NCBI GenBank assembly: GCA_007695095.1
Contig: REEL01000118.1
Coordinates: 1-64,000 of the forward strand
Direction of reading: 5' to 3'
Source: Chitinophagaceae bacterium
GTDB lineage: Bacteria; Bacteroidota; Bacteroidia; Chitinophagales; REEL01
Length of the DNA stretch: 64,000 nt
Numbering within the stretch: position 1 is the stretch's first letter; the number at the start of each line of letters is the position of its first letter. The position numbers were made by a program, and so were the translations under genes. This document shows, piece by piece, positions 1-64,000 of the stretch. Below the pieces are notes generated by a model that saw only the letters and a list, made by a program, of their open reading frames with translations, had not been told where the DNA came from and searched no databases.

Positions 1-200
1 CTGTCTGCAATCTTTAGCGTTTCAGTTTTATGTTTTTTGTCAATTGGGCTTTTAGGTTTCTCAAAAATGTAAAGCCCTAAAAATTCCCTGCGTGTGGGTT
101 CGCCTGTTTCGGGGTGTGGAATAGCCGGGTAAAAATCTAAATACAGGCTTTGCCGTCCTTTGCTTATTTTCTTATGTCTTAATGTTACTTTAACTGCCAT
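1..200 (-). CDS. Tyrosine-type site-specific integrase, N-terminal part (cut by window edge)
   Basis: The reading frame opens with ATG at 200 and runs off the left edge, giving 66 residues that begin MAVKVTLRHKKISKGRQSLY. The ISKG(R)QSLYLDFYP start, a TGEPTRREF stretch, and the lysine-rich K-SPIDKKHKTET segment are typical of the Arm DNA-binding domain that opens bacteroidete tyrosine recombinases. Such enzymes integrate and excise mobile elements by recombining short att sites. The catalytic domain lies outside the window and cannot be judged. The gene follows the HTH gene at 261-815 on the same strand, as expected for an excisionase-integrase pair beside an attachment site. Confidence 0.85.
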   Translation of the reverse strand, partial: MAVKVTLRHKKISKGRQSLYLDFYPAIPHPETGEPTRREFLGLYIFEKPKSPIDKKHKTETLKIAD

Positions 201-260
201 TGTCATTTATAATTTAGTTACTAAAGTTACTTTTGTTACTCTCTGAAACAATCTTATTTT

Positions 261-815
261 TTACGTTAATAGTTTTTCAATAATCGGTTTTGGAACATAG
301 GCGTATTTACCTTTTTTTATTTTAGGTATGCTGTTCCTTTTAATCAATTCGTAAAGTGCTTTTTCTGAAATGCCGTATTCGTTCTGTACTTCAGAAAGAT
401 TTAAACAATCTGAAATTTCATAAAGTACCGGCTTTGGCTTTTTTATGGGTTTAGGCTTTGGCTGTTCCAGTAGTTTCATTAATTCGTTTTTCTTAACCCT
501 TGTCAATCTCTCTGAAAGATTTACTGCTTTTAGAGTGCCATTATTAATTAGCCGGTAAGCTGTTCTTATTGAGCAGCCTATTAAAATTGAAACGTCCTTT
601 ACCGTTAGAATTTCTTTTTCTTTCAATTCTGTAATAGGACGGGTTTTTATTTTGATAGTTTCAGCATTTGACTTTTGTACCTTTTCTGCTCTTATCCGGG
701 CTTTACTCACTAATGTTCCGCAACGCTTAGAACAATACTTTGTAACGGTGGTACGGGCTGTAAATTCCGTTCCGCAATGCTGACAAATACGCTGTATCTT
801 AATATTAGAACTCAT
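261..815 (-). CDS. Zinc-ribbon plus double helix-turn-helix protein, excisionase-like
   Basis: This is a 184-residue protein. Residues 11-32 carry a CxxC...CxxxC zinc-ribbon-like motif (CQHCGTEF then YCSKRC). Residues about 66-115 form a MerR/excisionase-type helix-turn-helix (LTVKDVSILIGCSIRTAYRL). A second, weaker HTH at about 135-184 (LSEVQNEYGISEKALYELI) follows a Pro/Lys-rich linker. In Bacteroidota, proteins of this kind sit next to tyrosine integrases and probably act as recombination directionality factors or regulators. Only about 60 nt separate it from the integrase start. The iterated GGTACAA sites just upstream (891-935) are its most plausible binding sites. The role is inferred from domains and context. 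Confidence 0.75.
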   Translation of the reverse strand: MSSNIKIQRICQHCGTEFTARTTVTKYCSKRCGTLVSKARIRAEKVQKSNAETIKIKTRPITELKEKEILTVKDVSILIGCSIRTAYRLINNGTLKAVNLSERLTRVKKNELMKLLEQPKPKPIKKPKPVLYEISDCLNLSEVQNEYGISEKALYELIKRNSIPKIKKGKYAYVPKPIIEKLLT

Positions 816-890
816 TAAGTAGCTTTAAGTATCATTAGTATAAAATAAGTGTAATTAAGTGCCATAATTTCACCAAAAAATAGCTGATTT

Positions 891-935
891 TTGTACCTCA
901 ACTAATCGGGTACAACAAAGGTACAAATTTGTACC
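891..935. promoter_or_regulatory. Iterated GGTACAA/TTGTACC heptamers, likely protein-binding array
   Basis: Four copies of the heptamer GGTACAA occur in 45 nt: inverted at 891-897, direct at 909-915 and 920-926, and inverted at 929-935. The last two merge into a perfect 16-bp palindrome (920-935). The two direct copies are 11 bp apart, one helical turn. The array lies between the excisionase-like gene and the mnmE end. It could be recombinase arm sites, excisionase sites, or an operator for the HTH gene. Confidence 0.6.
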
Positions 936-981
936 CAATAAACACATATTAATACAAAATAAACAGATAATTAAAAGCAAT

Positions 982-1008
982 AAAAAAAGCCCTTAATTAA
1001 AGGCTTTT
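982..1008 (-). terminator. Intrinsic terminator downstream of mnmE
   Basis: Read on the minus strand, AAAAGCC and GGCTTTT form a 7-bp stem (985-991 with 1002-1008). The stem continues into a run of seven T residues, the classic intrinsic-terminator form. It lies about 45 nt past the mnmE stop and would end the minus-strand mnmE transcript before it enters the mobile-element genes. Confidence 0.65.
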
Positions 1009-1051
1009 AGTAAGTTTATTAATTGTTTGTTCTTTGGTTGTTTTGTAGCGG

Positions 1052-1069
1052 TTACTTTCCAATGCAAAA
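1052..1069 (-). other. Putative attachment site (att) at the 3' end of mnmE
   Basis: The last 18 bases of mnmE (minus strand TTTTGCATTGGAAAGTAA, encoding the invariant CIGK-stop end) abut integrase and excisionase-like genes. The same gene end is the known target of the Salmonella genomic island SGI1 integrase. A second copy at the far end of the element would lie left of the window, so the duplication cannot be confirmed here. Confidence 0.45.
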
Positions 1070-2419
1070 ATTCCTAAAAATATTCTCAAGCAGGTCGTCT
1101 GTTGATACACTGCCGGTTATCTCTCCCAAATTATTGAGGGCGCTTTTAATATCAAAAGCTACTAATTCTCCGGAACGATCCTCAAGCAAACCTTCTATAG
1201 ATGCGTCTATAGCTTCTCCGGCTTTAGCAAGGGCTTCATAATGGCGTACATTGGAAAGTATATGGCTGCCGGCTTCTCTCTTCATCGCAGCGACCTGCTG
1301 ATAGAGATGTTCTTTTAAGGCCTCGACACTTTCTTTTTCAGTTTTTGAAATATATAATACTTCATGACTGACTTTTGGCTTTAATAGCTTGTTATCAGCA
1401 ACTAAATCTTTTTTGCTTCCAACTAAAATCAATGGCGTTTCCGTATTTTTTTTCAACAAACTGATGTCTTTTAAAACATCCTCCTCCGTGGAGGTCGATA
1501 AATCAAAAAGATAAATACAAATGTTTGCCAGTTCTACTTTTTTAAGGGCACGCTCAACTCCCTGCTTTTCGATTTTGTCAGTGGTGTCTCTGATACCTGC
1601 CGTATCCACAAAACGAAACAAAATACCTTTGATATTTATCTGTTCCTCAATCGTGTCGCGGGTAGTTCCGGCAATTTCAGAAACAATTGCTCTTTCTTCC
1701 TGTAAAATGGCATTTAAAAGAGTGGATTTCCCGGCATTAGGCCTGCCGGCAATAACGGTAGCTACTCCATTTTTAATGGCATTCCCATATTCAAAAGAAG
1801 CCATCAGGCTAAGAATAATTTCTTTTATTTCCCTCAATAGCTTCACCAACTGATCCCGGTCGGCAAACTCAACATCTTCCTCACTAAAGTCTAATTCCAA
1901 CTCCAACAAAGAAGCAAACTTTATGAGCTCTTCACGGAGTTGGGTAATTTGATTTGAAAAGTCACCTCTCAGCTGTTGCAATGCAATTTTATGAGAAGCA
2001 CCGGACTGAGAAGCTATCAGGTCAGCAACTGCCTCTGATTGGGCGAGGTCCATTTTGCCATTCATAAAAGCACGAAAAGTAAATTCTCCCGGTTGTGCAA
2101 TTCGAGCCCCTTTTCTGACTATCAGCTCCAATAATCGCTTCATAATGTATGGCGAACCATGACAACTAATTTCTGCAATATCTTCGCCGGTATAAGAGGC
2201 CGGATTTTTAAAAATACTGACTAATACCTCATCTATTATTTCTTTTCCATCTTTTATCAATCCAAATAAAATGCTGTGGCTTTTTGCTTCAGTGGGTTTT
2301 TTTCCGCTAAAAATTTCATCCACTATACGAAAAGTATCTGCTCCCGAAATTCGAATAACTCCTACCGCACCGGTTCCTTCCGGAGTAATTGGTGCTGCTA
2401 TGGTGTCTGTATTGTCCAA
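1052..2419 (-). CDS. mnmE: tRNA modification GTPase MnmE
   Basis: At 455 residues this has the usual length. With MnmG it builds the 5-carboxymethylaminomethyl group on wobble uridine 34 of certain tRNAs. Residues 1-120 are the formyl-tetrahydrofolate-binding domain. A helical domain follows, interrupted by a Ras-like G domain whose P-loop GRPNAGKST is at about 225-233, with DTAG near 272. The C-terminal FCIGK carries the Cys of the family's conserved end. The start MDNTDTIAAPITPEG fits the family. The stop codon borders the mobile-element genes, and the intact CIGK end agrees with an integration that restores the coding sequence. Confidence 0.97.
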   Translation of the reverse strand: MDNTDTIAAPITPEGTGAVGVIRISGADTFRIVDEIFSGKKPTEAKSHSILFGLIKDGKEIIDEVLVSIFKNPASYTGEDIAEISCHGSPYIMKRLLELIVRKGARIAQPGEFTFRAFMNGKMDLAQSEAVADLIASQSGASHKIALQQLRGDFSNQITQLREELIKFASLLELELDFSEEDVEFADRDQLVKLLREIKEIILSLMASFEYGNAIKNGVATVIAGRPNAGKSTLLNAILQEERAIVSEIAGTTRDTIEEQINIKGILFRFVDTAGIRDTTDKIEKQGVERALKKVELANICIYLFDLSTSTEEDVLKDISLLKKNTETPLILVGSKKDLVADNKLLKPKVSHEVLYISKTEKESVEALKEHLYQQVAAMKREAGSHILSNVRHYEALAKAGEAIDASIEGLLEDRSGELVAFDIKSALNNLGEITGSVSTDDLLENIFRNFCIGK

Positions 2420-2437
2420 GCTTTTTTTATTTAAAAT

Positions 2438-4228
2438 TTAAAAAGGAAATAAAATCGGCAGCATAATCGTGGCTACTATCCAGTAAATCAATGCCAAAGG
2501 GACTCCTACTTTCATGAAATCAAAAAATTTGTAGTTCCCTGCTCCGTAAACCATAGTATTTGTCTGATAGCCCACAGGCGTCATAAAACTTGCTGATGCA
2601 GCAAAAGCAACCGCCATTAAAAAGGGCACCGGACTAACTCCAAACTCATATGATATAGCAATTGCTATCGGGGCTATCAACACAGCACTTGCATTGTTTG
2701 ACATAGCCTCAGTTAACAAACTTGTTAGCAAATAAATAGCAGACAATACAAAAATTGGCCCCAAATCCCCAACATGACTTACTATTCCATCTGCCAGAAA
2801 TTTTGCCGTTCCGGATTCCTGCATGGCAACGCCCAAACTCAGTGCTCCGGCTAAGAGAAAAATTACTTTCCACTCAATAGACTGATAAGCCTGAGTGACA
2901 CTTATACAAGATGATAAAATCAACAACAGGCAACCTACAATAGCGCTAACCATAATATTCATTCCCAAAGTAGCGGAAATGACCACTCCGGCAATAATGG
3001 ATACCGCAAAAAACACTTTTTTAGGGTTGTAGGTAGGTACATCTTCCTCTGACAAAATCAAAAAAGGTCTGCCACGGGTAACCACAAAATCTTTAAACCC
3101 AAGTAATCTTTCTTTTTGCACTTCCAACAAAAGCGTATCTCCACTCTTTAATTCAAGGTTTCCGAGATTTTCTCTTACAATTTCTCCCCGGTTTCGAATA
3201 GCCAGTGCAGTAGCTCCGTATCTATTTCTAAAGTCACTTTTTTTAAGTGTGGATCCAACCAACTCAGAATTCGGTGGCAATATCGCTTCCAAAAGTGTCA
3301 GCTCATCACTTCTTAATTCCTTATCTCCAAATTTAATATCTGTTTTTAAGGCTATATGCTCACGTTTTTGAATTTTTTTCAATTCATCGACATTGCATTT
3401 GATTTTTAAAATATCCCCTTCCTGCAAAATAAATACAGGCGAAGGAAAGGTGTGCTTGCCTTTATTTCTTTCTAACTCCAGCACTTCTATATCCAGATCT
3501 TTCATCAGAGGGGATAAATAAATTGGTTTGCCTATGGAAGGCGCACCTTCGAGTATAACTATTTCGGTAAGATATTCCCCTAAACCGAATTTGTCTGTAA
3601 GGTCTTCATCCGCTTGCCTGTCCGGAATTAACTTTACCCCTACAAATACCATATATATAAGACCGATGATAAAAAAAATGATCCCCATGGGAGCCATTTG
3701 GAACATACTAAAAGGCTGCTCCCCGTATTGTACAGCAATTCCGCTAACCAATATGTTTGTAGATGTTCCGATTAATGTGCAAACACCACCAAAAATAGAA
3801 GCAAAGGATAATGGAATTAAAAATTTAGAGCTGCTGATGCCTGATTTTTTTGCTGCCGTAATCACTAAAGGGATGAATATTGCAACTACAGGTGTATTAT
3901 TTATAAATGCCGAAATAACCCCTACCGTAATCATCATGACCAATAGGGCAAACCAGAAATTCTTCAGGAAAAGTTTACTGAGCATAACACCCAAATTGCT
4001 GACGGCTCCCGTCTTAAAGAGCCCCGCAGCTAAAATAAACATGGCAGCAACTGTAATGGTTGCCGTATTGCTAAAACCCGACACTCCTTGCTCCGGACTA
4101 ATGATACCGGTAAGTATCAAGGTAGCCATAATTAATATTGCAACCAAATCTATAGGCAACTTTTCAGAAGCAAATAGTATAATGGCAAGAATTAAAATAA
4201 TAAGGACTATGGCAATCTCAAAAGTCAT
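2438..4228 (-). CDS. SLC13/DASS-family anion transporter with two TrkA-C (RCK_C) domains
   Basis: This 596-residue inner-membrane protein has two blocks of hydrophobic helices (about 1-200 and 400-596), each with the family's re-entrant Asn-rich signature (AFINNTPVVAIFIP; AMSNNASAVLIAPIA). Between them lie two cytoplasmic RCK_C/TrkA_C domains at about 205-375. This layout is that of the divalent anion:sodium symporter superfamily, which moves sulfate, dicarboxylates or similar anions. The substrate cannot be read from sequence. It is 18 nt upstream of mnmE on the same strand and may share its transcript. Confidence 0.85.
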   Translation of the reverse strand: MTFEIAIVLIILILAIILFASEKLPIDLVAILIMATLILTGIISPEQGVSGFSNTATITVAAMFILAAGLFKTGAVSNLGVMLSKLFLKNFWFALLVMMITVGVISAFINNTPVVAIFIPLVITAAKKSGISSSKFLIPLSFASIFGGVCTLIGTSTNILVSGIAVQYGEQPFSMFQMAPMGIIFFIIGLIYMVFVGVKLIPDRQADEDLTDKFGLGEYLTEIVILEGAPSIGKPIYLSPLMKDLDIEVLELERNKGKHTFPSPVFILQEGDILKIKCNVDELKKIQKREHIALKTDIKFGDKELRSDELTLLEAILPPNSELVGSTLKKSDFRNRYGATALAIRNRGEIVRENLGNLELKSGDTLLLEVQKERLLGFKDFVVTRGRPFLILSEEDVPTYNPKKVFFAVSIIAGVVISATLGMNIMVSAIVGCLLLILSSCISVTQAYQSIEWKVIFLLAGALSLGVAMQESGTAKFLADGIVSHVGDLGPIFVLSAIYLLTSLLTEAMSNNASAVLIAPIAIAISYEFGVSPVPFLMAVAFAASASFMTPVGYQTNTMVYGAGNYKFFDFMKVGVPLALIYWIVATIMLPILFPF

Positions 4229-4433
4229 ATATGGCTTTCTTAAAAGCTAAAAGTACAAACAAGCCGTTAATTATTTTATATTCAACCCAAGTTGTTTTAA
4301 ATATCTCTTTACTTCATTTATTCATTTTAACGCAAAACATGCATTCTAAAGGTTTAAAACTCTTTTAGATTATAAATAAAGTATTGCGAAATCAGAAAAG
4401 TGAAAAATTTGAGTCCATTCATTTAAATGACTA

Positions 4434-4874
4434 TCAGGCTTTACTTTCATCCTTTTGGCGGGGTATCAATTTTGTCATCACGCAGCGGGTTTTATTATCT
4501 TTAATGTAGAAGCTGACAACATCCATGATAGAGTAGATCAATTTCAAGCCCAAACCGCCTTTTTGTTTTTCAACAATTATATCTGAAAGGGCTTTTTCTT
4601 TTTTATCATCCTCATGAATATCAAAATAACCACAATTTATCATTTCGATTCTTATTTTATCTTTCAGGTATAAAATATCGATTTGAACATTTTGACGGGG
4701 GTCCTGATGGTTTCCGTGAATAATTGCATTTGCCAAAGCTTCATCTACAGCCAAAACAATTTGATTTTGCTGAGATTCATCTATGGGCAGGTCTGAAATG
4801 AATTTCTTTAACAAATCCCTGACCTCTGATTGAGTTGCTGTTGAGCAGATTGTAGTTATGTGTGCTTTCATCAA
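4434..4874 (-). CDS. RsbW/SpoIIAB-like anti-sigma ATP-binding kinase
   Basis: This 146-residue GHKL-type ATPase has an N-box VDEALANAIIHGN at about 43-55 and a G-box GGLGLKLI at about 110-117, the ATP site of the HATPase_c_2 family. In partner switching, such kinases phosphorylate a STAS-domain antagonist and bind a sigma factor or other target. It is last in a minus-strand run RsbU-like, STAS, RsbW-like, so all three parts of the switch are present. No sigma factor gene is nearby, so the output is unknown. Confidence 0.85.
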   Translation of the reverse strand: MMKAHITTICSTATQSEVRDLLKKFISDLPIDESQQNQIVLAVDEALANAIIHGNHQDPRQNVQIDILYLKDKIRIEMINCGYFDIHEDDKKEKALSDIIVEKQKGGLGLKLIYSIMDVVSFYIKDNKTRCVMTKLIPRQKDESKA

Positions 4875-4929
4875 AAATTGCTAAGGCAAAAAAGGTTATT
4901 TTATTCAGGCTTTTTTACGTAGGAATTTT

Positions 4930-5274
4930 TTAAAAGTTTTCTTTTATATAACTTTTAGCAACAGGAATGTCAGGGCTTATTCTAAATACCTGATCCAATC
5001 CCAAAATCTCAAACACACTTTGAACGGAATTATTCAAATTACAAAAAACGATAAAGCCACCCTTTTCTTTGATGTCTTCAAAATGAGAAATAAACACTCC
5101 TAAGCCGGCTGAAGAAATATATTCGAGCTTTTCGCAATTCACTATAATACGGCACTTTTTCTCATCCAGACACTTCACAAATAAATTATCTAAGTCAATG
5201 GATGAGGAGGCGTCAAGACTTCCAATAATATTGATAAAAAAAATATTTCCATCTTCTTCTAAAACAAGTTCCAT
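4930..5274 (-). CDS. STAS-domain anti-sigma factor antagonist
   Basis: This 114-residue single-domain protein has the STAS fold pattern. Its key segment is YISSAGLGVF at about 52-61, where the Ser just before AGLG is the phosphorylation site in SpoIIAA/RsbV proteins. Unphosphorylated, it would bind the RsbW-like kinase encoded 55 nt downstream. Phosphorylation by that kinase releases it, and the SpoIIE-type phosphatase upstream would reverse this. The three adjacent genes make the functional assignment firm, although the regulated process is unknown. Confidence 0.87.
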   Translation of the reverse strand: MELVLEEDGNIFFINIIGSLDASSSIDLDNLFVKCLDEKKCRIIVNCEKLEYISSAGLGVFISHFEDIKEKGGFIVFCNLNNSVQSVFEILGLDQVFRISPDIPVAKSYIKENF

Positions 5275-5320
5275 TAGTTAAGGATTCATGATTAGTGATT
5301 TACTTAACAAGTATAAGCAA

Positions 5321-7351
5321 TTATTCTTTAAATTTAATAGCAATGACCAATAAGTCATCCTTCAGATAATTTTCCTGAGCAAAATTTTCAAGATTCTGAT
5401 CAAGCTTTGTTGTTATCTTTTTTGCTTCACTTTTGTCTGAATTTAAAAAAGATTTTTCAATTCTTTCATAGCCAAACTCCTCTCCATTAGCCGGATTATT
5501 GGTTTCCGCAAAACCATCCGTAAACAGTAAAATCACATCACCGGCAGAATAATGCTGTTCGTAAACTTTAAAATAGTTTTTATAGTCATCATTTCGAATA
5601 ATTCCTGCTCCCAAACCCTTTTCATCTAAAAAACGGTTCACCTCAGAAATATTTTCATAATATAATGCCGGACAATGCCCTGCCCGTATGTATTGAAATT
5701 TCTTTTTTGAAGGGTTTATTTTAATTATACTTAAGGTCAAAAACATATTTTTTTGAAAACATATTCCGATTCCTCTGTTTAAATGCAGCATAAACTCTTC
5801 CATTGGCAAATCAAACTGAAGCAGTGACTGAATTATTCCTTTTGCTTCAGCCATATGTATGGCAGCCGGAAGCCCTTTGCCGGTCACATCTCCTATGATT
5901 ATATACAGCTCATTTTTACTGTTTATATGGTAATCATAAAAATCTCCACCTACCTCATTGGCCTGTTTTACTACAGCATGAAAGTCTATATATTTATATT
6001 CCGGTGGCTTTTCAGGTATAAGTGAAATCTGAATTTCCTGTGCGATTTTTAATTCATTTTGCAAAACTTCCCCTTTTAATCGTTCATTCAGTAGTTCTGC
6101 ATTTTCATAAGCTAACTTTGCCTGATTAAAATAGGTATTCATCATTTGAAAACTATACTGATCAAATCTGGTTTTCTCTTCACTTACCAATACAATTTCC
6201 ATAATCATTTTCCCCTCATTTTCAAGCTTGCAATATATCATTGAAGTGTAGGGAATTTTTTCTTTACGAATGGCTGACTGTTGTTGTAAATCAAATATCA
6301 CCCAAGAATCTGTTTGCTTTTTTTTATGATAACCTTCAATAAAAGCACTTAACTTTTCTATTACTGCAAGGTTTACATTACGGGTTATCATTTTCGTATC
6401 ATTATGTCGAAGATATCTAATCCAACCTGCCTTTGCCTTACAAGCTTCAAAAGATGAATTGAATAAAAACCCAAACAAATCATAGGTTTCTTCCTTTTTC
6501 AATACCCGCTCCTGAATTGCAAACAAATTATCTATATCCTTTGCTTTCTTACGTTCACTTTTTTGAATTGGAAAATAAAAAAGCACTGCCAAAAATGAAA
6601 AAATCCCATAAAGACAACCAAAAGTAGCAGTTCCGTATATGAAAAAATTAGGGTGAAAAGCGCTTTCAAGCACAACTAAATCACTACCAACAATATAAAA
6701 ATAAAGAATACCTGCATTTACTATATTTAATGGTATAAAAAGTAAAAAAACCATTTTCATGGCATCATAATCCAGATAGTTCAGCCATTTATAATGAAAG
6801 CTAAAGTATATAGAAGAGCAAACGATTAAAACATAGTAAGTTAAATAAACCGGAAAAGGAAGGCTAAATGGAATAAAAGCCAGAAAAACAGACAGCAAAA
6901 TCAAGCTTAAAAAAAGTCTCCAGTAAATTCTTTTCTCCTCATGATTAATTAAAGCGAGCGTACCAAACATAGAGAGAACATACACCAGATAAATCACCAT
7001 CGAAAAGGTTAGAAAAACACTGATATAGTCTGTATTCATTTCCTGATAGAAAGGAAAGTTTTCCAGTGTTGGCGGCAACTGAAACAGAAGCATCAATATT
7101 AGGCCCCAAACAAGTATATTCTGTAAAAGAGCTTCTAAATTAAAAAAGTGTATTTTTCTGAAATAGTAATTTCCGGTCAGCAAAACACCGGCAAAAAAGA
7201 ACATATTAGCTATGGCCTCCAAAAAACTGTGTCCGTTTCTTCCCAAATCAAAAAATGAAACTATTTCATTCCCATACAGTAACATTCCAATGGAAGCCAC
7301 CAAGCCACATATAAAAATAAATACGTAAATAAAGCCTTTTTGAAACTTCAA
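5321..7351 (-). CDS. Membrane-anchored SpoIIE/RsbU-type PP2C serine phosphatase
   Basis: This is a 676-residue protein. The first about 265 residues contain some eight hydrophobic helices. A linker domain (about 270-430, perhaps GAF-like but not clearly recognisable) follows. The C-terminal about 230 residues form a SpoIIE phosphatase domain with VGGDFYD, GDVTGKGLPAA, FTDGFAE and a final LKDDLLVIAI, which supply the metal-binding Asp residues. It would dephosphorylate the STAS protein encoded just downstream in response to a membrane or cytosolic signal. It is first in the partner-switching operon. Confidence 0.87.
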   Translation of the reverse strand: MKFQKGFIYVFIFICGLVASIGMLLYGNEIVSFFDLGRNGHSFLEAIANMFFFAGVLLTGNYYFRKIHFFNLEALLQNILVWGLILMLLFQLPPTLENFPFYQEMNTDYISVFLTFSMVIYLVYVLSMFGTLALINHEEKRIYWRLFLSLILLSVFLAFIPFSLPFPVYLTYYVLIVCSSIYFSFHYKWLNYLDYDAMKMVFLLFIPLNIVNAGILYFYIVGSDLVVLESAFHPNFFIYGTATFGCLYGIFSFLAVLFYFPIQKSERKKAKDIDNLFAIQERVLKKEETYDLFGFLFNSSFEACKAKAGWIRYLRHNDTKMITRNVNLAVIEKLSAFIEGYHKKKQTDSWVIFDLQQQSAIRKEKIPYTSMIYCKLENEGKMIMEIVLVSEEKTRFDQYSFQMMNTYFNQAKLAYENAELLNERLKGEVLQNELKIAQEIQISLIPEKPPEYKYIDFHAVVKQANEVGGDFYDYHINSKNELYIIIGDVTGKGLPAAIHMAEAKGIIQSLLQFDLPMEEFMLHLNRGIGICFQKNMFLTLSIIKINPSKKKFQYIRAGHCPALYYENISEVNRFLDEKGLGAGIIRNDDYKNYFKVYEQHYSAGDVILLFTDGFAETNNPANGEEFGYERIEKSFLNSDKSEAKKITTKLDQNLENFAQENYLKDDLLVIAIKFKE

Positions 7352-7503
7352 TTTTTTATGTTTTTCTTATAAAGTAGCTAATTTACTATAAATATACGTT
7401 TAATAAAATTTAAAAATTGCCAATTTAAATGCAGTGAAGAATACCATCTCCCTGTTTTATTTTTCTAATAGATGTTAAAGTGCTAAAAATATATTCAATT
7501 CCT

Positions 7504-7511
7504 TAACTTTG
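7504..7511 (+). promoter_or_regulatory. Candidate Bacteroidota -7 element (TAACTTTG) for the glycosyltransferase operon
   Basis: TAACTTTG matches the bacteroidete sigma-A -7 consensus TAnnTTTG and lies about 50 nt before the ATG at 7560. A clear -33 TTG at the right spacing was not found, so this is a motif-based candidate. Confidence 0.45.
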
Positions 7512-7559
7512 CGTTCCGGCACAAATAGCCACAGCAGCTATCTCTAAACATTTGCCAGT

Positions 7560-9539
7560 ATGATAAAGCTTTCCGTAATTATTGTTAACTACAATGTTAA
7601 ATACTTCCTGGAGCAGTTGCTGCACTCTTTGGAGCGGGCTTGTAATGATATTAGTAGTGAAATATTTGTAGTTGACAATGCCTCTTCTGATGAATCGGTT
7701 AAAATGCTGAAATCAAAATTTCCGGATGTTATTTGTATTGAAAATAAAGAAAATCTTGGGTTTTCAAAAGCGAATAATCAGGCGATTCGACTGGCAAAAG
7801 GAGAATATGTATTGCTTTTAAATCCTGATACGGTTGTGTCTGAAGATACCTTCAAAAAAAGCATCGCTTTCATGGATGACCATCCGGATGCCGGTTGTCT
7901 GGGAGTCAAAATGTTGGACGGAAAAGGACGTTACCTGCCGGAATCAAAAAGAGGTTTACCCACTCCATGGGTTTCTTTTTGTAAGCTCTCCGGATTGACG
8001 ACCCTCTTTCCCAAAAGTAAACTTTTTGCAAAATATTATCTGGGACATCTGGATGAAAATAAAAACCATGAAATTGAAGTCCTTGCCGGAGCTTATATGT
8101 TTATGAGAAAAACAGCCTTAGACAAAACAGGCCTGCTGGACGAAGATTTTTTTATGTACGGAGAAGATATTGACTTATCTTATCGCTTTTTGAAAGCAGG
8201 CTTTAAAAACTTCTATTTGGCTGAAACTTCGATTATTCATTATAAAGGAGAAAGCACTAAGAGGGGCAGCCTCAACTATGTAAAAGTCTTTTACCAGGCG
8301 ATGGATATTTATGCAAAAAAACATTTTACCGTTGCCGGAGCCCGTTTCTATCATGCTATTATACGCATTGCCATCTATTTTAAAGCTTTTTTTGAATTAT
8401 CTAAAAGGATAGCCGGAGGCATTTTTCTCCCTCTTTTTGATGCCCTTCTCATATTTTTCGGAATGTTTTTTCTGATAGACTTTTGGTCTAAAAACGTTAA
8501 AGAAGCAGAAGCATACTATCCAAACCTTTATCTGGAAGCTATAATACCGGCTTATATTTTAGTTTGGGTATTATCAATATTCTTTTCCGGGGGATATGAC
8601 AAACCTTTAAAAATATACAAACTCGTCAGAGGAGGAATTATCGGCACCATTATTATTTCAAGCATTTATGCCTTTTTAGACGAATCGCTTCGCTACTCCA
8701 GAGCTCTGATAATTTTAGGCGGCGTATGGACAATTGCGGTTACCGTTTTTTCCCGTATATTTTTTAAAATCATTAGCCATAAGCGCCTGAAAATTGATTT
8801 CAATAATCAGAAAAAAATACTGATAGCCGGAAATTTAAATGAAGGGAAAAGAGTCCTTTCTTTACTTAGTCAGTTTGGTGTGGAAAAGAATTTTTCCGGT
8901 TTTGTAGTACCGGATGAAAACTTAAAAAATGGTGATAATGAGCAAATTGTCGGCTCCTATTCTCAATTAGAAAGCATCAGCGGACTTTTAAATATTGAGG
9001 AAATTATCTTTTGTTCTGCCGATATGCCTTATAACCACATAATTTCCTGGATGGAAAGCATGGGTCAGGAAGTTGACTTTAAAATCGTAAGCCCCGGAAA
9101 TCAGAGTATCGTTGGCAGCAATTCAAAAAATGCCGCCGGAGACCTTTACGCTGTAGATATTAATCTTTCAATTACCCAACCCTCTCAAAAGAGAAACAAA
9201 CGATTGATGGACACTTTTCTGGCCTTGTTTTTATTGGTTTTTTCACCGATAGTTCTGTTATTCCTTAAAGAAAAGTCAGCTCTTTGGAAAAATCTATTTT
9301 TAATCATCGGCGGTAAACTTTCTTTTGTAGGATATATAAAAGAAACAGATTCTACGACAAGCAATTTACCCAATATTAAGTCCGGCGTGTTATCTCCTGC
9401 TGATACTTATCAGGCGCTCAATTTAGATAAGGTCAATATTAAAAGACTCAATCTGCTATATGCAAGAGATTATAAAGTTTATAATGATATAGAAATTATT
9501 AGAAAAGGATTTTCAAAAATAGGAAGGAAAACAGCTTAG
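7560..9539 (+). CDS. GT2 glycosyltransferase fused to a degenerate polyprenyl-phosphate sugar transferase tail
   Basis: This is a 659-residue protein. Residues 3-250 are a GT-A glycosyltransferase of family 2, with SVIIVNYN, VVDNASSD, LLNPDT (the metal-binding Asp) and FFMYGEDIDLSYR. About four membrane helices follow (285-405), then a Rossmann-like segment (ILIAGNLNEGKRVLSLL, about 420-515). The end resembles polyisoprenyl-phosphate hexose-1-phosphate transferases: KRLMDTFLAL...SPI and later GGKLSFVGYIK and LYARDYKVYNDIEII. The catalytic core normally between these parts is missing. It probably acts in cell-surface polysaccharide assembly at the inner membrane. Whether the tail is structural or regulatory is unknown. 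Confidence 0.8.
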   Translation: MIKLSVIIVNYNVKYFLEQLLHSLERACNDISSEIFVVDNASSDESVKMLKSKFPDVICIENKENLGFSKANNQAIRLAKGEYVLLLNPDTVVSEDTFKKSIAFMDDHPDAGCLGVKMLDGKGRYLPESKRGLPTPWVSFCKLSGLTTLFPKSKLFAKYYLGHLDENKNHEIEVLAGAYMFMRKTALDKTGLLDEDFFMYGEDIDLSYRFLKAGFKNFYLAETSIIHYKGESTKRGSLNYVKVFYQAMDIYAKKHFTVAGARFYHAIIRIAIYFKAFFELSKRIAGGIFLPLFDALLIFFGMFFLIDFWSKNVKEAEAYYPNLYLEAIIPAYILVWVLSIFFSGGYDKPLKIYKLVRGGIIGTIIISSIYAFLDESLRYSRALIILGGVWTIAVTVFSRIFFKIISHKRLKIDFNNQKKILIAGNLNEGKRVLSLLSQFGVEKNFSGFVVPDENLKNGDNEQIVGSYSQLESISGLLNIEEIIFCSADMPYNHIISWMESMGQEVDFKIVSPGNQSIVGSNSKNAAGDLYAVDINLSITQPSQKRNKRLMDTFLALFLLVFSPIVLLFLKEKSALWKNLFLIIGGKLSFVGYIKETDSTTSNLPNIKSGVLSPADTYQALNLDKVNIKRLNLLYARDYKVYNDIEIIRKGFSKIGRKTA

Positions 9540-9542
9540 TAA

Positions 9543-10166
9543 ATGATAAAAAATATAATATTTGACTATGGTGAAGTCATAGTAAATGTAGACCCCGATA
9601 AAACAATCAAAGCACTTGAAGCCTTAGCTGATAAAGAGACCCTCACTCAGGGAGTTAGCTTAAACCAAACCTTTTTTCATGAATTTGAAAGAGGGCAGAT
9701 TACAGCAGCAGATTTTCGAAGTAACTTAAAAGCCTTATTAAACTGCAAATCTACAGACGAGGAGTTAGATGATGCCTGGAATGCCATGCTGGAAGATTTG
9801 CCCGAAGAAAACCTTCAAATGCTCACTGATGTTAAAACAAAATACAGAAGCTTTCTTTTAAGCAATACCAATGAATTGCACCTGGCTTCTTTGGAAAAGT
9901 ATTTACTAAAAACGTATAACTTCCCTGACTTAGCCGGTTTTTTAGAAAAAGAATATTACTCTCATTTAATTGGAATGAGAAAGCCTGATATGGAAATTTT
10001 TAACTTTGTGCTTACTGAAAATAAACTATCCGCTGCCGAAACTCTTTTTTTGGATGATAACCCTGCCAATATTGAGGCTGCTAAAAAGCTTGGTATACAT
10101 ACCGAACAGGTAAGCAAAAGCAGGCCTGCCATTTTAATATTGAAAGAAATGAATTTAATTTCTTAG
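9543..10166 (+). CDS. HAD-family hydrolase (HAD-IA, YihX-like)
   Basis: This 207-residue cytosolic protein begins IKNIIFDYGEVIVNVDP, the HAD motif I form seen in YihX-type sugar phosphatases (nucleophile Asp in FDYG). Motif II SNTNE is near 108-112, a Lys lies in the RKPDMEIF segment at about 147-153, and the acidic motif IV FLDDNPANIEAA is near 167-178. These residues support phosphoryl transfer through an aspartyl phosphate. The substrate cannot be told. It starts 3 nt after the glycosyltransferase stop, so the two are very likely co-transcribed. Confidence 0.85.
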   Translation: MIKNIIFDYGEVIVNVDPDKTIKALEALADKETLTQGVSLNQTFFHEFERGQITAADFRSNLKALLNCKSTDEELDDAWNAMLEDLPEENLQMLTDVKTKYRSFLLSNTNELHLASLEKYLLKTYNFPDLAGFLEKEYYSHLIGMRKPDMEIFNFVLTENKLSAAETLFLDDNPANIEAAKKLGIHTEQVSKSRPAILILKEMNLIS

Positions 10167-10193
10167 CCGGGTGGTTTTATAAAAAGCAAAATC

Positions 10194-10718
10194 ATGAATA
10201 AAAAAACACAAAATATCATACTCATCTTGGCATCTGTTGTTTTTCTGATTTATGCCATAGGTTTCGTAATTAGCCCTACCACAGAGGTTGAAATTTCCGG
10301 AGAAGTAGATGCCGGTCACTCTGAAGTTTACGATTTGATTTCTAACCCTTCAACATGGCCAAAATGGAGCCCTATAACTCCTTCTGCCACTTCATTTCGA
10401 ATGAGAAAAGAAGGTCCGGATCAAGGAGTTGGTGCCAAAATAGTCTACTTATATGATCAAAAAGAAGCACTGACAATATCTATTACCGAAACCAGGCAGG
10501 GTTTAATGGTCCGGTATGATATTTCATCTGTTCAGGCTCCTCAGATTTCTACCGGTGAAATTGCACTGGAACCGGTTTCCGGAAAAACCCGAATCGTATG
10601 GACACACGAATCAAACTGGGGTAAAAACCCAATCATGAAACTCATGGGAAAAGTGATGGTGTCTAAACAAAGAAATGACATGCTTAAAAGCCTGGAAAAT
10701 ATGCAAAACGATTTATAA
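10194..10718 (+). CDS. SRPBCC (START-like) protein with N-terminal membrane anchor
   Basis: This 174-residue protein has one N-terminal hydrophobic helix (about 7-25) followed by a START/polyketide-cyclase-like domain with the usual ...AGHSEVYDLISNPSTWPKWSP opening and an ISTGEIALEPVSGKTRIVWTHE central strand pair. Proteins of this superfamily bind lipids or other hydrophobic ligands in a helix-grip pocket. No enzyme activity can be assigned. It follows the HAD gene by 27 nt. Confidence 0.75.
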   Translation: MNKKTQNIILILASVVFLIYAIGFVISPTTEVEISGEVDAGHSEVYDLISNPSTWPKWSPITPSATSFRMRKEGPDQGVGAKIVYLYDQKEALTISITETRQGLMVRYDISSVQAPQISTGEIALEPVSGKTRIVWTHESNWGKNPIMKLMGKVMVSKQRNDMLKSLENMQNDL

Positions 10719-10764
10719 GAGATATTAAAACCACCTGAAGCTCGCCCGAAGATTACATTTATTA

Positions 10765-10796
10765 TTTGAAAATTGCATAAAACAGACTTAACTTTA
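10765..10796 (+). promoter_or_regulatory. Candidate Bacteroidota promoter for the GGGP synthase-rsgA operon
   Basis: TTTG at 10765-10768 and TAACTTTA at 10789-10796 are separated by 20 nt. They match the -33 TTG and -7 TAnnTTTG elements of bacteroidete sigma-A promoters. Transcription would begin about 75 nt before the ATG at 10876. A 16-bp palindrome (10858-10873) sits immediately upstream of the start codon and could affect translation. Confidence 0.5.
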
Positions 10797-10875
10797 CATT
10801 AATTGACAGTGAGTTATCAGGCAAATAATAGCGGTTTTTAAATTAACACTTACTGTTAAAAACAATTGTTTTTTT

Positions 10876-11667
10876 ATGAACAAAACTGTTATGAAAGAAA
10901 ATTTCAAGCTGAAAAATTTTATAAGCAAAAACACACAGAAGCCATTATTGGCTATGCTCATAGACCCTGATAAAGCCTCGCAAAAACACCTCAAACAACT
11001 TGCAGGAAAAATACATGATTTTACTCCTGATATTTTTTTAGTTGGTGGCAGTGTGATGGAGCAATCTCTGTTTGACGAGACAGTTGAAGACTTAAAAAGC
11101 TTGTTTCCCCAAATACCCTTGATTTTATTTCCCGGAAGCCACTATCAGGTTTCTTCAAAAGCTGATGGAATATTAATGCTATCCTTAGTCTCCGGCAGAA
11201 ATTCTGACTATCTAATCGGTCAACAGGTCTTGGCTGCTCCAAAAATTAAAGCCTCCGGCATGGAAGTTTTGCCAACAGCTTATATGCTGATTGACGGTGG
11301 CTCCTTAAGCTCTGCAAATTATATTACCCAAAGTTTGCCCATTCCTGCTGACAAACCCGGAATTGCTGCGGTAACAGCTTTAGCTGCCAAGCAGATGGGA
11401 ATGCAATTTATTTATTTGGATGCCGGCAGCGGAGCACAAAATTCAGTAAGCCCTCAAATGGTAGAAGCTGTAAAAAAAGAAACTGATTTACCGGTTTTTG
11501 TAGGTGGGGGAATCAGAAACATTCATCAAATGAAATCTTTAGTTTCTTCCGGCGCAGATGTTATTGTTATTGGAACTTTGTTTGAAGAAAAGCTTGATGA
11601 AATAAAATCAATGAAAGAATATATACAGAATTTAATCATTTCCGGAAGCCTAAAATCTAAGATTTGA
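10876..11667 (+). CDS. Geranylgeranylglyceryl/heptaprenylglyceryl phosphate synthase (GGGPS/PcrB family)
   Basis: This 263-residue TIM-barrel prenyltransferase joins a polyprenyl diphosphate to glycerol-1-phosphate by an ether bond. Seen motifs are LLAMLIDPDKAS, DIFLVGGSVM, LFPGSHYQVS, IYLDAGSGA, VFVGGGIRN and ADVIVIGT, which form the phosphate- and magnesium-binding sites of the family. The form is that of the bacteroidete group of GGGPS enzymes, related to archaeal ones, for which ether-lipid products in bacteria are poorly understood. It overlaps rsgA by 4 nt. An alternative start is the Met at 10891. Confidence 0.9.
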   Translation: MNKTVMKENFKLKNFISKNTQKPLLAMLIDPDKASQKHLKQLAGKIHDFTPDIFLVGGSVMEQSLFDETVEDLKSLFPQIPLILFPGSHYQVSSKADGILMLSLVSGRNSDYLIGQQVLAAPKIKASGMEVLPTAYMLIDGGSLSSANYITQSLPIPADKPGIAAVTALAAKQMGMQFIYLDAGSGAQNSVSPQMVEAVKKETDLPVFVGGGIRNIHQMKSLVSSGADVIVIGTLFEEKLDEIKSMKEYIQNLIISGSLKSKI

Positions 11668-12587
11668 AAGCTTTAGTTATACGATCTACAGGCAGCTGGT
11701 ACACAGTTATTAGTCATGACAACCAAAAAATTGAATGTAGACTGAAAGGAAAACTGAGATTAAAAGGCTACCATTCTACAAATCCGGTTGTAGTAGGGGA
11801 TATGGTAACTCTTGAAAAAAGCGAATCGGCAGATTATGTAATTAAAGAGGTTTACGACAGGAAAAATCAAATGGTCCGTTTGTCACCGCGTCATAAACAT
11901 ATGAAACATGTCATTGCTGCTAATATTGACATGGCTATTCTACTCGTAACTATCAGCAAGCCAAGAACATCAACCGGTTTTATTGACAGATATCTCGTTG
12001 TAGCGGAAGAATTTTCAGTTCCCGTTACTATTGTCTTTAATAAAATAGATTTATTGAAAGAAAAAGAACATAAAAAGTTAGACGAAATCATTGAAAGATA
12101 TTCAAATTGCGGATATCCTTGCCTGAAAACCTCAGCCGCAAAAAATACCGGCATCGATGAAGTGAAAAAAATCATCAAAGGGAAAATTTGCCTGATTAGC
12201 GGATATTCCGGTGTTGGAAAATCAACTATTATAAATGCTATCTATCCCGAACTCAACATAAAAACGGCTGAAATTTCCAAACAAACCGGAAAGGGAAAAC
12301 ATACAACTACTTATGCTGAAATGCATCAAATGCCTTTTGGCGGATACCTGATAGACACTCCGGGTACTAAAGAATTTGCTTTGCCGGAAATTGATCCGCG
12401 AACTCTGAGTCATCATTTTCCCGAAATGGTGCCCTACCTGCAATATTGTAAATTTAACAATTGTAATCATGTTAACGAACCCGATTGCGCAGTAAAAGAT
12501 GCCGTATCAGACGGGCAAATAGATTTCAACAGATATGAAAGCTACCTAAGCATGTTAAGCGAATTACAACTAAAAAACTTGTATTAA
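11664..12587 (+). CDS. rsgA: Ribosome small-subunit-dependent GTPase A (RsgA)
   Basis: This 307-residue circularly permuted GTPase acts late in 30S subunit maturation. An OB-fold opens the protein. NKID (G4) at about 126-129 comes before the P-loop GYSGVGKST (about 180-188), then DTPGTKEF (G3), the permuted order that defines the family. The C-terminal zinc knuckle has the Cys/His pattern YCKFNNCNH...DC. The start is a TTG whose last bases lie in the upstream TGA stop (TTGA overlap), suggesting translational coupling to the GGGP synthase gene. Confidence 0.96.
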   Translation: MKALVIRSTGSWYTVISHDNQKIECRLKGKLRLKGYHSTNPVVVGDMVTLEKSESADYVIKEVYDRKNQMVRLSPRHKHMKHVIAANIDMAILLVTISKPRTSTGFIDRYLVVAEEFSVPVTIVFNKIDLLKEKEHKKLDEIIERYSNCGYPCLKTSAAKNTGIDEVKKIIKGKICLISGYSGVGKSTIINAIYPELNIKTAEISKQTGKGKHTTTYAEMHQMPFGGYLIDTPGTKEFALPEIDPRTLSHHFPEMVPYLQYCKFNNCNHVNEPDCAVKDAVSDGQIDFNRYESYLSMLSELQLKNLY

Positions 12588-12589
12588 TT

Positions 12590-13042
12590 ATGCGCGTTAT
12601 TCTTCAAAGAGTACAAAAAGCAGCTGTGATTATAAACAAACAGGAGAAAAGAAAAATCAGTAACGGACTTGTGGTCCTGCTGGGAATAGAAGAAGCTGAC
12701 GGGGAAGAAGATATAGACTGGCTGTGTAAAAAGATAGTGAACATGAGAATTTTTGAAGATACTGAAGAAAAAATGAATCTTTCATTAAATGATTGCAATG
12801 GCGATTTATTGTTAGTGAGTCAATTCACCCTTCACGCACTTACAAAAAAAGGGAACCGACCTTCTTTTATAAAATCGGCGAAACCGGAAATTTCCATCCC
12901 GCTCTACGAGTCTTTTTGTAAAAAAATAAAACCTTTGGTAAACGGACATTTTGAAACAGGAGAATTTGGTGCCTATATGGAAGTAAAATTAATTAACGAT
13001 GGCCCGGTAACCATCTTTATGGATAGCAAAAATAAAATCTGA
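12590..13042 (+). CDS. dtd: D-aminoacyl-tRNA deacylase
   Basis: This 150-residue homodimeric enzyme hydrolyses D-amino acids (and glycine) wrongly attached to tRNA. It carries both family motifs: SQFTLHA near 79-85 and the cross-subunit NDGPVTI near 137-143 (the Gly-cisPro pair). It starts MRVILQRV as most family members do. It lies 2 nt after rsgA and overlaps the next gene by one base (TGATG), so it belongs to a tightly packed operon. Confidence 0.96.
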   Translation: MRVILQRVQKAAVIINKQEKRKISNGLVVLLGIEEADGEEDIDWLCKKIVNMRIFEDTEEKMNLSLNDCNGDLLLVSQFTLHALTKKGNRPSFIKSAKPEISIPLYESFCKKIKPLVNGHFETGEFGAYMEVKLINDGPVTIFMDSKNKI

Positions 13043-13368
13043 TGGAATTAAAACAAGCACAGGAAACAGTTGACAACTGGATAAAAAAATATGGCGTTCG
13101 CTATTTTAATGAATTGACAAATATGGCTATTTTATCAGAAGAAGTAGGAGAGCTTGCCAGAATAATAGCCAGAAAATACGGAGAACAATCCTTTAAAAAA
13201 GGGGAAGAAACCGAAAGCATAGATGATGAATTGGCGGATGTTCTTTTTGTTGTAATCTGCCTGGCCAATCAAACAGGAGTTGACTTATCGGCAGCCTTAA
13301 AGAAAAATTTAGAGAAAAAAACAAACAGAGATCAAAACAGACATTCCGAAAATCCTAAACTCAAATAA
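13042..13368 (+). CDS. MazG-like nucleotide pyrophosphohydrolase
   Basis: This 108-residue all-alpha protein has the metal-binding acidic pattern LSEEVGELARIIARK (about 29-43) and DDELADVLFVVICLA (about 62-76), typical of the MazG/all-alpha NTP pyrophosphatase superfamily. These enzymes cleave nucleoside triphosphates to monophosphates, often removing non-standard nucleotides. Its start overlaps the dtd stop by one base and the O-methyltransferase follows after 2 nt. The exact substrate is unknown. Confidence 0.88.
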   Translation: MELKQAQETVDNWIKKYGVRYFNELTNMAILSEEVGELARIIARKYGEQSFKKGEETESIDDELADVLFVVICLANQTGVDLSAALKKNLEKKTNRDQNRHSENPKLK

Positions 13369-13370
13369 CT

Positions 13371-14009
13371 ATGGACTACTTAAATAAAAACTTTCAGGAA
13401 TATGCAGAAAATTATTCCACGGATGAAGACGAACTTTTAAAGAAAATTAATCGGGAAACACATCTGAAAGTTCCTATGCCGAGAATGCTTTCCGGACATT
13501 TGCAGGGTATATTTTTAAAAATGTTCAGCACAGCATTACAACCCAAATGCATACTTGAGATTGGCACCTACACCGGATATTCAGGCATTTGCCTTGCCAA
13601 AGGACTTAGTGAAAATGGCCGGTTAATTACCATAGATATAAATGATGAGCTGGAAAATATGGTAAGAGGCTATTTCAAAGAATCCGGTCTTGAAAGAAAA
13701 ATTGACTATAAGCTGGGAAATGCACTTGATATAATCCCGGAATTGGATATCCAACCGGATCTGGTTTTTATTGATGCAGACAAAAAAAACTATCTGAATT
13801 ACTATAAAATGATTATTGATAAACTCAGACCGGGCGGCTTTATTTTAGTTGACAATGTTTGGTGGAGCGGGAAAGTGCTAAATGAGAAAAAAGATAAAGA
13901 CACTACTGCCATACATGAATTTAATGAGTTTGTACATCACGATAAACGAGTTGAAAACTTTTTACTGCCAATCAGAGACGGTATCATGATTTTAAGAAAA
14001 CTTGCTTAG
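13371..14009 (+). CDS. Class I SAM-dependent O-methyltransferase (COMT-like, family 3)
   Basis: This 212-residue protein contains the SAM-binding motif ILEIGTYTGYSGICLA (about 61-76), an acidic ribose-binding strand LITIDINDE, and the metal-site region VFIDADKKNYLNYY followed by FILVDNVWWSGKV. This matches the cation-dependent catechol/caffeoyl-CoA O-methyltransferase family common in bacteria. The acceptor is unknown. It is the last gene of the run starting at the GGGP synthase. Confidence 0.9.
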   Translation: MDYLNKNFQEYAENYSTDEDELLKKINRETHLKVPMPRMLSGHLQGIFLKMFSTALQPKCILEIGTYTGYSGICLAKGLSENGRLITIDINDELENMVRGYFKESGLERKIDYKLGNALDIIPELDIQPDLVFIDADKKNYLNYYKMIIDKLRPGGFILVDNVWWSGKVLNEKKDKDTTAIHEFNEFVHHDKRVENFLLPIRDGIMILRKLA

Positions 14010-14053
14010 CTATTTTTATTCAAAAACGGTTTTTCTATTAATTTTTTCATTTA

Positions 14054-14085
14054 TTGTTTTTTCAATTATTATAGTTTTAAATTTG
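14054..14085 (+). promoter_or_regulatory. Candidate Bacteroidota promoter for the tolC-like gene
   Basis: TTG at 14054-14056 and TAAATTTG at 14078-14085 are separated by 21 nt, matching bacteroidete -33 and -7 elements. The start codon at 14112 lies 27 nt after the -7 box. Confidence 0.5.
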
Positions 14086-14111
14086 TAGCGTTTAAACTTT
14101 TTCTTTGAAAT

Positions 14112-15596
14112 TTGTTTTTACGTGTATCTAAATTATACAAACTGACGACTTTGCTAAAACACTTATATACTTTTACTTTAAGCTTGTTACTCATTTTACC
14201 GGCGCAATTTGCCAATGCTGAGGATAGTGCTGAGTTATGGGACTTGCAAATGTGTATTGACTATGCCCTGGAAAACAGTGTACAGCTGAAACAACAGGAA
14301 ATCAATTTGCAGTTGCAGGAAGCTGTATTAAGCCAAACTTATGCCGATATATTTCCTTCAATAAATGCAGATTTAAATTCCAGTTTAAACTATGGGCGTA
14401 ATGTAGATCCAACGACATATGAGTTTCGCACCCAAACTATCACGTTGGGCTCTGCGACTTTAAGTTCAAATTTAACCTTATTTAACGGCTTTAGAAAGTG
14501 GAATACCATTCGCCAAAACCGACTAAATCTTTCTTCTGCTGAAGCTGATTTGGCCCAATCTGCTAATGATGTTGCCCTGAATATTTCTTCTGCATATTTA
14601 CAGATTCTGCTAAGTGAATCTCAGGCAAGACTTGCTCAGGAACAACTGGAGGTAATAAGTCAGCAGGTTGAACAAACCCGGAGAATGGTAGAAAGTGGAG
14701 CTCTGGCAGACAATGCTTTAATGGAAATTCAAGCTCAGCAGGCACGGGATGAATTAAACAGTATAGTAGCTGAAAATAATCTGGAGCTGGCCTATCTGAA
14801 TTTGAAAATTTTAATGCAGGCTGATCCGGATAAAGACATCAGGATTTTTCGTCCGGAGCTGGATGTCCCGGACATAAGTGAGATTGAACAAAGAAACCCT
14901 CAGGCAATTTATGCAACAGCACTTCAGCTGCAACCTAAGATTCAAAGTGCTGCATATAAAATCCAAAGTGCAGAAAAAGGCATACAAGTTGCCCGCTCCG
15001 GTAGATACCCCTCTTTAAACTTTTTTGCTGCATTCAGAACAAACTACTCAGATGGAAGAGAGCAATTTACAGACTTTGTCCCTACCGGTGGTATTGATAC
15101 GCTCGGATTTTTATCTTCAGACCTGACTCCAGTCGTAAGGCCGGAAATCGATATCATTTCCGAAAAAATACCTTTTGGCGAACAATTAGATGAAAATTTC
15201 AATTATGCCATAGGCCTCAATTTGACAGTGCCTATATTTAATGGCTGGCAAGTGAAAACAAATATACAAAGAGCAACTTTGGAACACCAATCAGCTCTTT
15301 TGGGCGATACACAGGTCAGAAATCAGTTGAGAAATGACATACAACAAGCCTATGTCTCTGCCAGAGCTGCAGGACTCAGATACCGCTCTTCGGAGGCAAA
15401 CCTTTCAGCTGCTCAAAACGCTTATCGAAACGCAGAACAAAGATTTAACCTTGGGATGTTAAACGCTGTTGATTTTAATACCTCCCGAAACAATCTTCAA
15501 ATAGCAGAAACAGAGCTCCTGAATGCAAAGTTTGAATATATTTTTCAATTGAAGATACTTGACTTTTATGAAGGAAAGCCTTTAGAATTAAATTAA
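14112..15596 (+). CDS. TolC-family outer-membrane efflux protein
   Basis: This 494-residue protein has an N-terminal signal peptide (hydrophobic stretch about 21-36, cleaved near ANA-EDS). It shows two repeats of the outer-membrane efflux protein domain with the usual MCIDYALENSVQLKQQEI start, long alanine/glutamine-rich helices, and an LTLFNGFRKW / LTVPIFNGWQVKT barrel signature in each half. It would form the trimeric outer-membrane channel of a tripartite exporter. The adaptor gene follows after 5 nt, but no inner-membrane pump gene is adjacent. Confidence 0.92.
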   Translation: MFLRVSKLYKLTTLLKHLYTFTLSLLLILPAQFANAEDSAELWDLQMCIDYALENSVQLKQQEINLQLQEAVLSQTYADIFPSINADLNSSLNYGRNVDPTTYEFRTQTITLGSATLSSNLTLFNGFRKWNTIRQNRLNLSSAEADLAQSANDVALNISSAYLQILLSESQARLAQEQLEVISQQVEQTRRMVESGALADNALMEIQAQQARDELNSIVAENNLELAYLNLKILMQADPDKDIRIFRPELDVPDISEIEQRNPQAIYATALQLQPKIQSAAYKIQSAEKGIQVARSGRYPSLNFFAAFRTNYSDGREQFTDFVPTGGIDTLGFLSSDLTPVVRPEIDIISEKIPFGEQLDENFNYAIGLNLTVPIFNGWQVKTNIQRATLEHQSALLGDTQVRNQLRNDIQQAYVSARAAGLRYRSSEANLSAAQNAYRNAEQRFNLGMLNAVDFNTSRNNLQIAETELLNAKFEYIFQLKILDFYEGKPLELN

Positions 15597-15601
15597 TAAT
15601 T

Positions 15602-16873
15602 GTGAACACAAAAAAAGTACTATATTATCTCGCAGGCATAACTTTACTGCTAATTCTGGTAATCTTTTCCGGTAACAGGCTTGGCTTTTTAGGAACTTCT
15701 GCTGCCGTTGAAGTTCAAACCGAAAAAGCGGAAAGAAGAGATATTGCTGAAAGAGTAGCTGCCAGTGGTAAAATATTTCCGGAAACGGAAGTGAAAATTT
15801 CATCAGAAGTATCCGGTGAAATTACCGCTATCTTAATAGCTGAAGGTGACTCTGTGGAGAGAGGACAGCTTTTACTCGAAATCAATCCCGACATTTACAA
15901 GTCAATGCTGGAAAGGGCGGAGGCCACGCTAAATCAAAGCAGGGCAAACTTAGCCTCTTCAAAAGCCAGAAAAATACAAGCAGAAGCTCAGTTTTTAAAT
16001 GCTGAATTGACTTTTAACCGTAGTAAAAAACTTTTTGAAGAAAGAGTTATTTCAGAAAGTGAGTTTGAATCGGCTCAAGTTGCTTATACAACATCCCAAT
16101 CAGAAGTTGACGCAGCAGAGCAAGCTGTTTTAGCCGCGGAGTTTAATATTAAAAGTGCGCAGGCAACGGTCAATGAAGCCCGGGATAATCTTGCCAGAAC
16201 CAGTATACGCTCTCCAATAAACGGTATCGTTTCCAAGCTTTCTGCTGAACCCGGTGAAAGAGTGGTGGGAACAGCCCAAATGCTGGGAACAGAAATTATG
16301 AGGGTGGCTGATTTTGACATTATGGAAGTTCGGGTTGAAGTAAGCGAATCGGACATTTTGAGAGTCGGAGTCGGAGATTCAGCAGATGTAGAGGTAGATG
16401 CATATCTTAATGAAGTTTTCACAGGCGTAGTTACACGCGTTGCACAGTCTTCTGCCGGCAGCGATATGCAGCTAATGACGGATCAGGCTACCAATTTTAT
16501 GGTGTATATCCGATTAGTACCGGAGTCTTACCTTCATGTTATGGACAGAGTTAAAAGTAAATTCCCTTTCAGGCCGGGTATGTCTGCTGCAGTTGAAATC
16601 CGGACAGCAAAAGTACAGGATGTAATTTCGGTTCCGATTCAGTCTGTTACGCTTAGAACTATAGAAAATGATGAAAAAGAAACTGAGGTTGTTTTTGTAT
16701 CAGAAAATAACAAAGCAAAAATCAGAATGGTAAAAACCGGTATACAAGACGACCGGTATATTGAAATTAAAGAAGGACTGAATGAGGGTGAAGTAATAAT
16801 AAGCGGTCCGTTCAGAGCTGTATCCAGAATATTGGAAGAAGGCACAGAAATAGAGCATTCCTCTGAAAAATAA
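15602..16873 (+). CDS. HlyD/MacA-like periplasmic adaptor subunit (membrane fusion protein)
   Basis: This 423-residue protein has one N-terminal transmembrane helix (about 8-24), a biotinyl-lipoyl half-motif near 63-100 (ISSEVSGEITAILIAEGDSV), a long alanine-rich helical hairpin (about 100-190), the second lipoyl half (RTSIRSPINGIVSKL) and beta-barrel domains. It would bridge the TolC-like channel to an inner-membrane pump. The start is GTG at 15602. MacA-type adaptors normally precede a MacB ABC transporter. Here guanylate kinase follows instead, so the pump must be encoded elsewhere. Confidence 0.9.
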   Translation: MNTKKVLYYLAGITLLLILVIFSGNRLGFLGTSAAVEVQTEKAERRDIAERVAASGKIFPETEVKISSEVSGEITAILIAEGDSVERGQLLLEINPDIYKSMLERAEATLNQSRANLASSKARKIQAEAQFLNAELTFNRSKKLFEERVISESEFESAQVAYTTSQSEVDAAEQAVLAAEFNIKSAQATVNEARDNLARTSIRSPINGIVSKLSAEPGERVVGTAQMLGTEIMRVADFDIMEVRVEVSESDILRVGVGDSADVEVDAYLNEVFTGVVTRVAQSSAGSDMQLMTDQATNFMVYIRLVPESYLHVMDRVKSKFPFRPGMSAAVEIRTAKVQDVISVPIQSVTLRTIENDEKETEVVFVSENNKAKIRMVKTGIQDDRYIEIKEGLNEGEVIISGPFRAVSRILEEGTEIEHSSEK

Positions 16874-16903
16874 ACACACAGCTTTAATAAAGAGCAGCAA
16901 ATT

Positions 16904-17479
16904 ATGCAAAAAAAATGTAGAGTTATAGCCGTAACTGCTCCTTCAGGGGCAGGTAAAACAACTATTATTAAATATTTGCTAAACAAGTTTCCGGCTTTGA
17001 CCTTCTCTGTATCAGCAACTACGAGAGCCCCTCGTGAAGGTGAAATAAATGGTAAAGATTATCACTTTCTTCCAAAAGAAGTTTTTTTGGAGAAAATAAA
17101 AAACAATGAGTTTCTGGAATGGGAAGAAGTTTATGAAGGTCTCTTTTACGGTTCTTTAAAAAGTGAGGTTATTAAAAACTGCGACTCCGGAAAAATAACT
17201 CTATTTGATGTGGATGTGCATGGCGCAATGAATATTAAAAGTCATTACGGAGAAGAGGCTTTTGTTCTTTTTGTCAAACCTCCTTCATTGGAAATTCTGA
17301 TAAAAAGACTTACCAACAGGCAAACAGAAGACATATCTTCTATTGAAAAAAGAGTTGCCAGAATGAAATATGAAATGAGTTTTGAAACTAAATTTGACCA
17401 TGATTTGTTAAATGATGAGCTTAAAACTGCGAGAACGGAAGCAGAAAAAATCATATCTGACTTTTTAAAAAAAAGTTGA
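16904..17479 (+). CDS. gmk: Guanylate kinase
   Basis: This 191-residue enzyme phosphorylates GMP to GDP. The P-loop APSGAGKTTI is at about 10-19. The GMP-binding segment SVSATTRAPREGEINGKDYHF starts near 32. FLEWEEVYEGLFYGS and the lid segment with RMKYEM follow. Length and motif order are standard. It follows the adaptor gene by 30 nt on the same strand. Confidence 0.97.
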   Translation: MQKKCRVIAVTAPSGAGKTTIIKYLLNKFPALTFSVSATTRAPREGEINGKDYHFLPKEVFLEKIKNNEFLEWEEVYEGLFYGSLKSEVIKNCDSGKITLFDVDVHGAMNIKSHYGEEAFVLFVKPPSLEILIKRLTNRQTEDISSIEKRVARMKYEMSFETKFDHDLLNDELKTARTEAEKIISDFLKKS

Positions 17480-17513
17480 TGTTTTAACGAAATCGTTGTA
17501 ATTTTATGGTATC

Positions 17514-17900
17514 ATGGTAGTTCAAATTACAGAAGGTATAAAAGTAAGCGTTATCTCTCGCTTTAAAGAAGACTTGTCTAACATTCAGGAAGGCGAGTAT
17601 CTTTTTACATACCATGTAACCATCGAAAACCTTAGCAACTATACCATTAAGCTGTTAAAAAGACACTGGATAATTTTCGATTCAGGTTCCGTTGTAAGAG
17701 AAGTAAAAGGCGAAGGTGTAGTAGGCAGACAACCAATTATAGAACCGGGGCAATCTCACCGTTATGTTTCGGGCTGTAACCTTAATAGTGAAATTGGAAG
17801 CATCAGTGGCCTCTATCTTATGGAAAAATTATCTGACGGGAAACAATTCAACGTAATCGTTCCACAGTTTAAATTAATTTGCCCTTATAAATTAAACTAA
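17514..17900 (+). CDS. apaG: ApaG-domain protein
   Basis: This 128-residue protein folds as a fibronectin-like beta sandwich. It carries the family pattern YLFTYHVTIENLS...LLKRHWIIFDSG and the glycine-rich GEGVVGRQPIIEPGQ loop. ApaG proteins are linked to cobalt/magnesium homeostasis and pyrophosphate binding, but their biochemical role is not settled. A close alternative start lies just upstream of the chosen ATG. The next 218 nt up to rnr hold no gene. Confidence 0.93.
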   Translation: MVVQITEGIKVSVISRFKEDLSNIQEGEYLFTYHVTIENLSNYTIKLLKRHWIIFDSGSVVREVKGEGVVGRQPIIEPGQSHRYVSGCNLNSEIGSISGLYLMEKLSDGKQFNVIVPQFKLICPYKLN

Positions 17901-18104
17901 CTGCTTTTTAGCTTAAATTCAACTTCGCCCATGTAATGATTTAAAAACCTGCATTTTTAAAATCCGCTTACATAAAAGAAAGGCCGGAGTCACATTTTTT
18001 AACAACAGATTAATCAAAAAACATTTTTTAAACGCTGTAAAAAGCATAACTTCATTCATTATGAAGTGAATAATAGTATATCAATAAAAATCTATTTAAA
18101 ATCA

Positions 18105-18112
18105 TATCTTTA
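18105..18112 (+). promoter_or_regulatory. Candidate -7 element (TATCTTTA) for rnr
   Basis: TATCTTTA resembles TAnnTTTG. It would place the transcription start near 18117-18120, practically on the upstream ATG at 18119. This favours the in-frame ATG at 18152 as the working start, although a leaderless start at 18119 cannot be excluded. Confidence 0.35.
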
Positions 18113-18151
18113 AAAAAGATGCCTGTAAAACAGGTTGACAAAAAAACAAAT

Positions 18152-20308
18152 ATGGGAAAAAAGAAGAAAAAAACACCTGAAAATGTAATTTGGGAGTTTA
18201 TCATCCAAAGAAAAAAGAAAAAATATTCAATCAAGCAGCTATATGATAAATTTATCCCGCCTTACACACTTGATGAAATTGATTTGGCAGTAAAAGTTTT
18301 AGATAAAAACAATAAAATAGAAAAATTATCGGCTAAGAAGTTCAGACTTGTTGAGAAAAATAAAAACCAAAATCAAAGCCAAACGAAAAAAACAACATCA
18401 GATAATTTGATAAAGGGAAAGGTTGATATGACTCAACACGGTCATGCTTTTATTATATCGGAGGACACAGAAAACGACATTTACATCCGGACAGAAAACC
18501 TCAACAGAGCCATGGATAATGATGAGGTGCTTGTTGCTATTACCAAAGTAAATAAAAGAGGGAGAGCCGAAGGTAAAGTTATTGAGATAACCCAAAGATT
18601 CAGAACTCAATTTTTTGGTACAATCCAAAAGCATGATCACTATGCGTTTTTAATCATCGATGACCCGAGGATTAATTTTGATATTTTTATTCCTAAAAAG
18701 AATTTAAATGACGCCAAAAATGGGGAGAAAGTAATAGTTAAAATAGAAGATTGGGGCAGTCTGGACAGCAGCCCTATAGGTATAGTGGTGGAAAGTATGG
18801 GTAAGGCCGGAGCCGATGAAGTAGAAATGAAAACTATTTTAATTGAAAAAGGCTTTAACCTGCAATTTTCAAAAGAAGTAATGAAAGAGGCTGATGATTT
18901 TCCGGATTATATACCGGAATCAGAAATTTCAAAAAGATTAGATTACAGAAAACCATTGACTTTTACGATTGACCCGGCAGATGCCAAAGATTTTGACGAT
19001 GCCCTTTCGGTTCAAAAGCTGAAAAACGGAAATTACGAAATCGGGGTTCACATTGCCGATGTCAGCCACTTTGTGCAGTCAGGCACCAAATTAGATGATG
19101 AAGCTCTGGAGCGTTCAACATCTGTATATTTAGTAGGCAGGGTTTGTCCTATGCTGCCTGAACGCATTTCCAATCATCTATGCTCTTTACGTCCCAACGA
19201 AGACAGAATGGCTTTTTCTGTGATTTTTGAAATTACGACAAAGGCAGAAGTCAAAAACTTTCAAATTAGCAAAACAATTATTCATTCGGACAAAAGATTT
19301 ACCTATGAAGATGCTCAGGAAATTATCGAAAAGAAGAAAGGAAAATTTGCCCCTGAATTAAACCTGTTGAATGAAATCGCTCAATTACTAAGAAAAAATA
19401 GATTTAATGAAGGGTCTATAAATTTTGATAAGCCGGAAGTGCAGTTTGAGTTAAATGAAGATAACTTTCCAATTGGTGTCAAAACAAAAGAAAGAAAAGA
19501 TGCGCATTTACTTGTAGAAGACTTTATGCTTTTGGCAAATAAAACCACCGCCCGCTATATGTCTAAATTAGTAGCCGGAAAATCTCCAATACCCTTTGTC
19601 TACCGCATACACGATGCGCCGGATTTAGGAAAACTTGAAACATTCTCAGCAATGGCGGCCAAATTTGGGCATCATGTAAAATTCTCTAACCCTGAGCAAA
19701 TCTCTGCTTCACTGAACATCCTCCTTGGAAAAATTAAAGGTCGAAAAGAGCAAAATATACTTGAACAATTAGCCATTCGGTCAATGGCAAAAGCTGCATA
19801 TACCACTAAAAATATTGGTCATTATGGCTTAGCCTTTGATTTTTACACCCATTTCACTTCTCCGATTCGACGTTATCCGGATTTGGTTGTGCATCGTATT
19901 ATTGACCACTTTCTGACTAAAAAAGAAGCATATTATGAGCAGTCCCTGCTGGAAGATATTTGTAAACACTCCTCATTCAAAGAACGAAATGCCATGCAGG
20001 CTGAATGGGAATCCATAAAATATAAGCAAGTTCAGTTTATGATGAATAAAATAGGCGAAAGCTTTGATGGAGTAATATCAGGAGTTATTGCCAGAGGATT
20101 TTTTGTAGAATTAGCTGAAAACAAATGTGAGGGCTTTGTAGATATTGACAGCCTTCAGCAAGATTTCGTTTTTGATACGGATGATTATAGTTTAACTTCT
20201 CCTTCAACCGGCCAAAAGCTAAGGCTTGGAGATGATGTCAGAGTAAAATTAATTGACACCTCGCTAAAAAAACGCAGAATTGATTTTGAATGGTTGATGG
20301 ATGAATAA
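18152..20308 (+). CDS. rnr: Ribonuclease R
   Basis: This protein is 718 residues from ATG 18152 (729 if the ATG at 18119 is used). It is a processive 3'-5' exoribonuclease of the RNB family. A lysine-rich N-terminus and winged-helix-like segment lead into two cold-shock domains. The RNB catalytic centre PADAKDFDDALS carries the metal-binding aspartates. Further RNB motifs are HIADVSHFV and FTSPIRRYPDLVVHR. A C-terminal S1 domain starts near GESFDGVISGV. It stands alone, after a 218-nt gap from apaG. Confidence 0.95.
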   Translation: MGKKKKKTPENVIWEFIIQRKKKKYSIKQLYDKFIPPYTLDEIDLAVKVLDKNNKIEKLSAKKFRLVEKNKNQNQSQTKKTTSDNLIKGKVDMTQHGHAFIISEDTENDIYIRTENLNRAMDNDEVLVAITKVNKRGRAEGKVIEITQRFRTQFFGTIQKHDHYAFLIIDDPRINFDIFIPKKNLNDAKNGEKVIVKIEDWGSLDSSPIGIVVESMGKAGADEVEMKTILIEKGFNLQFSKEVMKEADDFPDYIPESEISKRLDYRKPLTFTIDPADAKDFDDALSVQKLKNGNYEIGVHIADVSHFVQSGTKLDDEALERSTSVYLVGRVCPMLPERISNHLCSLRPNEDRMAFSVIFEITTKAEVKNFQISKTIIHSDKRFTYEDAQEIIEKKKGKFAPELNLLNEIAQLLRKNRFNEGSINFDKPEVQFELNEDNFPIGVKTKERKDAHLLVEDFMLLANKTTARYMSKLVAGKSPIPFVYRIHDAPDLGKLETFSAMAAKFGHHVKFSNPEQISASLNILLGKIKGRKEQNILEQLAIRSMAKAAYTTKNIGHYGLAFDFYTHFTSPIRRYPDLVVHRIIDHFLTKKEAYYEQSLLEDICKHSSFKERNAMQAEWESIKYKQVQFMMNKIGESFDGVISGVIARGFFVELAENKCEGFVDIDSLQQDFVFDTDDYSLTSPSTGQKLRLGDDVRVKLIDTSLKKRRIDFEWLMDE

Positions 20309-20377
20309 CGATGAAGGTTACATATCTTGAGAGATGTCTTAAGATGAGGGTTTGGTTATGACTTATACAGCTAGTTG

Positions 20378-20977
20378 CTAATTACAAATTAGTATAGGGA
20401 ACTCATTACTATTTTTAACATAATATAAGCTTCCGGTTTCATAAACCTTAAAATAAAATCCGTACCCATTTTTTGAAAAATGATTAGCGAATTTACGAAA
20501 ACAATGTTGCTGAACATAAGATAATCGATTGTCTGACCTACATGGAAGTGTACTTATTCCATACCTGCTATTAAAAAAAACATGTGAAATGTTACCACTT
20601 TTACAGAATCTGCTAGACCCTACTATTTTATTCGACTTTTTAGAAAGTAGTAGAACCTCTGATAATACAAGCTCATTAATTTTGCTCACTTTTATTTCGG
20701 AAAATGCATTGTAAATGATATGGGTATTTATTATTGGTAAAAAAATAAATTGTGTTGTATCAATATCAAAAGTGTCTTGAATAAAACCCGGGAAAACAAT
20801 TGTATCAACTTCTTTAACAGTCAAGCTGTTTTTTGCTTTTTGAGTGTACTCCTCTATGATAGCTTTAGAGCTTTCTGAAAAAAACTCATCGATTATGGAT
20901 TGGCTAAAAACATTATTAAAGCTGGTTATCGAACAAACTAAACCCAATATGAAAAATAAATATTTCGTTTTTTTCAT
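20378..20977 (-). CDS. Secreted protein of unknown function
   Basis: I do not recognise this gene. Starting at ATG 20977 gives 199 residues with a clear signal peptide (MKKTKYLFFILGLVCSI, cleavage near VFS-Q). An upstream in-frame ATG at 21031 would only add residues before the signal peptide. The mature part has repeated short beta-type segments and a few Cys residues (CKSG, LPCRSD, HCFRKF, LICN). It is convergent with rnr and lies next to the palindrome-flanked SIR2-like gene, so it may belong to the same accessory patch. Confidence 0.6.
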   Translation of the reverse strand: MKKTKYLFFILGLVCSITSFNNVFSQSIIDEFFSESSKAIIEEYTQKAKNSLTVKEVDTIVFPGFIQDTFDIDTTQFIFLPIINTHIIYNAFSEIKVSKINELVLSEVLLLSKKSNKIVGSSRFCKSGNISHVFFNSRYGISTLPCRSDNRLSYVQQHCFRKFANHFSKNGYGFYFKVYETGSLYYVKNSNEFPILICN

Positions 20978-21130
20978 GGAAATTAAAGTTATCGTAACTA
21001 AAAAATGAATGCAACTGCTTTCGTATTTCACAAAAGAAAATTATACCTGAATTTAATATTTTTCATTTGCTTCTTTCAATGCAATTTCTTCTAATTTTTC
21101 GAAATCCTGAAATTTATTTCCCTGATTGTA

Positions 21131-21158
21131 GTAGAGACGCGATTAATCGCGTCTCTAC
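21131..21158. repeat. 28-bp perfect palindrome, copy 1
   Basis: GTAGAGACGCGATT is followed directly by its exact reverse complement. Identical cores occur at 22333 and 36600, and weaker relatives at 39336 and 39802. This copy lies just past the 3' end of the SIR2-like gene. Confidence 0.95.
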
Positions 21159-21237
21159 GATGATACGGATATGTGCTAAAAGTATTATTCTAAGCACCAA
21201 TGATTTTCTTGACCTATAGAACCTTTCTCTCACAAAA

Positions 21238-22306
21238 TTAGTTAACATCTATATCATTTTTTAGCCATTTCAAACTATCTATGTTAAATCCATCAAAAGA
21301 GAATTCTACATTCTTCATTCCTTTATAATTTTTTTGAATTCTTTTTTGCTGTTTCACATTCTGTCCTAAGTCAATTACCTTAATTTTTATGTCATTTTTT
21401 CTTGTACCATTTACTAACTGTGGATAAATAAAAGCTCTAGTATGAAAATCATCTTTTCTCATGCTAAACCCAATTATTACTACTTCCAATTCGTCCTGTA
21501 GATATATCCAAGGCATGCTCCATAAGTCTCCAAAAATTCTTTAGTTGGCTAAGTTTGTCAAAGTTGGGAGTGATTATGTAAGGAGTCATATGATTATTAA
21601 AGCAGTCTTGTATATCACCTTCATACCTATACATATTTGAAATACTTTTAGATAAAGGCAAGAATTTTTGTTTCCCAAGATTTCTATAATTATAATCTCT
21701 TGGTTTAAAACAGTCTATCGATCCATGCATCTTAATCAAAGCTAAACATTCAGTTTCAATAGCTGTGTTCAAATCATAAGCAAATGGGATTTCTAGTTCT
21801 CTTAATGTATCTTCAAGTATAGTATCCCAGTTAAAAGTAATAATTAAAGACTTTTTAAGATTCTTGGCAAACTGATTGTATAGCTCTTGCTGTTTGGGTT
21901 CAATTTGAACCTGATGATCATAGATAACTTCAGCTAACCACTGTTTGATAAAACTTTGGAATTTGCTTCCATGGTCACTCCATCTTTCATTAGTGTTTTC
22001 AATGAAAGCTGAAGACGCTGCAACATATGATAGAAACTCTTCAATGTCTATAGGTAGCTTGTTTTCTAATATTCTTTTATGATTGATTCGAGTAGTTGGA
22101 TAGTAATACCTTAGTTCATCAATAAGCCAATCAGCCTGACCCCACTCTGCTGATTTATTGTTACCTAAGAGCCACGGTTTAGTTCCAGATTTTTTATGGA
22201 CTTCCTTAATTAAGTCGCAGGTTAACGGTAGTCCTGCTGGTCGAGAAAATCCTGCTCCAAGAATATAAATGCGTTCAATTCCGTAATATTTCAAGAGTCC
22301 TCTCAT
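21238..22306 (-). pseudogene. SIR2-like (SIR2_2) domain protein split by a one-base frameshift
   Basis: The upstream part (21464-22306, 280 residues) has the NAD-binding motif ILGAGFSRPAGLP near 15-27, then FNWDTILED and MHGSID, hallmarks of bacterial SIR2-like proteins. The downstream part (from about 21516 to 21238) continues in another frame with VVIIGFSMRKDDFHTRAFI, the usual last motif. Removing one G of the pair at 21495-21496 joins them smoothly (LDISTDELEVVIIGFS) into about 355 residues. Stand-alone SIR2 proteins often act in antiphage defence by degrading NAD, but no partner effector or sensor is next to this gene. It lies exactly between two palindromic repeats. Confidence 0.8.
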
Positions 22307-22332
22307 AGATTAGTAGTTAGGTGTTGTAAAAA

Positions 22333-22360
22333 GTAGAGACGCGATTAATCGCGTCTCTAC
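22333..22360. repeat. 28-bp perfect palindrome, copy 2
   Basis: This is identical over 28 bp to the copy at 21131. It begins 27 nt upstream of the SIR2-like start codon. Together the two copies bracket that single gene. The following bases (gatg) are also shared. Confidence 0.95.
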
Positions 22361-22651
22361 GATGCGTCGATGTGTCCGTCATCGTTTCCATCGTTGTACA
22401 AATTAAATCGCCGATCATAAGCCACCATCAATCGGTTTGTCAATTAACAAATTCATTTTCCTATCCACAACATTTCCAAAAAAAAACTCACTGTTTTGTG
22501 TGCAAGTCGTCACATAATAAGATGCATTCCATCAAGGCTTTTTATATAGTGAATGCTTATAGTGCTTTTCCAGCTATGTATTTACATCATTTCACCGCAA
22601 AATAGAGAATGTGTACCTTCGAAGATTTATCTTTATACTGATTTTTTATTT

Positions 22652-25030
22652 ATGAAAATTTTCGGGAAATATAAACTTGTAAAACTTTTAGGCCTAAGCT
22701 CTGTAGTCCTCTTTTTAGGATGGTGGTGGTTTTCTCTGCCTGAAAATCTGTTTGAAAAAGAATACTCTTTTATACTGGAAAGCAGAGAAGGAAATTTAAT
22801 GGGGGCACTAATTGCATCTGATGAACAATGGCGGTTTCCTCCACCTGAAAACATTCCGGATAAGTTTTTACATGCACTGATTGAGTTTGAAGATAAACGT
22901 TTTTATTACCACTTTGGAATTGACCCAATTGCAATTGTAAGGGCAGTAAGAGAGAATGTAAAAAATAAGAAAATCGTCAGTGGAGGGAGCACTATCAGTA
23001 TGCAACTGGCAAGACTGTCCAGGAAGTCACCCGGTCGTACAGTTTGGGATAAATCCATAGAAACATTACTGGCATTACGCATAGAATTAAGGTACTCAAA
23101 ATCAGAAATTCTCAACCTTTATGCTACTCATGCTCCTTTTGGCGGAAATGTAGTTGGTCTTGAAGCTGCTTCGTGGCGTTATTTTGGAAGGCCTCCTGAA
23201 GACCTGAGCTGGGCAGAAGCAGCAACGCTTGCCGTTTTGCCAAATAACCCATCGGTTATACATCCCGGGAGAAACAGAGCGCATTTGAAAAATAAGCGGA
23301 ATAGTCTTCTTTACAGGCTTTATAAAAAAGAGCATTTTGATTCATTAAGTTATTCTTTATTTATAGAAGAACCTCTTCCGGAAAAACCGAAAAGCCTTCC
23401 CCAAATAAGCCCTCAGCTTTTACACAGAGCTAAGTCAGAGTTTGGGAAAAAACAATACCGCCTGAGAACAACCATTGATTTTGACTTACAATCAAAAGTG
23501 AACAATTTAGCAAAAGTGCATGCCGGCAAATTAAAACACAATCACATTAAGCATTTAGCAGTGGTTGTTGCTGATGTAAACACCGGACAGTATTTAGCGT
23601 ATACCGGCAATGTTCCCGAAGCCAATCAGCTTGTTTCAGGAAATCAGCTTGATTTAGTCCGTGCGAAAAGAAGTACCGGAAGCGTTTTAAAGCCGGTTTT
23701 GTATGCGGCTATGTTAACCGAGGGAGACATACTTCCGGAAAGTCTGATTGCTGATATCCCTACTCAAATAGGCAGCTATTCACCTCAAAATTTTAATCTT
23801 GAATATGAAGGAGCCGTGCCGGCTTATAAGGCCTTGGCAAGATCCCTGAACGTTCCGGCTGTGCGAATGTTAAGAGCTTTTGGAGTAGAAAAATTTTATG
23901 CTGTTTTGGAAGAAACCGGATTTCTTTCACTCGATCAACCGCCGGGGCACTACGGATTGACCTTAGCTCTCGGTGGTGCAGAAGGAACTCTTGAGGATGT
24001 AGCTTCAATTTATACCGGGATGAGTAGATTGCTGAATGAGTACCATCCCCACTCCGGCAAGTATTCAGAAAACCTGTTCCGGCCACTCAGCTATACTTTT
24101 GAAGATTCAAAAAGCAATACATATAGCAATACTTCTGTGTTAGAAGCCGGGGCTGTATGGCACACTATGGAAGCTTTGCTGCATGTGGAAAGACCTCAAA
24201 GTGAAACGGGCTGGCTTTTTACCAAACCGAATCAAAAAATCGCCTGGAAAACCGGTACCAGTTTTGGTTTCAGAGATGCCTGGTCCGTGGGAATCACTCC
24301 GGAATATGTTGTGGCTGTGTGGGTTGGAAATGCCGATGGAGAAGGGCGGCCCGGGATTATAGGCATTGAAGCTGCTGCACCTCTTATGTTTAATGTGTTT
24401 CATTTATTAGGTTCAGGTAATTCCTGGTTCAGAACTCCTCATGATGACTTAATTGAAATGAATGTCTGCACAAAAAGCGGCTTTAAAGCGGGCATGGCTT
24501 GTGAGTCGTATGAAAAGACGTTAGTGCCTCCGGGAGGACGTAAAAGTTCTGTTTGTCCCTATCACAGAATTGTGCATACCGATATGGATGAAAATTGGCA
24601 GATAAATGCCGGCTGCAAAGATATAAATGAAATAATTCAAAAGTCCTGGTTTGTTTTGCCTCCTGCTATGGCACATTATTTCAGGATGTCTAATGCTTCT
24701 TACAAACCGCTTCCTCCACTACATCAGGATTGTCGCCATTCTTCTGAATCTGAAAAAATGATAGGCCTTATTTACCCGAGACATCGGCCCAATATTTTAA
24801 TTCCTTTGGAGGTAGATGGAAATCAGGAGTCCGTGATTTTTGAAGCAACACATCAGTTAGCAGGGGTAAATATTTACTGGCATTTAAATAATGAATTCCT
24901 TGGTACTACTAAACATTTTCACAAAATGTCTTTACAACCAAAACCCGGTAAACACAATCTTACTTTAATAGACGAAAAGGGTTATCAAATCAGTCAGTCA
25001 TTTGAAATTCTACCAAATTTTCAATATTAA
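22652..25030 (+). CDS. pbpC: Penicillin-binding protein 1C
   Basis: From ATG 22652 (chosen because MKIFGKYKL leads into the single membrane helix) this is 792 residues. It is a bifunctional peptidoglycan synthase. The GT51 glycosyltransferase part has ALIEFEDKRFYYHFGIDP and GGSTISMQLARL. The transpeptidase part has the nucleophile motif STGSVLKP (SxxK), SLN and KTGT. A C-terminal BiPBP_C domain follows, as in PBP1C. In many bacteria pbpC is paired with an alpha-2-macroglobulin gene. None is present here. Confidence 0.93.
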   Translation: MKIFGKYKLVKLLGLSSVVLFLGWWWFSLPENLFEKEYSFILESREGNLMGALIASDEQWRFPPPENIPDKFLHALIEFEDKRFYYHFGIDPIAIVRAVRENVKNKKIVSGGSTISMQLARLSRKSPGRTVWDKSIETLLALRIELRYSKSEILNLYATHAPFGGNVVGLEAASWRYFGRPPEDLSWAEAATLAVLPNNPSVIHPGRNRAHLKNKRNSLLYRLYKKEHFDSLSYSLFIEEPLPEKPKSLPQISPQLLHRAKSEFGKKQYRLRTTIDFDLQSKVNNLAKVHAGKLKHNHIKHLAVVVADVNTGQYLAYTGNVPEANQLVSGNQLDLVRAKRSTGSVLKPVLYAAMLTEGDILPESLIADIPTQIGSYSPQNFNLEYEGAVPAYKALARSLNVPAVRMLRAFGVEKFYAVLEETGFLSLDQPPGHYGLTLALGGAEGTLEDVASIYTGMSRLLNEYHPHSGKYSENLFRPLSYTFEDSKSNTYSNTSVLEAGAVWHTMEALLHVERPQSETGWLFTKPNQKIAWKTGTSFGFRDAWSVGITPEYVVAVWVGNADGEGRPGIIGIEAAAPLMFNVFHLLGSGNSWFRTPHDDLIEMNVCTKSGFKAGMACESYEKTLVPPGGRKSSVCPYHRIVHTDMDENWQINAGCKDINEIIQKSWFVLPPAMAHYFRMSNASYKPLPPLHQDCRHSSESEKMIGLIYPRHRPNILIPLEVDGNQESVIFEATHQLAGVNIYWHLNNEFLGTTKHFHKMSLQPKPGKHNLTLIDEKGYQISQSFEILPNFQY

Positions 25031-25044
25031 TTTTCATCAAAGAC

Positions 25045-26694
25045 TTAAGAGTTTGCTTTCTCTAAATCCTGAAGTTTATCATGAACAGACAGAGCCGAAT
25101 CGGTAAAGGGAACCAAAACCATATCAAACCCCCTTTCCTTCAAAGGCTCAACTTCTGCCCTCCGGTAAGCTGTTGCAATAAGCTTGCCTTTAAATCCTTT
25201 TTTCTGCGCACATTTTGCTAAGCAAGCAGAACTGTATTGGTCATTTATGCTGCTAATCATAAACTTTACCCCATCAGTTGGAATGCTTTCCAATATTTCA
25301 GGATCTTCAATGTCACCATATATCATAGTGCTACCTTTGTCATTTTTTTGTTTTGAGATTTCCGGGTCAAAATCTATCCCCAAAACTTTATATCCCTCAC
25401 TTTTCAAATGCTGTAAAATTTGACTGCCATATCTTCCCAGGCCAAACAAAATCACATCAAAGCTCTCTTTCTCTATGTCTTTTAGGTTATTCTCACGATA
25501 TGGTTTTTTCCTTTCAAAAATTTTCAATACGGGCGATATTTTTTCAAAAATTTGATGTGAATATAAAATCAGGTATGTAGAAATACCTATAGTAATTAAC
25601 CCAACCATAGTTATCAAACCGGTTATTTGCTCATCTATATGCCCCAAGCTCATGCCTAAGGCAGCAAATATTAAAGAGAATTCACTGATTTGAGCAACGG
25701 TCAATCCGGCCAAAAAAGATGTCCTACGCCTATAACCCATATAGCCCATTATAATCATTACAATCAGGGGATTACCAACTAAAACAAAAACCGAAAATAA
25801 GGTAGCCGGCAGAACCTGATCTCCCAATAGGGATAAATCCAAACCGGAGCCTAAATGTATAAAGAAGAATAAAAGTAAAAAATCTCTGATACTGACTAAG
25901 CGGTTGCTTAAGTTTTCTCTAAATGGTGTTGATGCTAAGGAAATCCCACCTAAAAATGCCCCTACTTCACTGCTAAAACCAATATAATCACTGAAAGCAG
26001 CTAAGCCAATAGCCCATGAAATAGCAAATAAAAGCAAAAGTTCAGTAGATTTTGCCAGTTTCATAACCAAATACGGCAAGACAAACTTCATCAATAAACC
26101 AATCCCGCCAAGTAGCCCCAAGCCTTTTAAAACGACTAAAACCACATCCCAGGCCACATGCCCTTCACCGGTTTTACCCATAGCTGAGAGCACTATCATT
26201 AATAATACAACCACTATGTCCTGAACAATGAGAAAACCAAGGGCAATTTGACCGTGCAGAGCATCAATTTCTTTTTTATCAGATAAAAGCTTTACAATGA
26301 TAATCGTGCTTGAAAAGGTTAATGCAATTGCTATATAGGTTGAAGCAATAACAGAATAGCCGAGTAACTGTCCAATAAAAAAACCGAAAAATGAGGTAAA
26401 AAACACCTGCCCCAAGCCTGTTAATAATGCAATTTTACCGGTAGACTTTATGAGTTTTAAATCCAGTTTTAAACCCACTACAAACAACAACACGGCAATA
26501 CCCATTTCCGCCAGTAAATTAATTTCCTCTTCTGATTTTATTAAATCTAAAACAGATGGACCTAATAAAATACCCAGCAAAATGAACATTACAATCAAAG
26601 GCTGCCTTAACATTTGACCAATGCCTCCGAGAACAGCAGCAAAGATTAAAATTATTGCAAATTCGAAAAAAGATGTTTCTAAAATTGCTTCCAT
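25045..26694 (-). CDS. CPA2-family monovalent cation:proton antiporter (KefB/KefC-like)
   Basis: This 549-residue inner-membrane protein has about twelve hydrophobic helices in the first 385 residues. They include the family pattern IALTFSSTIIIVKLLSD...QIALGFLIVQDIVVV with the ion-binding Asp. A cytoplasmic RCK/TrkA-N domain follows from about 410, starting VILFGLGRYGSQIL with a nucleotide-binding GxGxxG-like turn and an acidic strand end GIDFDPE. It probably exchanges potassium or sodium for protons. It converges with pbpC with only 14 nt between stop codons. Confidence 0.88.
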   Translation of the reverse strand: MEAILETSFFEFAIILIFAAVLGGIGQMLRQPLIVMFILLGILLGPSVLDLIKSEEEINLLAEMGIAVLLFVVGLKLDLKLIKSTGKIALLTGLGQVFFTSFFGFFIGQLLGYSVIASTYIAIALTFSSTIIIVKLLSDKKEIDALHGQIALGFLIVQDIVVVLLMIVLSAMGKTGEGHVAWDVVLVVLKGLGLLGGIGLLMKFVLPYLVMKLAKSTELLLLFAISWAIGLAAFSDYIGFSSEVGAFLGGISLASTPFRENLSNRLVSIRDFLLLFFFIHLGSGLDLSLLGDQVLPATLFSVFVLVGNPLIVMIIMGYMGYRRRTSFLAGLTVAQISEFSLIFAALGMSLGHIDEQITGLITMVGLITIGISTYLILYSHQIFEKISPVLKIFERKKPYRENNLKDIEKESFDVILFGLGRYGSQILQHLKSEGYKVLGIDFDPEISKQKNDKGSTMIYGDIEDPEILESIPTDGVKFMISSINDQYSSACLAKCAQKKGFKGKLIATAYRRAEVEPLKERGFDMVLVPFTDSALSVHDKLQDLEKANS

Positions 26695-26710
26695 ATATAA
26701 TTGGTTCCCA

Positions 26711-26718
26711 CAAAGATA
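26711..26718 (-). promoter_or_regulatory. Candidate -7 element (TATCTTTG) for the antiporter gene
   Basis: On the minus strand TATCTTTG matches TAnnTTTG and lies about 17 nt upstream of the antiporter ATG. No good -33 TTG was seen. Confidence 0.4.
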
Positions 26719-26761
26719 CTTTTTGTAACAGAATTAAACGAAAAGATGTTTACTATAATTT

Positions 26762-26790
26762 TTGTTTTATTACTAAAATATTTAGCTTTG
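26762..26790 (+). promoter_or_regulatory. Candidate promoter placing dinB transcription at its start codon
   Basis: TTG at 26762-26764 and TAGCTTTG at 26783-26790 have an 18-nt spacer. They match bacteroidete -33/-7 elements. Only 4 nt separate the -7 box from the dinB ATG at 26795, so the transcript would be leaderless or nearly so. Confidence 0.5.
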
Positions 26791-26794
26791 GTAT

Positions 26795-27949
26795 ATGGAA
26801 AGAACAATTGTTCATATTGATTTAGATGCTTTTTTTGTGTCTGTTGAGCGTTTAAAAGATCCGGGCTTAAACAATAAACCGGTTATAGTGGGTGGCGGAA
26901 AAAGGGGCGTTGTTGCTTCCTGTAGTTATGAAGCCCGCAAGTTTGGGGTTCACTCTGCCATGCCTGTTCAAAGAGCTGTCAGCTTATGCCCCGAGGCAAT
27001 TTTAGTGTCGGGGAATAGTTCTGATTACAGCTATTATTCAAATGTGATTACTGAAATTATAGATGAAAAAGCTCCATTGTATCAAAAATCTTCAATTGAT
27101 GAATTTTATCTGGACTTAACGGGCATGGACAAAGTTATTGGAGCCTATAAATGGGCGACGGAATTGAGAAAAGAAATTATTAAAAAAACAGGACTACCAA
27201 TTTCTTTTGGTATGTCAATTAATAAAATGGTGGCTAAAATCACCACCGGCTTTGCAAAGCCCAACGGTCAAAAACATGTTGAAAGAGCTGACGTACAGGA
27301 CTTTTTAGACCCATTAGTCGTTAAAAAAATCCCCGGCATAGGTGAAAAAACAACTTTTGCTTTAAATGCACTTGATATTTTTACAATAAAAGACTTGAGA
27401 AACACACCCGAATCACTTTTGGTGAACCATTTTGGTAATCAGGGTTATTTTTTACTGAAAAAAGCCAGAGGAGAAGATAATAGTCCGGTTATTCAACACA
27501 ATGAAAGAAAATCTATTTCAACGGAATCTACTTTTGAAGAAGACAGCAGAGATTTAAAAAAAATGGAGGTATATCTTACCGCTATGGTTTTGAAACTCTG
27601 TTATCGTTTACGAAAAAAGGGTCTTTATCCTGAAACCTTAACGGTTAAAGTGCGCTATGCTGATTTTTCAACATTTTCCAAGCAAACTAAAATTGACAGA
27701 CTGATTGATGAAAGGTCACTAACGCCTTTAGCAAAAAAGCTTTTTTATATGCTTTACGATAAAAAGTCATTAATCCGATTAATTGGAGTAAGACTAGGGG
27801 ATTTAAATAATAATGCGGTTCAATTGGGTCTTTTTGATGAGCAAAACAATACAACACAGTATGACAACTTAACAAAAAGCATGGATAAAATCCGTGAAAA
27901 GTATGGGGAAAGCACCATCACAAAAGCTTCTGCCTTTCACAAAAAGTAA
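26795..27949 (+). CDS. dinB: DNA polymerase IV (Y-family)
   Basis: This 384-residue translesion polymerase has the palm motif HIDLDAFFVSVE (metal-binding Asp residues at about 8 and 10) and SSIDEFYLDLTG near 103-114 with the catalytic Asp-Glu pair. An HhH segment VKKIPGIGEKTTFALNAL follows, then the little-finger domain. The end (VQLGLFDEQ) resembles a beta-clamp-binding motif (QLGLF). No LexA-type operator was recognised. The start is fixed by the need to keep HIDLDAFF close to the N-terminus. Confidence 0.95.
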   Translation: MERTIVHIDLDAFFVSVERLKDPGLNNKPVIVGGGKRGVVASCSYEARKFGVHSAMPVQRAVSLCPEAILVSGNSSDYSYYSNVITEIIDEKAPLYQKSSIDEFYLDLTGMDKVIGAYKWATELRKEIIKKTGLPISFGMSINKMVAKITTGFAKPNGQKHVERADVQDFLDPLVVKKIPGIGEKTTFALNALDIFTIKDLRNTPESLLVNHFGNQGYFLLKKARGEDNSPVIQHNERKSISTESTFEEDSRDLKKMEVYLTAMVLKLCYRLRKKGLYPETLTVKVRYADFSTFSKQTKIDRLIDERSLTPLAKKLFYMLYDKKSLIRLIGVRLGDLNNNAVQLGLFDEQNNTTQYDNLTKSMDKIREKYGESTITKASAFHKK

Positions 27950-28042
27950 AATTTGAAGTATTTCTCAACCCCTTATCTATAAAAATTGTTATTGTATATC
28001 GAAAACCGTAATTTAGCAGCATTTTAAACGAATTAAAGACTT

Positions 28043-29230
28043 ATGTACAAAAATCTTCAACAAAGGCTGCAGGAAGAAATTAGAGAAATAGAGGCTGCCG
28101 GACTATACAAAAAAGAAAGAGTTATTCACTCACCGCAAAGCGCTGAAATTAAACTACAGGACGGTAGTTCAGTGATAAATATGTGTGCTAATAATTATTT
28201 GGGTTTATCCTCTCACCCGGAGGTTATTAAGGCAGCTAAAGACACCCTGAATAGTCATGGTTTTGGAATGTCATCTGTTCGGTTCATTTGCGGAACGCAG
28301 GATATTCATAAACAGCTTGAAAAGAAAATCTCTGAGTTTCTCGGCACGGAAGACACTATACTTTATGCCGCTGCTTTTGATGCTAACGGAGGTGTTTTTG
28401 AACCCCTTTTTACGGCTGAAGATGCCATAATTTCCGATGAATTGAATCATGCCTCTATCATTGACGGTGTCCGCCTGTGTAAAGCACAGCGTTACAGATA
28501 CAAGAACAATGACATGAATGACCTGGAAGAGCAATTAAAAAAAGCTCAGAGCCAGCGAAACAGAATAATTGTTACCGACGGTGTTTTTAGTATGGACGGA
28601 ACGATTGCCGATCTGGAAGGCATAGTTGCTCTGGCAGAAAAATATGATGCTATTGTAATGATAGACGAATGTCATGCAACAGGCTTTTTAGGTAAAACCG
28701 GAAAGGGAACCCATGAGTTTCGGAATGTTATGGGCAAAATAGATATTATTACCAGCACTCTGGGAAAAGCACTTGGAGGTGCAAGCGGAGGCTTTACCAG
28801 TGGTAGAAAAGAAATCATTGATATCCTCAGACAGCGCTCCAGGCCTTATCTTTTTTCAAACACATTGGCACCAACTATTACCGGAGCCTCTTTAAAAGTA
28901 CTTGATTTGCTTAATGAAAGCACCGCTTTGAGAGACACCCTTGAATCTAATACCAAATACTTTAGAAGTGAGATTTCAAAAGCCGGATTTGATGTTAAGC
29001 CGGGCGAGCACCCCATTGTTCCAATCATGTTGTACGATGCCCCGCTTTCCCAAAAATTTGCCGATAAACTTTTAGAAGAAGGCGTTTATGCTATCGGGTT
29101 TTACTATCCGGTTGTTCCGAAAGAACAGGCAAGAATCAGAGTTCAGATTTCAGCAGCTCACACAAAAGAGCATTTAGATAAATCCATTCGTGCTTTTATT
29201 AAAGTAGGCAAAGATTTAAATGTAATTTAG
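28043..29230 (+). CDS. kbl: Glycine C-acetyltransferase (2-amino-3-ketobutyrate CoA ligase)
   Basis: This 395-residue PLP enzyme cleaves 2-amino-3-oxobutyrate with CoA to glycine and acetyl-CoA in threonine breakdown. It follows E. coli Kbl closely by eye: [75 protein letters not shown] and the Schiff-base lysine in [13 protein letters not shown]. This near-identity at Kbl-specific positions favours Kbl over other alpha-oxoamine synthases. No threonine dehydrogenase gene is adjacent. Confidence 0.94.
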
Positions 29231-29290
29231 AACTCAAAGAATTTAATACTGTTAATAGAAGTATATTCATAAAACCAAAAACTATAAATA

Positions 29291-30304
29291 ATGAAATTAA
29301 TCTCTTACCAAAATTCAGTGAACAAGCCACAGATAGCCATATTAGTAGATGATGATGTATATGATTTGGATCAACTAGACAATTCATTTCCTGCTACTAT
29401 GGCAGAGTTTCTTAACGGAGAAGAACCGTTAATGGAAAAAGCAAAAGAATATGATAAAAAAATTAAGTCCGGAGAAATTAAAAATATAACTCCCAGAAAT
29501 ATAAAAGAGTTAAAATTATTATCTCCGGTTCCTAACCCTACATCTTGCAGGGATGCTTATGCCTTTCGTCAGCATGTAGCTTCTGCCAGAAAAAACAGAG
29601 GCGTTGATATGATACCCGAATATGATCAGTATCCGGTATTTTACTTTACCAATCATAATGCAATTGAAGGTCCGGGAGAAATTGTTTGTATGGAAGATCA
29701 CTTTCACAAACTTGATTTTGAGCTTGAAGCAGCAATTGTAATAGGAAAAAGAGGGAGAAATGTAAGAGCTGAAGATGCAGACCAATACATTGCCGGGTTT
29801 ACCATTATGAATGATATGAGTGCCCGTTTATTGCAAATGGAGGAAATGAAACTAAACTTAGGCCCTGCAAAAGGAAAAGACTTTTCAACTGTCATAGGAC
29901 CCTGGTTAGTAACTCCTGACGAGCTGGAAGACTTTAAAACATCTCCTAAAAAAGGACATACAGGATTGGCCTTAAAGCTTGGCATGAAGTGTCGTGTAAA
30001 TGGAAAACAGGTTTCTGAAGGCAACCTGAAAGATATGGACTGGACTTTTGCAGAAATTATAGAAAGAGTCTCTTATGGTGTTGACATACTACCCGGAGAT
30101 GTTATAGGTTCAGGAACTGTTGGCACAGGCTGCTTTCTTGAATTAAACGGAACCGGCTTGCGTTTAGATAAAAACTTTAAACCTCAGTGGTTGGAAGATG
30201 GAGATGAGGTTGAACTTGAAATTGATGGTTTGGGAATTTTAAAAAATACCATCAAAAAAGATGCAGATGATTTCTCTATTTTAGCCAGAAAAAAGAACGT
30301 TTAA
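29291..30304 (+). CDS. Fumarylacetoacetate hydrolase family protein
   Basis: This 337-residue protein has the FAH fold. RDAYAFRQHV is near 84-93. The metal-binding acidic residues are expected in DHFHKLDFELEAAIVIGKRGRNV, followed by FTIMNDMSAR and GKDFSTVIGPWLVT. Members hydrolyse or decarboxylate beta-diketo or ring-cleavage products of aromatic catabolism. Ten nt downstream is a flavin reductase-type gene, a pairing that suggests aromatic amino acid or related catabolism. The exact substrate is not readable. Confidence 0.88.
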   Translation: MKLISYQNSVNKPQIAILVDDDVYDLDQLDNSFPATMAEFLNGEEPLMEKAKEYDKKIKSGEIKNITPRNIKELKLLSPVPNPTSCRDAYAFRQHVASARKNRGVDMIPEYDQYPVFYFTNHNAIEGPGEIVCMEDHFHKLDFELEAAIVIGKRGRNVRAEDADQYIAGFTIMNDMSARLLQMEEMKLNLGPAKGKDFSTVIGPWLVTPDELEDFKTSPKKGHTGLALKLGMKCRVNGKQVSEGNLKDMDWTFAEIIERVSYGVDILPGDVIGSGTVGTGCFLELNGTGLRLDKNFKPQWLEDGDEVELEIDGLGILKNTIKKDADDFSILARKKNV

Positions 30305-30314
30305 ACTTAAGAAA

Positions 30315-31214
30315 ATGATTAGCATTAATCCGGAAGAAGAATCCGTTGCAAAAGTACATGCATACATGCTTGGAGCTGTTGCACCAAGACCAATAGCATT
30401 TGTAAGTACCATTGACAAAAATGGTAAAATCAATTTGTCGCCTTACAGCTTTTTCAACGGATTCAGTGCTAATCCTCCCACATTAATCTTTTCTCCGGCC
30501 AGAAGAGTCCGTGACAATACAACCAAACATACGCTTGAAAACGTTTTGGAAGTGCCGGAGGCTTGTATAAATGTTGTTACTTATGACATGGTTCATCAAA
30601 CATCATTGGCGAGTACGGAGTATCCTAAGGGCACAAATGAGTTTGTGAAAGCCGGTTTCACCCCTTTGGAGTCAGAGCGTATTAAACCTCCCCGCGTTAA
30701 AGAATCTCCGGTACAGTTTGAATGCAAAGTAAAGGATGTGATTCACCTTGGAAAAGAAGGCGGAGCAGGCAACTTAGTAATTTGTGAAATCATAAAAATT
30801 CATTTGGCAGAATCAGTTTTAAATGAAAACCATCAGTTAGACCCTCAAAAAATAAATCTGGTAGGTAGAATGGGGGGAAATTTTTATACCAAAGCTTATG
30901 GCAGCTCTTTATTTGAGGTGCCGAAGCCCCTTAGCAAGTTAGGGGTTGGTATAGACATGCTTCCCGAGCAAATAAGAAATAGCCATATCTTATCCGGAAA
31001 TGACTTGGGCCAATTGGGAAATGTTGAAAAAATACCCACACCTCTTACTTCTGATGAAATACAAACAGATGATTACTTAAGAGATGCTTTTGAAAGACTG
31101 AAAAATGATCCGGAAACCCTAAGTTTTCACCTGCATAAATATGCGAAGGAGCTGATAAAAAATAATCAGATTGAAGCTGCCTGGAAAGTTCTTTTAATTG
31201 ATCCTTTTAAGTAA
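30315..31214 (+). CDS. Flavin reductase-like FMN-binding split-barrel protein
   Basis: This is a 299-residue protein. Residues about 1-205 form the FMN-binding split barrel with GAVAPRPIAFVSTIDKNGK, NLSPYSFFNGFSANPPTLIF and the NVVTYDMVHQTSLAS segment. An approximately 90-residue C-terminal extension, predicted helical, is unlike simple flavin reductases. It may reduce flavin for a monooxygenase or be an oxidoreductase itself. It lies 10 nt after the FAH-family gene and is probably co-transcribed with it. Confidence 0.85.
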   Translation: MISINPEEESVAKVHAYMLGAVAPRPIAFVSTIDKNGKINLSPYSFFNGFSANPPTLIFSPARRVRDNTTKHTLENVLEVPEACINVVTYDMVHQTSLASTEYPKGTNEFVKAGFTPLESERIKPPRVKESPVQFECKVKDVIHLGKEGGAGNLVICEIIKIHLAESVLNENHQLDPQKINLVGRMGGNFYTKAYGSSLFEVPKPLSKLGVGIDMLPEQIRNSHILSGNDLGQLGNVEKIPTPLTSDEIQTDDYLRDAFERLKNDPETLSFHLHKYAKELIKNNQIEAAWKVLLIDPFK

Positions 31215-31270
31215 GAAGTGTAAAGTGTTGATGACTTTCCCTAGTCCAAAATCTATTTAAAAACAGCAAA

Positions 31271-32155
31271 CTAATGTTTTTTGGTTTGCTTTACAACACC
31301 TCCGCCAACTTCTTTGATATTTTCTACATAGAAAAAGGCTTTAGGATCTTTTGCTAAAATTGCTTGCTTAATCCGGTGAATCTCAAGCCTGGTGACTACC
31401 GTTACAATAATATCGCAATCGTGCTTGGTGTCAAAGGAGTTATACAGATATCCCCGCTCACCTTTATAGACGGTAATGGCCTTTTTAAAATCTTTTACAA
31501 TGATTGACTTAATGGCATCATGTTCTTTTGAAATAATTGTGAGTGCCGTATAAGACTCAAAGCCATCCACGACATAGTCAGCAGTTTTTGTGGCAGTAAA
31601 GTAAGTAAGAATCGAATACATGGCGGGTTCTATGCCAAAATAGAATGCTGCTGTAAGAAAGATGATGGAATTTACCAGCATGATGACTTCAGTGGTTTGA
31701 AAGCCGGATTTCTTATTAGTGTATTCAGCAATCACTTCCAAACCGTCAATCACTCCACCGATTTTAATAATAAAACCAATACCCAAACCAATCAAAAAGC
31801 CACCGAAAATGGAGATGAGGATTTTTTCATTGGTCACTGTGGGTACTTCTACCACTTCCAACAAAATACACAGCAGGGTAATGGCAATCAACCCTTGTAC
31901 GGCAAAGGTTTTCCCCATTTTTTTATAGCCCATGAACAGAAAAGGAAGGTTCAGCACAAACAGAACAATTCCGATATTAATTCCAAAAATTTTATAGACT
32001 AAAATCGAAATCCCGGTCACGCCTCCATCCAAAAAATTATTGGGAATCATAAATCCTTTCAGGGCAACGAGTGCACACAAAACCCCAAGCACAGTAAATG
32101 CAATGGATTTAAAAGAAAAAATATCGTTCCAGTTTACCTTTTCTGATACTGTCAT
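31271..32155 (-). CDS. YitT-family membrane protein (DUF161 + DUF2179)
   Basis: From ATG 32155 this gives 294 residues (an ATG at 32260 adds 35 residues with no family resemblance). Five or six membrane helices fill residues about 14-200, with the VALKGFMIPNNFLDGGVTGIS opening typical of YitT proteins. The cytoplasmic C-terminal DUF2179 domain begins near YTALTIISKEHDAIKSIIV and ends ...FFYVENIKEVGGG. The function is unknown. Such proteins are common in Bacteroidota and Firmicutes. Confidence 0.88.
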   Translation of the reverse strand: MTVSEKVNWNDIFSFKSIAFTVLGVLCALVALKGFMIPNNFLDGGVTGISILVYKIFGINIGIVLFVLNLPFLFMGYKKMGKTFAVQGLIAITLLCILLEVVEVPTVTNEKILISIFGGFLIGLGIGFIIKIGGVIDGLEVIAEYTNKKSGFQTTEVIMLVNSIIFLTAAFYFGIEPAMYSILTYFTATKTADYVVDGFESYTALTIISKEHDAIKSIIVKDFKKAITVYKGERGYLYNSFDTKHDCDIIVTVVTRLEIHRIKQAILAKDPKAFFYVENIKEVGGGVVKQTKKH

Positions 32156-32244
32156 TTTATTCTCAGATTTAATGTTTTGCCTGTTGCATTTTGCACAGGA
32201 AAAAATAGCTTTAAAATAAAAATAATCTAAACTGCCGAAGCCCT

Positions 32245-32835
32245 TTATAGTGAATTCCATCCATGTTTCAGGATGATCTCATTTATATATTTTTGTTTAA
32301 CCGGTTCTCTGTGTTTTTTAGCAAAAGCTGTAAAGTAGCTATGCGATTGCAGGAATTTAACCTGTAAGCGATCCCAATCTTCCCTGTTTTTTACAATTTG
32401 AAAATGCATAAACTCTCTGTATAGCTTTTCCCCTATTTTATAAAACTTATCTGTGCCGAGGTAATCCAGATCGGCATCACAAAGTATTTCTTCGAGTGTG
32501 TTTTGAGGTTTTTGCGGTATGGCTGTAGCTTTTATCAGTTTACAGACAATGTCAATATCACGATTTGAATATCCCCAATCCGGCAGGATTTTTCTTGTAT
32601 ATGCCATTCCTTTTTCTTCGTGATTTTCAAAGCCCCACAAAAAGCCTGTATCATGCAATAAAGCGGCAGTTCTGAGCAGAAAAGCATCTTTTTCTGCAAT
32701 TTTCATTCTTCTGATATAGGCATTACATGTGTTTAATACATCTATCGTATGTTGCACATCATGGTAGCTGATATATTCAGGTAATTCTTTTTCTAACTTA
32801 GAAGTAATAAAAGACTTTAGCTTGCCAATATTCAA
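32245..32835 (-). CDS. HD-domain metal-dependent phosphohydrolase
   Basis: This is a 196-residue protein. The metal ligands of the HD superfamily appear in order: YHDVQHTIDV near 23-32, LLHDTGFLW near 59-67 (the HD pair), a His-Glu pair at NHEEKG, and the distal Asp in CDADLDYLG. Members hydrolyse phosphomonoesters or (cyclic) nucleotides. The substrate is not known. The long form of the YitT gene would overlap its end, another reason to start YitT at 32155. Confidence 0.82.
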   Translation of the reverse strand: MNIGKLKSFITSKLEKELPEYISYHDVQHTIDVLNTCNAYIRRMKIAEKDAFLLRTAALLHDTGFLWGFENHEEKGMAYTRKILPDWGYSNRDIDIVCKLIKATAIPQKPQNTLEEILCDADLDYLGTDKFYKIGEKLYREFMHFQIVKNREDWDRLQVKFLQSHSYFTAFAKKHREPVKQKYINEIILKHGWNSL

Positions 32836-32970
32836 GGAGATAATGGTTTTAAATTAAACTGAAAATCATCACAATAGTACTAAAAACGCCCTAAGGTACA
32901 AAAATAAATATAAATTATATGTAGTGTGAAGTGAGGAGTTGTTGGGTGTGAGACAGGAAGTAGTATTTAA

Positions 32971-32998
32971 CCGCAAGGTGTGCAAAGAATTCGCTAAG
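32971..32998 (+). repeat. 28-bp dispersed repeat, copy 1 (CCGCAAGG... type)
   Basis: This matches 24 of 28 positions with 33969-33996. The shared core is CCGCAAGGTG. The two copies, in the same orientation, lie on either side of the PIN toxin-antitoxin pair. Confidence 0.75.
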
Positions 32999-33060
32999 GC
33001 TGCTATGTGTAGGGGTATGTATTAAAAGCGTGCTTAGGTGTTATTACGAATAACATGTAT

Positions 33061-33441
33061 TCACTTTTTTAAAGGGTCAAGAAGATTTAAACCAGATATA
33101 CCTTTAAAGTCGGATGCATTGTGTGTAATCAAAGTCATATTTGCTTCTAATGCTGTTGCTGCTATTATTGCATCGGGTAGCTTTATGTTATTTTCAGATC
33201 TTAATTTAACAACTCTAGTAACGATACTTTTATCTAATTCAATTAAATGAGCTATAGTGCAAAAGTTTTCAATAAATTCTTTTTCAGATTTATATTTAAA
33301 TCTGTACCCCATAACTTCCATATAAGTAATGACAGAAATGCAAGGAACATCTTCAATCTTAGTAAAAGCCCTTGCATCCAAAAGCTTTTTGGATAAATAG
33401 ATAATAATATTACTGTCAAACAACAATTTAGTTCCACTCAT
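33061..33441 (-). CDS. PIN-domain ribonuclease toxin, VapC-like
   Basis: This 126-residue protein begins with the PIN motif LFDSNIIIYLSKK (catalytic Asp near 9). Further acidic residues are in VITYMEVMGYRF (Glu) and KLPDAIIAATALE (Asp), and a final LITHNASDF carries the last Asp. All four acidic positions of an active PIN nuclease seem present. VapC toxins cut RNA, often tRNA. The start overlaps the end of the antitoxin gene by 14 nt, the standard arrangement of a type II toxin-antitoxin operon. Confidence 0.88.
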   Translation of the reverse strand: MSGTKLLFDSNIIIYLSKKLLDARAFTKIEDVPCISVITYMEVMGYRFKYKSEKEFIENFCTIAHLIELDKSIVTRVVKLRSENNIKLPDAIIAATALEANMTLITHNASDFKGISGLNLLDPLKK

Positions 33442-33655
33442 TTCTTATATCCCTTTGCCACTGAGAAGGATCTTCAATGTCATTGAATAATTCATTTTCC
33501 TTTACGCTGTCAAGCAAGTCATAAAGAGCTTGCATTGATTTATGCTGCTCCTTTTCTTTATCAATGGACTGTATTTTTATGCCAAGCCTTTTGAGCAACT
33601 GAATAATCAATTGATAGTCTTTCGGATTTTCTATATTAATTGAAATTGACTTCAT
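33428..33655 (-). CDS. Antitoxin partner of the PIN toxin
   Basis: From ATG 33655 this is a 75-residue protein (an ATG at 33685 adds ten residues). It starts MKSISINIENPKDYQLIIQLL and has a charged, Glu-rich C-terminal part (VKENELFNDIEDPSQWQRDI) that would wrap around the toxin. I see no clear DNA-binding motif, but the pattern is common among bacteroidete antitoxins placed before PIN toxins. The function is inferred from position and the overlapping toxin gene. Confidence 0.75.
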   Translation of the reverse strand: MKSISINIENPKDYQLIIQLLKRLGIKIQSIDKEKEQHKSMQALYDLLDSVKENELFNDIEDPSQWQRDIRNEWN

Positions 33656-33685
33656 GATGCTATGTTTAGTAAAAAAATAATGCAA

Positions 33686-34102
33686 TAATTACAACGCTTC
33701 AGTTATAAAACTAATTTCAAAAAATGAAGATGGTTTAATAAAAAACTTCATTTACACTGCTTCACTGTAATACATTACACAAGACAAATCTAACAAATTT
33801 TTTAATCTATTTTCTAAGATACCTTTTTACTGACAATTATGTTGAGACATAAGCAGCAAACTAAACATCACTATGCTTTGTACGTGAGGGTGCTCCGACA
33901 GTGATTGGTATTGAAGTGTCAAAATGAACAAGACAAAAACTTTTTCCTTTCATTCAAAAGGAAACATTCCGCAAGGTGCGCGAAGAATATGCTAAGCGTA
34001 GATACCCGCCGTGGTTGTGTGTTATCACCAACCACCTAAATTACATACAGGTTTTGTAAAACTCGTAAACGAAAAAATAGCAAATGCTGATCTTTTCAAC
34101 TT
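33686..34102. other. Gene-free stretch with repeat remnants
   Basis: No convincing gene is seen in these 417 nt. They hold the second copy of the CCGCAAGG repeat, an imperfect hairpin at 34011-34035 (GTGGTTG paired with CAACCAC), and a CGTGAGGG motif near 33893 resembling the direct repeats around the hydrolase gene at 36.8-37.4 kb. Confidence 0.6.
33969..33996 (+). repeat. 28-bp dispersed repeat, copy 2 (CCGCAAGG... type)
   Basis: It matches 24 of 28 positions with 32971-32998 in the same orientation. Together they bracket the PIN toxin-antitoxin pair at a distance of about 1 kb. Confidence 0.75.
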
Positions 34103-34990
34103 TTATTCCGTAAAATTAAATTTATTTAACAAAGTGATTTTGGAATTAGGGTCTCGTCCTCCTATTGATCTTACATTGTATTCACCTTCAACATTTATTA
34201 TTTCATAACCGGAAAATATAATGGAATCAATATCGAAGTTTAAAAAATACGCATCTTCTAACACAAGTAATAACCTGCCAAACTGATTACCGGAATGCTT
34301 TTTATCCAACACTTGATTTTCAATTAAATTTAAGTAATCATAAATATTATTCTCAGCACCAAAATTGAATATCATATTTTCTGAGGGGTCGGGTAAAAAA
34401 AGTATTTCTCTTGTGTAAAACAAGCTATCATTATAATGGAATTTAGCATTTATTTTATAAGCTATATGACTAATTGAATCGCCAATTTTATTTAAACTTC
34501 TTTCATCAGGAATTTTTCTTGATGTTTGAATTGTATCAAATTTCACGATTAAATTTTCAGTATCATCAGATGGAACATTGAATAAATCAAACTCTTGTAA
34601 AAAGTCATCCAGATTATAAATTTGCTTGTAGTTCCATTGAAATCTATGACTATTCTGTTTATAGGTTAAGGTGCCTATTCTTTCATTTTTCAAATAAGTA
34701 ATCACAAACACTTTTTCTTGTATAATGACGATATAATCTAATATTGCTTCGTTATTTCCACTTTCATATAAATTCCAATAACAAATTTTAATTCCATTTA
34801 ACCTTTTCCCTTTTAGAATTAATGCATAATGACCATTAGTAGAAAAGCGTGCAGAATCAAATGATAAAATTGCTGTATCATTAGCATCTTCAAATAGATA
34901 ATTATCTGGTGACAATTGGATTAATTGACACAAAGAGGTGTTCGACATTAAGAAAAACAATATCGTTAGGGTAGCAAAAAGTTTTTTCAT
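34103..34990 (-). CDS. Secreted protein of unknown function
   Basis: I do not recognise this 295-residue protein. A signal peptide is clear (MKKLFATLTILFFLMSNTSL, cleavage near SLC-Q). The rest is rich in aromatic, Asn and Asp residues with alternating beta-type segments (YALILKGKRLNGIKICYWNLY; VFVITYLKNERIGTLTY). This suggests an exported beta-rich protein, periplasmic or surface-exposed. The Cys at the signal end is not in a good lipobox. It stands between the PIN module and the broken ParE module. Confidence 0.65.
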   Translation of the reverse strand: MKKLFATLTILFFLMSNTSLCQLIQLSPDNYLFEDANDTAILSFDSARFSTNGHYALILKGKRLNGIKICYWNLYESGNNEAILDYIVIIQEKVFVITYLKNERIGTLTYKQNSHRFQWNYKQIYNLDDFLQEFDLFNVPSDDTENLIVKFDTIQTSRKIPDERSLNKIGDSISHIAYKINAKFHYNDSLFYTREILFLPDPSENMIFNFGAENNIYDYLNLIENQVLDKKHSGNQFGRLLLVLEDAYFLNFDIDSIIFSGYEIINVEGEYNVRSIGGRDPNSKITLLNKFNFTE

Positions 34991-35020
34991 ATCTATTTTT
35001 GGCTGTCTTAGTTTTTTAAT

Positions 35021-35308
35021 CTATCTTTTTTCTCGTGAACTGATTAAATTAAGTACTTGTATTTGTTTTTTTCGCACTTTAATTTGGTAAGTAATAACTG
35101 TATATCTATTTATCGGCCCTCGTCGGATGTTCTTGAACTGCTTACTTGCTTTTAATAATTCAGGGTGATGTTTTAGGTGTTCAAAAAATTCAGTTAGCTC
35201 TGATTGAAAAGTGGCAATTTCTTAATCTGTCCAGTTTTTTTCAAGATATTCGATGATACGGCTATAACCTTTAGCTGCCCTAATGGTCCATACTATTTCG
35301 AAAGCCAT
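35021..35308 (-). pseudogene. ParE/RelE-family toxin gene with an internal stop
   Basis: Reading from ATG 35308 gives MAFEIVWTIRAAKGYSRII, then IEYLEKNWTD and a TAA stop at codon 29 (35222-35224). In the same frame it continues EIATFQSELTEFFEHLKHHPELLKAS... to a TAG at 35021, 95 codons in all. The profile (N-terminal strand, helical pair, RRGPINRYTVITYQI and LNLISSREKR end) is that of a RelE/ParE toxin. A single base change would create the TAA. The gene overlaps the end of its antitoxin by 16 nt, so this is a toxin-antitoxin pair with the toxin switched off. Confidence 0.8.
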
Positions 35309-35526
35309 TTTTTCGGATTTTTCATTACCTCATCATGAGGAATCACCTCACCACGATTGGCTTCTTCTATGCTTTCTTTAATTTCTGACCGTTCTTCATC
35401 GCTTATTTCTTCCCACCAATCAGGTTGATGCTTCTCCAGTAAAATTTTAATCGCCCTGAGAACTGTCAGGCTTTCTTCCTTGTCTATCAGAGACTTTAAG
35501 TCTTTTTTGAGATCGTAAACAGGCAT
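35293..35526 (-). CDS. Antitoxin of a ParE/RelE-type module (toxin inactivated)
   Basis: From ATG 35526 this is a 77-residue protein (an upstream ATG at 35550 adds eight residues). It begins MPVYDLKKDLKSLIDKEESL and ends with a motif shared by many such antitoxins: SDEERSEIKESIEEANRGEVIPHDEVM. The C-terminal acidic helices would bind the toxin. Its toxin partner, overlapping by 16 nt, carries an in-frame stop, so the antitoxin may persist alone. Confidence 0.78.
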   Translation of the reverse strand: MPVYDLKKDLKSLIDKEESLTVLRAIKILLEKHQPDWWEEISDEERSEIKESIEEANRGEVIPHDEVMKNPKKWLSK

Positions 35527-35749
35527 GATTTTAAATCTTTTATGTAGCAAATTAACGGCTTAAGTAATAATAAGGTTTCCAATTAAAAAACTAAAATAAA
35601 TAAAGAAGCAATTTTTTGTTCAAAATTTTCAGAGTTTTTGGTTTTTTCACCAACATCCGGTTTGTTGTAAATCGGTTTGATAAAATATGTAGTTACAAGC
35701 TCTAATAGCAGCTGTCTGTTATACGTAGAAAACTATATTAAACACTTCT

Positions 35750-35944
35750 TTATTTTCGCATTTGCCATTTTTGAGGATTAATGGATGTATGAAAGACTGC
35801 GGTTATGATAATTTAATTTTTCTTTTGATTAATAAAGTAATGAATCATAAATGGGAAATTATTTAGCGGAATCGTTCTTACATTTTGATAGCGAATACTA
35901 CACACTTCAGGATTAGATTTTATCTAAACTGTTTTTTCTCGTAT
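35750..35944 (-). pseudogene. C-terminal remnant of a ParE/RelE toxin
   Basis: Downstream of the antitoxin-like gene at 35950-36180 the minus strand can be read as NPEVCSIRYQNVRTIPL, then NNFPFMIHYFI and, after a TAA codon, IIITAVFHTSINPQKWQMRK. This is the recognisable C-terminal half of a ParE-type toxin (RYKNVR...FPYMIHF...AVFHTSRNP pattern). The first about 60 residues are absent and two stop codons interrupt the frame. It is a dead toxin gene next to its former antitoxin. Confidence 0.75.
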
Positions 35945-35949
35945 AACTT

Positions 35950-36180
35950 TTAAAAATCTCTTTCAATATCATTCATTGCTTCATCAAAGTCCTCTGCATT
36001 ATCCGGGTTTTGCTTGTATTCAGCTATTCTTTCACGGACTTCATTCTTTTGCCAATCCGGCACTTCTTTTTCCTCTGCTTCTATGCCTTTGAACTTTGTT
36101 TTTAGTTTATTCCACTCCTCAATTGGAATAAAAACTCCTGTTGTAACGCCTTTACTGTCTGAAATGTACTGTACATGCAT
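35950..36180 (-). CDS. Antitoxin-like protein, orphaned
   Basis: This 76-residue protein starts MHVQYISDSKGVTTGVFIPI with an IEEWNKLKTK helix, a bacteroidete antitoxin pattern resembling Phd-like N-termini. It continues with an acidic C-terminal part (AEYKQNPDNAEDFDEAMNDI). The neighbouring toxin is only a remnant. The gene itself looks intact, so it may still be expressed as an orphan antitoxin, or may simply be decaying. Confidence 0.7.
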   Translation of the reverse strand: MHVQYISDSKGVTTGVFIPIEEWNKLKTKFKGIEAEEKEVPDWQKNEVRERIAEYKQNPDNAEDFDEAMNDIERDF

Positions 36181-36407
36181 AATGAAAGTTTTTATTCTAA
36201 ACGATAACCAAAGTTAACTAATTTCACCTTTAAGTAAAAAGTTGAAAAAAACTAAAGCAAATGAAGTATGCTTACTAATAAAACGCAATGATTATCCCCA
36301 CGGAGTTTGGTATTATTTCACTAACAACCAAAACTATTTAAGAATATACATAATTTCTTTTCAGATGACTGACAGGGATGAAAATGGAAGCTTTGTATAT
36401 TTTCACC

Positions 36408-36436
36408 GCTCTTTCAGATTTGTAATCCGAAAGTGT
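36408..36436 (+). repeat. 29-bp direct repeat, copy 1
   Basis: It starts GCTCTTTCAGATTTGTAATC and ends CGAAAGTGT, and matches 27 of 29 positions with 36655-36683 in the same orientation. Confidence 0.85.
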
Positions 36437-36587
36437 GTCCTTACATTCGCTGGTATACTGCGAGTGAATACGCTGATTATGCTCCGGGAATAAATAGTTC
36501 CGACACTAAAATTGCAAAAAAATTCTTCTATGTTTTCAAAAGCAACTAAATTCTACTGTTAATTTACATGTGCTTTATCATTCTATG

Positions 36588-36639
36588 TATTGTTCTAATG
36601 TAGAGACGCGATTAATCGCGTCTCTACATTAGAACAATA
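36588..36639. repeat. 52-bp perfect palindrome containing the 28-bp repeat core
   Basis: The left arm TATTGTTCTAATGTAGAGAC continues to GCGATT at 36613 and is followed directly by its exact reverse complement to 36639. The central 28 bp equal the palindromes at 21131 and 22333. The outer 12 bp on each side extend the symmetry. It should extrude as a cruciform or fold into a long RNA hairpin. Confidence 0.95.
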
Positions 36640-36654
36640 ATCTTCCCTTAACCA

Positions 36655-36683
36655 GCTCTTTCAAATTTGCAATCCGAAAGTGT
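36655..36683 (+). repeat. 29-bp direct repeat, copy 2
   Basis: It starts GCTCTTTCAAATTTGCAATC and ends CGAAAGTGT. It has two mismatches to the copy at 36408. The 52-bp palindrome lies between the copies. Confidence 0.85.
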
Positions 36684-36780
36684 AATCCGGGATTACAAGC
36701 AAATTGCAAAAATAAAAACCGCATCAGAAAAAGTTAGTCTGAAAAAAACACATAAACGGTTCAATTAGGTTGTCTTGTCC

Positions 36781-36801
36781 GTGAGGGCAATAAGGACAGG
36801 G
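36781..36801 (+). repeat. 21-bp direct repeat left of the hydrolase gene
   Basis: It starts GTGAGGG and ends TAAGGACAGGG. It matches 19 of 21 positions with 37584-37604. The pair brackets the gene at 36807-37406. Confidence 0.7.
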
Positions 36802-36806
36802 GCCAA

Positions 36807-37406
36807 CTATAGCGGAGAAATCTTTCGGGCAAAATCGGAGATGTGTTTCCAAACAATGTCAGGTTGGGGCTGAAAGATATCATGTCCTGCATTTGGTATA
36901 ATCCTGCAGTCTGCTCGAAGTCTTTTAGGAAGTTGTTCAAAGCTAAACCTGGATTTTTCACCTTTTAAGATCATAATTGGGCAGTGTAGCGAAAGTAAAA
37001 TCTCTGTAAAGTCGATTTCTTTGGAGTCTCTTGCTAGTCCTTTAATAACAGTATTGTCCACTGATTTCTGCTCAATTTGCATCATCTGATCAACCCACCG
37101 GGTGGTCAGTTTCTGATATCTTGGCACATAATCGCCAAACACAAGACCGATAATGTTTTTGGGATTCTGAAAAGCTAAATATGTGGCAAATGTAGCGCCC
37201 ATTGAATCACCAAAAGCGATATACCTATTTGACCTGTTTAGCTGCTTTTCCAAATAATCATATTGGTCATCAAAAGTTAGTTTCTGATCCAATGCAGGAT
37301 TATTATCTCTAAGTAACTGATTAAAGCCCACAATTTCAAGGTCAGAAGGAGCTGTGGCTAATTCTACTGAATTGATAAAACCTGGAATAAAAATAAATTT
37401 GACCAT
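36807..37406 (-). CDS. Alpha/beta hydrolase
   Basis: This 199-residue cytosolic protein has the alpha/beta hydrolase fold. The first strand with the oxyanion region is FIFIPGF near 4-10. The nucleophile elbow is GDSMG near 67-71 (Ser69). A late Asp-region strand is CPIMILKGEKSRF, and the catalytic His lies in IPNAGHDIF near 176-184. It resembles small esterase or lipase-type hydrolases. The substrate is unknown. It is a lone gene bracketed by a pair of 21-bp repeats, a sign of acquisition. Confidence 0.83.
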   Translation of the reverse strand: MVKFIFIPGFINSVELATAPSDLEIVGFNQLLRDNNPALDQKLTFDDQYDYLEKQLNRSNRYIAFGDSMGATFATYLAFQNPKNIIGLVFGDYVPRYQKLTTRWVDQMMQIEQKSVDNTVIKGLARDSKEIDFTEILLSLHCPIMILKGEKSRFSFEQLPKRLRADCRIIPNAGHDIFQPQPDIVWKHISDFARKISPL

Positions 37407-37583
37407 GGTTTACTTACGATTAAAAATAGGGAATTAGAAAAATTCATCAATCTTTTCTAAGAATTATACACACCAAATATAGTTTTTTTTACAAATCATC
37501 GAAAGGGCATTTAATGTGGTTGGTGATATCGTTAAACAGGGTGTAAAATTGATTAATGTAAATTGCTTGTTAAGTTTGTCTGA

Positions 37584-37604
37584 GTGAGGGAACTAAGGAC
37601 AGGG
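37584..37604 (+). repeat. 21-bp direct repeat right of the hydrolase gene
   Basis: It starts GTGAGGG and ends TAAGGACAGGG. It matches 19 of 21 positions with 36781-36801. Otherwise the 297 nt between the hydrolase start and the DUF1428 gene hold no gene. Confidence 0.7.
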
Positions 37605-37703
37605 TGAGATACAAAGGTAAAAATGCTAAAAATTTACGCTCGTTTTCAAGGTGAAAGTAAAAATTACTCTCGTTCAGTTTTGAGAACCGTTATAATTTAT
37701 AGT

Positions 37704-38096
37704 CTATCCGGATTCAGTTGTATTCGACTGAACAAGCGCTTGGAATCCTCCATAAACCATTCTTTCGGCATCAAAAATTAATCTTTTGGGATGGGTTAAG
37801 GGGGTGATTAATTCTGCCATTCTTGAATCAGTGGAAACTTGCTTATTTGCGGAATCACGAATCTCTTTAGAAGGGAAAACAACCCAACCAAAAATAATTA
37901 CTTCATCTTCTTTCAAATCTACCACATCAATGAAAGAACGAGTACCTTCCAATTTCAAATCTTCTCCGACATACTCAAAATATGCAAGTGCTCCATATTC
38001 TTTCCAAATTTCAGCTACTTTTTCTGCCACACTCTTGTATTCATTCAGGTGAATTCGTGGAATTGGAAATACAAATCCGTCTATGTAATTTGCCAT
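37704..38096 (-). CDS. DUF1428 (YbaA-like) family protein
   Basis: From ATG 38096 this is a 130-residue protein (an upstream ATG at 38117 adds seven residues). The start MANYIDGFVFPIPRIHLNEY, the middle segments YVGEDLKLEGTRSFIDVV and IIFGWVVFPSKEIRDSANKQ, and the ending ERMVYGGFQALV match the DUF1428 family, small ferredoxin-fold proteins related to dimeric alpha-beta barrels. The function is unknown. It follows a truncated Fic gene, probably marking an old recombination junction. Confidence 0.87.
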   Translation of the reverse strand: MANYIDGFVFPIPRIHLNEYKSVAEKVAEIWKEYGALAYFEYVGEDLKLEGTRSFIDVVDLKEDEVIIFGWVVFPSKEIRDSANKQVSTDSRMAELITPLTHPKRLIFDAERMVYGGFQALVQSNTTESG

Positions 38097-38131
38097 ATCA
38101 TTAATTATTTTATTCAATTCTTTATTAGTTT

Positions 38132-38332
38132 TCAGCTGTTGGCTGCCGGCGTTAATTCATCAAGAGTTAAAGTATCGAGTAGAGCTACATTTCTCAGGTC
38201 GAATCCTAATGATTCCATCTTTCCAAAAAGTCTTCCCTGTAGATTTCTCGCCTCGCTTAATAAATTAATTATTTCATCACTTTCCCATGTGAAATTAGGC
38301 CAGTTGTCATTTTGGTGAATAAATGTTTTCAT
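38132..38332 (-). pseudogene. Fic-family protein, N-terminal (DUF4172) fragment only
   Basis: From ATG 38332 the frame gives 66 residues beginning MKTFIHQNDNWPNFTWESDE and continuing with an LLSEARNLQGRLFGKMESLGF segment and DTLTLDEL. This is the opening DUF4172 domain of Fic proteins, normally followed by about 300 more residues including the HPFxxGNGR AMPylation motif. Here the frame stops after TPAANS, and a DUF1428 gene occupies the next bases. It is a truncated remnant, although the fragment could still be translated. Confidence 0.78.
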
Positions 38333-38565
38333 TTGTTGCGTTATTTGCATCAAACATTACAAATATTCGCCGCATTAAATAGTAATCGATGCAAATTAAG
38401 CAACGTTTAGGCAGATTATTCGTTTCAAATTCTTTTCTTTGCTTGCAGACAACTCATTTATAATAACCTATTCCTACGAGTTATGCTTTACAATCCGGTA
38501 TAATTTCTTGCTATGGAATAACTATAATCTTCAGGATTGTCAACAAGCTTACCAATTACCCAAGA

Positions 38566-38586
38566 CCGTAGTTAAAAAAACTACGG
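38566..38586. other. Short perfect hairpin
   Basis: CCGTAGTT and AACTACGG pair over 8 bp around a five-A loop. It lies in the 300-nt gap between the Fic fragment and the next gene, with no T-run directly after it, so a terminator role is doubtful. The rest of 38354-38630 shows no gene. Confidence 0.5.
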
Positions 38587-38630
38587 ACAGCTACTATCTT
38601 TTGAAATTATACTATGAATAGCGGGGTGTT

Positions 38631-39113
38631 TTATTGATTATTTAATAGTTCTACTTGTTGTTGTAGCTTTTCCAATTTTAGTTCTAATTCTATTTGTTGT
38701 GATTGGTATTGATTTATTTCGGATGTGTTTTTAACACATGAATATATGGAAATTATTAAAAGTACAATTATTGAAACTGTCTTAACCCTATCATAGACCC
38801 ATGCTATACCTTCGTTCTCTCCCTTTGTTAGATACTTTTCATCAAAGTATGCAATTCGGCCAGTTGATAAGATATAGAAATGGGAATCCTTATCTTTTTC
38901 ATTGCATCCTATTTCCTTTATGTCAGTTAAGTATTCTAAGTTTTGCCAAACACGTTCATTTGAATGTGGTCTTAATTCTTGAAAGAGTTCATTTGTATGT
39001 ATGTAAGTATCTTTTGGTAATTGCGGATTACTTGGTAAAGAATCTAATTTATCACTCAGCAGCTTTAAAATATTATGTCTTATGATGTACTTTTTATTAA
39101 TAAGAAATTTCAT
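38631..39113 (-). CDS. Small membrane protein with cytosolic winged-helix-like domain and coiled coil
   Basis: I do not recognise this 160-residue protein. Residues 1-100 are soluble, with helices and a beta hairpin (HFYILSTGRIAYFDEKYLTK) that resemble a winged-helix fold. One membrane helix follows (about 111-127, VSIIVLLIISIYSCV). The end is a heptad-type coiled coil (QSQQIELELKLEKLQQQVEL). This soluble domain-helix-coil layout could form oligomers at the membrane. It lies in the accessory island and could be a sensor or effector, but no function can be claimed. Confidence 0.6.
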   Translation of the reverse strand: MKFLINKKYIIRHNILKLLSDKLDSLPSNPQLPKDTYIHTNELFQELRPHSNERVWQNLEYLTDIKEIGCNEKDKDSHFYILSTGRIAYFDEKYLTKGENEGIAWVYDRVKTVSIIVLLIISIYSCVKNTSEINQYQSQQIELELKLEKLQQQVELLNNQ

Positions 39114-39302
39114 CCGGTTGGTTTTTCAATTTTTGACAATTATTTCACACCCCCCCACAAATAACTATCTACAGTCGACAACTTTCTATGGCAAAGGTTA
39201 ATTTTTATTTTCAAAAATATTAAACAATTTTGTATTGTTTAATCAAATTAGGGAAATATACGGCGTCTGCAATTATCATTATTTGGTGGTTTTTGATAGA
39301 AA

Positions 39303-39320
39303 TTGTACCCTATTTGTACC
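39303..39320. repeat. Phased pair of TTGTACC heptamers
   Basis: TTGTACC occurs at 39303-39309 and 39314-39320, 11 bp apart. This is the same heptamer and spacing as the direct pair at 909-926 near the integrase, in inverse orientation. It lies in the gap 39114-39397, which otherwise shows no gene. Confidence 0.55.
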
Positions 39321-39335
39321 GTTTATTGATAATCT

Positions 39336-39360
39336 GTAGAGACGCGATTTATCGCGTCTA
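39336..39360. repeat. Degenerate copy of the 28-bp palindrome
   Basis: GTAGAGACGCGATTTATCGC then GTCTA: one central base and the right end differ from the perfect copies. It lies about 40 nt upstream of the broken membrane-protein gene. Confidence 0.85.
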
Positions 39361-39397
39361 AATAATCAAAACAAGACAAAACAAATAATTTTCAGGA

Positions 39398-39763
39398 GTG
39401 AATAATTTTTTTGGAGTCTTATTTCTTTTAACCGGTATTTTTGCTATTGTCGGTGGATTATACACCTGGGGGGAGGGTTCTATCTTTTCTCAGACTGATT
39501 TGCTAAAAGTTTTGATACCCCGGGCTGATATTGTAATTACAGGACCAATATAACTAATTAGTGGTATTGTGAAAAAAATGTATTGGGAAAAAATTTTCGG
39601 ATTGATTACAAGCGGAATGTATCTTTTAGGTTCTGTCCTCGTTTTTATTATTATTCTTTGGAATAAGGATTTTTCGGTTTTGTTAATTGTTACTTCCGTT
39701 ACCGGTTTCTTGATTGGATTGGGGTATATTTTTGTTTTTTTGAAAAATAGAGACACAAAATAA
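39398..39763 (+). pseudogene. Small membrane protein gene interrupted by a stop codon
   Basis: From GTG 39398 the frame runs NNFFGVLFLLTGIFAIVGGL to a TAA at 39551-39553, then continues in frame through LISGIVKKMYWEKIFGLITS and two further membrane helices to TAA at 39763, about 121 codons in all. Both parts are strongly hydrophobic (three or four helices), so one ancestral integral membrane protein seems likely. The second part alone (from ATG 39569, 64 residues) could still be translated. It is bracketed by two degenerate copies of the palindromic repeat. The family is unknown. Confidence 0.55.
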
Positions 39764-39814
39764 AGACATAAAATAAATACATAAAATAGATACATAAAAT
39801 AAAGACGCAAATCA
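39750..39814. repeat. 13-bp tandem repeat, about five units
   Basis: Units such as AAGACATAAAATA and AATACATAAAATA repeat with period 13 from 39750 to 39814, with one or two changes per unit. The last unit (AAGACGCAAATCA) merges into the degenerate palindrome. The array overlaps the end of the broken membrane-protein gene. Confidence 0.8.
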
Positions 39815-39824
39815 TTGCGTCTCT
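39803..39824 (-). terminator. Degenerate palindrome acting as a likely uvrA terminator
   Basis: On the minus strand AGACGCA-ATGATT-TGCGTCT forms a 7-bp stem followed by TTTATTTTAT. It lies just past the uvrA stop at 39847. It is also the most degraded member of the GAGACGCG palindrome family. Confidence 0.55.
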
Positions 39825-39846
39825 ACAGGGTTACATTAAAATATCC

Positions 39847-42636
39847 CTAAAACTTTTCCTGTAGAAATTTTCCGGTATAGGATTCTTTGATTTTTAGGAG
39901 GCCTTCCGGTGGACCCTGATACAATAATCTTCCTCCTTTGTCGCCTCCTTCAGGGCCTAAGTCAATTATCCAATCAGCCGTTTTTATCACATCCATATTG
40001 TGTTCTACAACGATTACGGTATGCCCGTTGTCAATCAGCGCATCAAAGGCTTTTAACAGTTTTTTTACATCGTGAAAATGTAAACCGGTCGTTGGTTCGT
40101 CAAAAATGAACATAACATGCCCACCCGGATTGCCTTTTCCTAAAAACGAAGCTAGTTTCACCCGCTGCGCTTCACCACCACTCAAAGTACTGGAAGACTG
40201 ACCTAATTTTACATAGCCCAAACCGACATCCTGAAGCGGCAAAATGCTTTCATAAATGGAAGGCTTTTTTTCAAAAAAGAGAAGCGCTTCATCAACCGTC
40301 ATTTCCAGCACATCAAAAATGTTTTTGTCTTCATATTTAACCTCGAGAACTTCTTCTTTAAAACGTTTTCCGCCACACACTTCGCAAGGCAAATGAATGT
40401 CAGCTAAAAACTGCATTTCTATAGTTACTTCTCCTTCTCCGTTACAGGCATCACATCTACCCCCCTGAACATTGAATGAAAAATGCTTGGGTTTGTAGTT
40501 TCTAATGGCGGCAAGCTTCTGTTTGGCATACAAATCACGTATGTGATCAAAGGCTTTCAGGTATGTAACCGGATTTGAGCGAGACGATTTTCCCAGAGGT
40601 TTTTGGTCTATCAGCTCAACTTGTTTGATTTGATTTACATCGCCACTGATTTCATCAAAAGTACCCGGTTTGTCAATGCCATATCCACCCAGTTTATAAA
40701 ATATCCAGGGATAAAGAATTTTCTTCACTAATGTGGTTTTCCCCGATCCGCTTACACCGGTAACTACGGTTAGAGTATTTAAAGGAAATTCGGCATCTAT
40801 TTCTTTCAGATTGAATTGTGCAGCACCCTTTATAGAAATTTTTCCAATGGATTTTCTCCTGTTTGCCGGGATTTCTATTTTTTGTTCCCCACGGAAATAT
40901 TCGGCTGTCAGGCTTTTCCCTTTATCCATTAATTCCGGAAAAGTACCGGAAAAGACTACCTTACCACCATGCTGGGCAGCCAGTGGCCCCATATCAATTA
41001 CGTAATCGGCATGCCGTATAATTTCTTCTTCATGCTCAACGACTACTACCGTATTGCCCAGTTGTTTTAATTCATTCAGCACCCCTATAAGCTGAAAAGT
41101 GTCTTTCGGATGTAGTCCAATACTGGGCTCGTCTAAAATATAAAGTGAGTTTGTAAGATTACTGCCAAGCGCTCTTGTCAACTGTATGCGCTGAATTTCT
41201 CCTCCCGAAAGAGAGCCTGCCATTCGGTTTAAGTTCAGGTAGCCGAGACCAAGCTTAACCATAAAGCTCAGCCTGTTTTTTACTTCCAGCAAAATCCGAT
41301 TCCCGATTTCCTGACTACGCGAATCTAATTGGATATTTTGAAAAAAATCATGCAAGATGTCCAAAGGCATTAATAAAACATCTATGATAGACTTTTTATC
41401 GATTTTTACATAAGAAGCATCTTTTCTCAGTCTGGTTCCTAAACAGTCAGGACATGCTTTTCTGCCACGATAGCGGGATAACATTACCCGATTTTGAATC
41501 TTATATGCGCTGTTTTCCAGGTCTTTAAAAAAAGCAGTTAATCCGGTAAAATAATCATTTCCTTCCCAAAGGACTTGCTTTTCTTCGTCTGTAAGATGTT
41601 TGTATGACCGGTGAACCGGAAAGTCAAAATGAATTGCATTTCTTACTAAAAGATTATTGTAATACTGCATTTTTTCACCTCTCCAGGGAGCGATTGCACC
41701 TTCATATACTGACATGTTTTTGTCCGGAAAAATTAAATTTTCATCAATGCCGACTGTTGTCCCAAAGCCTTCACAAGTTTTGCAAGCTCCGTAAGGACTG
41801 TTAAAATTAAAAAAGTGAGGGTTTGGTTCTTCAAAAATGATTCCGTCAGCTTCAAAGCGATTTGAAAAATAATTTTTCTCTTCCTCTGTATCTATGATCC
41901 ACATTTCGCCATTTCCTTCAAAAAAGGCATTTTCCACAGAGTCTTTTACCCGGTTAATATTATCTGTATCTTCTTTAGACCAGCTAAGTCGGTCAACTAT
42001 CAGAAAGGCGTCTTTAAGTTGTTTGTTTTTCTTCGAAAACGCATACCAGTCTTCGATTTTTATGACCTCATTATTTATGAGAATCCTGTTAAATCCCTTT
42101 TCTTTGAGGAGTTGAAGCGTTTTTTCTATTTCCGGCTTTTTTCCACCCGGTGGATTGAACTGAATAGCAATATAAAAACGCTTGCCTTCTTCAAAACTTT
42201 CAACCAAACTCATTACACTTTTCACATCATCTTTGAGGACTTCCTTTCCGCTTACCGGGGAATAAGTTTTGCCGATTCTGGCATAAAGTAAACGCAAATA
42301 ATCATATAATTCTGTGAGTGTACCTACTGTAGAGCGGGAGTTTCTGCTACCCTGTCTTTGTTCAATGGAAATGGCAGGGCAAAGGCCTTTTATGAAATCC
42401 ACATCCGGTTTGTTCATGCGGTTTAAAAACTGCCGGGCGTATGATGAAAGGCTTTCTACATATCTTCTTTGGCCTTCTGCAAATAAGGTATCCATTAAAA
42501 GGGAGGATTTGCCTGAGCCGGATACACCGGTTATTACAACCAGTTGACCTTTGGGTATAAAAACTTCAATATTTTGAAGATTATGAACTCTGGCACCTTT
42601 TATATGAATAGTATTGGCAGACGGATGGTTTTTCAT
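39847..42636 (-). CDS. uvrA: Excinuclease ABC subunit A
   Basis: This 929-residue damage-recognition ATPase serves nucleotide excision repair. It has two ABC modules: Walker A GVSGSGKSSL near 38-47 with signature LSGGEIQRIQL, and the second GVSGSGKTTL with LSGGEAQRVKL. Zinc-binding pairs occur at CKTCEGFG...CPDCLG in the first half and CDACNGEG...CEVCGG in the second. SIEQRQGSRNSRSTVGT near the front is the usual UvrB-contact region. Length and motif order are normal. It is upstream of the accessory island on the minus strand. Confidence 0.96.
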   Translation of the reverse strand: MKNHPSANTIHIKGARVHNLQNIEVFIPKGQLVVITGVSGSGKSSLLMDTLFAEGQRRYVESLSSYARQFLNRMNKPDVDFIKGLCPAISIEQRQGSRNSRSTVGTLTELYDYLRLLYARIGKTYSPVSGKEVLKDDVKSVMSLVESFEEGKRFYIAIQFNPPGGKKPEIEKTLQLLKEKGFNRILINNEVIKIEDWYAFSKKNKQLKDAFLIVDRLSWSKEDTDNINRVKDSVENAFFEGNGEMWIIDTEEEKNYFSNRFEADGIIFEEPNPHFFNFNSPYGACKTCEGFGTTVGIDENLIFPDKNMSVYEGAIAPWRGEKMQYYNNLLVRNAIHFDFPVHRSYKHLTDEEKQVLWEGNDYFTGLTAFFKDLENSAYKIQNRVMLSRYRGRKACPDCLGTRLRKDASYVKIDKKSIIDVLLMPLDILHDFFQNIQLDSRSQEIGNRILLEVKNRLSFMVKLGLGYLNLNRMAGSLSGGEIQRIQLTRALGSNLTNSLYILDEPSIGLHPKDTFQLIGVLNELKQLGNTVVVVEHEEEIIRHADYVIDMGPLAAQHGGKVVFSGTFPELMDKGKSLTAEYFRGEQKIEIPANRRKSIGKISIKGAAQFNLKEIDAEFPLNTLTVVTGVSGSGKTTLVKKILYPWIFYKLGGYGIDKPGTFDEISGDVNQIKQVELIDQKPLGKSSRSNPVTYLKAFDHIRDLYAKQKLAAIRNYKPKHFSFNVQGGRCDACNGEGEVTIEMQFLADIHLPCEVCGGKRFKEEVLEVKYEDKNIFDVLEMTVDEALLFFEKKPSIYESILPLQDVGLGYVKLGQSSSTLSGGEAQRVKLASFLGKGNPGGHVMFIFDEPTTGLHFHDVKKLLKAFDALIDNGHTVIVVEHNMDVIKTADWIIDLGPEGGDKGGRLLYQGPPEGLLKIKESYTGKFLQEKF

Positions 42637-42659
42637 TCAATGTTTTTCGAAACGAAATG

Positions 42660-42667
42660 CAAAAATA
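42660..42667 (-). promoter_or_regulatory. Candidate -7 element (TATTTTTG) for uvrA
   Basis: On the minus strand TATTTTTG matches TAnnTTTG about 25 nt before the uvrA ATG. A TTG lies 16 nt upstream of it, slightly closer than the usual spacing. Confidence 0.4.
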
Positions 42668-42792
42668 ATCTTTTAATAATGAACAACTGAATTTTCCTGT
42701 ATAGGAATTCATTTTTATATCTTCTAAACACTTTAAAAGTGAAAAGTTTTGAATTTCTTAAAAAACCTTTTTTTGTAAATCCGTTTTTCAGT

Positions 42793-44682
42793 TTAATATG
42801 CTCTTTCGTCTATTCCTTCCATAAAGTTTATATAAGCACGGTTAGCAACTTTGTTTCCACCACTGGTGGGATAGTTGCCGGTAAAGTACCAATCTCCCTT
42901 GTGTCCCGGACAAGCTTCGTGTAAATGCTCTATTGTTTGATAGATGATTTTTATTTCCGCTTTAATTTCAGGGGTTCTGACCATTTCTGCAATTTTTGCA
43001 TTTATCTCATCAACGGTAAAAGGTTTGTATAATGCTTTTACATGATTTTCTACATAAGTATTCTTTATGTTTGCATCTCTTTTGCATGCTTTTAGAATAT
43101 CATCGAGGATGCTCTCTTTATTGCTTTCTTTTAATAGCTCTAATGCTGCCCGAAAGGCAATGAAATCATTCATTTTACTCATATCTATTCCGTAGCAATC
43201 CGGATATCTGATTTGTGGAGCAGAGGAAACAATTATTATTTCTTTAGGGTTAAGCCGGTCTAAGTTTTTAATAATACTTTTTTGCAGAGTTGTCCCCCTA
43301 ACTATGCTGTCGTCGATGACTACCAGCTTATCTACATTTTCGTTTACAATTCCATAGGTGACATCATAAACATGGCTGACCAGTTCATCTCTACCGCTAT
43401 CCTGAGAAATAAAAGTCCTCAACTTGGCATCCTTGATGATTAGCTTTTCCACTCTTGGTCGCTGATTCAGTATGTAAATCAATTCCTCTTTAGTGGCGGC
43501 TGATTTTACTTTATCATATTTCCTTTTGTTGAGCTCTGTTTCCACTCCTTTGAGCATTCCATAAAAAGCAGTTTCGGCTGTATTGGGAACAAAACTGAAA
43601 ATCGTATTGTCAAAGTCATAATCAACAGCTTTCAGAATCTGATCGGTGAGCAGCTCGCCCAGCATTTTCCGTTCTTTATAGATTTCTTTATCCGAGCCCC
43701 GGGAGAAATAAATTCGCTCAAAACTACAGGGTTTCTTTTCAGTAGGTTCACAGGCTTTAACAAGACTCGTCCTTCCGTCTTTTTTAACAATTAAAACGTG
43801 AGCCGGTGGAATTTCTTCAATCTTTGAATGATGTACTTTAAAAGCAGTTTGAATTGCCGGTCTTTCTGAGGCCGCTACCACTACTTCATCGTCTTCATAA
43901 AAGTATCCCGGTCTTATACCCGCCGGATCTCTCACAACAAAAGCATCTCCATGGCCAATCAGTCCGGCCATTAAATATCCGCCGTCAAAATCTGATAAAG
44001 AACGTTTAATAATGTTTTCAACACTCAAATGCGTTGAAATCAGTTCAGTGATTTTTTTATTGGAATAGTTTTCTGTTTTAAATTTATCAAAAAGCCTTTG
44101 ATTTTCAACATCCAGAAAGTGTCCGATTTTTTCCAATACAGTAACGGTATCAGATTGTTCTTTAGGGTGCTGACCAATTTCAACCAATTGCCCAAAGAGT
44201 TCGTCTACATTTGTCATGTTGAAATTTCCGGCTAAAACAAGATTTCTGGTCATCCAGTTGTTTTGGCGTAAAAAGGGATGGCAGTTTTCGATTTGATTTT
44301 TTCCATGAGTGCCATATCGCAAGTGACCTAAAAGCACTTCTCCGGTGAAACTCTGTTGTTTTAACCACTTTACATCCTTGAGTTTTTCAGGGTTTTTCTC
44401 TTCTACTTCCTGAAATTTATTGAAAATATATTCAAAGATATCCAGTATGGGCTGATTATTTACGGATCTCTTTCTGCTTATATAACGACTGCCGGGAGGC
44501 ATATCCAGCTTAATGGTAGCAAGACCTGCGCCATCCTGCCCTCTGTTATGCTGCTTTTCCATGAGTAAATACAGCTTGTTTAGTCCGTATAATGCTGTCC
44601 CGTATTTATCCAGGTAAAAATCTAAATTTTTTTTTAATCGGATAAAAGCAATTCCGCATTCATGTTTAATCTGGTCACTCAT
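42793..44682 (-). CDS. Long amidophosphoribosyltransferase-like protein (PurF family)
   Basis: This is a 629-residue protein. The N-terminal class II glutamine amidotransferase has the nucleophile Cys at position 9 (KHECGIAF), an unprocessed-looking octapeptide before it, and glutaminase motifs RGQDGAGL, LGHLRYGTHG and AGNFNMTN. A phosphoribosyltransferase domain follows, with the PRPP-binding loop VVIDDSIVRGTT. It is about 130 residues longer than ordinary PurF, a long form typical of Bacteroidota. It may make phosphoribosylamine for purine synthesis, or be a paralogue with a different role. It is immediately upstream of no other purine gene, but guaB is two genes away. Confidence 0.83.
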   Translation of the reverse strand: MSDQIKHECGIAFIRLKKNLDFYLDKYGTALYGLNKLYLLMEKQHNRGQDGAGLATIKLDMPPGSRYISRKRSVNNQPILDIFEYIFNKFQEVEEKNPEKLKDVKWLKQQSFTGEVLLGHLRYGTHGKNQIENCHPFLRQNNWMTRNLVLAGNFNMTNVDELFGQLVEIGQHPKEQSDTVTVLEKIGHFLDVENQRLFDKFKTENYSNKKITELISTHLSVENIIKRSLSDFDGGYLMAGLIGHGDAFVVRDPAGIRPGYFYEDDEVVVAASERPAIQTAFKVHHSKIEEIPPAHVLIVKKDGRTSLVKACEPTEKKPCSFERIYFSRGSDKEIYKERKMLGELLTDQILKAVDYDFDNTIFSFVPNTAETAFYGMLKGVETELNKRKYDKVKSAATKEELIYILNQRPRVEKLIIKDAKLRTFISQDSGRDELVSHVYDVTYGIVNENVDKLVVIDDSIVRGTTLQKSIIKNLDRLNPKEIIIVSSAPQIRYPDCYGIDMSKMNDFIAFRAALELLKESNKESILDDILKACKRDANIKNTYVENHVKALYKPFTVDEINAKIAEMVRTPEIKAEIKIIYQTIEHLHEACPGHKGDWYFTGNYPTSGGNKVANRAYINFMEGIDERAY

Positions 44683-44710
44683 TCTGTGTGTTCTCTTTTT
44701 TATTAGTTTT

Positions 44711-45745
44711 TTACTGCCAACTGAACTGTTTTAAAAAACGGATGTCATGGTCGGTGAAAAGGCGAATGTCATTTATCTTATATTTCAACATGGCGATACG
44801 TTCAACGCCCATTCCAAAGGCATAGCCAGAGTAAACTTCCGGGTCAATATCACAGTTTTTCAAAACATTGGGGTCAACCATGCCGCATCCTAAAATTTCT
44901 ACCCAACCGGTGTGTTTACAAATATTACATCCCTTTCCATTGCAAATAAAGCAACTGACATCCATTTCGGCTGATGGCTCAGTAAAGGGGAAATAGGAAG
45001 GGCGAAGACGAATTTTACTGTCTTCTCCAAACATTTCTTTAGCAAAATATAAAAGGCATTGTTTTAAATCAGCCATAGATATATTTTTATCAATAACCAA
45101 GCCTTCAATCTGATGAAAGAAGCAATGTGAACGGGCAGAAATAGTTTCATTACGGTAAACTCTGCCGGGAGAAATGGTTCTGATTGGAGGTTGATTGTTT
45201 TCCATAACCCGAACCTGAACACTGGAAGTATGCGTTCTGAGTACCCAATCCGGATTTTTATTTAGAAAAAAAGTGTCCTGCATGTCTCTGGCAGGATGAT
45301 CTTCCGCAAAATTTAATGCGGAGAAATTGTGATAATCATCTTCAATTTCAGGACCTTTGGAAATATCAAATCCTATTTTTGAAAAGATATCGGTAATCCT
45401 GTTCCAAACCAATCTAACCGGGTGTCTGCTGCCGGCAGGAACCGGGTCTCCGGGGAGACTAAAGTCTATATCTGCGAACGGATTATTTGAAGCCGAAGAT
45501 GAAAAAGTAGTATTTTTAATAACTTCTTCGGCAGTAATTTTTATGGCATTGAGAAGCTGACCATATTCTTTTTTTCTTTCGTTGGAAATGTCTTTAATTT
45601 TCGGAAAGTAGTTTTTGAGTATGTTTTTAGATCCCAAAAACCGAATACGGAAGCGCTCAAGTTCTTCTTTATTGGTGGGTTTAGATTGTTTTACTTCTTC
45701 CAACAACTTTTCTGCTTCTTGAAATATTTGATTATCAGTACTCAT
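44711..45745 (-). CDS. pheS: Phenylalanyl-tRNA synthetase alpha subunit
   Basis: This is a 344-residue class II synthetase subunit that charges tRNA-Phe together with PheT. An N-terminal helical arm leads to the catalytic core with HPVRLVWNRITDIF, the motif-2 segment RNETISARSHCFFHQIEGL, and the motif-3 region GYAFGMGVERIAMLKY. A Cys-rich insertion (CFICNGKGCNICKHTGW) suggests a small zinc site, as in many PheS proteins of this phylum. No pheT gene is adjacent. The gene lies 12 nt after guaB on the same strand. Confidence 0.95.
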   Translation of the reverse strand: MSTDNQIFQEAEKLLEEVKQSKPTNKEELERFRIRFLGSKNILKNYFPKIKDISNERKKEYGQLLNAIKITAEEVIKNTTFSSSASNNPFADIDFSLPGDPVPAGSRHPVRLVWNRITDIFSKIGFDISKGPEIEDDYHNFSALNFAEDHPARDMQDTFFLNKNPDWVLRTHTSSVQVRVMENNQPPIRTISPGRVYRNETISARSHCFFHQIEGLVIDKNISMADLKQCLLYFAKEMFGEDSKIRLRPSYFPFTEPSAEMDVSCFICNGKGCNICKHTGWVEILGCGMVDPNVLKNCDIDPEVYSGYAFGMGVERIAMLKYKINDIRLFTDHDIRFLKQFSWQ

Positions 45746-45757
45746 AATGTATTGAAT

Positions 45758-47221
45758 TTAACGGCTGTAATTAGGAGCTTCTTTAGTAATTGCAACGCTA
45801 TGTGGATGACTTTCACTAATGCCGGCACCTGTCATTTTAACAAATTTAGCTTTTTTGAGGCTTTCTATATTTGCAGCTCCGCAATATCCCATTCCGGCTT
45901 TCAGACCTCCGATAAACTGATTCATTACTTCTTCCAGCGAGCCTTTGAATGGCGTTCTGCCGACGATGCCTTCCGGGACCAGTTTCTTTAAGTCGTCTTC
46001 CACATCTTGAAAATATCTGTCTTTAGAGCCTGCTGACATAGCTTCCAGCGAGCCCATTCCTCTGTATGATTTAAATTTCCGACCTTCAAAAATGATAGTT
46101 TCACCCGGAGATTCTTCAGTTCCGGCAAAAAGAGAACCTGCCATTACGCAATCGGCACCTGCAGCTATGGCTTTTACAAAATCTCCTGTATAACGAATCC
46201 CTCCGTCAGCAATAATTTTTACCGGATAATCTTTAACGGCCTGAGAGGCGTTGTAAACGGCTGTTATTTGTGGAACACCAACTCCGGTAACGATTCTTGT
46301 GGTGCATATAGAGCCCGGACCAATTCCAACTTTTATGCCGTCAGCTCCTGCTTTTGCAACTGCTAAAGCACCTTCCGCGGTACCAATATTTCCTGCTACC
46401 AATGGCAAATCAGGGAATAGTCGTTTGATTTCTGAAATACATTCTAAAACGCCTTTGCTATGTCCATGTGCAGTGTCAATCGTAATAACATCCACCCCAA
46501 CATTTATCAAAGCCTGAACTCTTTCTTTTACATCATGAGTGACTCCGACAGCAGCGCCAACTCTAAGTCTTCCAAACTCGTCTTTACAAGAATTGGGGTG
46601 ACTGTAAAGTTTTAAAATATCTTTATAAGTAATTAAGCCGATTAGAATGCCATCTTTATCGATTACAGGCAACTTCTCTATCCGGTGTTTTTGAAGAATC
46701 TTTTCTGCTTGTTGCAGGTTGGTTCCCTCCGGGGCTGTAATTAGATTTTTTGTCATGAGCTTTGATACAGGCATCTTAACATCCAGTTCAAAACGCAAAT
46801 CCCGGTTGGTTAAAATTCCGGTAAGCCGGTTTTTATCATCCACTATGGGAATACCCCCGATTTTATTTTCCCTCATAATTCTCAATGCTTCCTGAATGGT
46901 AGCATCCTGACGAAGAGTAATGGGGTCTTTTATTAAACCGCTTTCAGAACGTTTTACTTTTCTGACTTGCTCAGCCTGCTTATCAATACTCATATTTTTA
47001 TGAAGGAAGCCGAGGCCACCCTGACGGGCAATGGCAATAGCCAGCTTATGCTCAGTAACTGTATCCATGGCAGCGGAAACTATGGGTATATTGAGTTTTA
47101 TTTGCGGGGTAATATATGAACTCACATCTACCTGTCGCGGTAAAACTTCTGAGTATGCGGGAACCAATAATATATCATCAAATGTGATAGCTTCTTGAAC
47201 GAATTTTTCAATTGGCAACAT
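45758..47221 (-). CDS. guaB: Inosine-5'-monophosphate dehydrogenase
   Basis: This 487-residue TIM-barrel enzyme oxidises IMP to XMP, the committed step to GMP. A CBS-domain pair sits at about 95-215 (Bateman module, allosteric). The catalytic Cys lies in [15 protein letters not shown] near 300-314. The mobile-flap region begins [11 protein letters not shown]. The first residues [26 protein letters not shown] are standard. It is upstream of pheS, transcribed from a promoter-like element at 47236-47243. Confidence 0.97.
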
Positions 47222-47235
47222 AATCTAACTTTTTG

Positions 47236-47243
47236 CAAAGTTA
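47236..47243 (-). promoter_or_regulatory. Candidate -7 element (TAACTTTG) for guaB-pheS
   Basis: On the minus strand TAACTTTG matches TAnnTTTG and lies about 15 nt upstream of the guaB ATG. No clear -33 TTG was seen. Confidence 0.45.
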
Positions 47244-47388
47244 CGGAAAATACCAGCAGGAATTAAGTACCGAAGAAAAATTTCAATAGTGCGAAAATTA
47301 CTTATAGAAGCTAATTCCTACTAAAAAATTACTTTTTAGCTTTCATTTTGAATTGCACTCTATGTGATTTTAGGCATAATTTAGCTTT

Positions 47389-50300
47389 TTAAAGGCTGTC
47401 TAAGCGGTCAAATGGGTTTATGCGGTGAAGTTGAAATACAAAAGTTATTCTCTTTGGTAAATTGTCTCTTCCTTGCACAGTGTGATTGTCTTTGATGTTA
47501 TCCGATTCAAAGAGCGGTATGTTTATCTCCAGCAAATCTCTGGCTACGCTAATCGTTACTCCGGTGCTGAACATAGTTTTGATTTCAACTTCTGATTGGC
47601 CCGCAACAGGATTAAAAACAGAAGATGGATAAATTCCAAAATCAAAGTAAGGCCTGACAGGAATTAAAAAGGGCAATTCGGCATCTACATTAAAAGCCAT
47701 CAGCCATTCTGAAGAGCGGCCAACAGATGTTACCGTGCGAAAACCACCCTCGGTATCTGTATGAACCTGATTTCTTAAAAATCCGGAACTTTCACTTCTG
47801 CCTAAATAGTATTTCTCAAAGGTATAATCTGCCTGTACATGACGATTACCGGTTCCTAAGCTCATCTTTAGCCTGTTGTCGGGTAAAAAATCATCTTTAT
47901 TATCCCATAATTTTCCGGCAAAGAAGCGGATGTTTAAACCTTTTTTGTTGGGTAAGTATGTTAATTGAAATCGCTTTTCCAATCCGGCTTTATAAAATCC
48001 GTTGCCTTGTTCAAGATAGAGGTTTCCTGAAAATGGATAAAGCACTCTTTTGTTTTTCCACGAATAACTCAAGCGGTTTACATAGTAGTTTGAGACTACT
48101 TTATTTTGACTTGCGTCCTGGGTAAAGAATGCTCCTACATAGTAGGGTAAGTGAATATTGAAGTGTTCAAAAGTGAGTTTACTACTAAAAGGGCTTCTGG
48201 GGTGAGGTGGTTTGAAATGAATTTCAGTAAAAGGCTTAAACTGAGTATAAGGTAAATCGTAGTAGTGAAATCTTTTTCCTGAGACGCCGAAACGTAAGTT
48301 TTGTATGACACAATCCCGGCAAACATGCAAATTGTATCGCATAAAGCCTGTTCCGGAAAAGTCATTTGATCCAAAAGCATAAAATGGAGAAAGAGCAAAT
48401 TCAAATTTTTTGGCGGGTATCACTCTGTTGTAAAAAGTAATTCCTGCCATAATCCCGTCATATTTATTCCAGGCAAAAGCCGGAGTGAAATAAAGGTGAT
48501 TTTTTTGTGGATTTTCAAGGCTCATTAAAAACTGTAACCTAAGGGGACGACTTTTTTTAAAGAGTTTGTTTTGATTATAGGTATTTCGCACCCGATTATA
48601 AAAAGGAGCTCTCCATTCAGGATCCAGGCTTATGCTGCTTGTCCAATCAGAAGAAAGCTTTACTATAGTATCCTTTTCAAAGGGAGGTATCCAAAGTGTT
48701 TTTTCATCTTTTTCTTTATTCTGTAATTTTAATTCCAAAGGTGTGGCAAGATCCCCTCTGTTTGTAAGGTAAACATGTGCTGTATCCGTTTTGCTGTTTT
48801 TTACCCGCCGAATATTATATTTCATTCTTCCGGTTGTCCCAATTAGGTCATCAAAAAACCAACTTAAATTTTGAGTGGTTTCTCTTTCAAAAGAGTTTCT
48901 TACATCTTCCGGCCAAGGATGCCTAAATGCCCATTCAGCATAAAATCCCTGCATGACTTTGTCAAACTCTTCTTTACCCAGATAATGAGCTAAAAAATCT
49001 ATAACCAAAGGCCCTTTTCCATAAATCATGGCAGCATAATTTATAAAAGTATAATCCTCTGACGGCAGGTTTAAAGCCTGATCTTTGTTTTGTCTGCATT
49101 GGTACAGGTAAAATAACTGGTTTTGATAATGTAAAGGTAAATCTTGTAAATCAAAAAGACGGCCCAAGAAACTTTCTTTGATGCCGTCACCAAATATTCC
49201 GGGCTGCGTATAATTTTCTTCAAAATATCTTTTCTCATAATAAGAGGTAAATGATTCGTCCAGCCAGGGGTATGCGCGCTCATTAAATCCAAAAATGCCA
49301 TAAAACCAATTGTGTATTGCTTCGTGAACTAAAACAGTTTCCAATGCTCTGGGTGTGCGGGATTCACCAATTATGGTTATTGCCGGGTACTCCATGCCGG
49401 CTCCGGCACTTAATGCACCTTCCACAGCAGTAAAATGATTGTAAGGGTAAGGGCCAACCCATTCTGACATATTTTGTAATACAGTCTCCATGTAGTCCGG
49501 AACTTTTAGCCACAAGTCTGCTTCAAAATTTGTGAACATAGCATACACTTCTACCTTTTCCTCTCTGTTTGGAACTTCAATTTCTTCAAATAATACATGA
49601 AATCGCTTATCAGCGAACCAGGCAAAATCATGCGCATTATCAAGGGTGTACAAAAGAGTTTTTGTTTGACTTGTACTTTCCGGAAAATCTGTATCAGACT
49701 CAAAAGCTGTAATGCTGCGGGTTAGGCTGTCTATTTCTTTTAACCATTTTTTCTCAGATTCATTTTGCAAATCACCCGAAGCACCAACCACATAGTTTTC
49801 CGGCAAGGTAATTTCAACATTAAAACTTCCAAAAGAACTGTAAAATTCGCCTTGGTTTAAGTAAGGCATTGGATGCCAGCCTCTTTCATCATAAACTGCC
49901 GGCTTTGGATACCATTGAGTAATTTGATAACTATTACCGGATCTGCCTAAGCGAGAAAAACTTTTAGGTATTTTAACCCGAAACGGACTGCTTACTGTAA
50001 TATGTTGTCCCTTTTCCAAAGGGGCAGCAAGGTAAATTTTTGCTATGTCAGGGTGTATACTGTCAAGCTCCCATTTTGCTTTTACAGAGTTTACTTTAAA
50101 ATCAAGGCTGTCTATATAACCCAGCTCATCTGTTGAGGCAAATAAAAAATCAGTTTGTCCATTTTCTACCTGCTGTTTGGCAAAGGCAGTATTTTTTGAG
50201 CTGTAAGCATTTGGCCATAGGTGAATGTAAATATAATCGAGGCTTTCTTCAAAATTATGATAATAATCAAATTGAATTTGGGCATGCAAAAAATGATTTT

Positions 50301-50409
50301 TATCATCCAGATTTACCCGGATTTGATAGTCTACTTTTTGTTGATTTTCAGCATTAATTGAAAACGCGAATATCATAAGGGAAAATAAATACGTTAATCG
50401 GTAATGCAT
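47389..50409 (-). CDS. M1-family zinc metallopeptidase with C-terminal barrel-like domain
   Basis: This 1006-residue exported protein has a signal peptide (MHYRLTYLFSLMIFAFSINA). Residues about 25-620 form an M1 aminopeptidase-like unit, with AGMEYPAITIIG (a GxMEN-like loop), the zinc site HEAIHNWFYG and the third ligand in WLDESF. The last about 370 residues are rows of amphipathic beta strands with aromatic girdles (NLRFGVSGKRFHYYDL, SGNLYLEQGNGFYKAGLEKR), resembling an outer-membrane barrel. It probably cleaves peptides at the cell surface. The peptidase-barrel layout is a striking point. Confidence 0.83.
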   Translation of the reverse strand: MHYRLTYLFSLMIFAFSINAENQQKVDYQIRVNLDDKNHFLHAQIQFDYYHNFEESLDYIYIHLWPNAYSSKNTAFAKQQVENGQTDFLFASTDELGYIDSLDFKVNSVKAKWELDSIHPDIAKIYLAAPLEKGQHITVSSPFRVKIPKSFSRLGRSGNSYQITQWYPKPAVYDERGWHPMPYLNQGEFYSSFGSFNVEITLPENYVVGASGDLQNESEKKWLKEIDSLTRSITAFESDTDFPESTSQTKTLLYTLDNAHDFAWFADKRFHVLFEEIEVPNREEKVEVYAMFTNFEADLWLKVPDYMETVLQNMSEWVGPYPYNHFTAVEGALSAGAGMEYPAITIIGESRTPRALETVLVHEAIHNWFYGIFGFNERAYPWLDESFTSYYEKRYFEENYTQPGIFGDGIKESFLGRLFDLQDLPLHYQNQLFYLYQCRQNKDQALNLPSEDYTFINYAAMIYGKGPLVIDFLAHYLGKEEFDKVMQGFYAEWAFRHPWPEDVRNSFERETTQNLSWFFDDLIGTTGRMKYNIRRVKNSKTDTAHVYLTNRGDLATPLELKLQNKEKDEKTLWIPPFEKDTIVKLSSDWTSSISLDPEWRAPFYNRVRNTYNQNKLFKKSRPLRLQFLMSLENPQKNHLYFTPAFAWNKYDGIMAGITFYNRVIPAKKFEFALSPFYAFGSNDFSGTGFMRYNLHVCRDCVIQNLRFGVSGKRFHYYDLPYTQFKPFTEIHFKPPHPRSPFSSKLTFEHFNIHLPYYVGAFFTQDASQNKVVSNYYVNRLSYSWKNKRVLYPFSGNLYLEQGNGFYKAGLEKRFQLTYLPNKKGLNIRFFAGKLWDNKDDFLPDNRLKMSLGTGNRHVQADYTFEKYYLGRSESSGFLRNQVHTDTEGGFRTVTSVGRSSEWLMAFNVDAELPFLIPVRPYFDFGIYPSSVFNPVAGQSEVEIKTMFSTGVTISVARDLLEINIPLFESDNIKDNHTVQGRDNLPKRITFVFQLHRINPFDRLDSL

Positions 50410-50600
50410 GTTAAATTTTTTTAGTTAAAAAAGGCTATGTATATTTGCAAAAATTTAAATAGAAAGAGCAGGGTTTTAAAAAATTGCTAAGTTTTAGATT
50501 TCAGTTCGGAAAGTTCGAAAAAATATCTTGATTTGCAGTAAAGCTTATTTGATTTTTAGCTTAAAACTTTTTACCTTGTCTAAAATCCTGTTAAGAACGT

Positions 50601-52031
50601 ATGTTTGAAAAAAATTTTGACGACTATATAAATCCGGAGTTCTTTGAATTGGTAGAGCGTTTTGAAAAAATGCTCGACAATAGAGACGTAGGGTTCTTTG
50701 AAGAAAGTGCCCTCGAACAAATTGTTGAGTATTACGAAGAAATGGGCGACCATAAAAAAGTTTTGGATGCAATAGGATTTGCTACTGAGCAGTATCCTTT
50801 TTCTTCTTTTTTCCTCATTAAAAAAGCGCAGATTTTTTTCGATGAGCGTAATAATGACGAAGCACTGGAAGTATTGGAAAAAGCAGAAATATTCTCACCC
50901 TCAGACATTTCGATATATTTATTAAGAGCAGACATCTTTCTTTGGAACGGTATGCACGAAAATGCTCTTGAAGAAGTTCAAAAAGCTTTCAGTCATGCAG
51001 ATGAAGAAGAATACCCCGATTTGTATCTGGAAAAAGCAGATGTATTTGAAGACTGGGAAAAATATTCAGAGGTATTTATCAATTTAGAAAAAACACTCGA
51101 AATAGATCCCGAAAATTACGAAGCATTGGAAAGAATGTGGTTTTGTGTTGAAATTTTAGAAAACTATGAAGAGAGTATAGATTTTCACACTAAACTGATA
51201 GACAGAAAGCCTTATTCTTATCAAGCCTGGTACAATCTGGCAAATGCATATTCAGGATTGGGTTTCTTCGAAAAAGCAATTGAATACTTTGAGTTTGCTA
51301 TTGCAATCAATGAAAAGCATCATTATGCTTTCCGTGACTGTGCTGAAGTTTTGTTTAAGCTTAAAGATTATAAAAAAGCTGCCGAATATTTTCAGGAGGC
51401 TGCAATTTTGAATCAAACGAACAGAGAGCTTTCACAAAAAGAAATTTACTTTAAGCTGGGCTTGTGTAATAAAAAATTAAACGACCTGAACAGGGCGAGA
51501 TATTACTTCAGAAAAGCTACAAAGCTTGATCCTTATATGCATGAAGCCTTTTTTCAAATCGGTAAAACTTATGCAAAAGAGGGGAAATATGATAATGCCA
51601 TTCACTCATTTGAAAGAGCAGTAAAAGTAAACGATCAAAATACTAAATACCTGAAAGCACTGGCAAAAGCACTATCCAAGTGTTCTGACTTTACAGCATC
51701 TGCCAAACATTACGGACAGGCACTATCGGTAAATCCGAATGATGTTTCAACCTGGAAGTCTTATGTGCTTTCTACTTATAAAACAGATGAGCTTTCTCTG
51801 GCAGTGTCACGTATTGATGAAGCGATTAAACATTTCCCGGATGAAAGTGCACTTTTATTCATAAAAGCAGCTTTTTTATATGAAAACGGTCGCAGAAATT
51901 CAGCGATTGACTGTTTTGAAATTGCCTGCTCTAAAGATTATAACGCTTATTTTAAAGCATTTCAAATTTACCCTTCTATGTTTGATGATAGCGAAATTAT
52001 CCGCTTGATGGACATCTATAAAACAAATTAA
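50601..52031 (+). CDS. Tetratricopeptide repeat protein
   Basis: This 476-residue soluble protein is built almost entirely of TPR units (for example AWYNLANAYSGLGFFEKAIE, AFFQIGKTYAKEGKYDNAIH, ALAKALSKCSDFTASAKHYG), roughly ten repeats. No signal peptide or catalytic domain is seen. It begins with acidic residues (MFEKNFDDYINPEFF). TPR scaffolds bind other proteins; the partner here is unknown. It is followed after 4 nt by the comA-like gene, which suggests co-transcription. Confidence 0.85.
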   Translation: MFEKNFDDYINPEFFELVERFEKMLDNRDVGFFEESALEQIVEYYEEMGDHKKVLDAIGFATEQYPFSSFFLIKKAQIFFDERNNDEALEVLEKAEIFSPSDISIYLLRADIFLWNGMHENALEEVQKAFSHADEEEYPDLYLEKADVFEDWEKYSEVFINLEKTLEIDPENYEALERMWFCVEILENYEESIDFHTKLIDRKPYSYQAWYNLANAYSGLGFFEKAIEYFEFAIAINEKHHYAFRDCAEVLFKLKDYKKAAEYFQEAAILNQTNRELSQKEIYFKLGLCNKKLNDLNRARYYFRKATKLDPYMHEAFFQIGKTYAKEGKYDNAIHSFERAVKVNDQNTKYLKALAKALSKCSDFTASAKHYGQALSVNPNDVSTWKSYVLSTYKTDELSLAVSRIDEAIKHFPDESALLFIKAAFLYENGRRNSAIDCFEIACSKDYNAYFKAFQIYPSMFDDSEIIRLMDIYKTN

Positions 52032-52035
52032 AAAA

Positions 52036-52839
52036 ATGGGAGAAATACTTCTTAAAAACATACCGGAAAGGACTGCAAAGCCCCGTTCTAACGGTTGGAC
52101 AATGGTCATGGACAAAGGCTTAAGTATTCCTGAGATTGAAAACTTTTTATCAATAGCCGAACCCTATACCGATATAGTAAAATTTGGATTTGGAACGGCC
52201 TATGTTACTCAAAATCTTAGTGAAAAAATAGCAGTTTACAAATCCTGTGGGATACCTGTTTATTTTGGAGGAACCTTGTTTGAAGCTTTTATTGCAAGAG
52301 GTCAGTTCAAAGACTATATCGAGGTAGTGAAAAAATATAAACTGGAATATGTAGAGGTTTCTGACGGCTCACTGGAAATAAGCCACGATAAAAAGTGTGA
52401 GTATATAAAGGAGTTGTCTAACTATTGCACCGTTTTGTCAGAAGTGGGCAGCAAAGACGCAGAAAAAATTATCCCGCCTTACATTTGGCTTCAATTAATG
52501 GAAGCTGAACTGGAAGCCGGAGCTGAAAAGGTGATTGCCGAAGCACGTGAAGCCGGAACAGTAGGTATTTACAGGGGTACCGGAGAGGTGCGTTCAGGTC
52601 TGGTACAAGAAATTTTAAGCAAAATAAAGAGTGAAAAGATATTATGGGAAGCTCCGCAAAAGGACCAGCAAGTTTGGTTTATTAAACTTTTGGGCAGCAA
52701 TGTAAATCTGGGAAATATAGCGCCAAATGATGTACTTCCGTTGGAAACATTACGACTTGGCTTAAGAGGGGATACCTTTGAGCATTTTTTGGGTGATGAA
52801 AAGCCGGATAAACCATATAGTTTTGATAAGCTTAGATAG
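52036..52839 (+). CDS. comA: Phosphosulfolactate synthase (ComA family)
   Basis: This 267-residue TIM barrel has the family signatures TAKPRSNGWTMVMDKGLSIP, YTDIVKFGFGTAYVT, YFGGTLFEAFIARGQ, YVEVSDGSLEIS and VLSEVGSKD. The enzyme adds sulfite to phosphoenolpyruvate, giving phosphosulfolactate, the first step toward coenzyme M in archaea. In Bacteroidota the same product could feed sulfolactate or cysteate for sulfonolipids, but no other gene of such a pathway is present in this window. The symbol is given for the family. Confidence 0.87.
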   Translation: MGEILLKNIPERTAKPRSNGWTMVMDKGLSIPEIENFLSIAEPYTDIVKFGFGTAYVTQNLSEKIAVYKSCGIPVYFGGTLFEAFIARGQFKDYIEVVKKYKLEYVEVSDGSLEISHDKKCEYIKELSNYCTVLSEVGSKDAEKIIPPYIWLQLMEAELEAGAEKVIAEAREAGTVGIYRGTGEVRSGLVQEILSKIKSEKILWEAPQKDQQVWFIKLLGSNVNLGNIAPNDVLPLETLRLGLRGDTFEHFLGDEKPDKPYSFDKLR

Positions 52840-52848
52840 CTTATTTTT
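52826..52848 (+). terminator. Intrinsic terminator at the comA end
   Basis: ATAAGCT and AGCTTAT pair over 7 bp around a TAGAT loop and run into five T residues. The stem overlaps the comA stop codon. Confidence 0.6.
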
Positions 52849-52866
52849 CACATAATTAAACTTTTT

Positions 52867-52911
52867 AATTCAAGTTGCGTATGAAAATTCGGTAACTTGA
52901 ATTTTATTTTT
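52867..52911 (+). terminator. Second terminator hairpin after comA
   Basis: AATTCAAGTT (52867-52876) and AACTTGAATT (52894-52903) form a perfect 10-bp stem with a 17-nt loop, followed by a TTATTTTTT tract. It is a tandem back-up to the hairpin just upstream. Confidence 0.65.
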
Positions 52912-52980
52912 TGTAAAAACACTCAATAGTATAATACATTCTATTATTTTTGTTTATAATTTAAATTAAAGATCTGGGGT

Positions 52981-54768
52981 ATGAATAAAGCAGAGATTCT
53001 GGAGAGATTACAGGAAATTGATAAACTTGATTACAATGCTGAGTTAAGAGATGAAATTCGCAGCTTGTCGGATGTCTTCAGAGAGTATATGGAACAGGAG
53101 TTTCACGAAGCCAAGCTGAGTAAGCTCGAAGGTGATGATAAAAATCAAAAGACACCGGAAGAGATTCAAAAATCCATAGAACTCAATAAAGAGTTTAAAG
53201 CACTGGCAGAAAAATTCAAAGAGAAAGATAAGGTTTGGAAAGAGAAAAAGGATGAAATAATCAATGAAATACTTGAGAAAAAGAAGGAGTTGTTAAAACG
53301 CCTTGAATTCATAAATCAAACCGATAAAGCCATTTCTATAAAGGATAAGTACGATTTGTTCAATAGTATCCGTGAGGAATGGAATAAATTAGGCAGCCTG
53401 AAAAAAGAAGCCTACAGAGATCTTAAAAATCAGTTTAATGCGGAAGTGCAAAAGTTTTATCATGAAATAGAAATTGATAAGGAATTCCGCGATATGCACT
53501 TTAAGAAAAATAAAGAGCAGCGGGAAGAAATAATTGAAAAAGTCAGGCAGTTAGACAGCGAAGCAGAAATATGGAAAACAGATGCTTTCCTAAAAATGTA
53601 TCGTAAGGAGTGGGAAGACAGCGGAATGGTCAGAAAGGAAGATTTTGAAAATTTGAAAAATGAATTTTGGGAATCTTACAGAAAAATTGCAGACAAAATT
53701 GAAGACTTTTTCCGAAAAAAGGATGAAGAACAGGAAGTTATTGTCAAGCAAAAGGAATTGCTGATTGAAAGAATCCGGGAGTTAAATAAAATTAAAAGCA
53801 CACTCATAAAAGAGTGGAATGAACAAAGCGATAAAGTTTCTGAAGTAATTAAAGAGTGGCGCAAAACAGGATTTGTTTCCCGAAAGAAGAATAAAGAAAT
53901 CTGGGATACTTTTAACAATGAATTAGATGTGTTTTTTAACGGGAAAAGAACTTTTTTCAATGAATTGCGCGAGAAGAGGAAAGAGATAAAAGATCGGAAA
54001 GTAGCTATAATTGATAGAATTGCAGAATTGGCAAAAGAACCCGGAGACTGGAATCAATCTACCGATGAGGTTAAGAAATTACAGCAAGACTGGAAGCAGT
54101 CCGGAAGATTACGCTCCAATGAAGAAGATAAGCTTTGGGCAAAATTAAGAGAAGTTTCAGATAGCTTTTTTGAAAAAAAGAAGCAGCATTTTGAAAGCAT
54201 GCAGGAAGTTAAATCTGAAATTAAAGAAGAAAAGAGACAGCTGTTAACTGAATTTGAAAAAGTTGAAATGCCGGATGATAAAGAGGAGGCATTAGATTTG
54301 CTCAGTCAGTGGCAGGATAAATGGTTAAAGGCCGGTAGTGCAAATTTCATTTCCGAAAAAAAGTTGAGTCAACAATTTAATGATATCGTCAGAAAGCATC
54401 AGTCAAAACTTGATATTCATGATGATGAAAAGGATATGTTCAGCTTCCGCCAAAAGTTAAAGCGTTTTCTGAAATCTGAAAATGGAAAAGATTTAATTGA
54501 GCGGGAAAAGCGCTTTGTAAAAAATAAGCTTAGGGAAGCAGAAGATGAGTTGGTTAAGCTTGAAGACTCGATGGCTCTCTTTACCTTTAGTGGAAAAAAC
54601 AATAGCTCCCCATTGCTGGTTGAAGCAGAAAAAAAGCTGGAAAACGCAAAAAAGAGAAGAGACTTGTTCAAGGAAAAATCTATTGTTTTGAAAACAACCA
54701 AAATCGTTGAAGAAGAGGAAAGTGTAAAGGAATCGGAAGAAAACGAGGAAAAAGATAAGGAAAGTTAA
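52981..54768 (+). CDS. DUF349-repeat coiled-coil protein
   Basis: This 595-residue, highly charged and almost wholly helical protein has about six DUF349 repeats, each with a conserved Trp pair about 40 residues apart (such as WNKLGSLKKEAYRDL, WEDSGMVRKEDFENL, WRKTGFVSRKKNKEIW, WKQSGRLRSNEEDKLW). It lacks membrane segments. DUF349 proteins are very common in Bacteroidota. Some are linked to RNA or stress, but the role is unknown. The C-terminus is extremely acidic. It lies 46 nt upstream of the small protein before mutL. Confidence 0.88.
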   Translation: MNKAEILERLQEIDKLDYNAELRDEIRSLSDVFREYMEQEFHEAKLSKLEGDDKNQKTPEEIQKSIELNKEFKALAEKFKEKDKVWKEKKDEIINEILEKKKELLKRLEFINQTDKAISIKDKYDLFNSIREEWNKLGSLKKEAYRDLKNQFNAEVQKFYHEIEIDKEFRDMHFKKNKEQREEIIEKVRQLDSEAEIWKTDAFLKMYRKEWEDSGMVRKEDFENLKNEFWESYRKIADKIEDFFRKKDEEQEVIVKQKELLIERIRELNKIKSTLIKEWNEQSDKVSEVIKEWRKTGFVSRKKNKEIWDTFNNELDVFFNGKRTFFNELREKRKEIKDRKVAIIDRIAELAKEPGDWNQSTDEVKKLQQDWKQSGRLRSNEEDKLWAKLREVSDSFFEKKKQHFESMQEVKSEIKEEKRQLLTEFEKVEMPDDKEEALDLLSQWQDKWLKAGSANFISEKKLSQQFNDIVRKHQSKLDIHDDEKDMFSFRQKLKRFLKSENGKDLIEREKRFVKNKLREAEDELVKLEDSMALFTFSGKNNSSPLLVEAEKKLENAKKRRDLFKEKSIVLKTTKIVEEEESVKESEENEEKDKES

Positions 54769-54814
54769 AAAAGTGCGTTTGAAGTATATTGAGATTTAAA
54801 ATACCTGAAGCAAG

Positions 54815-55123
54815 ATGTTTAAGATAAGATCAGTATTTTTCAAAATACCTGAACATAATCGGTTTAATTACGACCCGCGTTACTACGACCCGGAAAAGGA
54901 AGATTTGGAAAAAAGAGTCCGATTAGCAAAACTTAACCGTCCCGAAGAAGAGCAGGAAGCTACAACTGAAGAAGAGCTTTTAAAAATCAGAATAGCTCAA
55001 AATTTTAAAAAGGCCAGAACAAACAGCCGACCTTCCATTAGCCGATCATTAAATCAATCCAGACTTCGTTTTTTTATAATCCTGGGTATTCTATTGTATC
55101 TTTGTTATTGGATACTTACCTAA
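54815..55123 (+). CDS. Small membrane-anchored protein conserved upstream of mutL
   Basis: This is a 102-residue protein. A soluble part with FNYDPRYYDPEKEDLEKRVR and basic stretches is followed by one C-terminal membrane helix (about 84-101, FFIILGILLYLCYWIL). Similar small tail-anchored proteins with an aromatic RYY motif near the start occur just upstream of mutL in other Bacteroidota, where they are sometimes misnamed riboflavin synthase beta subunit. It has no riboflavin synthase features. Only 15 nt separate it from mutL, suggesting a shared transcript. Confidence 0.75.
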   Translation: MFKIRSVFFKIPEHNRFNYDPRYYDPEKEDLEKRVRLAKLNRPEEEQEATTEEELLKIRIAQNFKKARTNSRPSISRSLNQSRLRFFIILGILLYLCYWILT

Positions 55124-55138
55124 TGCAAGAACAACTTC

Positions 55139-56977
55139 ATGTCTGATATAGTTAAATTATTACCGGATGCTATTGCTAATCAGATAGCTGCCGGAGAAGT
55201 GATACAAAGACCTGCATCTGTAGTTAAAGAGTTAATGGAAAACGCCATTGATGCAGGCTGTAGCGAGATAAAACTAAATATAAGAGATGCCGGAAAAACC
55301 TTAATTCAGTTAATTGATGATGGAAGCGGTATGTCTCATACTGACGCAAGACTTGCACTTAGTCGCCATGCAACATCAAAAATCAGAAAGGCAGAAGACC
55401 TTTTTTCTATACGCACTATGGGATTCAGAGGGGAGGCTTTGGCTTCTATAGTTGCTATTTCAAAAGTAGAAATTAAAACCAGATTGCAAGATGAGGAGTT
55501 GGGAACTCTTCTAAGAGTTGAAGGCTCTGAAATTTCAGCTCATGAATCTTGTCAATGCAAACACGGGACTACTTTTAGTGTAAAAAATTTATTTTATAAT
55601 ATCCCTGCCCGCAGAAATTTTTTAAAATCAGATCCGGTAGAAACCAGACATATAATTGATGAGTTTCAGCGGATTGCTTTGGCTTATCCCAATATACAGT
55701 TTCAAATGACACATAATGAAAAAGATGTTTTTTCATTACCAAAGGGCAATCTAAAACAACGAATTGTTAATATTTTCGGAAAAAATTACCGGGAAAAGAT
55801 TTTTCCTGTTCAGGAGGATACCGAAATTTTAAAAATAAACGGTTACATCGGCAAACCGGACTTTGTTAAAAAAACAAGGGGGGAGCAGTTTATTTTTGTA
55901 AATAACAGATTTATCAAAAGCGGCTATATCAACCATGCTATACAAACGGCTTATGATAAACTCATTCCGGAGGGGAGTTTTTCCTTTTTTTGTTTGTTTT
56001 TGGAGTTAGATCCTTCAAAAATTGATGTGAATGTACATCCCACAAAACAAGAAATTAAGTTTGAAGATGAAAGAGTTATTTATCAGATTATAAACGCATC
56101 CATAAGAAAATCCCTGACCCAGTTTGGAGCTATGCCAAGCCTTGATTTTGATGTGGACAGCCGCTTTCGTCACTTGCCGGGATTTCAGAATCAAAGCCCG
56201 AAATCAAGTGATGCCGGATCACAACAAAATATATCTGCTTTTCCTAAAAAAACTCCTCAGGAAAAGGAAAATATCAGGAATTGGGCAACTGCCTACCGGG
56301 ACTTAAACACGGATACGGAAAATGAAGCTTCAAAGATTATATCCAGCAGTTTATCTTTTGAAACCCGGAATGAGCAGACAGGTCATGAGAGCCGACCCGT
56401 TGAATCTATAGAGATGCCTAAGACTTTTCAGCTCCATAAAAAGTATGTTATATCCTCTATTTCCTCAGGATTGATAATTATTAATCAGGAATATGCGCAC
56501 CAAAGGATTTTATTTGAAAAATATATAGAGCGTTTTGATTTGAATCAAACTAGCTCACAAAGATTAGTTTTTCCGGAAAATATTGAACTGAGTGCCGGGG
56601 ATTATTCTTTGATAGAAGATTTGTTGGAAGATTTAAATACACTGGGCTTTGATATTGAAAAGTTTGGCAAAAACACCTTAATTTTACATGGAGTGCCATC
56701 TGAAATCAGAAGCACAGAAGGAAGTAACCTGATACATGAATTGCTGGAATTGTATAAAATCAGTGCTTCAGGCAAGAAACAGGAAAAATATATTTTACTG
56801 GCAAGGTGTTTATCAAAGCAACTTGGAATAAAAGCCGGCAGAAAACTCAAAGAGGAAGAAATGCAAAAATTAATAGACGAGCTTTTTGCCTGTAAGGAAC
56901 CCGGGATTTCTCCGGAAAGAAAGAAGACTTACATATGTTTAGATAGTGATGAATTAGAAAACCGATTTAATCATTGA
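55139..56977 (+). CDS. mutL: DNA mismatch repair protein MutL
   Basis: This is a 612-residue protein. The N-terminal GHKL ATPase has IAAGEVIQRPASVVKELMENA (the N-box with catalytic Glu), DDGSGM, HATSKI and TMGFRGEALASI. A transducer domain with VNVHPTKQEIKF follows. The C-terminal dimerisation domain lies past a variable linker (about 345-420). I do not see the DQHAxxER endonuclease motif. The equivalent position reads NQEYAHQRILFE, so the nuclease site may be degenerate. Confidence 0.95.
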   Translation: MSDIVKLLPDAIANQIAAGEVIQRPASVVKELMENAIDAGCSEIKLNIRDAGKTLIQLIDDGSGMSHTDARLALSRHATSKIRKAEDLFSIRTMGFRGEALASIVAISKVEIKTRLQDEELGTLLRVEGSEISAHESCQCKHGTTFSVKNLFYNIPARRNFLKSDPVETRHIIDEFQRIALAYPNIQFQMTHNEKDVFSLPKGNLKQRIVNIFGKNYREKIFPVQEDTEILKINGYIGKPDFVKKTRGEQFIFVNNRFIKSGYINHAIQTAYDKLIPEGSFSFFCLFLELDPSKIDVNVHPTKQEIKFEDERVIYQIINASIRKSLTQFGAMPSLDFDVDSRFRHLPGFQNQSPKSSDAGSQQNISAFPKKTPQEKENIRNWATAYRDLNTDTENEASKIISSSLSFETRNEQTGHESRPVESIEMPKTFQLHKKYVISSISSGLIIINQEYAHQRILFEKYIERFDLNQTSSQRLVFPENIELSAGDYSLIEDLLEDLNTLGFDIEKFGKNTLILHGVPSEIRSTEGSNLIHELLELYKISASGKKQEKYILLARCLSKQLGIKAGRKLKEEEMQKLIDELFACKEPGISPERKKTYICLDSDELENRFNH

Positions 56978-57065
56978 TTTGACAGCAGACATTTGGACGA
57001 AAACATAAGTTAGGTTCCTGTGTTTTTGACTAAATTCGCTTCAATCAATTTATAAATACAATTTT

Positions 57066-57899
57066 ATGATGAACAGAATAGGCCCGGGTGGTTTCAGCAT
57101 ATTGCCTCCTGTAGTTAAAAATTTATTAATAATCAATGGTTTGCTTTTTTTAGGAACCTTTGTATTTGAAAGTAATTTTGGAATAAGTTTAATCAGAATT
57201 TTGGGCTTACACTTTTTTGAGTCTGAATTTTTTCAACCATTCCAGCTCGTGACGCATATGTTTATGCATGGCGGGATGCTTCATATTTTTTCTAATATGT
57301 TTGCGCTCTGGATGTTTGGCAGTACACTGGAAAATGTCTGGGGGCCAAAGCGATTTTTGTTTTTTTACTTTTTTACCGGACTCGGTGCAGCAGCACTTCA
57401 CATGGGAGTAACGGCTTATTCTCTTTACAGTTTGCAGAATGCGGTGGAGATGTATATACAGGATCCTTCTTTTTTAGCTTTCAGGGAGCTTGTTCAAAGC
57501 CATTCAACGGGCATGATGAGAGGTTCGGTTAATCAGTTTTTAGCAAACTGGAGTATGCAACCGGATAATACGGCTTATATACAACGGTCTGTTTCTTTAG
57601 CTCAGGAACTTTATAGTGCAAATGTTAATATCCCTACAGTTGGGGCTTCCGGCGCTGTTTTCGGAATATTATTAGGATTTGGTATGCTTTTTCCGAACAC
57701 TCGGCTCTTTCTTTTGTTCCCTCCTATACCAATAAAGGCAAAATATTTCGTTATATTTTATGGACTATTTGAACTTTATGCCGGCTTTAGTTCGTTTTCA
57801 GGAGGGAGTAATATAGCTCACTTCGCACATTTAGGTGGCATGCTTTTTGGGTTTATATTAATTAAATATTGGAATAAAAGTAGTAGAAATTTCTTTTGA
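57066..57899 (+). CDS. Rhomboid-family intramembrane serine protease 1
   Basis: This 277-residue membrane protein has six or more helices. The catalytic Ser is in VGASGAVFGI near 193-202 and the His in HFAHLGGMLFG. The usual HMFMHGGMLHIFSNMFALW segment is in the first half. A loop of about 60 residues separates the first helices from the serine helix, as often seen in this phylum. It cleaves substrate helices inside the membrane; its targets are unknown. It overlaps the next rhomboid gene by 4 nt (ATGA). Confidence 0.93.
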   Translation: MMNRIGPGGFSILPPVVKNLLIINGLLFLGTFVFESNFGISLIRILGLHFFESEFFQPFQLVTHMFMHGGMLHIFSNMFALWMFGSTLENVWGPKRFLFFYFFTGLGAAALHMGVTAYSLYSLQNAVEMYIQDPSFLAFRELVQSHSTGMMRGSVNQFLANWSMQPDNTAYIQRSVSLAQELYSANVNIPTVGASGAVFGILLGFGMLFPNTRLFLLFPPIPIKAKYFVIFYGLFELYAGFSSFSGGSNIAHFAHLGGMLFGFILIKYWNKSSRNFF

Positions 57900-58867
57900 T
57901 GACAGGAAACAACTCCATATTAGATGATTTAAAATGGCAATTCAGTAATGGAAGTATGCTCATAAAATTGATATTAATCAATTTGGGTGTATTCTTAACT
58001 GTCCATACTGTGCGTGTTTTTCTTCATCTTTTTGTAGCTGACGGGAGTCTTGTTGATCAAACCTTTAATAATTTATTGCAGTGGTTTACTTTACCGGCTT
58101 CTTTATTAGATTTGGTTAAACGTCCGTGGACTTTGGTCACTCACATGTTTTTGCATGTAGGCTTTTTTCATATCCTTTTTAATATGCTTTGGCTCTATTG
58201 GTTCGGAAGAATTTTCAGGGAATTTTTAAGTGAAAGAAAATTATTGCCGGTTTACCTCTTTGGTGGATTTGCAGGTGCTTTTCTAATGATTTTGTCGTAT
58301 AATTTATTTCCCGGTCTAAGCTCCAATGTTGCCAATGTTATGGCTCTGGGTGCTTCAGCAGGTGTTTTGGCAGTGGTAGTTTCTACAGCAACTATGGCGC
58401 CTAATTATACTATATACATGTTGTTTTTAGGGCCTGTTAGGATAAAATATATTGCAATTTTCGTGGTGATACTTGATTTTATAAGTATTCCGGGTGGAAA
58501 TACCGGCGGACATATTGCGCATCTCGGCGGAGCAATTTTCGGCTTCTTTTATATACGAAATTTAAACCGTGGGTACGACATTACCAATGGCTTTGACATA
58601 GCCGTTAATGTTGTAAAGTCTTTGTTTAAAGTGAGAAAAAAAGGTCCTAAAGTTGCCTACAAAAATAAAAATGTACGTTACGAAACGCAAAACGTAAACC
58701 GTAGTCAAAAAGGGACCAAGCAAAATCAATCAAACGCTTCTCAGGCAGATATTGATAAGCAAGGTAGAATTGATCAAATTTTGGATAAAATCTCTCTTTC
58801 CGGCTATGACAGCCTATCAAAAGAAGAAAAAGAATTTTTATTTAGAGTGTCCAACGAAGAGGATTAG
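57896..58867 (+). CDS. Rhomboid-family intramembrane serine protease 2
   Basis: This 323-residue protein has a rhomboid core of six helices: HMFLHVGFFHILFNMLWLYW, the serine in LGASAGVLAVV (GASAG instead of GxSG followed by a hydrophobic residue) and HIAHLGGAIFGFF with the His. A C-terminal cytosolic tail of about 90 residues is Lys/Gln-rich and ends in an acidic helix. Translation is probably coupled to the upstream rhomboid by the ATGA overlap. The stop codon overlaps that of the convergent hisIE gene. Confidence 0.9.
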   Translation: MMTGNNSILDDLKWQFSNGSMLIKLILINLGVFLTVHTVRVFLHLFVADGSLVDQTFNNLLQWFTLPASLLDLVKRPWTLVTHMFLHVGFFHILFNMLWLYWFGRIFREFLSERKLLPVYLFGGFAGAFLMILSYNLFPGLSSNVANVMALGASAGVLAVVVSTATMAPNYTIYMLFLGPVRIKYIAIFVVILDFISIPGGNTGGHIAHLGGAIFGFFYIRNLNRGYDITNGFDIAVNVVKSLFKVRKKGPKVAYKNKNVRYETQNVNRSQKGTKQNQSNASQADIDKQGRIDQILDKISLSGYDSLSKEEKEFLFRVSNEED

Positions 58868-59469
58868 CTTTTTGCTTCTATTTTTCTTTTGAGGTCTTCA
58901 AAAATATCTTCGAGGGTTTCCTTTTTTTCAGCTACTAGGGCCAAAAAATAATATAAAACATCGGCTGCCTCTGCACGAAAGGCCGGTGAATTATTTTCTT
59001 TCGCCTCAATGACTAATTCAAAAGCTTCTTCCCCAAATTTTTGAGCTAATTTATTAAGACCCCGTTGCATGGTGCCGCTTGGTGACTTAGATACTTCATT
59101 TTTTGAAATGATAAAGTGTTGCATTGCTGTATCTATAAAATGCTTTTTAGTTTGAGTCTTTTGTAATTTGTAATCATTAAATAGCTTAACTACCGACTCA
59201 TCTGTTTTAATGCTTGCTACAAAAACTTGCTTGTCTTTGGCAGGCACAAAAGATTTCAGTTTAAACTTTCCGGATAAAATAGGAGGGGTAGTAATTTTGC
59301 TATTTTTTAAAAAATAAAGCTTATTCTTTTTTATGCACTTTTGAAAAGCATCATTGTCTAAATGTTCATAGCCAATTACTTTTCCGGAGGAATAATCTTG
59401 TATTATAACAGGCCATAAACCCTGAATGGTATTCGGTATTTTATTTTTATCCATAGAAGGAATTTTCAT
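58864..59469 (-). CDS. hisE: HisIE-like protein: degenerate cyclohydrolase half, intact HisE half
   Basis: From ATG 59469 this gives 201 residues (an ATG at 59535 adds 22 mostly hydrophobic residues). The first half follows HisI in outline (LWPVIIQDYSSGKVIGYEHL, then NDAFQKCIKKNKLYFL), but the metal and substrate motifs W-KGE-SG, DCD-D and CHTG are absent. The C-terminal 90 residues are a good phosphoribosyl-ATP pyrophosphatase: KLAQKFGEEAFELVIEA and EAADVLYYFLALV. No other his gene is in the window. The protein could act as HisE only, or have another role. Confidence 0.8.
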   Translation of the reverse strand: MKIPSMDKNKIPNTIQGLWPVIIQDYSSGKVIGYEHLDNDAFQKCIKKNKLYFLKNSKITTPPILSGKFKLKSFVPAKDKQVFVASIKTDESVVKLFNDYKLQKTQTKKHFIDTAMQHFIISKNEVSKSPSGTMQRGLNKLAQKFGEEAFELVIEAKENNSPAFRAEAADVLYYFLALVAEKKETLEDIFEDLKRKIEAKS

Positions 59470-59625
59470 CGAAAGTAATATATTAATAATTGCAAATACA
59501 GGTTTTTTAAAAAAAATAATAGTCAAGTTCTTCAAAATAACTAATCAAAAACATAGAAAATTAAGTTATTTGTGTTATAATGATAAGAGTTAAAAGATTC
59601 TATCTCTTTAGTTTTTTTAAATTTA

Positions 59626-60441
59626 ATGGAAATGAAGTTGCATTACACTATGATTTCTGTTTTTACGAAGCAAAGTGCCGGACTTAAAGGTAATATTTCT
59701 GCTGTCATAAAGTGTGAAAAAAATCAGCTTTCAAAAGATGAAATGCAGGGAATTGCTAATGATTTAAACCAGCCGGCAACTACTTTTTTGGTAAAAACAG
59801 ATAGAGAAGATACTTTTAGGGTTTTATGGTTTGCTCCTGACGGGGAAATTGGTTTATGCGGGCATGGGTCAGTAGCTGCGGCCGCTTTTTTGTTTGAAGA
59901 AAATAATACCATTGCTAACTACTATCTTAAAAAAGACGAACAAACTATTGTTTTGCATGATTTTGAGGGAAATAGTTGCGGCATGGAAATTGATAAAATC
60001 AAAATTGATAAAGAAATACCGGTGCCGGATGTCGTTCAGAAAGCATTGGGGGTAGAAGTGTTAAAATACCATAAAACGTCGAATAAAGACATGGTGTTAG
60101 TAAAGGATGAAGAAAGTTTGCGAAAAATGAAAGTGAATTTTGATTTACTGAGAACATCTTCTGTTTTTGGCTATACCGTTACTGCACAATCTACTAAAGC
60201 TGATTTTGTAAGCCGAACAATAGTTCCTCATGTGCAACAGTTAGAGGATCATGCAACCGGCTCTTCACATGCAATTCTTTTCCCGTACTGGAGTGAAAAA
60301 TTAAAAAAACAAGAATTAGAAGCTATTCAATTGAGTCCAAGAGGTGGTTACCTGAAAGGGCATATAAAAAATTCTAAATCTATTTTGATAAAAGGTGATT
60401 TTAAAATCATTGCTCAGGGAGAATATTTTTTAAGCAACTGA
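59626..60441 (+). CDS. PhzF-family protein lacking the catalytic Glu
   Basis: This 271-residue protein has the two-lobed PhzF/diaminopimelate epimerase-like fold: VFTKQSAGLKGNISAVI, FRVLWFAPDGEIGLCGHGSV (conserved His), and LEDHATGSSHAI (conserved Asp). At the position of the catalytic Glu (normally SETAF/TTF) it reads NQPATTF, with Ala. Family isomerases need this Glu to move the proton, so the protein may have another activity or use another residue. The ATG at 59626 and one two codons later are both possible. Confidence 0.83.
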   Translation: MEMKLHYTMISVFTKQSAGLKGNISAVIKCEKNQLSKDEMQGIANDLNQPATTFLVKTDREDTFRVLWFAPDGEIGLCGHGSVAAAAFLFEENNTIANYYLKKDEQTIVLHDFEGNSCGMEIDKIKIDKEIPVPDVVQKALGVEVLKYHKTSNKDMVLVKDEESLRKMKVNFDLLRTSSVFGYTVTAQSTKADFVSRTIVPHVQQLEDHATGSSHAILFPYWSEKLKKQELEAIQLSPRGGYLKGHIKNSKSILIKGDFKIIAQGEYFLSN

Positions 60442-60706
60442 TAAACAATACTATACTATTTGTTGTTTATAGCTTTGCATAATTTTTTAAGATTATTTAA
60501 AAGATCAATCTGAATAAAGAGAAACAAAGCCTGATTGTTTGATTACTTATCTGTCACACCTCATACACATTTGTAAATAAAATAAATAGTAAAATTACTT
60601 TTTGAGTAAATTGGAGGTTTTTAGTGTATAAAATTGTCACTTAAAAAAATGGGGTCAAAAAATTATTTCTATAATTTAGATAAGCTCAAAAATAAATGTA
60701 ATAAAG

Positions 60707-62176
60707 ATGGATATACGGCAAGATGTAGTGTTTAAAATTCTTCAGTCAATGACTGAAAAGGAGGAGAAGTTTTTTGTAAAATCTGCCAGAAAAAACACAT
60801 TCTACTTTAATCTGTATACCCTTGTCAAAAAGAAGAATATTTTTGACCAAAAAAGACTTATTAAGGAATTGGAAAAAGCGGGATGTAAACAGCCTTTACA
60901 TAAGTTAAAATCTTACCTGAAAACAGAAATTATTCAATCATTAATAGATTATAATAATGATAATGTAGAAATAAATGTATTAAAGCAGTTATCAGAGATA
61001 AAAGTATTAATCTTAAAGGGGCTTTATGATGAAGCGACTAATACACTCCAAACAGTGAAGGCTTTTGTAATAGAAAAGGGACTTTTTCACATTATGCCGG
61101 CTATTTATGAGATGGATTATAAATTAGGGTCGCTTAAAATGGACATTGATCCAAAGGTTTTTGTTGACTACAAACAATGTTTTGAAGATAATCTGGTAAA
61201 CTATCGCTTGGATTATATCTATTATTATATAAAAGACATCAATTTTAGGATTACAACATTGAAGGAAAATAAGAAAGTGCGGGGTGAAGTAGAAAGTCTT
61301 TTACAAGATCCGGTAATGACTGAAACAAACAGCACTGAAAGTAATTTGATAAAAATTAAGCGCCATAATATCTTATCTCTGTATTTTCTGATGATAGCTG
61401 ATATAGATAAAAGCCTGAAAAGTGCTTATGAAGCGATTGGCCTCTTAAATGAGTTTCCGACTGCTGAATTTTATTCAGATATGAAGACTCTTTTGTTAAG
61501 GAACATTATAGTTTCCTTAAATAATTTTAAAAGAAAAGATTTACTTGAACAGGAAGGGGAAAAGATAATAGAAGAGTTAGCGGAATTGTCGGAGACTAAC
61601 TTCGATGCGCTTGCCGCTTTAATGCAAGTAAAGAATTTACAAATGATGTCTAGTAACGATTTTAGTGAGCTGGATTCAAATACAGAATTGTTTTTGAAGA
61701 AACAAAGATTGTTAGGCACGGATTTCAGAACAATGCTATTGATGAACTTTGCATTATTATTTATGAAAAAAGGAGATTTTGAAACTGCTTTGGATTGGTT
61801 AGAGAAAGTTTTTAGATTTTGTAAAAAACATGAACAACCTTATAAATTGCTTGGTGCCAGAGTAATCAGTTACTGGGTTCATTTCAGATTAGGTAATTAC
61901 AGAATTTTAGAGAGCTTACAATTGTCAATTAAAAGACAAATGGCCGGTTACGAGATGACCTCTGAACCTTATAATTATATGGTAAAATATACCAGACAGT
62001 ATATACAAGCGTATGATACTTCAGAACAAATTGAAGTTTTGGAAAAATGGAAGAAAAGTTTTAATGAATTGCCTTTTACGGATAAGATGCATTTTAATGT
62101 AATTAGCTTTAGCTTTTCTGACTATTTGGAAGAAATGATTGAAAATCATACAGCTGCAAAAGTTAAAACTTTATAG
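60707..62176 (+). CDS. Helical-repeat (TPR-like) protein of unknown function
   Basis: I do not recognise this 489-residue soluble protein by name. It is nearly all helical. The opening MDIRQDVVFKILQSMTEKEE followed by FFVKSAR resembles a class of bacteroidete proteins that start with such a segment (SKSEKRYFK-like) and continue with degenerate TPR helices, e.g. LKGLYDEATNTLQTVKAFVI and FMKKGDFETALDWLEKVFRF. No catalytic motif or membrane helix is seen. Its 265-nt upstream gap contains a TAATTTAG element that could be a -7 box but otherwise no feature. Confidence 0.65.
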   Translation: MDIRQDVVFKILQSMTEKEEKFFVKSARKNTFYFNLYTLVKKKNIFDQKRLIKELEKAGCKQPLHKLKSYLKTEIIQSLIDYNNDNVEINVLKQLSEIKVLILKGLYDEATNTLQTVKAFVIEKGLFHIMPAIYEMDYKLGSLKMDIDPKVFVDYKQCFEDNLVNYRLDYIYYYIKDINFRITTLKENKKVRGEVESLLQDPVMTETNSTESNLIKIKRHNILSLYFLMIADIDKSLKSAYEAIGLLNEFPTAEFYSDMKTLLLRNIIVSLNNFKRKDLLEQEGEKIIEELAELSETNFDALAALMQVKNLQMMSSNDFSELDSNTELFLKKQRLLGTDFRTMLLMNFALLFMKKGDFETALDWLEKVFRFCKKHEQPYKLLGARVISYWVHFRLGNYRILESLQLSIKRQMAGYEMTSEPYNYMVKYTRQYIQAYDTSEQIEVLEKWKKSFNELPFTDKMHFNVISFSFSDYLEEMIENHTAAKVKTL

Positions 62177-62235
62177 TTTTCGAATTTTAATCTTGTATTT
62201 TTTAAAAGGGAATTCTAACTCCTTTTACCCAAAAA

Positions 62236-64000
62236 CTAATTTGAAACCTCCAGTACGGAGCCATTTTCAAGAATAAGCTCACTATCCGAGCTGATTATAT
62301 TTACATTTCCGGCTTTGCTCTCACTTTGTTCAAAATACATTTTACCACTTTCTATCAAAAGCATTTCCAATATATCTATATCTGCTGTAACAATTAAGTT
62401 ATAAGAGTTTCCGTCCTTTTCTAATACCAACTTGTTGAAATTTAGGGTTTCTCCATAAACAGAAATGATGTTTGAACTATACGAACCATTGAAGATAACT
62501 TCTCCGTTTGCAGGTATAAATAAAGCATTTTCAGTTATCCAGTCTTCTCTTACAAACAAAATATTTTCATTATTGGCTTTTTCATAAATGCCATCTATAA
62601 GATGAACAGAACCGGTCTGAAGTTCCTGACTTTGTTGAATGATACGTCCATTTCCACTACCGGCTAAGGTTAGAGTTTGAAGCACCTCTGTGTTAGTGCC
62701 GTCAAGATAAAAGTCAAATCCAGAGTCGAGGTTGCAATTTATAATAAAATTAGAAAATTGCTGATTTATTCCATTTAATGTGGAGCTGTTATTTACAATA
62801 CCACTTAGCAGAAAAACGCTACCGGCTTCCCAGCTTATTGCAGGGATTGAATTTCCATCAACAGCATGCTCATAAATACCTTCATTTTGGACAGTAATAT
62901 CTCCGGTTGGAAGAAAATTTAAATGATTCATTGTCATTTCCCCGGATATATCTAATGTGCTGAAGTGAAAATCAGATAAGGCATCTGCCATGCTAAGACT
63001 TGCATCAGACTCTATAAAAATCTCATTCTCACTAGCCGTGTTGTATAAAACATCTAATGTTATTTGATGGTTATTTTGTATGATAACTGTTACTTGTTCA
63101 TCACTTGAAGGGGCTGCTGTAGCCGGATAGAAATTAATCCCGTCACAAGAGCTTTCCCAATTCAACTCATTGCTCCAGGCGCCACTACTAACTGTACGGT
63201 AAATGCTTGGAGAACAATCACTATCTTCTATACAAAAGGAATGACTGGTTCCGTATCCATAATCAGCATTTGGGGCGGTCATTTCAAAAAGTAAATCACC
63301 GTTATTATCCAGAAGGTAGTAATCTCCGTCTACATTACAACTCCCGTATTGACTGCCGTGCATTCCATCTCCGTATCCATCAAAAATATTGAAAGTATAA
63401 CAACCTGCTCTTAGGCAAATACTATGAAGATAAGTTCCACCTCCGGCAAGATTGGGATAAACACCACCGCTAAAGACAATCTGCTGTAAACTGTCTTCAA
63501 AATTCCAGGTAACTTCATCGCCCCAGCAATCTGTAATTACTGTTAAATCAACAGTCAGGCCTTTAAAAAATTCGAGATGCATCGTATCATTTGAAGTATT
63601 TTCATCTATTTCACCATTTGGCAAACTGGTGTAAGCAGTGAAAGTATAATCACCGACGGCAGGTAAATTCACTTGTGAAAGGTTTACACTTGTGGAACTT
63701 CCGGGCATAAGATTTCCATACCAGGTCATTTGTTGAGTACTTCCAGCTATACCATATACAATTTGCACAGAGTCTAATAATCTGTTACCATAATTAGTAA
63801 TTTCAATAATTGGATTAATTACATCATTACAAACGGCTGTAGAGGGTTCTATGATTTCTGTTACGGCTGCATCGTATTCATAGACTATATTATCATCAAA
63901 GTAAAAAGTATAAAAGCCATCCGGAGCAGTTATCGGTCTGGTCATTTCTTTTTGGTTGTTACTTCTGGCAAATAAATAATACTCAATCGTGTCATTAACA
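62236..64000 (-). CDS. Large secreted surface protein, C-terminal part (cut by window edge)
   Basis: The frame is open from the right edge to TAA at 62236, at least 587 residues. Visible parts are the end of a domain with MTRPITAPDGFYTFYF, a CARDB-like beta domain (VCNDVINPIIEITNYGNRLL...SNDTMHLEF), and a domain with GCYTFNIFDGYGDGM and an EMTAPNADYGYGTSHSFCI end, found in exported bacteroidete proteins. A beta-helix-like tail rich in Ser, Asn and Ile follows. A peptidase or other catalytic unit may lie upstream outside the window. The end LENGSVLEVSN is not a recognisable type IX sorting domain, so the gene may be truncated. Confidence 0.75.
   Translation of the reverse strand, partial: VNDTIEYYLFARSNNQKEMTRPITAPDGFYTFYFDDNIVYEYDAAVTEIIEPSTAVCNDVINPIIEITNYGNRLLDSVQIVYGIAGSTQQMTWYGNLMPGSSTSVNLSQVNLPAVGDYTFTAYTSLPNGEIDENTSNDTMHLEFFKGLTVDLTVITDCWGDEVTWNFEDSLQQIVFSGGVYPNLAGGGTYLHSICLRAGCYTFNIFDGYGDGMHGSQYGSCNVDGDYYLLDNNGDLLFEMTAPNADYGYGTSHSFCIEDSDCSPSIYRTVSSGAWSNELNWESSCDGINFYPATAAPSSDEQVTVIIQNNHQITLDVLYNTASENEIFIESDASLSMADALSDFHFSTLDISGEMTMNHLNFLPTGDITVQNEGIYEHAVDGNSIPAISWEAGSVFLLSGIVNNSSTLNGINQQFSNFIINCNLDSGFDFYLDGTNTEVLQTLTLAGSGNGRIIQQSQELQTGSVHLIDGIYEKANNENILFVREDWITENALFIPANGEVIFNGSYSSNIISVYGETLNFNKLVLEKDGNSYNLIVTADIDILEMLLIESGKMYFEQSESKAGNVNIISSDSELILENGSVLEVSN

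Follow-up and report, generated by a model that had tools for sequence, protein, structure and literature searches.

Integrative elements at mnmE and in Bacteroidota

The closest described counterpart of the locus reported here is SGI1, which encodes a tyrosine integrase and an excisionase and carries 18-bp att repeats at the 3′ end of trmE/mnmE. In SGI1, the last 9 bases of attL correspond to attP (PMC9035990), and descriptions of the trmE hot spot come from Gammaproteobacteria (PMC9035990, PMC5704250). Other comparisons come from Bacteroidota. NBU1, NBU2 and Tn4555 use a tyrosine integrase with accessory excision proteins, and NBU1 and NBU2 insert at the 3′ ends of tRNA genes, in contrast to mnmE here, while the NBU/Tn4555 IMEs have their own relaxase, whereas 25 elements delimited here have no PF03432 or PF01076 match (PMC5704250). 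The 10K genomic island of Riemerella anatipestifer, about 10 kb long, also has a tyrosine integrase, and its integration and excision are reported to have been demonstrated; it uses a 53-bp att in an Arg-tRNA gene, unlike the 18-bp mnmE core (PMC6764341). No report of an mnmE- or trmE-targeting element in Bacteroidota was recognized in the literature searched, which covers the journals in part. PICIs have a size and an integrase/regulator/replication gene order similar to those of the family described below. They differ in that a terminase-small-like gene is found in only a minority of our elements and is missing or unrecognized in most. Temperate phages are set apart by large terminase, portal and capsid genes, none of which is among the families listed for our elements.

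Our locus lies at the left edge of the window, the whole 64,000-nucleotide stretch analyzed, which is bases 1–64,000 of contig C118 in a 3.49-Mb genome of 186 contigs. It shares with SGI1 an integrase at the 3′ end of mnmE with the gene end intact, an excisionase-like gene and, in 25 relatives, 18-bp repeats at both ends; as in SGI1, the last 9 bases of attL putatively derive from the element. The delimited elements have a median length of 8.0 kb, compared with 42.4 kb for SGI1 (PMC3285670). None of the SGI1 backbone genes traG, traH, traN and mpsAB is among the families listed for, or the protein clusters of, 26 elements, which have helicase-like and DUF6371-type genes instead. It is this gene content, together with the Bacteroidota labels of 78 of the 80 best integrase relatives, that separates the family from SGI1, and not a comparison of integrases.

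An integrase and an excisionase-like gene beside mnmE

The target gene, mnmE (1052–2419, minus strand), encodes a tRNA modification GTPase and is an intact ORF of 455 codons with the Pfam domains TrmE_N, MnmE_helical and MMR_HSR1. An earlier note on this DNA had described its final 18 bases as intact and as encoding CIGK-stop; they are intact, and their content is corrected to F-C-I-G-K-stop (1069–1052, minus strand). Past the mnmE end lies an intact excisionase-like gene (261–815, minus strand) for a protein of 184 aa, which matches Pfam HTH_17 (E 4e-16), the NCBIfam “excise” domain TIGR01764 above its cut-off and PHROG 66, excisionase. The product also has an N-terminal cysteine motif, assigned by eye, and is described here as a putative zinc-finger/HTH_17 protein. 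The third gene (3–206, minus strand) comprises only the first 68 codons of a tyrosine integrase, with an Arm-DNA-bind_5 match (E 1e-7) and a frame open to the contig edge. Window position 1 is base 1 of contig C118, so that the edge falls inside the integrase and the body of the element lies beyond the contig. Compared over 66 residues with the integrases of delimited elements, this start reaches at most 86% identity (L140). ORF and profile matches thus agree with the earlier proposal of a tyrosine integrase and an excisionase-like gene beside an intact mnmE end, and positions 1–1051 are very probably the mnmE-side (left) end of a small integrative element, in which the DNA between the mnmE stop and the excisionase-like gene appears to be element-type as well.

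The junction lies less than 1.1 kb from a contig end in a 186-contig genome, which raises the question of whether an integrase end was misjoined to mnmE during assembly. Such an artefact is extremely improbable, since the same type of junction is found at 73 of 80 loci with related integrases, including those of genomes G029 and G054.

The attachment core and probable arm sites

The attL core comprises the last 18 bases of mnmE (TTTTGCATTGGAAAGTAA; 1052–1069, minus strand), encoding FCIGK-stop. These 18 bases are repeated at the far end of the elements of 25 relatives, and the core is also found in an attP-like site of metagenomic contigs. Just 3′ of mnmE is a terminator-like, element-type palindrome followed by a T run (982–1008, minus strand), located by a palindrome search and checked by letter. 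Similar stretches are found beside the core on contigs L082, L086 and L087 and in the aligned left arms of many relatives. Further into the element, positions 891–935 hold probable arm-type integrase sites, with TTGTACC at 891–897 and 929–935 and GGTACAA at 909–915 and 920–926. The two motifs occur near both ends in all 25 delimited elements, with a density of 11.1 per kb in the left 300 bp and 5.3 per kb in the right 300 bp, against 0.19 per kb inside.

Evidence on the origin of the core came from its variation. The mnmE-side copy ends in GGAAAGTAA at 55 of 69 attL sites, as compared with 5 of 25 mnmE genes of same-order relatives that lack the integrase and 11 of 25 attR sites; the taxon mix differs between the attL and no-integrase sets, which lessens the weight of this comparison. 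An excess of this ending in attL is as expected if the element brings the 9 bases, and the last 9 bases of the mnmE-side core were probably acquired in this way.

The IMG/VR contigs L082, L086 and L087 carry the module of HTH gene and integrase. Upstream of the HTH gene, each has a copy of the mnmE tail flanked by two different arms, one of them accompanied by the terminator-like palindrome, an arrangement that would make this an attP-like site. Terminal direct repeats of 114 bp in L082 and 127 bp in L087 indicate that these two contigs are circles; L086 has no terminal repeat of 11–400 bases.

Distribution and targets of the integrase family

In a survey of 59 genomes, consisting of the genome itself and 58 of the same order, none of them marked as the same genus or family, 58 of the 59 gave matches, some through paralogues only. 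The order mnmE, HTH gene, integrase was present in two (L066, L071) of the 29 mnmE loci of relatives that were read (L045–L073). Also among these loci are L061, where a related integrase stands by itself (48% identity with the G029 enzyme), and L070, where a recombinase is split. Genome G054 has two full-length mnmE genes, of which the copy on contig C17 carries an element and the copy on C182 is followed by a Fic-like gene.

A broader view was obtained from a scan of 84,980 species genomes in a collection of all bacteria and archaea, from which the best 80 of 120 integrase relatives were taken. These loci are partly non-independent, since L104 and L183 repeat the loci of G029 and G054 and the integrases of L154 and L155 are identical. 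With tblastn, mnmE was directly upstream of the integrase at 71 of 80 loci, and the count rose to 73 after seven of the other nine were read; the two added are L132, where the mnmE tail is at the contig start, and L182, where mnmE is 4.5 kb upstream with extra genes between. The L182 locus (5533–17733) is a 12.2-kb variant in which the extra genes, including one of 584 aa, lie between the mnmE core and the HTH gene. L161 has an attP-like core and no mnmE, and L113 and L174 are too short. Other members of the clade sit elsewhere: L169 (7003–10001) and L170 (3745–6745) are near-identical integrases beside a cas9-like gene and not mnmE, and the integrases of L172 and L178 (before 10001) follow a miaA-like gene and a der-like GTPase gene, respectively (all named by eye). 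The last two are apparent target switches, with miaA-like also a tRNA-modification gene. A quick tree requires 3 changes for the labelled targets and 9 for the mnmE label set against all others, with unknown and viral rows included; one viral integrase (L088) falls inside the clade.

The record titles of 78 of the 80 relatives name Bacteroidota and none names Gammaproteobacteria; the other two are L104, “uncultured bacterium”, and L161, a Theseobacter bin. Clade records are labelled Flavobacteriaceae, Cyclobacteriaceae, Chitinophagaceae and Bacteroidales. Integrases 90–91% identical to that of G029 were found in Flavobacterium, Bacteroidales and Chitinophaga records, two of which are metagenome bins, and this level of identity points to a recent spread between classes. 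Each of the six catalytic positions has the expected residue in 77–79 of the 80 integrases. The first catalytic arginine (Arg I) is replaced by Pro or Ala in a sublineage formed by the integrases of L165, L175, L177, L082 and L087, a replacement that recalls the CTnDOT integrase. The earlier note had envisaged one Bacteroidota element converging on the SGI1 target. Comparison with relatives supports the identity of the target, the 18 bases that end mnmE; the single element gives way to a widespread integrase clade, with 73 of the 80 best relatives at mnmE.

Element boundaries and empty sites

The far boundaries of elements were sought at 69 loci with a readable mnmE end, excluding L134 and L156, where the CIGK stop is not readable. 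Allowing up to 3 mismatches, 26 loci have a second core downstream of the integrase; one of these, L142, whose copy has 3 mismatches and lies at a contig end, was excluded here. The remaining 25 delimited elements measure 3,635–9,453 bp, with a median of 8,040 bp, and a control with the reversed core gave 0 matches. Cyclobacterium roseum SYSU L10180 (locus L137) is a culturable carrier in which both ends were located. Of the other 44 loci, 31 are too short and 13 have at least 9.6 kb and no second copy; the latter may be longer or decayed elements. These data suggest that the element family is small, about 8 kb in relatives, and the second core in 25 of them bears out the idea of insertion at the 3′ end of mnmE, with recombination in its terminal 18 bp.

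Additional evidence came from a search for empty sites, in which the joined flanks of the Mongoliibacter ruber DSM 27929 locus L177 (genome G059) were compared with 98 genomes of its family, including G059; 77 matched. In genome G147, mnmE and the L177 right-flank gene share a strand and are separated by 1.04 kb, an interval without any ORF of integrase size. Judged by its gene order, this appears to be a near-empty site, and it supplies the insert-free relative with which the earlier note had proposed a comparison. In G063 about 32 kb separate the same two flank genes, and close to mnmE there is a further, partial copy of it. This 32-kb stretch has many genes unlike those of the element and is not clearly one insertion.

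In two genomes, mnmE is followed by a second, partial copy of its own C-terminal part, with other genes (named by eye) between the two. In G063 (L208/L209, 1278–2484 read mnmE first), a copy of about 84 codons follows 1.2 kb with a small antitoxin-like ORF. In G011 (L077, 4191–12936), a second copy of 76 codons follows 8.5 kb with helicase-like and restriction-like ORFs. No integrase was seen at either locus.

Core and arm copies elsewhere in the genome

The earlier note had predicted a second 18-bp copy of the mnmE end at the other boundary. The prediction holds in 25 relatives, at a distance of 3.6–9.5 kb; it fails in the genome itself, where the sole other exact core, C100:37–54, is again mnmE-side. 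A degenerate core search of the assembly gave zero-mismatch copies only at C118:1052–1069 and C100:37–54, and the 21 bases around the mnmE stop have exactly one further copy, also on C100. The attR of the window's element was not found in this assembly by the same search. A copy with 3 mismatches at C68:61–81 was rejected as a chance match in a repeat region of an unrelated contig.

Bases 1–128 of C100 are identical to window positions 978–1105, comprising 54 bases of mnmE and 74 past the stop. Beyond base 128 the two sequences part, and C100 continues with a stretch that holds a Fic-like gene, named by eye; at its other end, C100 shares a 55-base overlap with contig C161. C100 was considered as the far boundary and rejected, since its first 128 bases are mnmE and a stretch resembling the left arm of the element. 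It appears instead to be a second mnmE-side junction, with its 74 post-stop bases taken as element DNA because a similar stretch adjoins the core on the family's metagenomic contigs. This junction could stem from a local duplication or from a mixture of strains in which one has lost most of the element.

The window also has a right-arm-like relic without a core, at 39303–39334 on the plus strand (noticed over 39282–39334), which consists of an exact TTGTACCCTATTTGTACC followed by TATTGATAATC. The first sequence was matched exactly in 0 of 100 shuffles, and the second follows it as in the right arms of several relatives. A palindromic repeat cuts the relic off before the core. Its location, close to a uvrA-like gene and 38 kb away from mnmE, would fit either an older insertion or an inversion. 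No convincing tandem matches to element proteins were found among the window genes at 33–39 kb, and a search of the genome with the AAA_25 protein of L082, run without a positive control, gave no match.

This relic, the C100 contig that joins mnmE and an element-type arm straight to other (Fic-like) genes, and an assembly without a further zero-mismatch core are what would be seen if the element were a decayed, immobile remnant in this genome, its body lost or rearranged. Such decay is unlikely, given that the HTH gene is intact, the integrase is open to the contig edge and 25 relatives have delimited elements; moreover, the absence of attR is expected if the adjoining contig was left unassembled or unbinned. 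The unseen body of the window's element is instead inferred to resemble that of its relatives, with helicase-like genes and a length of about 8 kb.

Gene content and mode of transfer

Among 26 delimited elements, L142 included, the integrase is present in all 26, the HTH gene in 25 and a small HTH_17 protein in 24. A helicase-like cluster (cluster 3) is found in 20 of the 26; its L137 member matches DUF3987 and a PHROG DNA helicase, and the L082 counterpart is AAA_25. A DUF6371-type cluster is likewise present in 20, with NCBIfam PG0870 for the L115 member and Pfam DUF6371 for the L082 counterpart. The cargo differs from one element to the next and includes single proteins with matches to a PvuII-like endonuclease, a DNA methylase, HigB and others (family scan, PADLOC). 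Scans of the variable genes covered 85 of 96 ORFs plus one of L082, 86 proteins in all.

The median of 8.0 kb and the order integrase, excisionase, regulator, helicase are consistent with phage satellites of the PICI type, whose circle would replicate by its own helicase/primase and be packaged by a helper phage via an element-encoded small terminase. The contigs are filed in IMG/VR, and capsid, portal and large terminase are absent from the families listed for these 3.6–9.5 kb elements (25 of 87 PHROG and 25 of 46 Pfam families). A terminase-small-subunit-like protein (cluster 9) is present in 5 of 26 elements and in L086, with matches in PHROG and Foldseek. The PHROG matches are weak (L086, E 3e-6; L158, E 4e-3; 4 of the 86 scanned proteins, best 2.6e-4). 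For the L158 model (pLDDT 74), the top viral Foldseek match is a DNA-packaging small subunit (E 8e-5, TM 0.32/0.39); the cluster 8 protein gave a poor model (pLDDT 59). Against packaging by a helper, most elements have no recognized small terminase, the fold match in the PDB, to phBC6A51, is weak (E 0.26), and a PDB sequence search gave nothing useful. In addition, the L086 and L128 proteins matched none of 50,697 phage records and, in IMG/VR, only L086 and L087 themselves, and no helper was identified. The satellite reading is possible but less likely than not. Filamentous phages were also considered, since G029 has a G2P-like replication fragment (E 3e-4, below the cut-off); this reading was dropped, given the helicase-type gene of cluster 3 in 20 of the 26 elements.

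The same fragment bears on another possible but doubtful reading, that these are integrative mobilizable elements that have no canonical relaxase and rely, like SGI1, on conjugation in trans. The target is that of SGI1, and the G2P-like fragment and a Rep_1 protein, one among the 86 scanned, could double as nickases. By coordinates, no MobP/MobV relaxase (PF03432, PF01076) was matched inside 25 elements, the doubtful case L143 being excluded, though 6 of the 25 genomes that carry them do have a PF03432 match above its cut-off at other positions. Moreover, the Bacteroidetes IMEs covered in one review all encode their own relaxase (PMC5704250).

A model for integration and excision

With either mode of transfer, the locus is best explained, with high confidence, by a small integrative element with a target at the mnmE end, a tyrosine integrase and an HTH_17 directionality factor. 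Comparison among the sequences of relatives provides the target, the flanking 18-bp repeats, the clustering of arm motifs, the attP-like contigs with terminal repeats and the near-empty site. From these we infer that the integrase and excisionase are active, that arms are bound and that 9 bases are exchanged. In this model, the tyrosine integrase would join attP, which holds a copy of the last 18 mnmE bases, to the chromosomal mnmE end, binding TTGTACC arm sites on both sides. The crossover would fall inside the 18 bases, so that mnmE would exchange its final 9 bases, its stop codon and its terminator for equivalents from the element, and the protein would stay unchanged. The zinc-finger/HTH_17 protein would act as the directionality factor for excision to a circle.

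Implications

A more far-reaching proposal is that of a phylum-wide Bacteroidota family of about 8-kb phage satellites that attach at the mnmE end, form circles via a helicase/DUF6371-type module, are packaged by a helper and reached the SGI1 target independently. In its entirety this is rather unlikely, and the retrieved loci allow the mode of transfer, as a satellite or by mobilization in trans, to be tested directly. A tool for integration could be built from the compact set of integrase, attP and 18-bp target. The mnmE gene is near-universal, and its last codons are strongly conserved. Given that the same 18 bases are used by elements of two phyla, the end of mnmE stands out as a general docking site.
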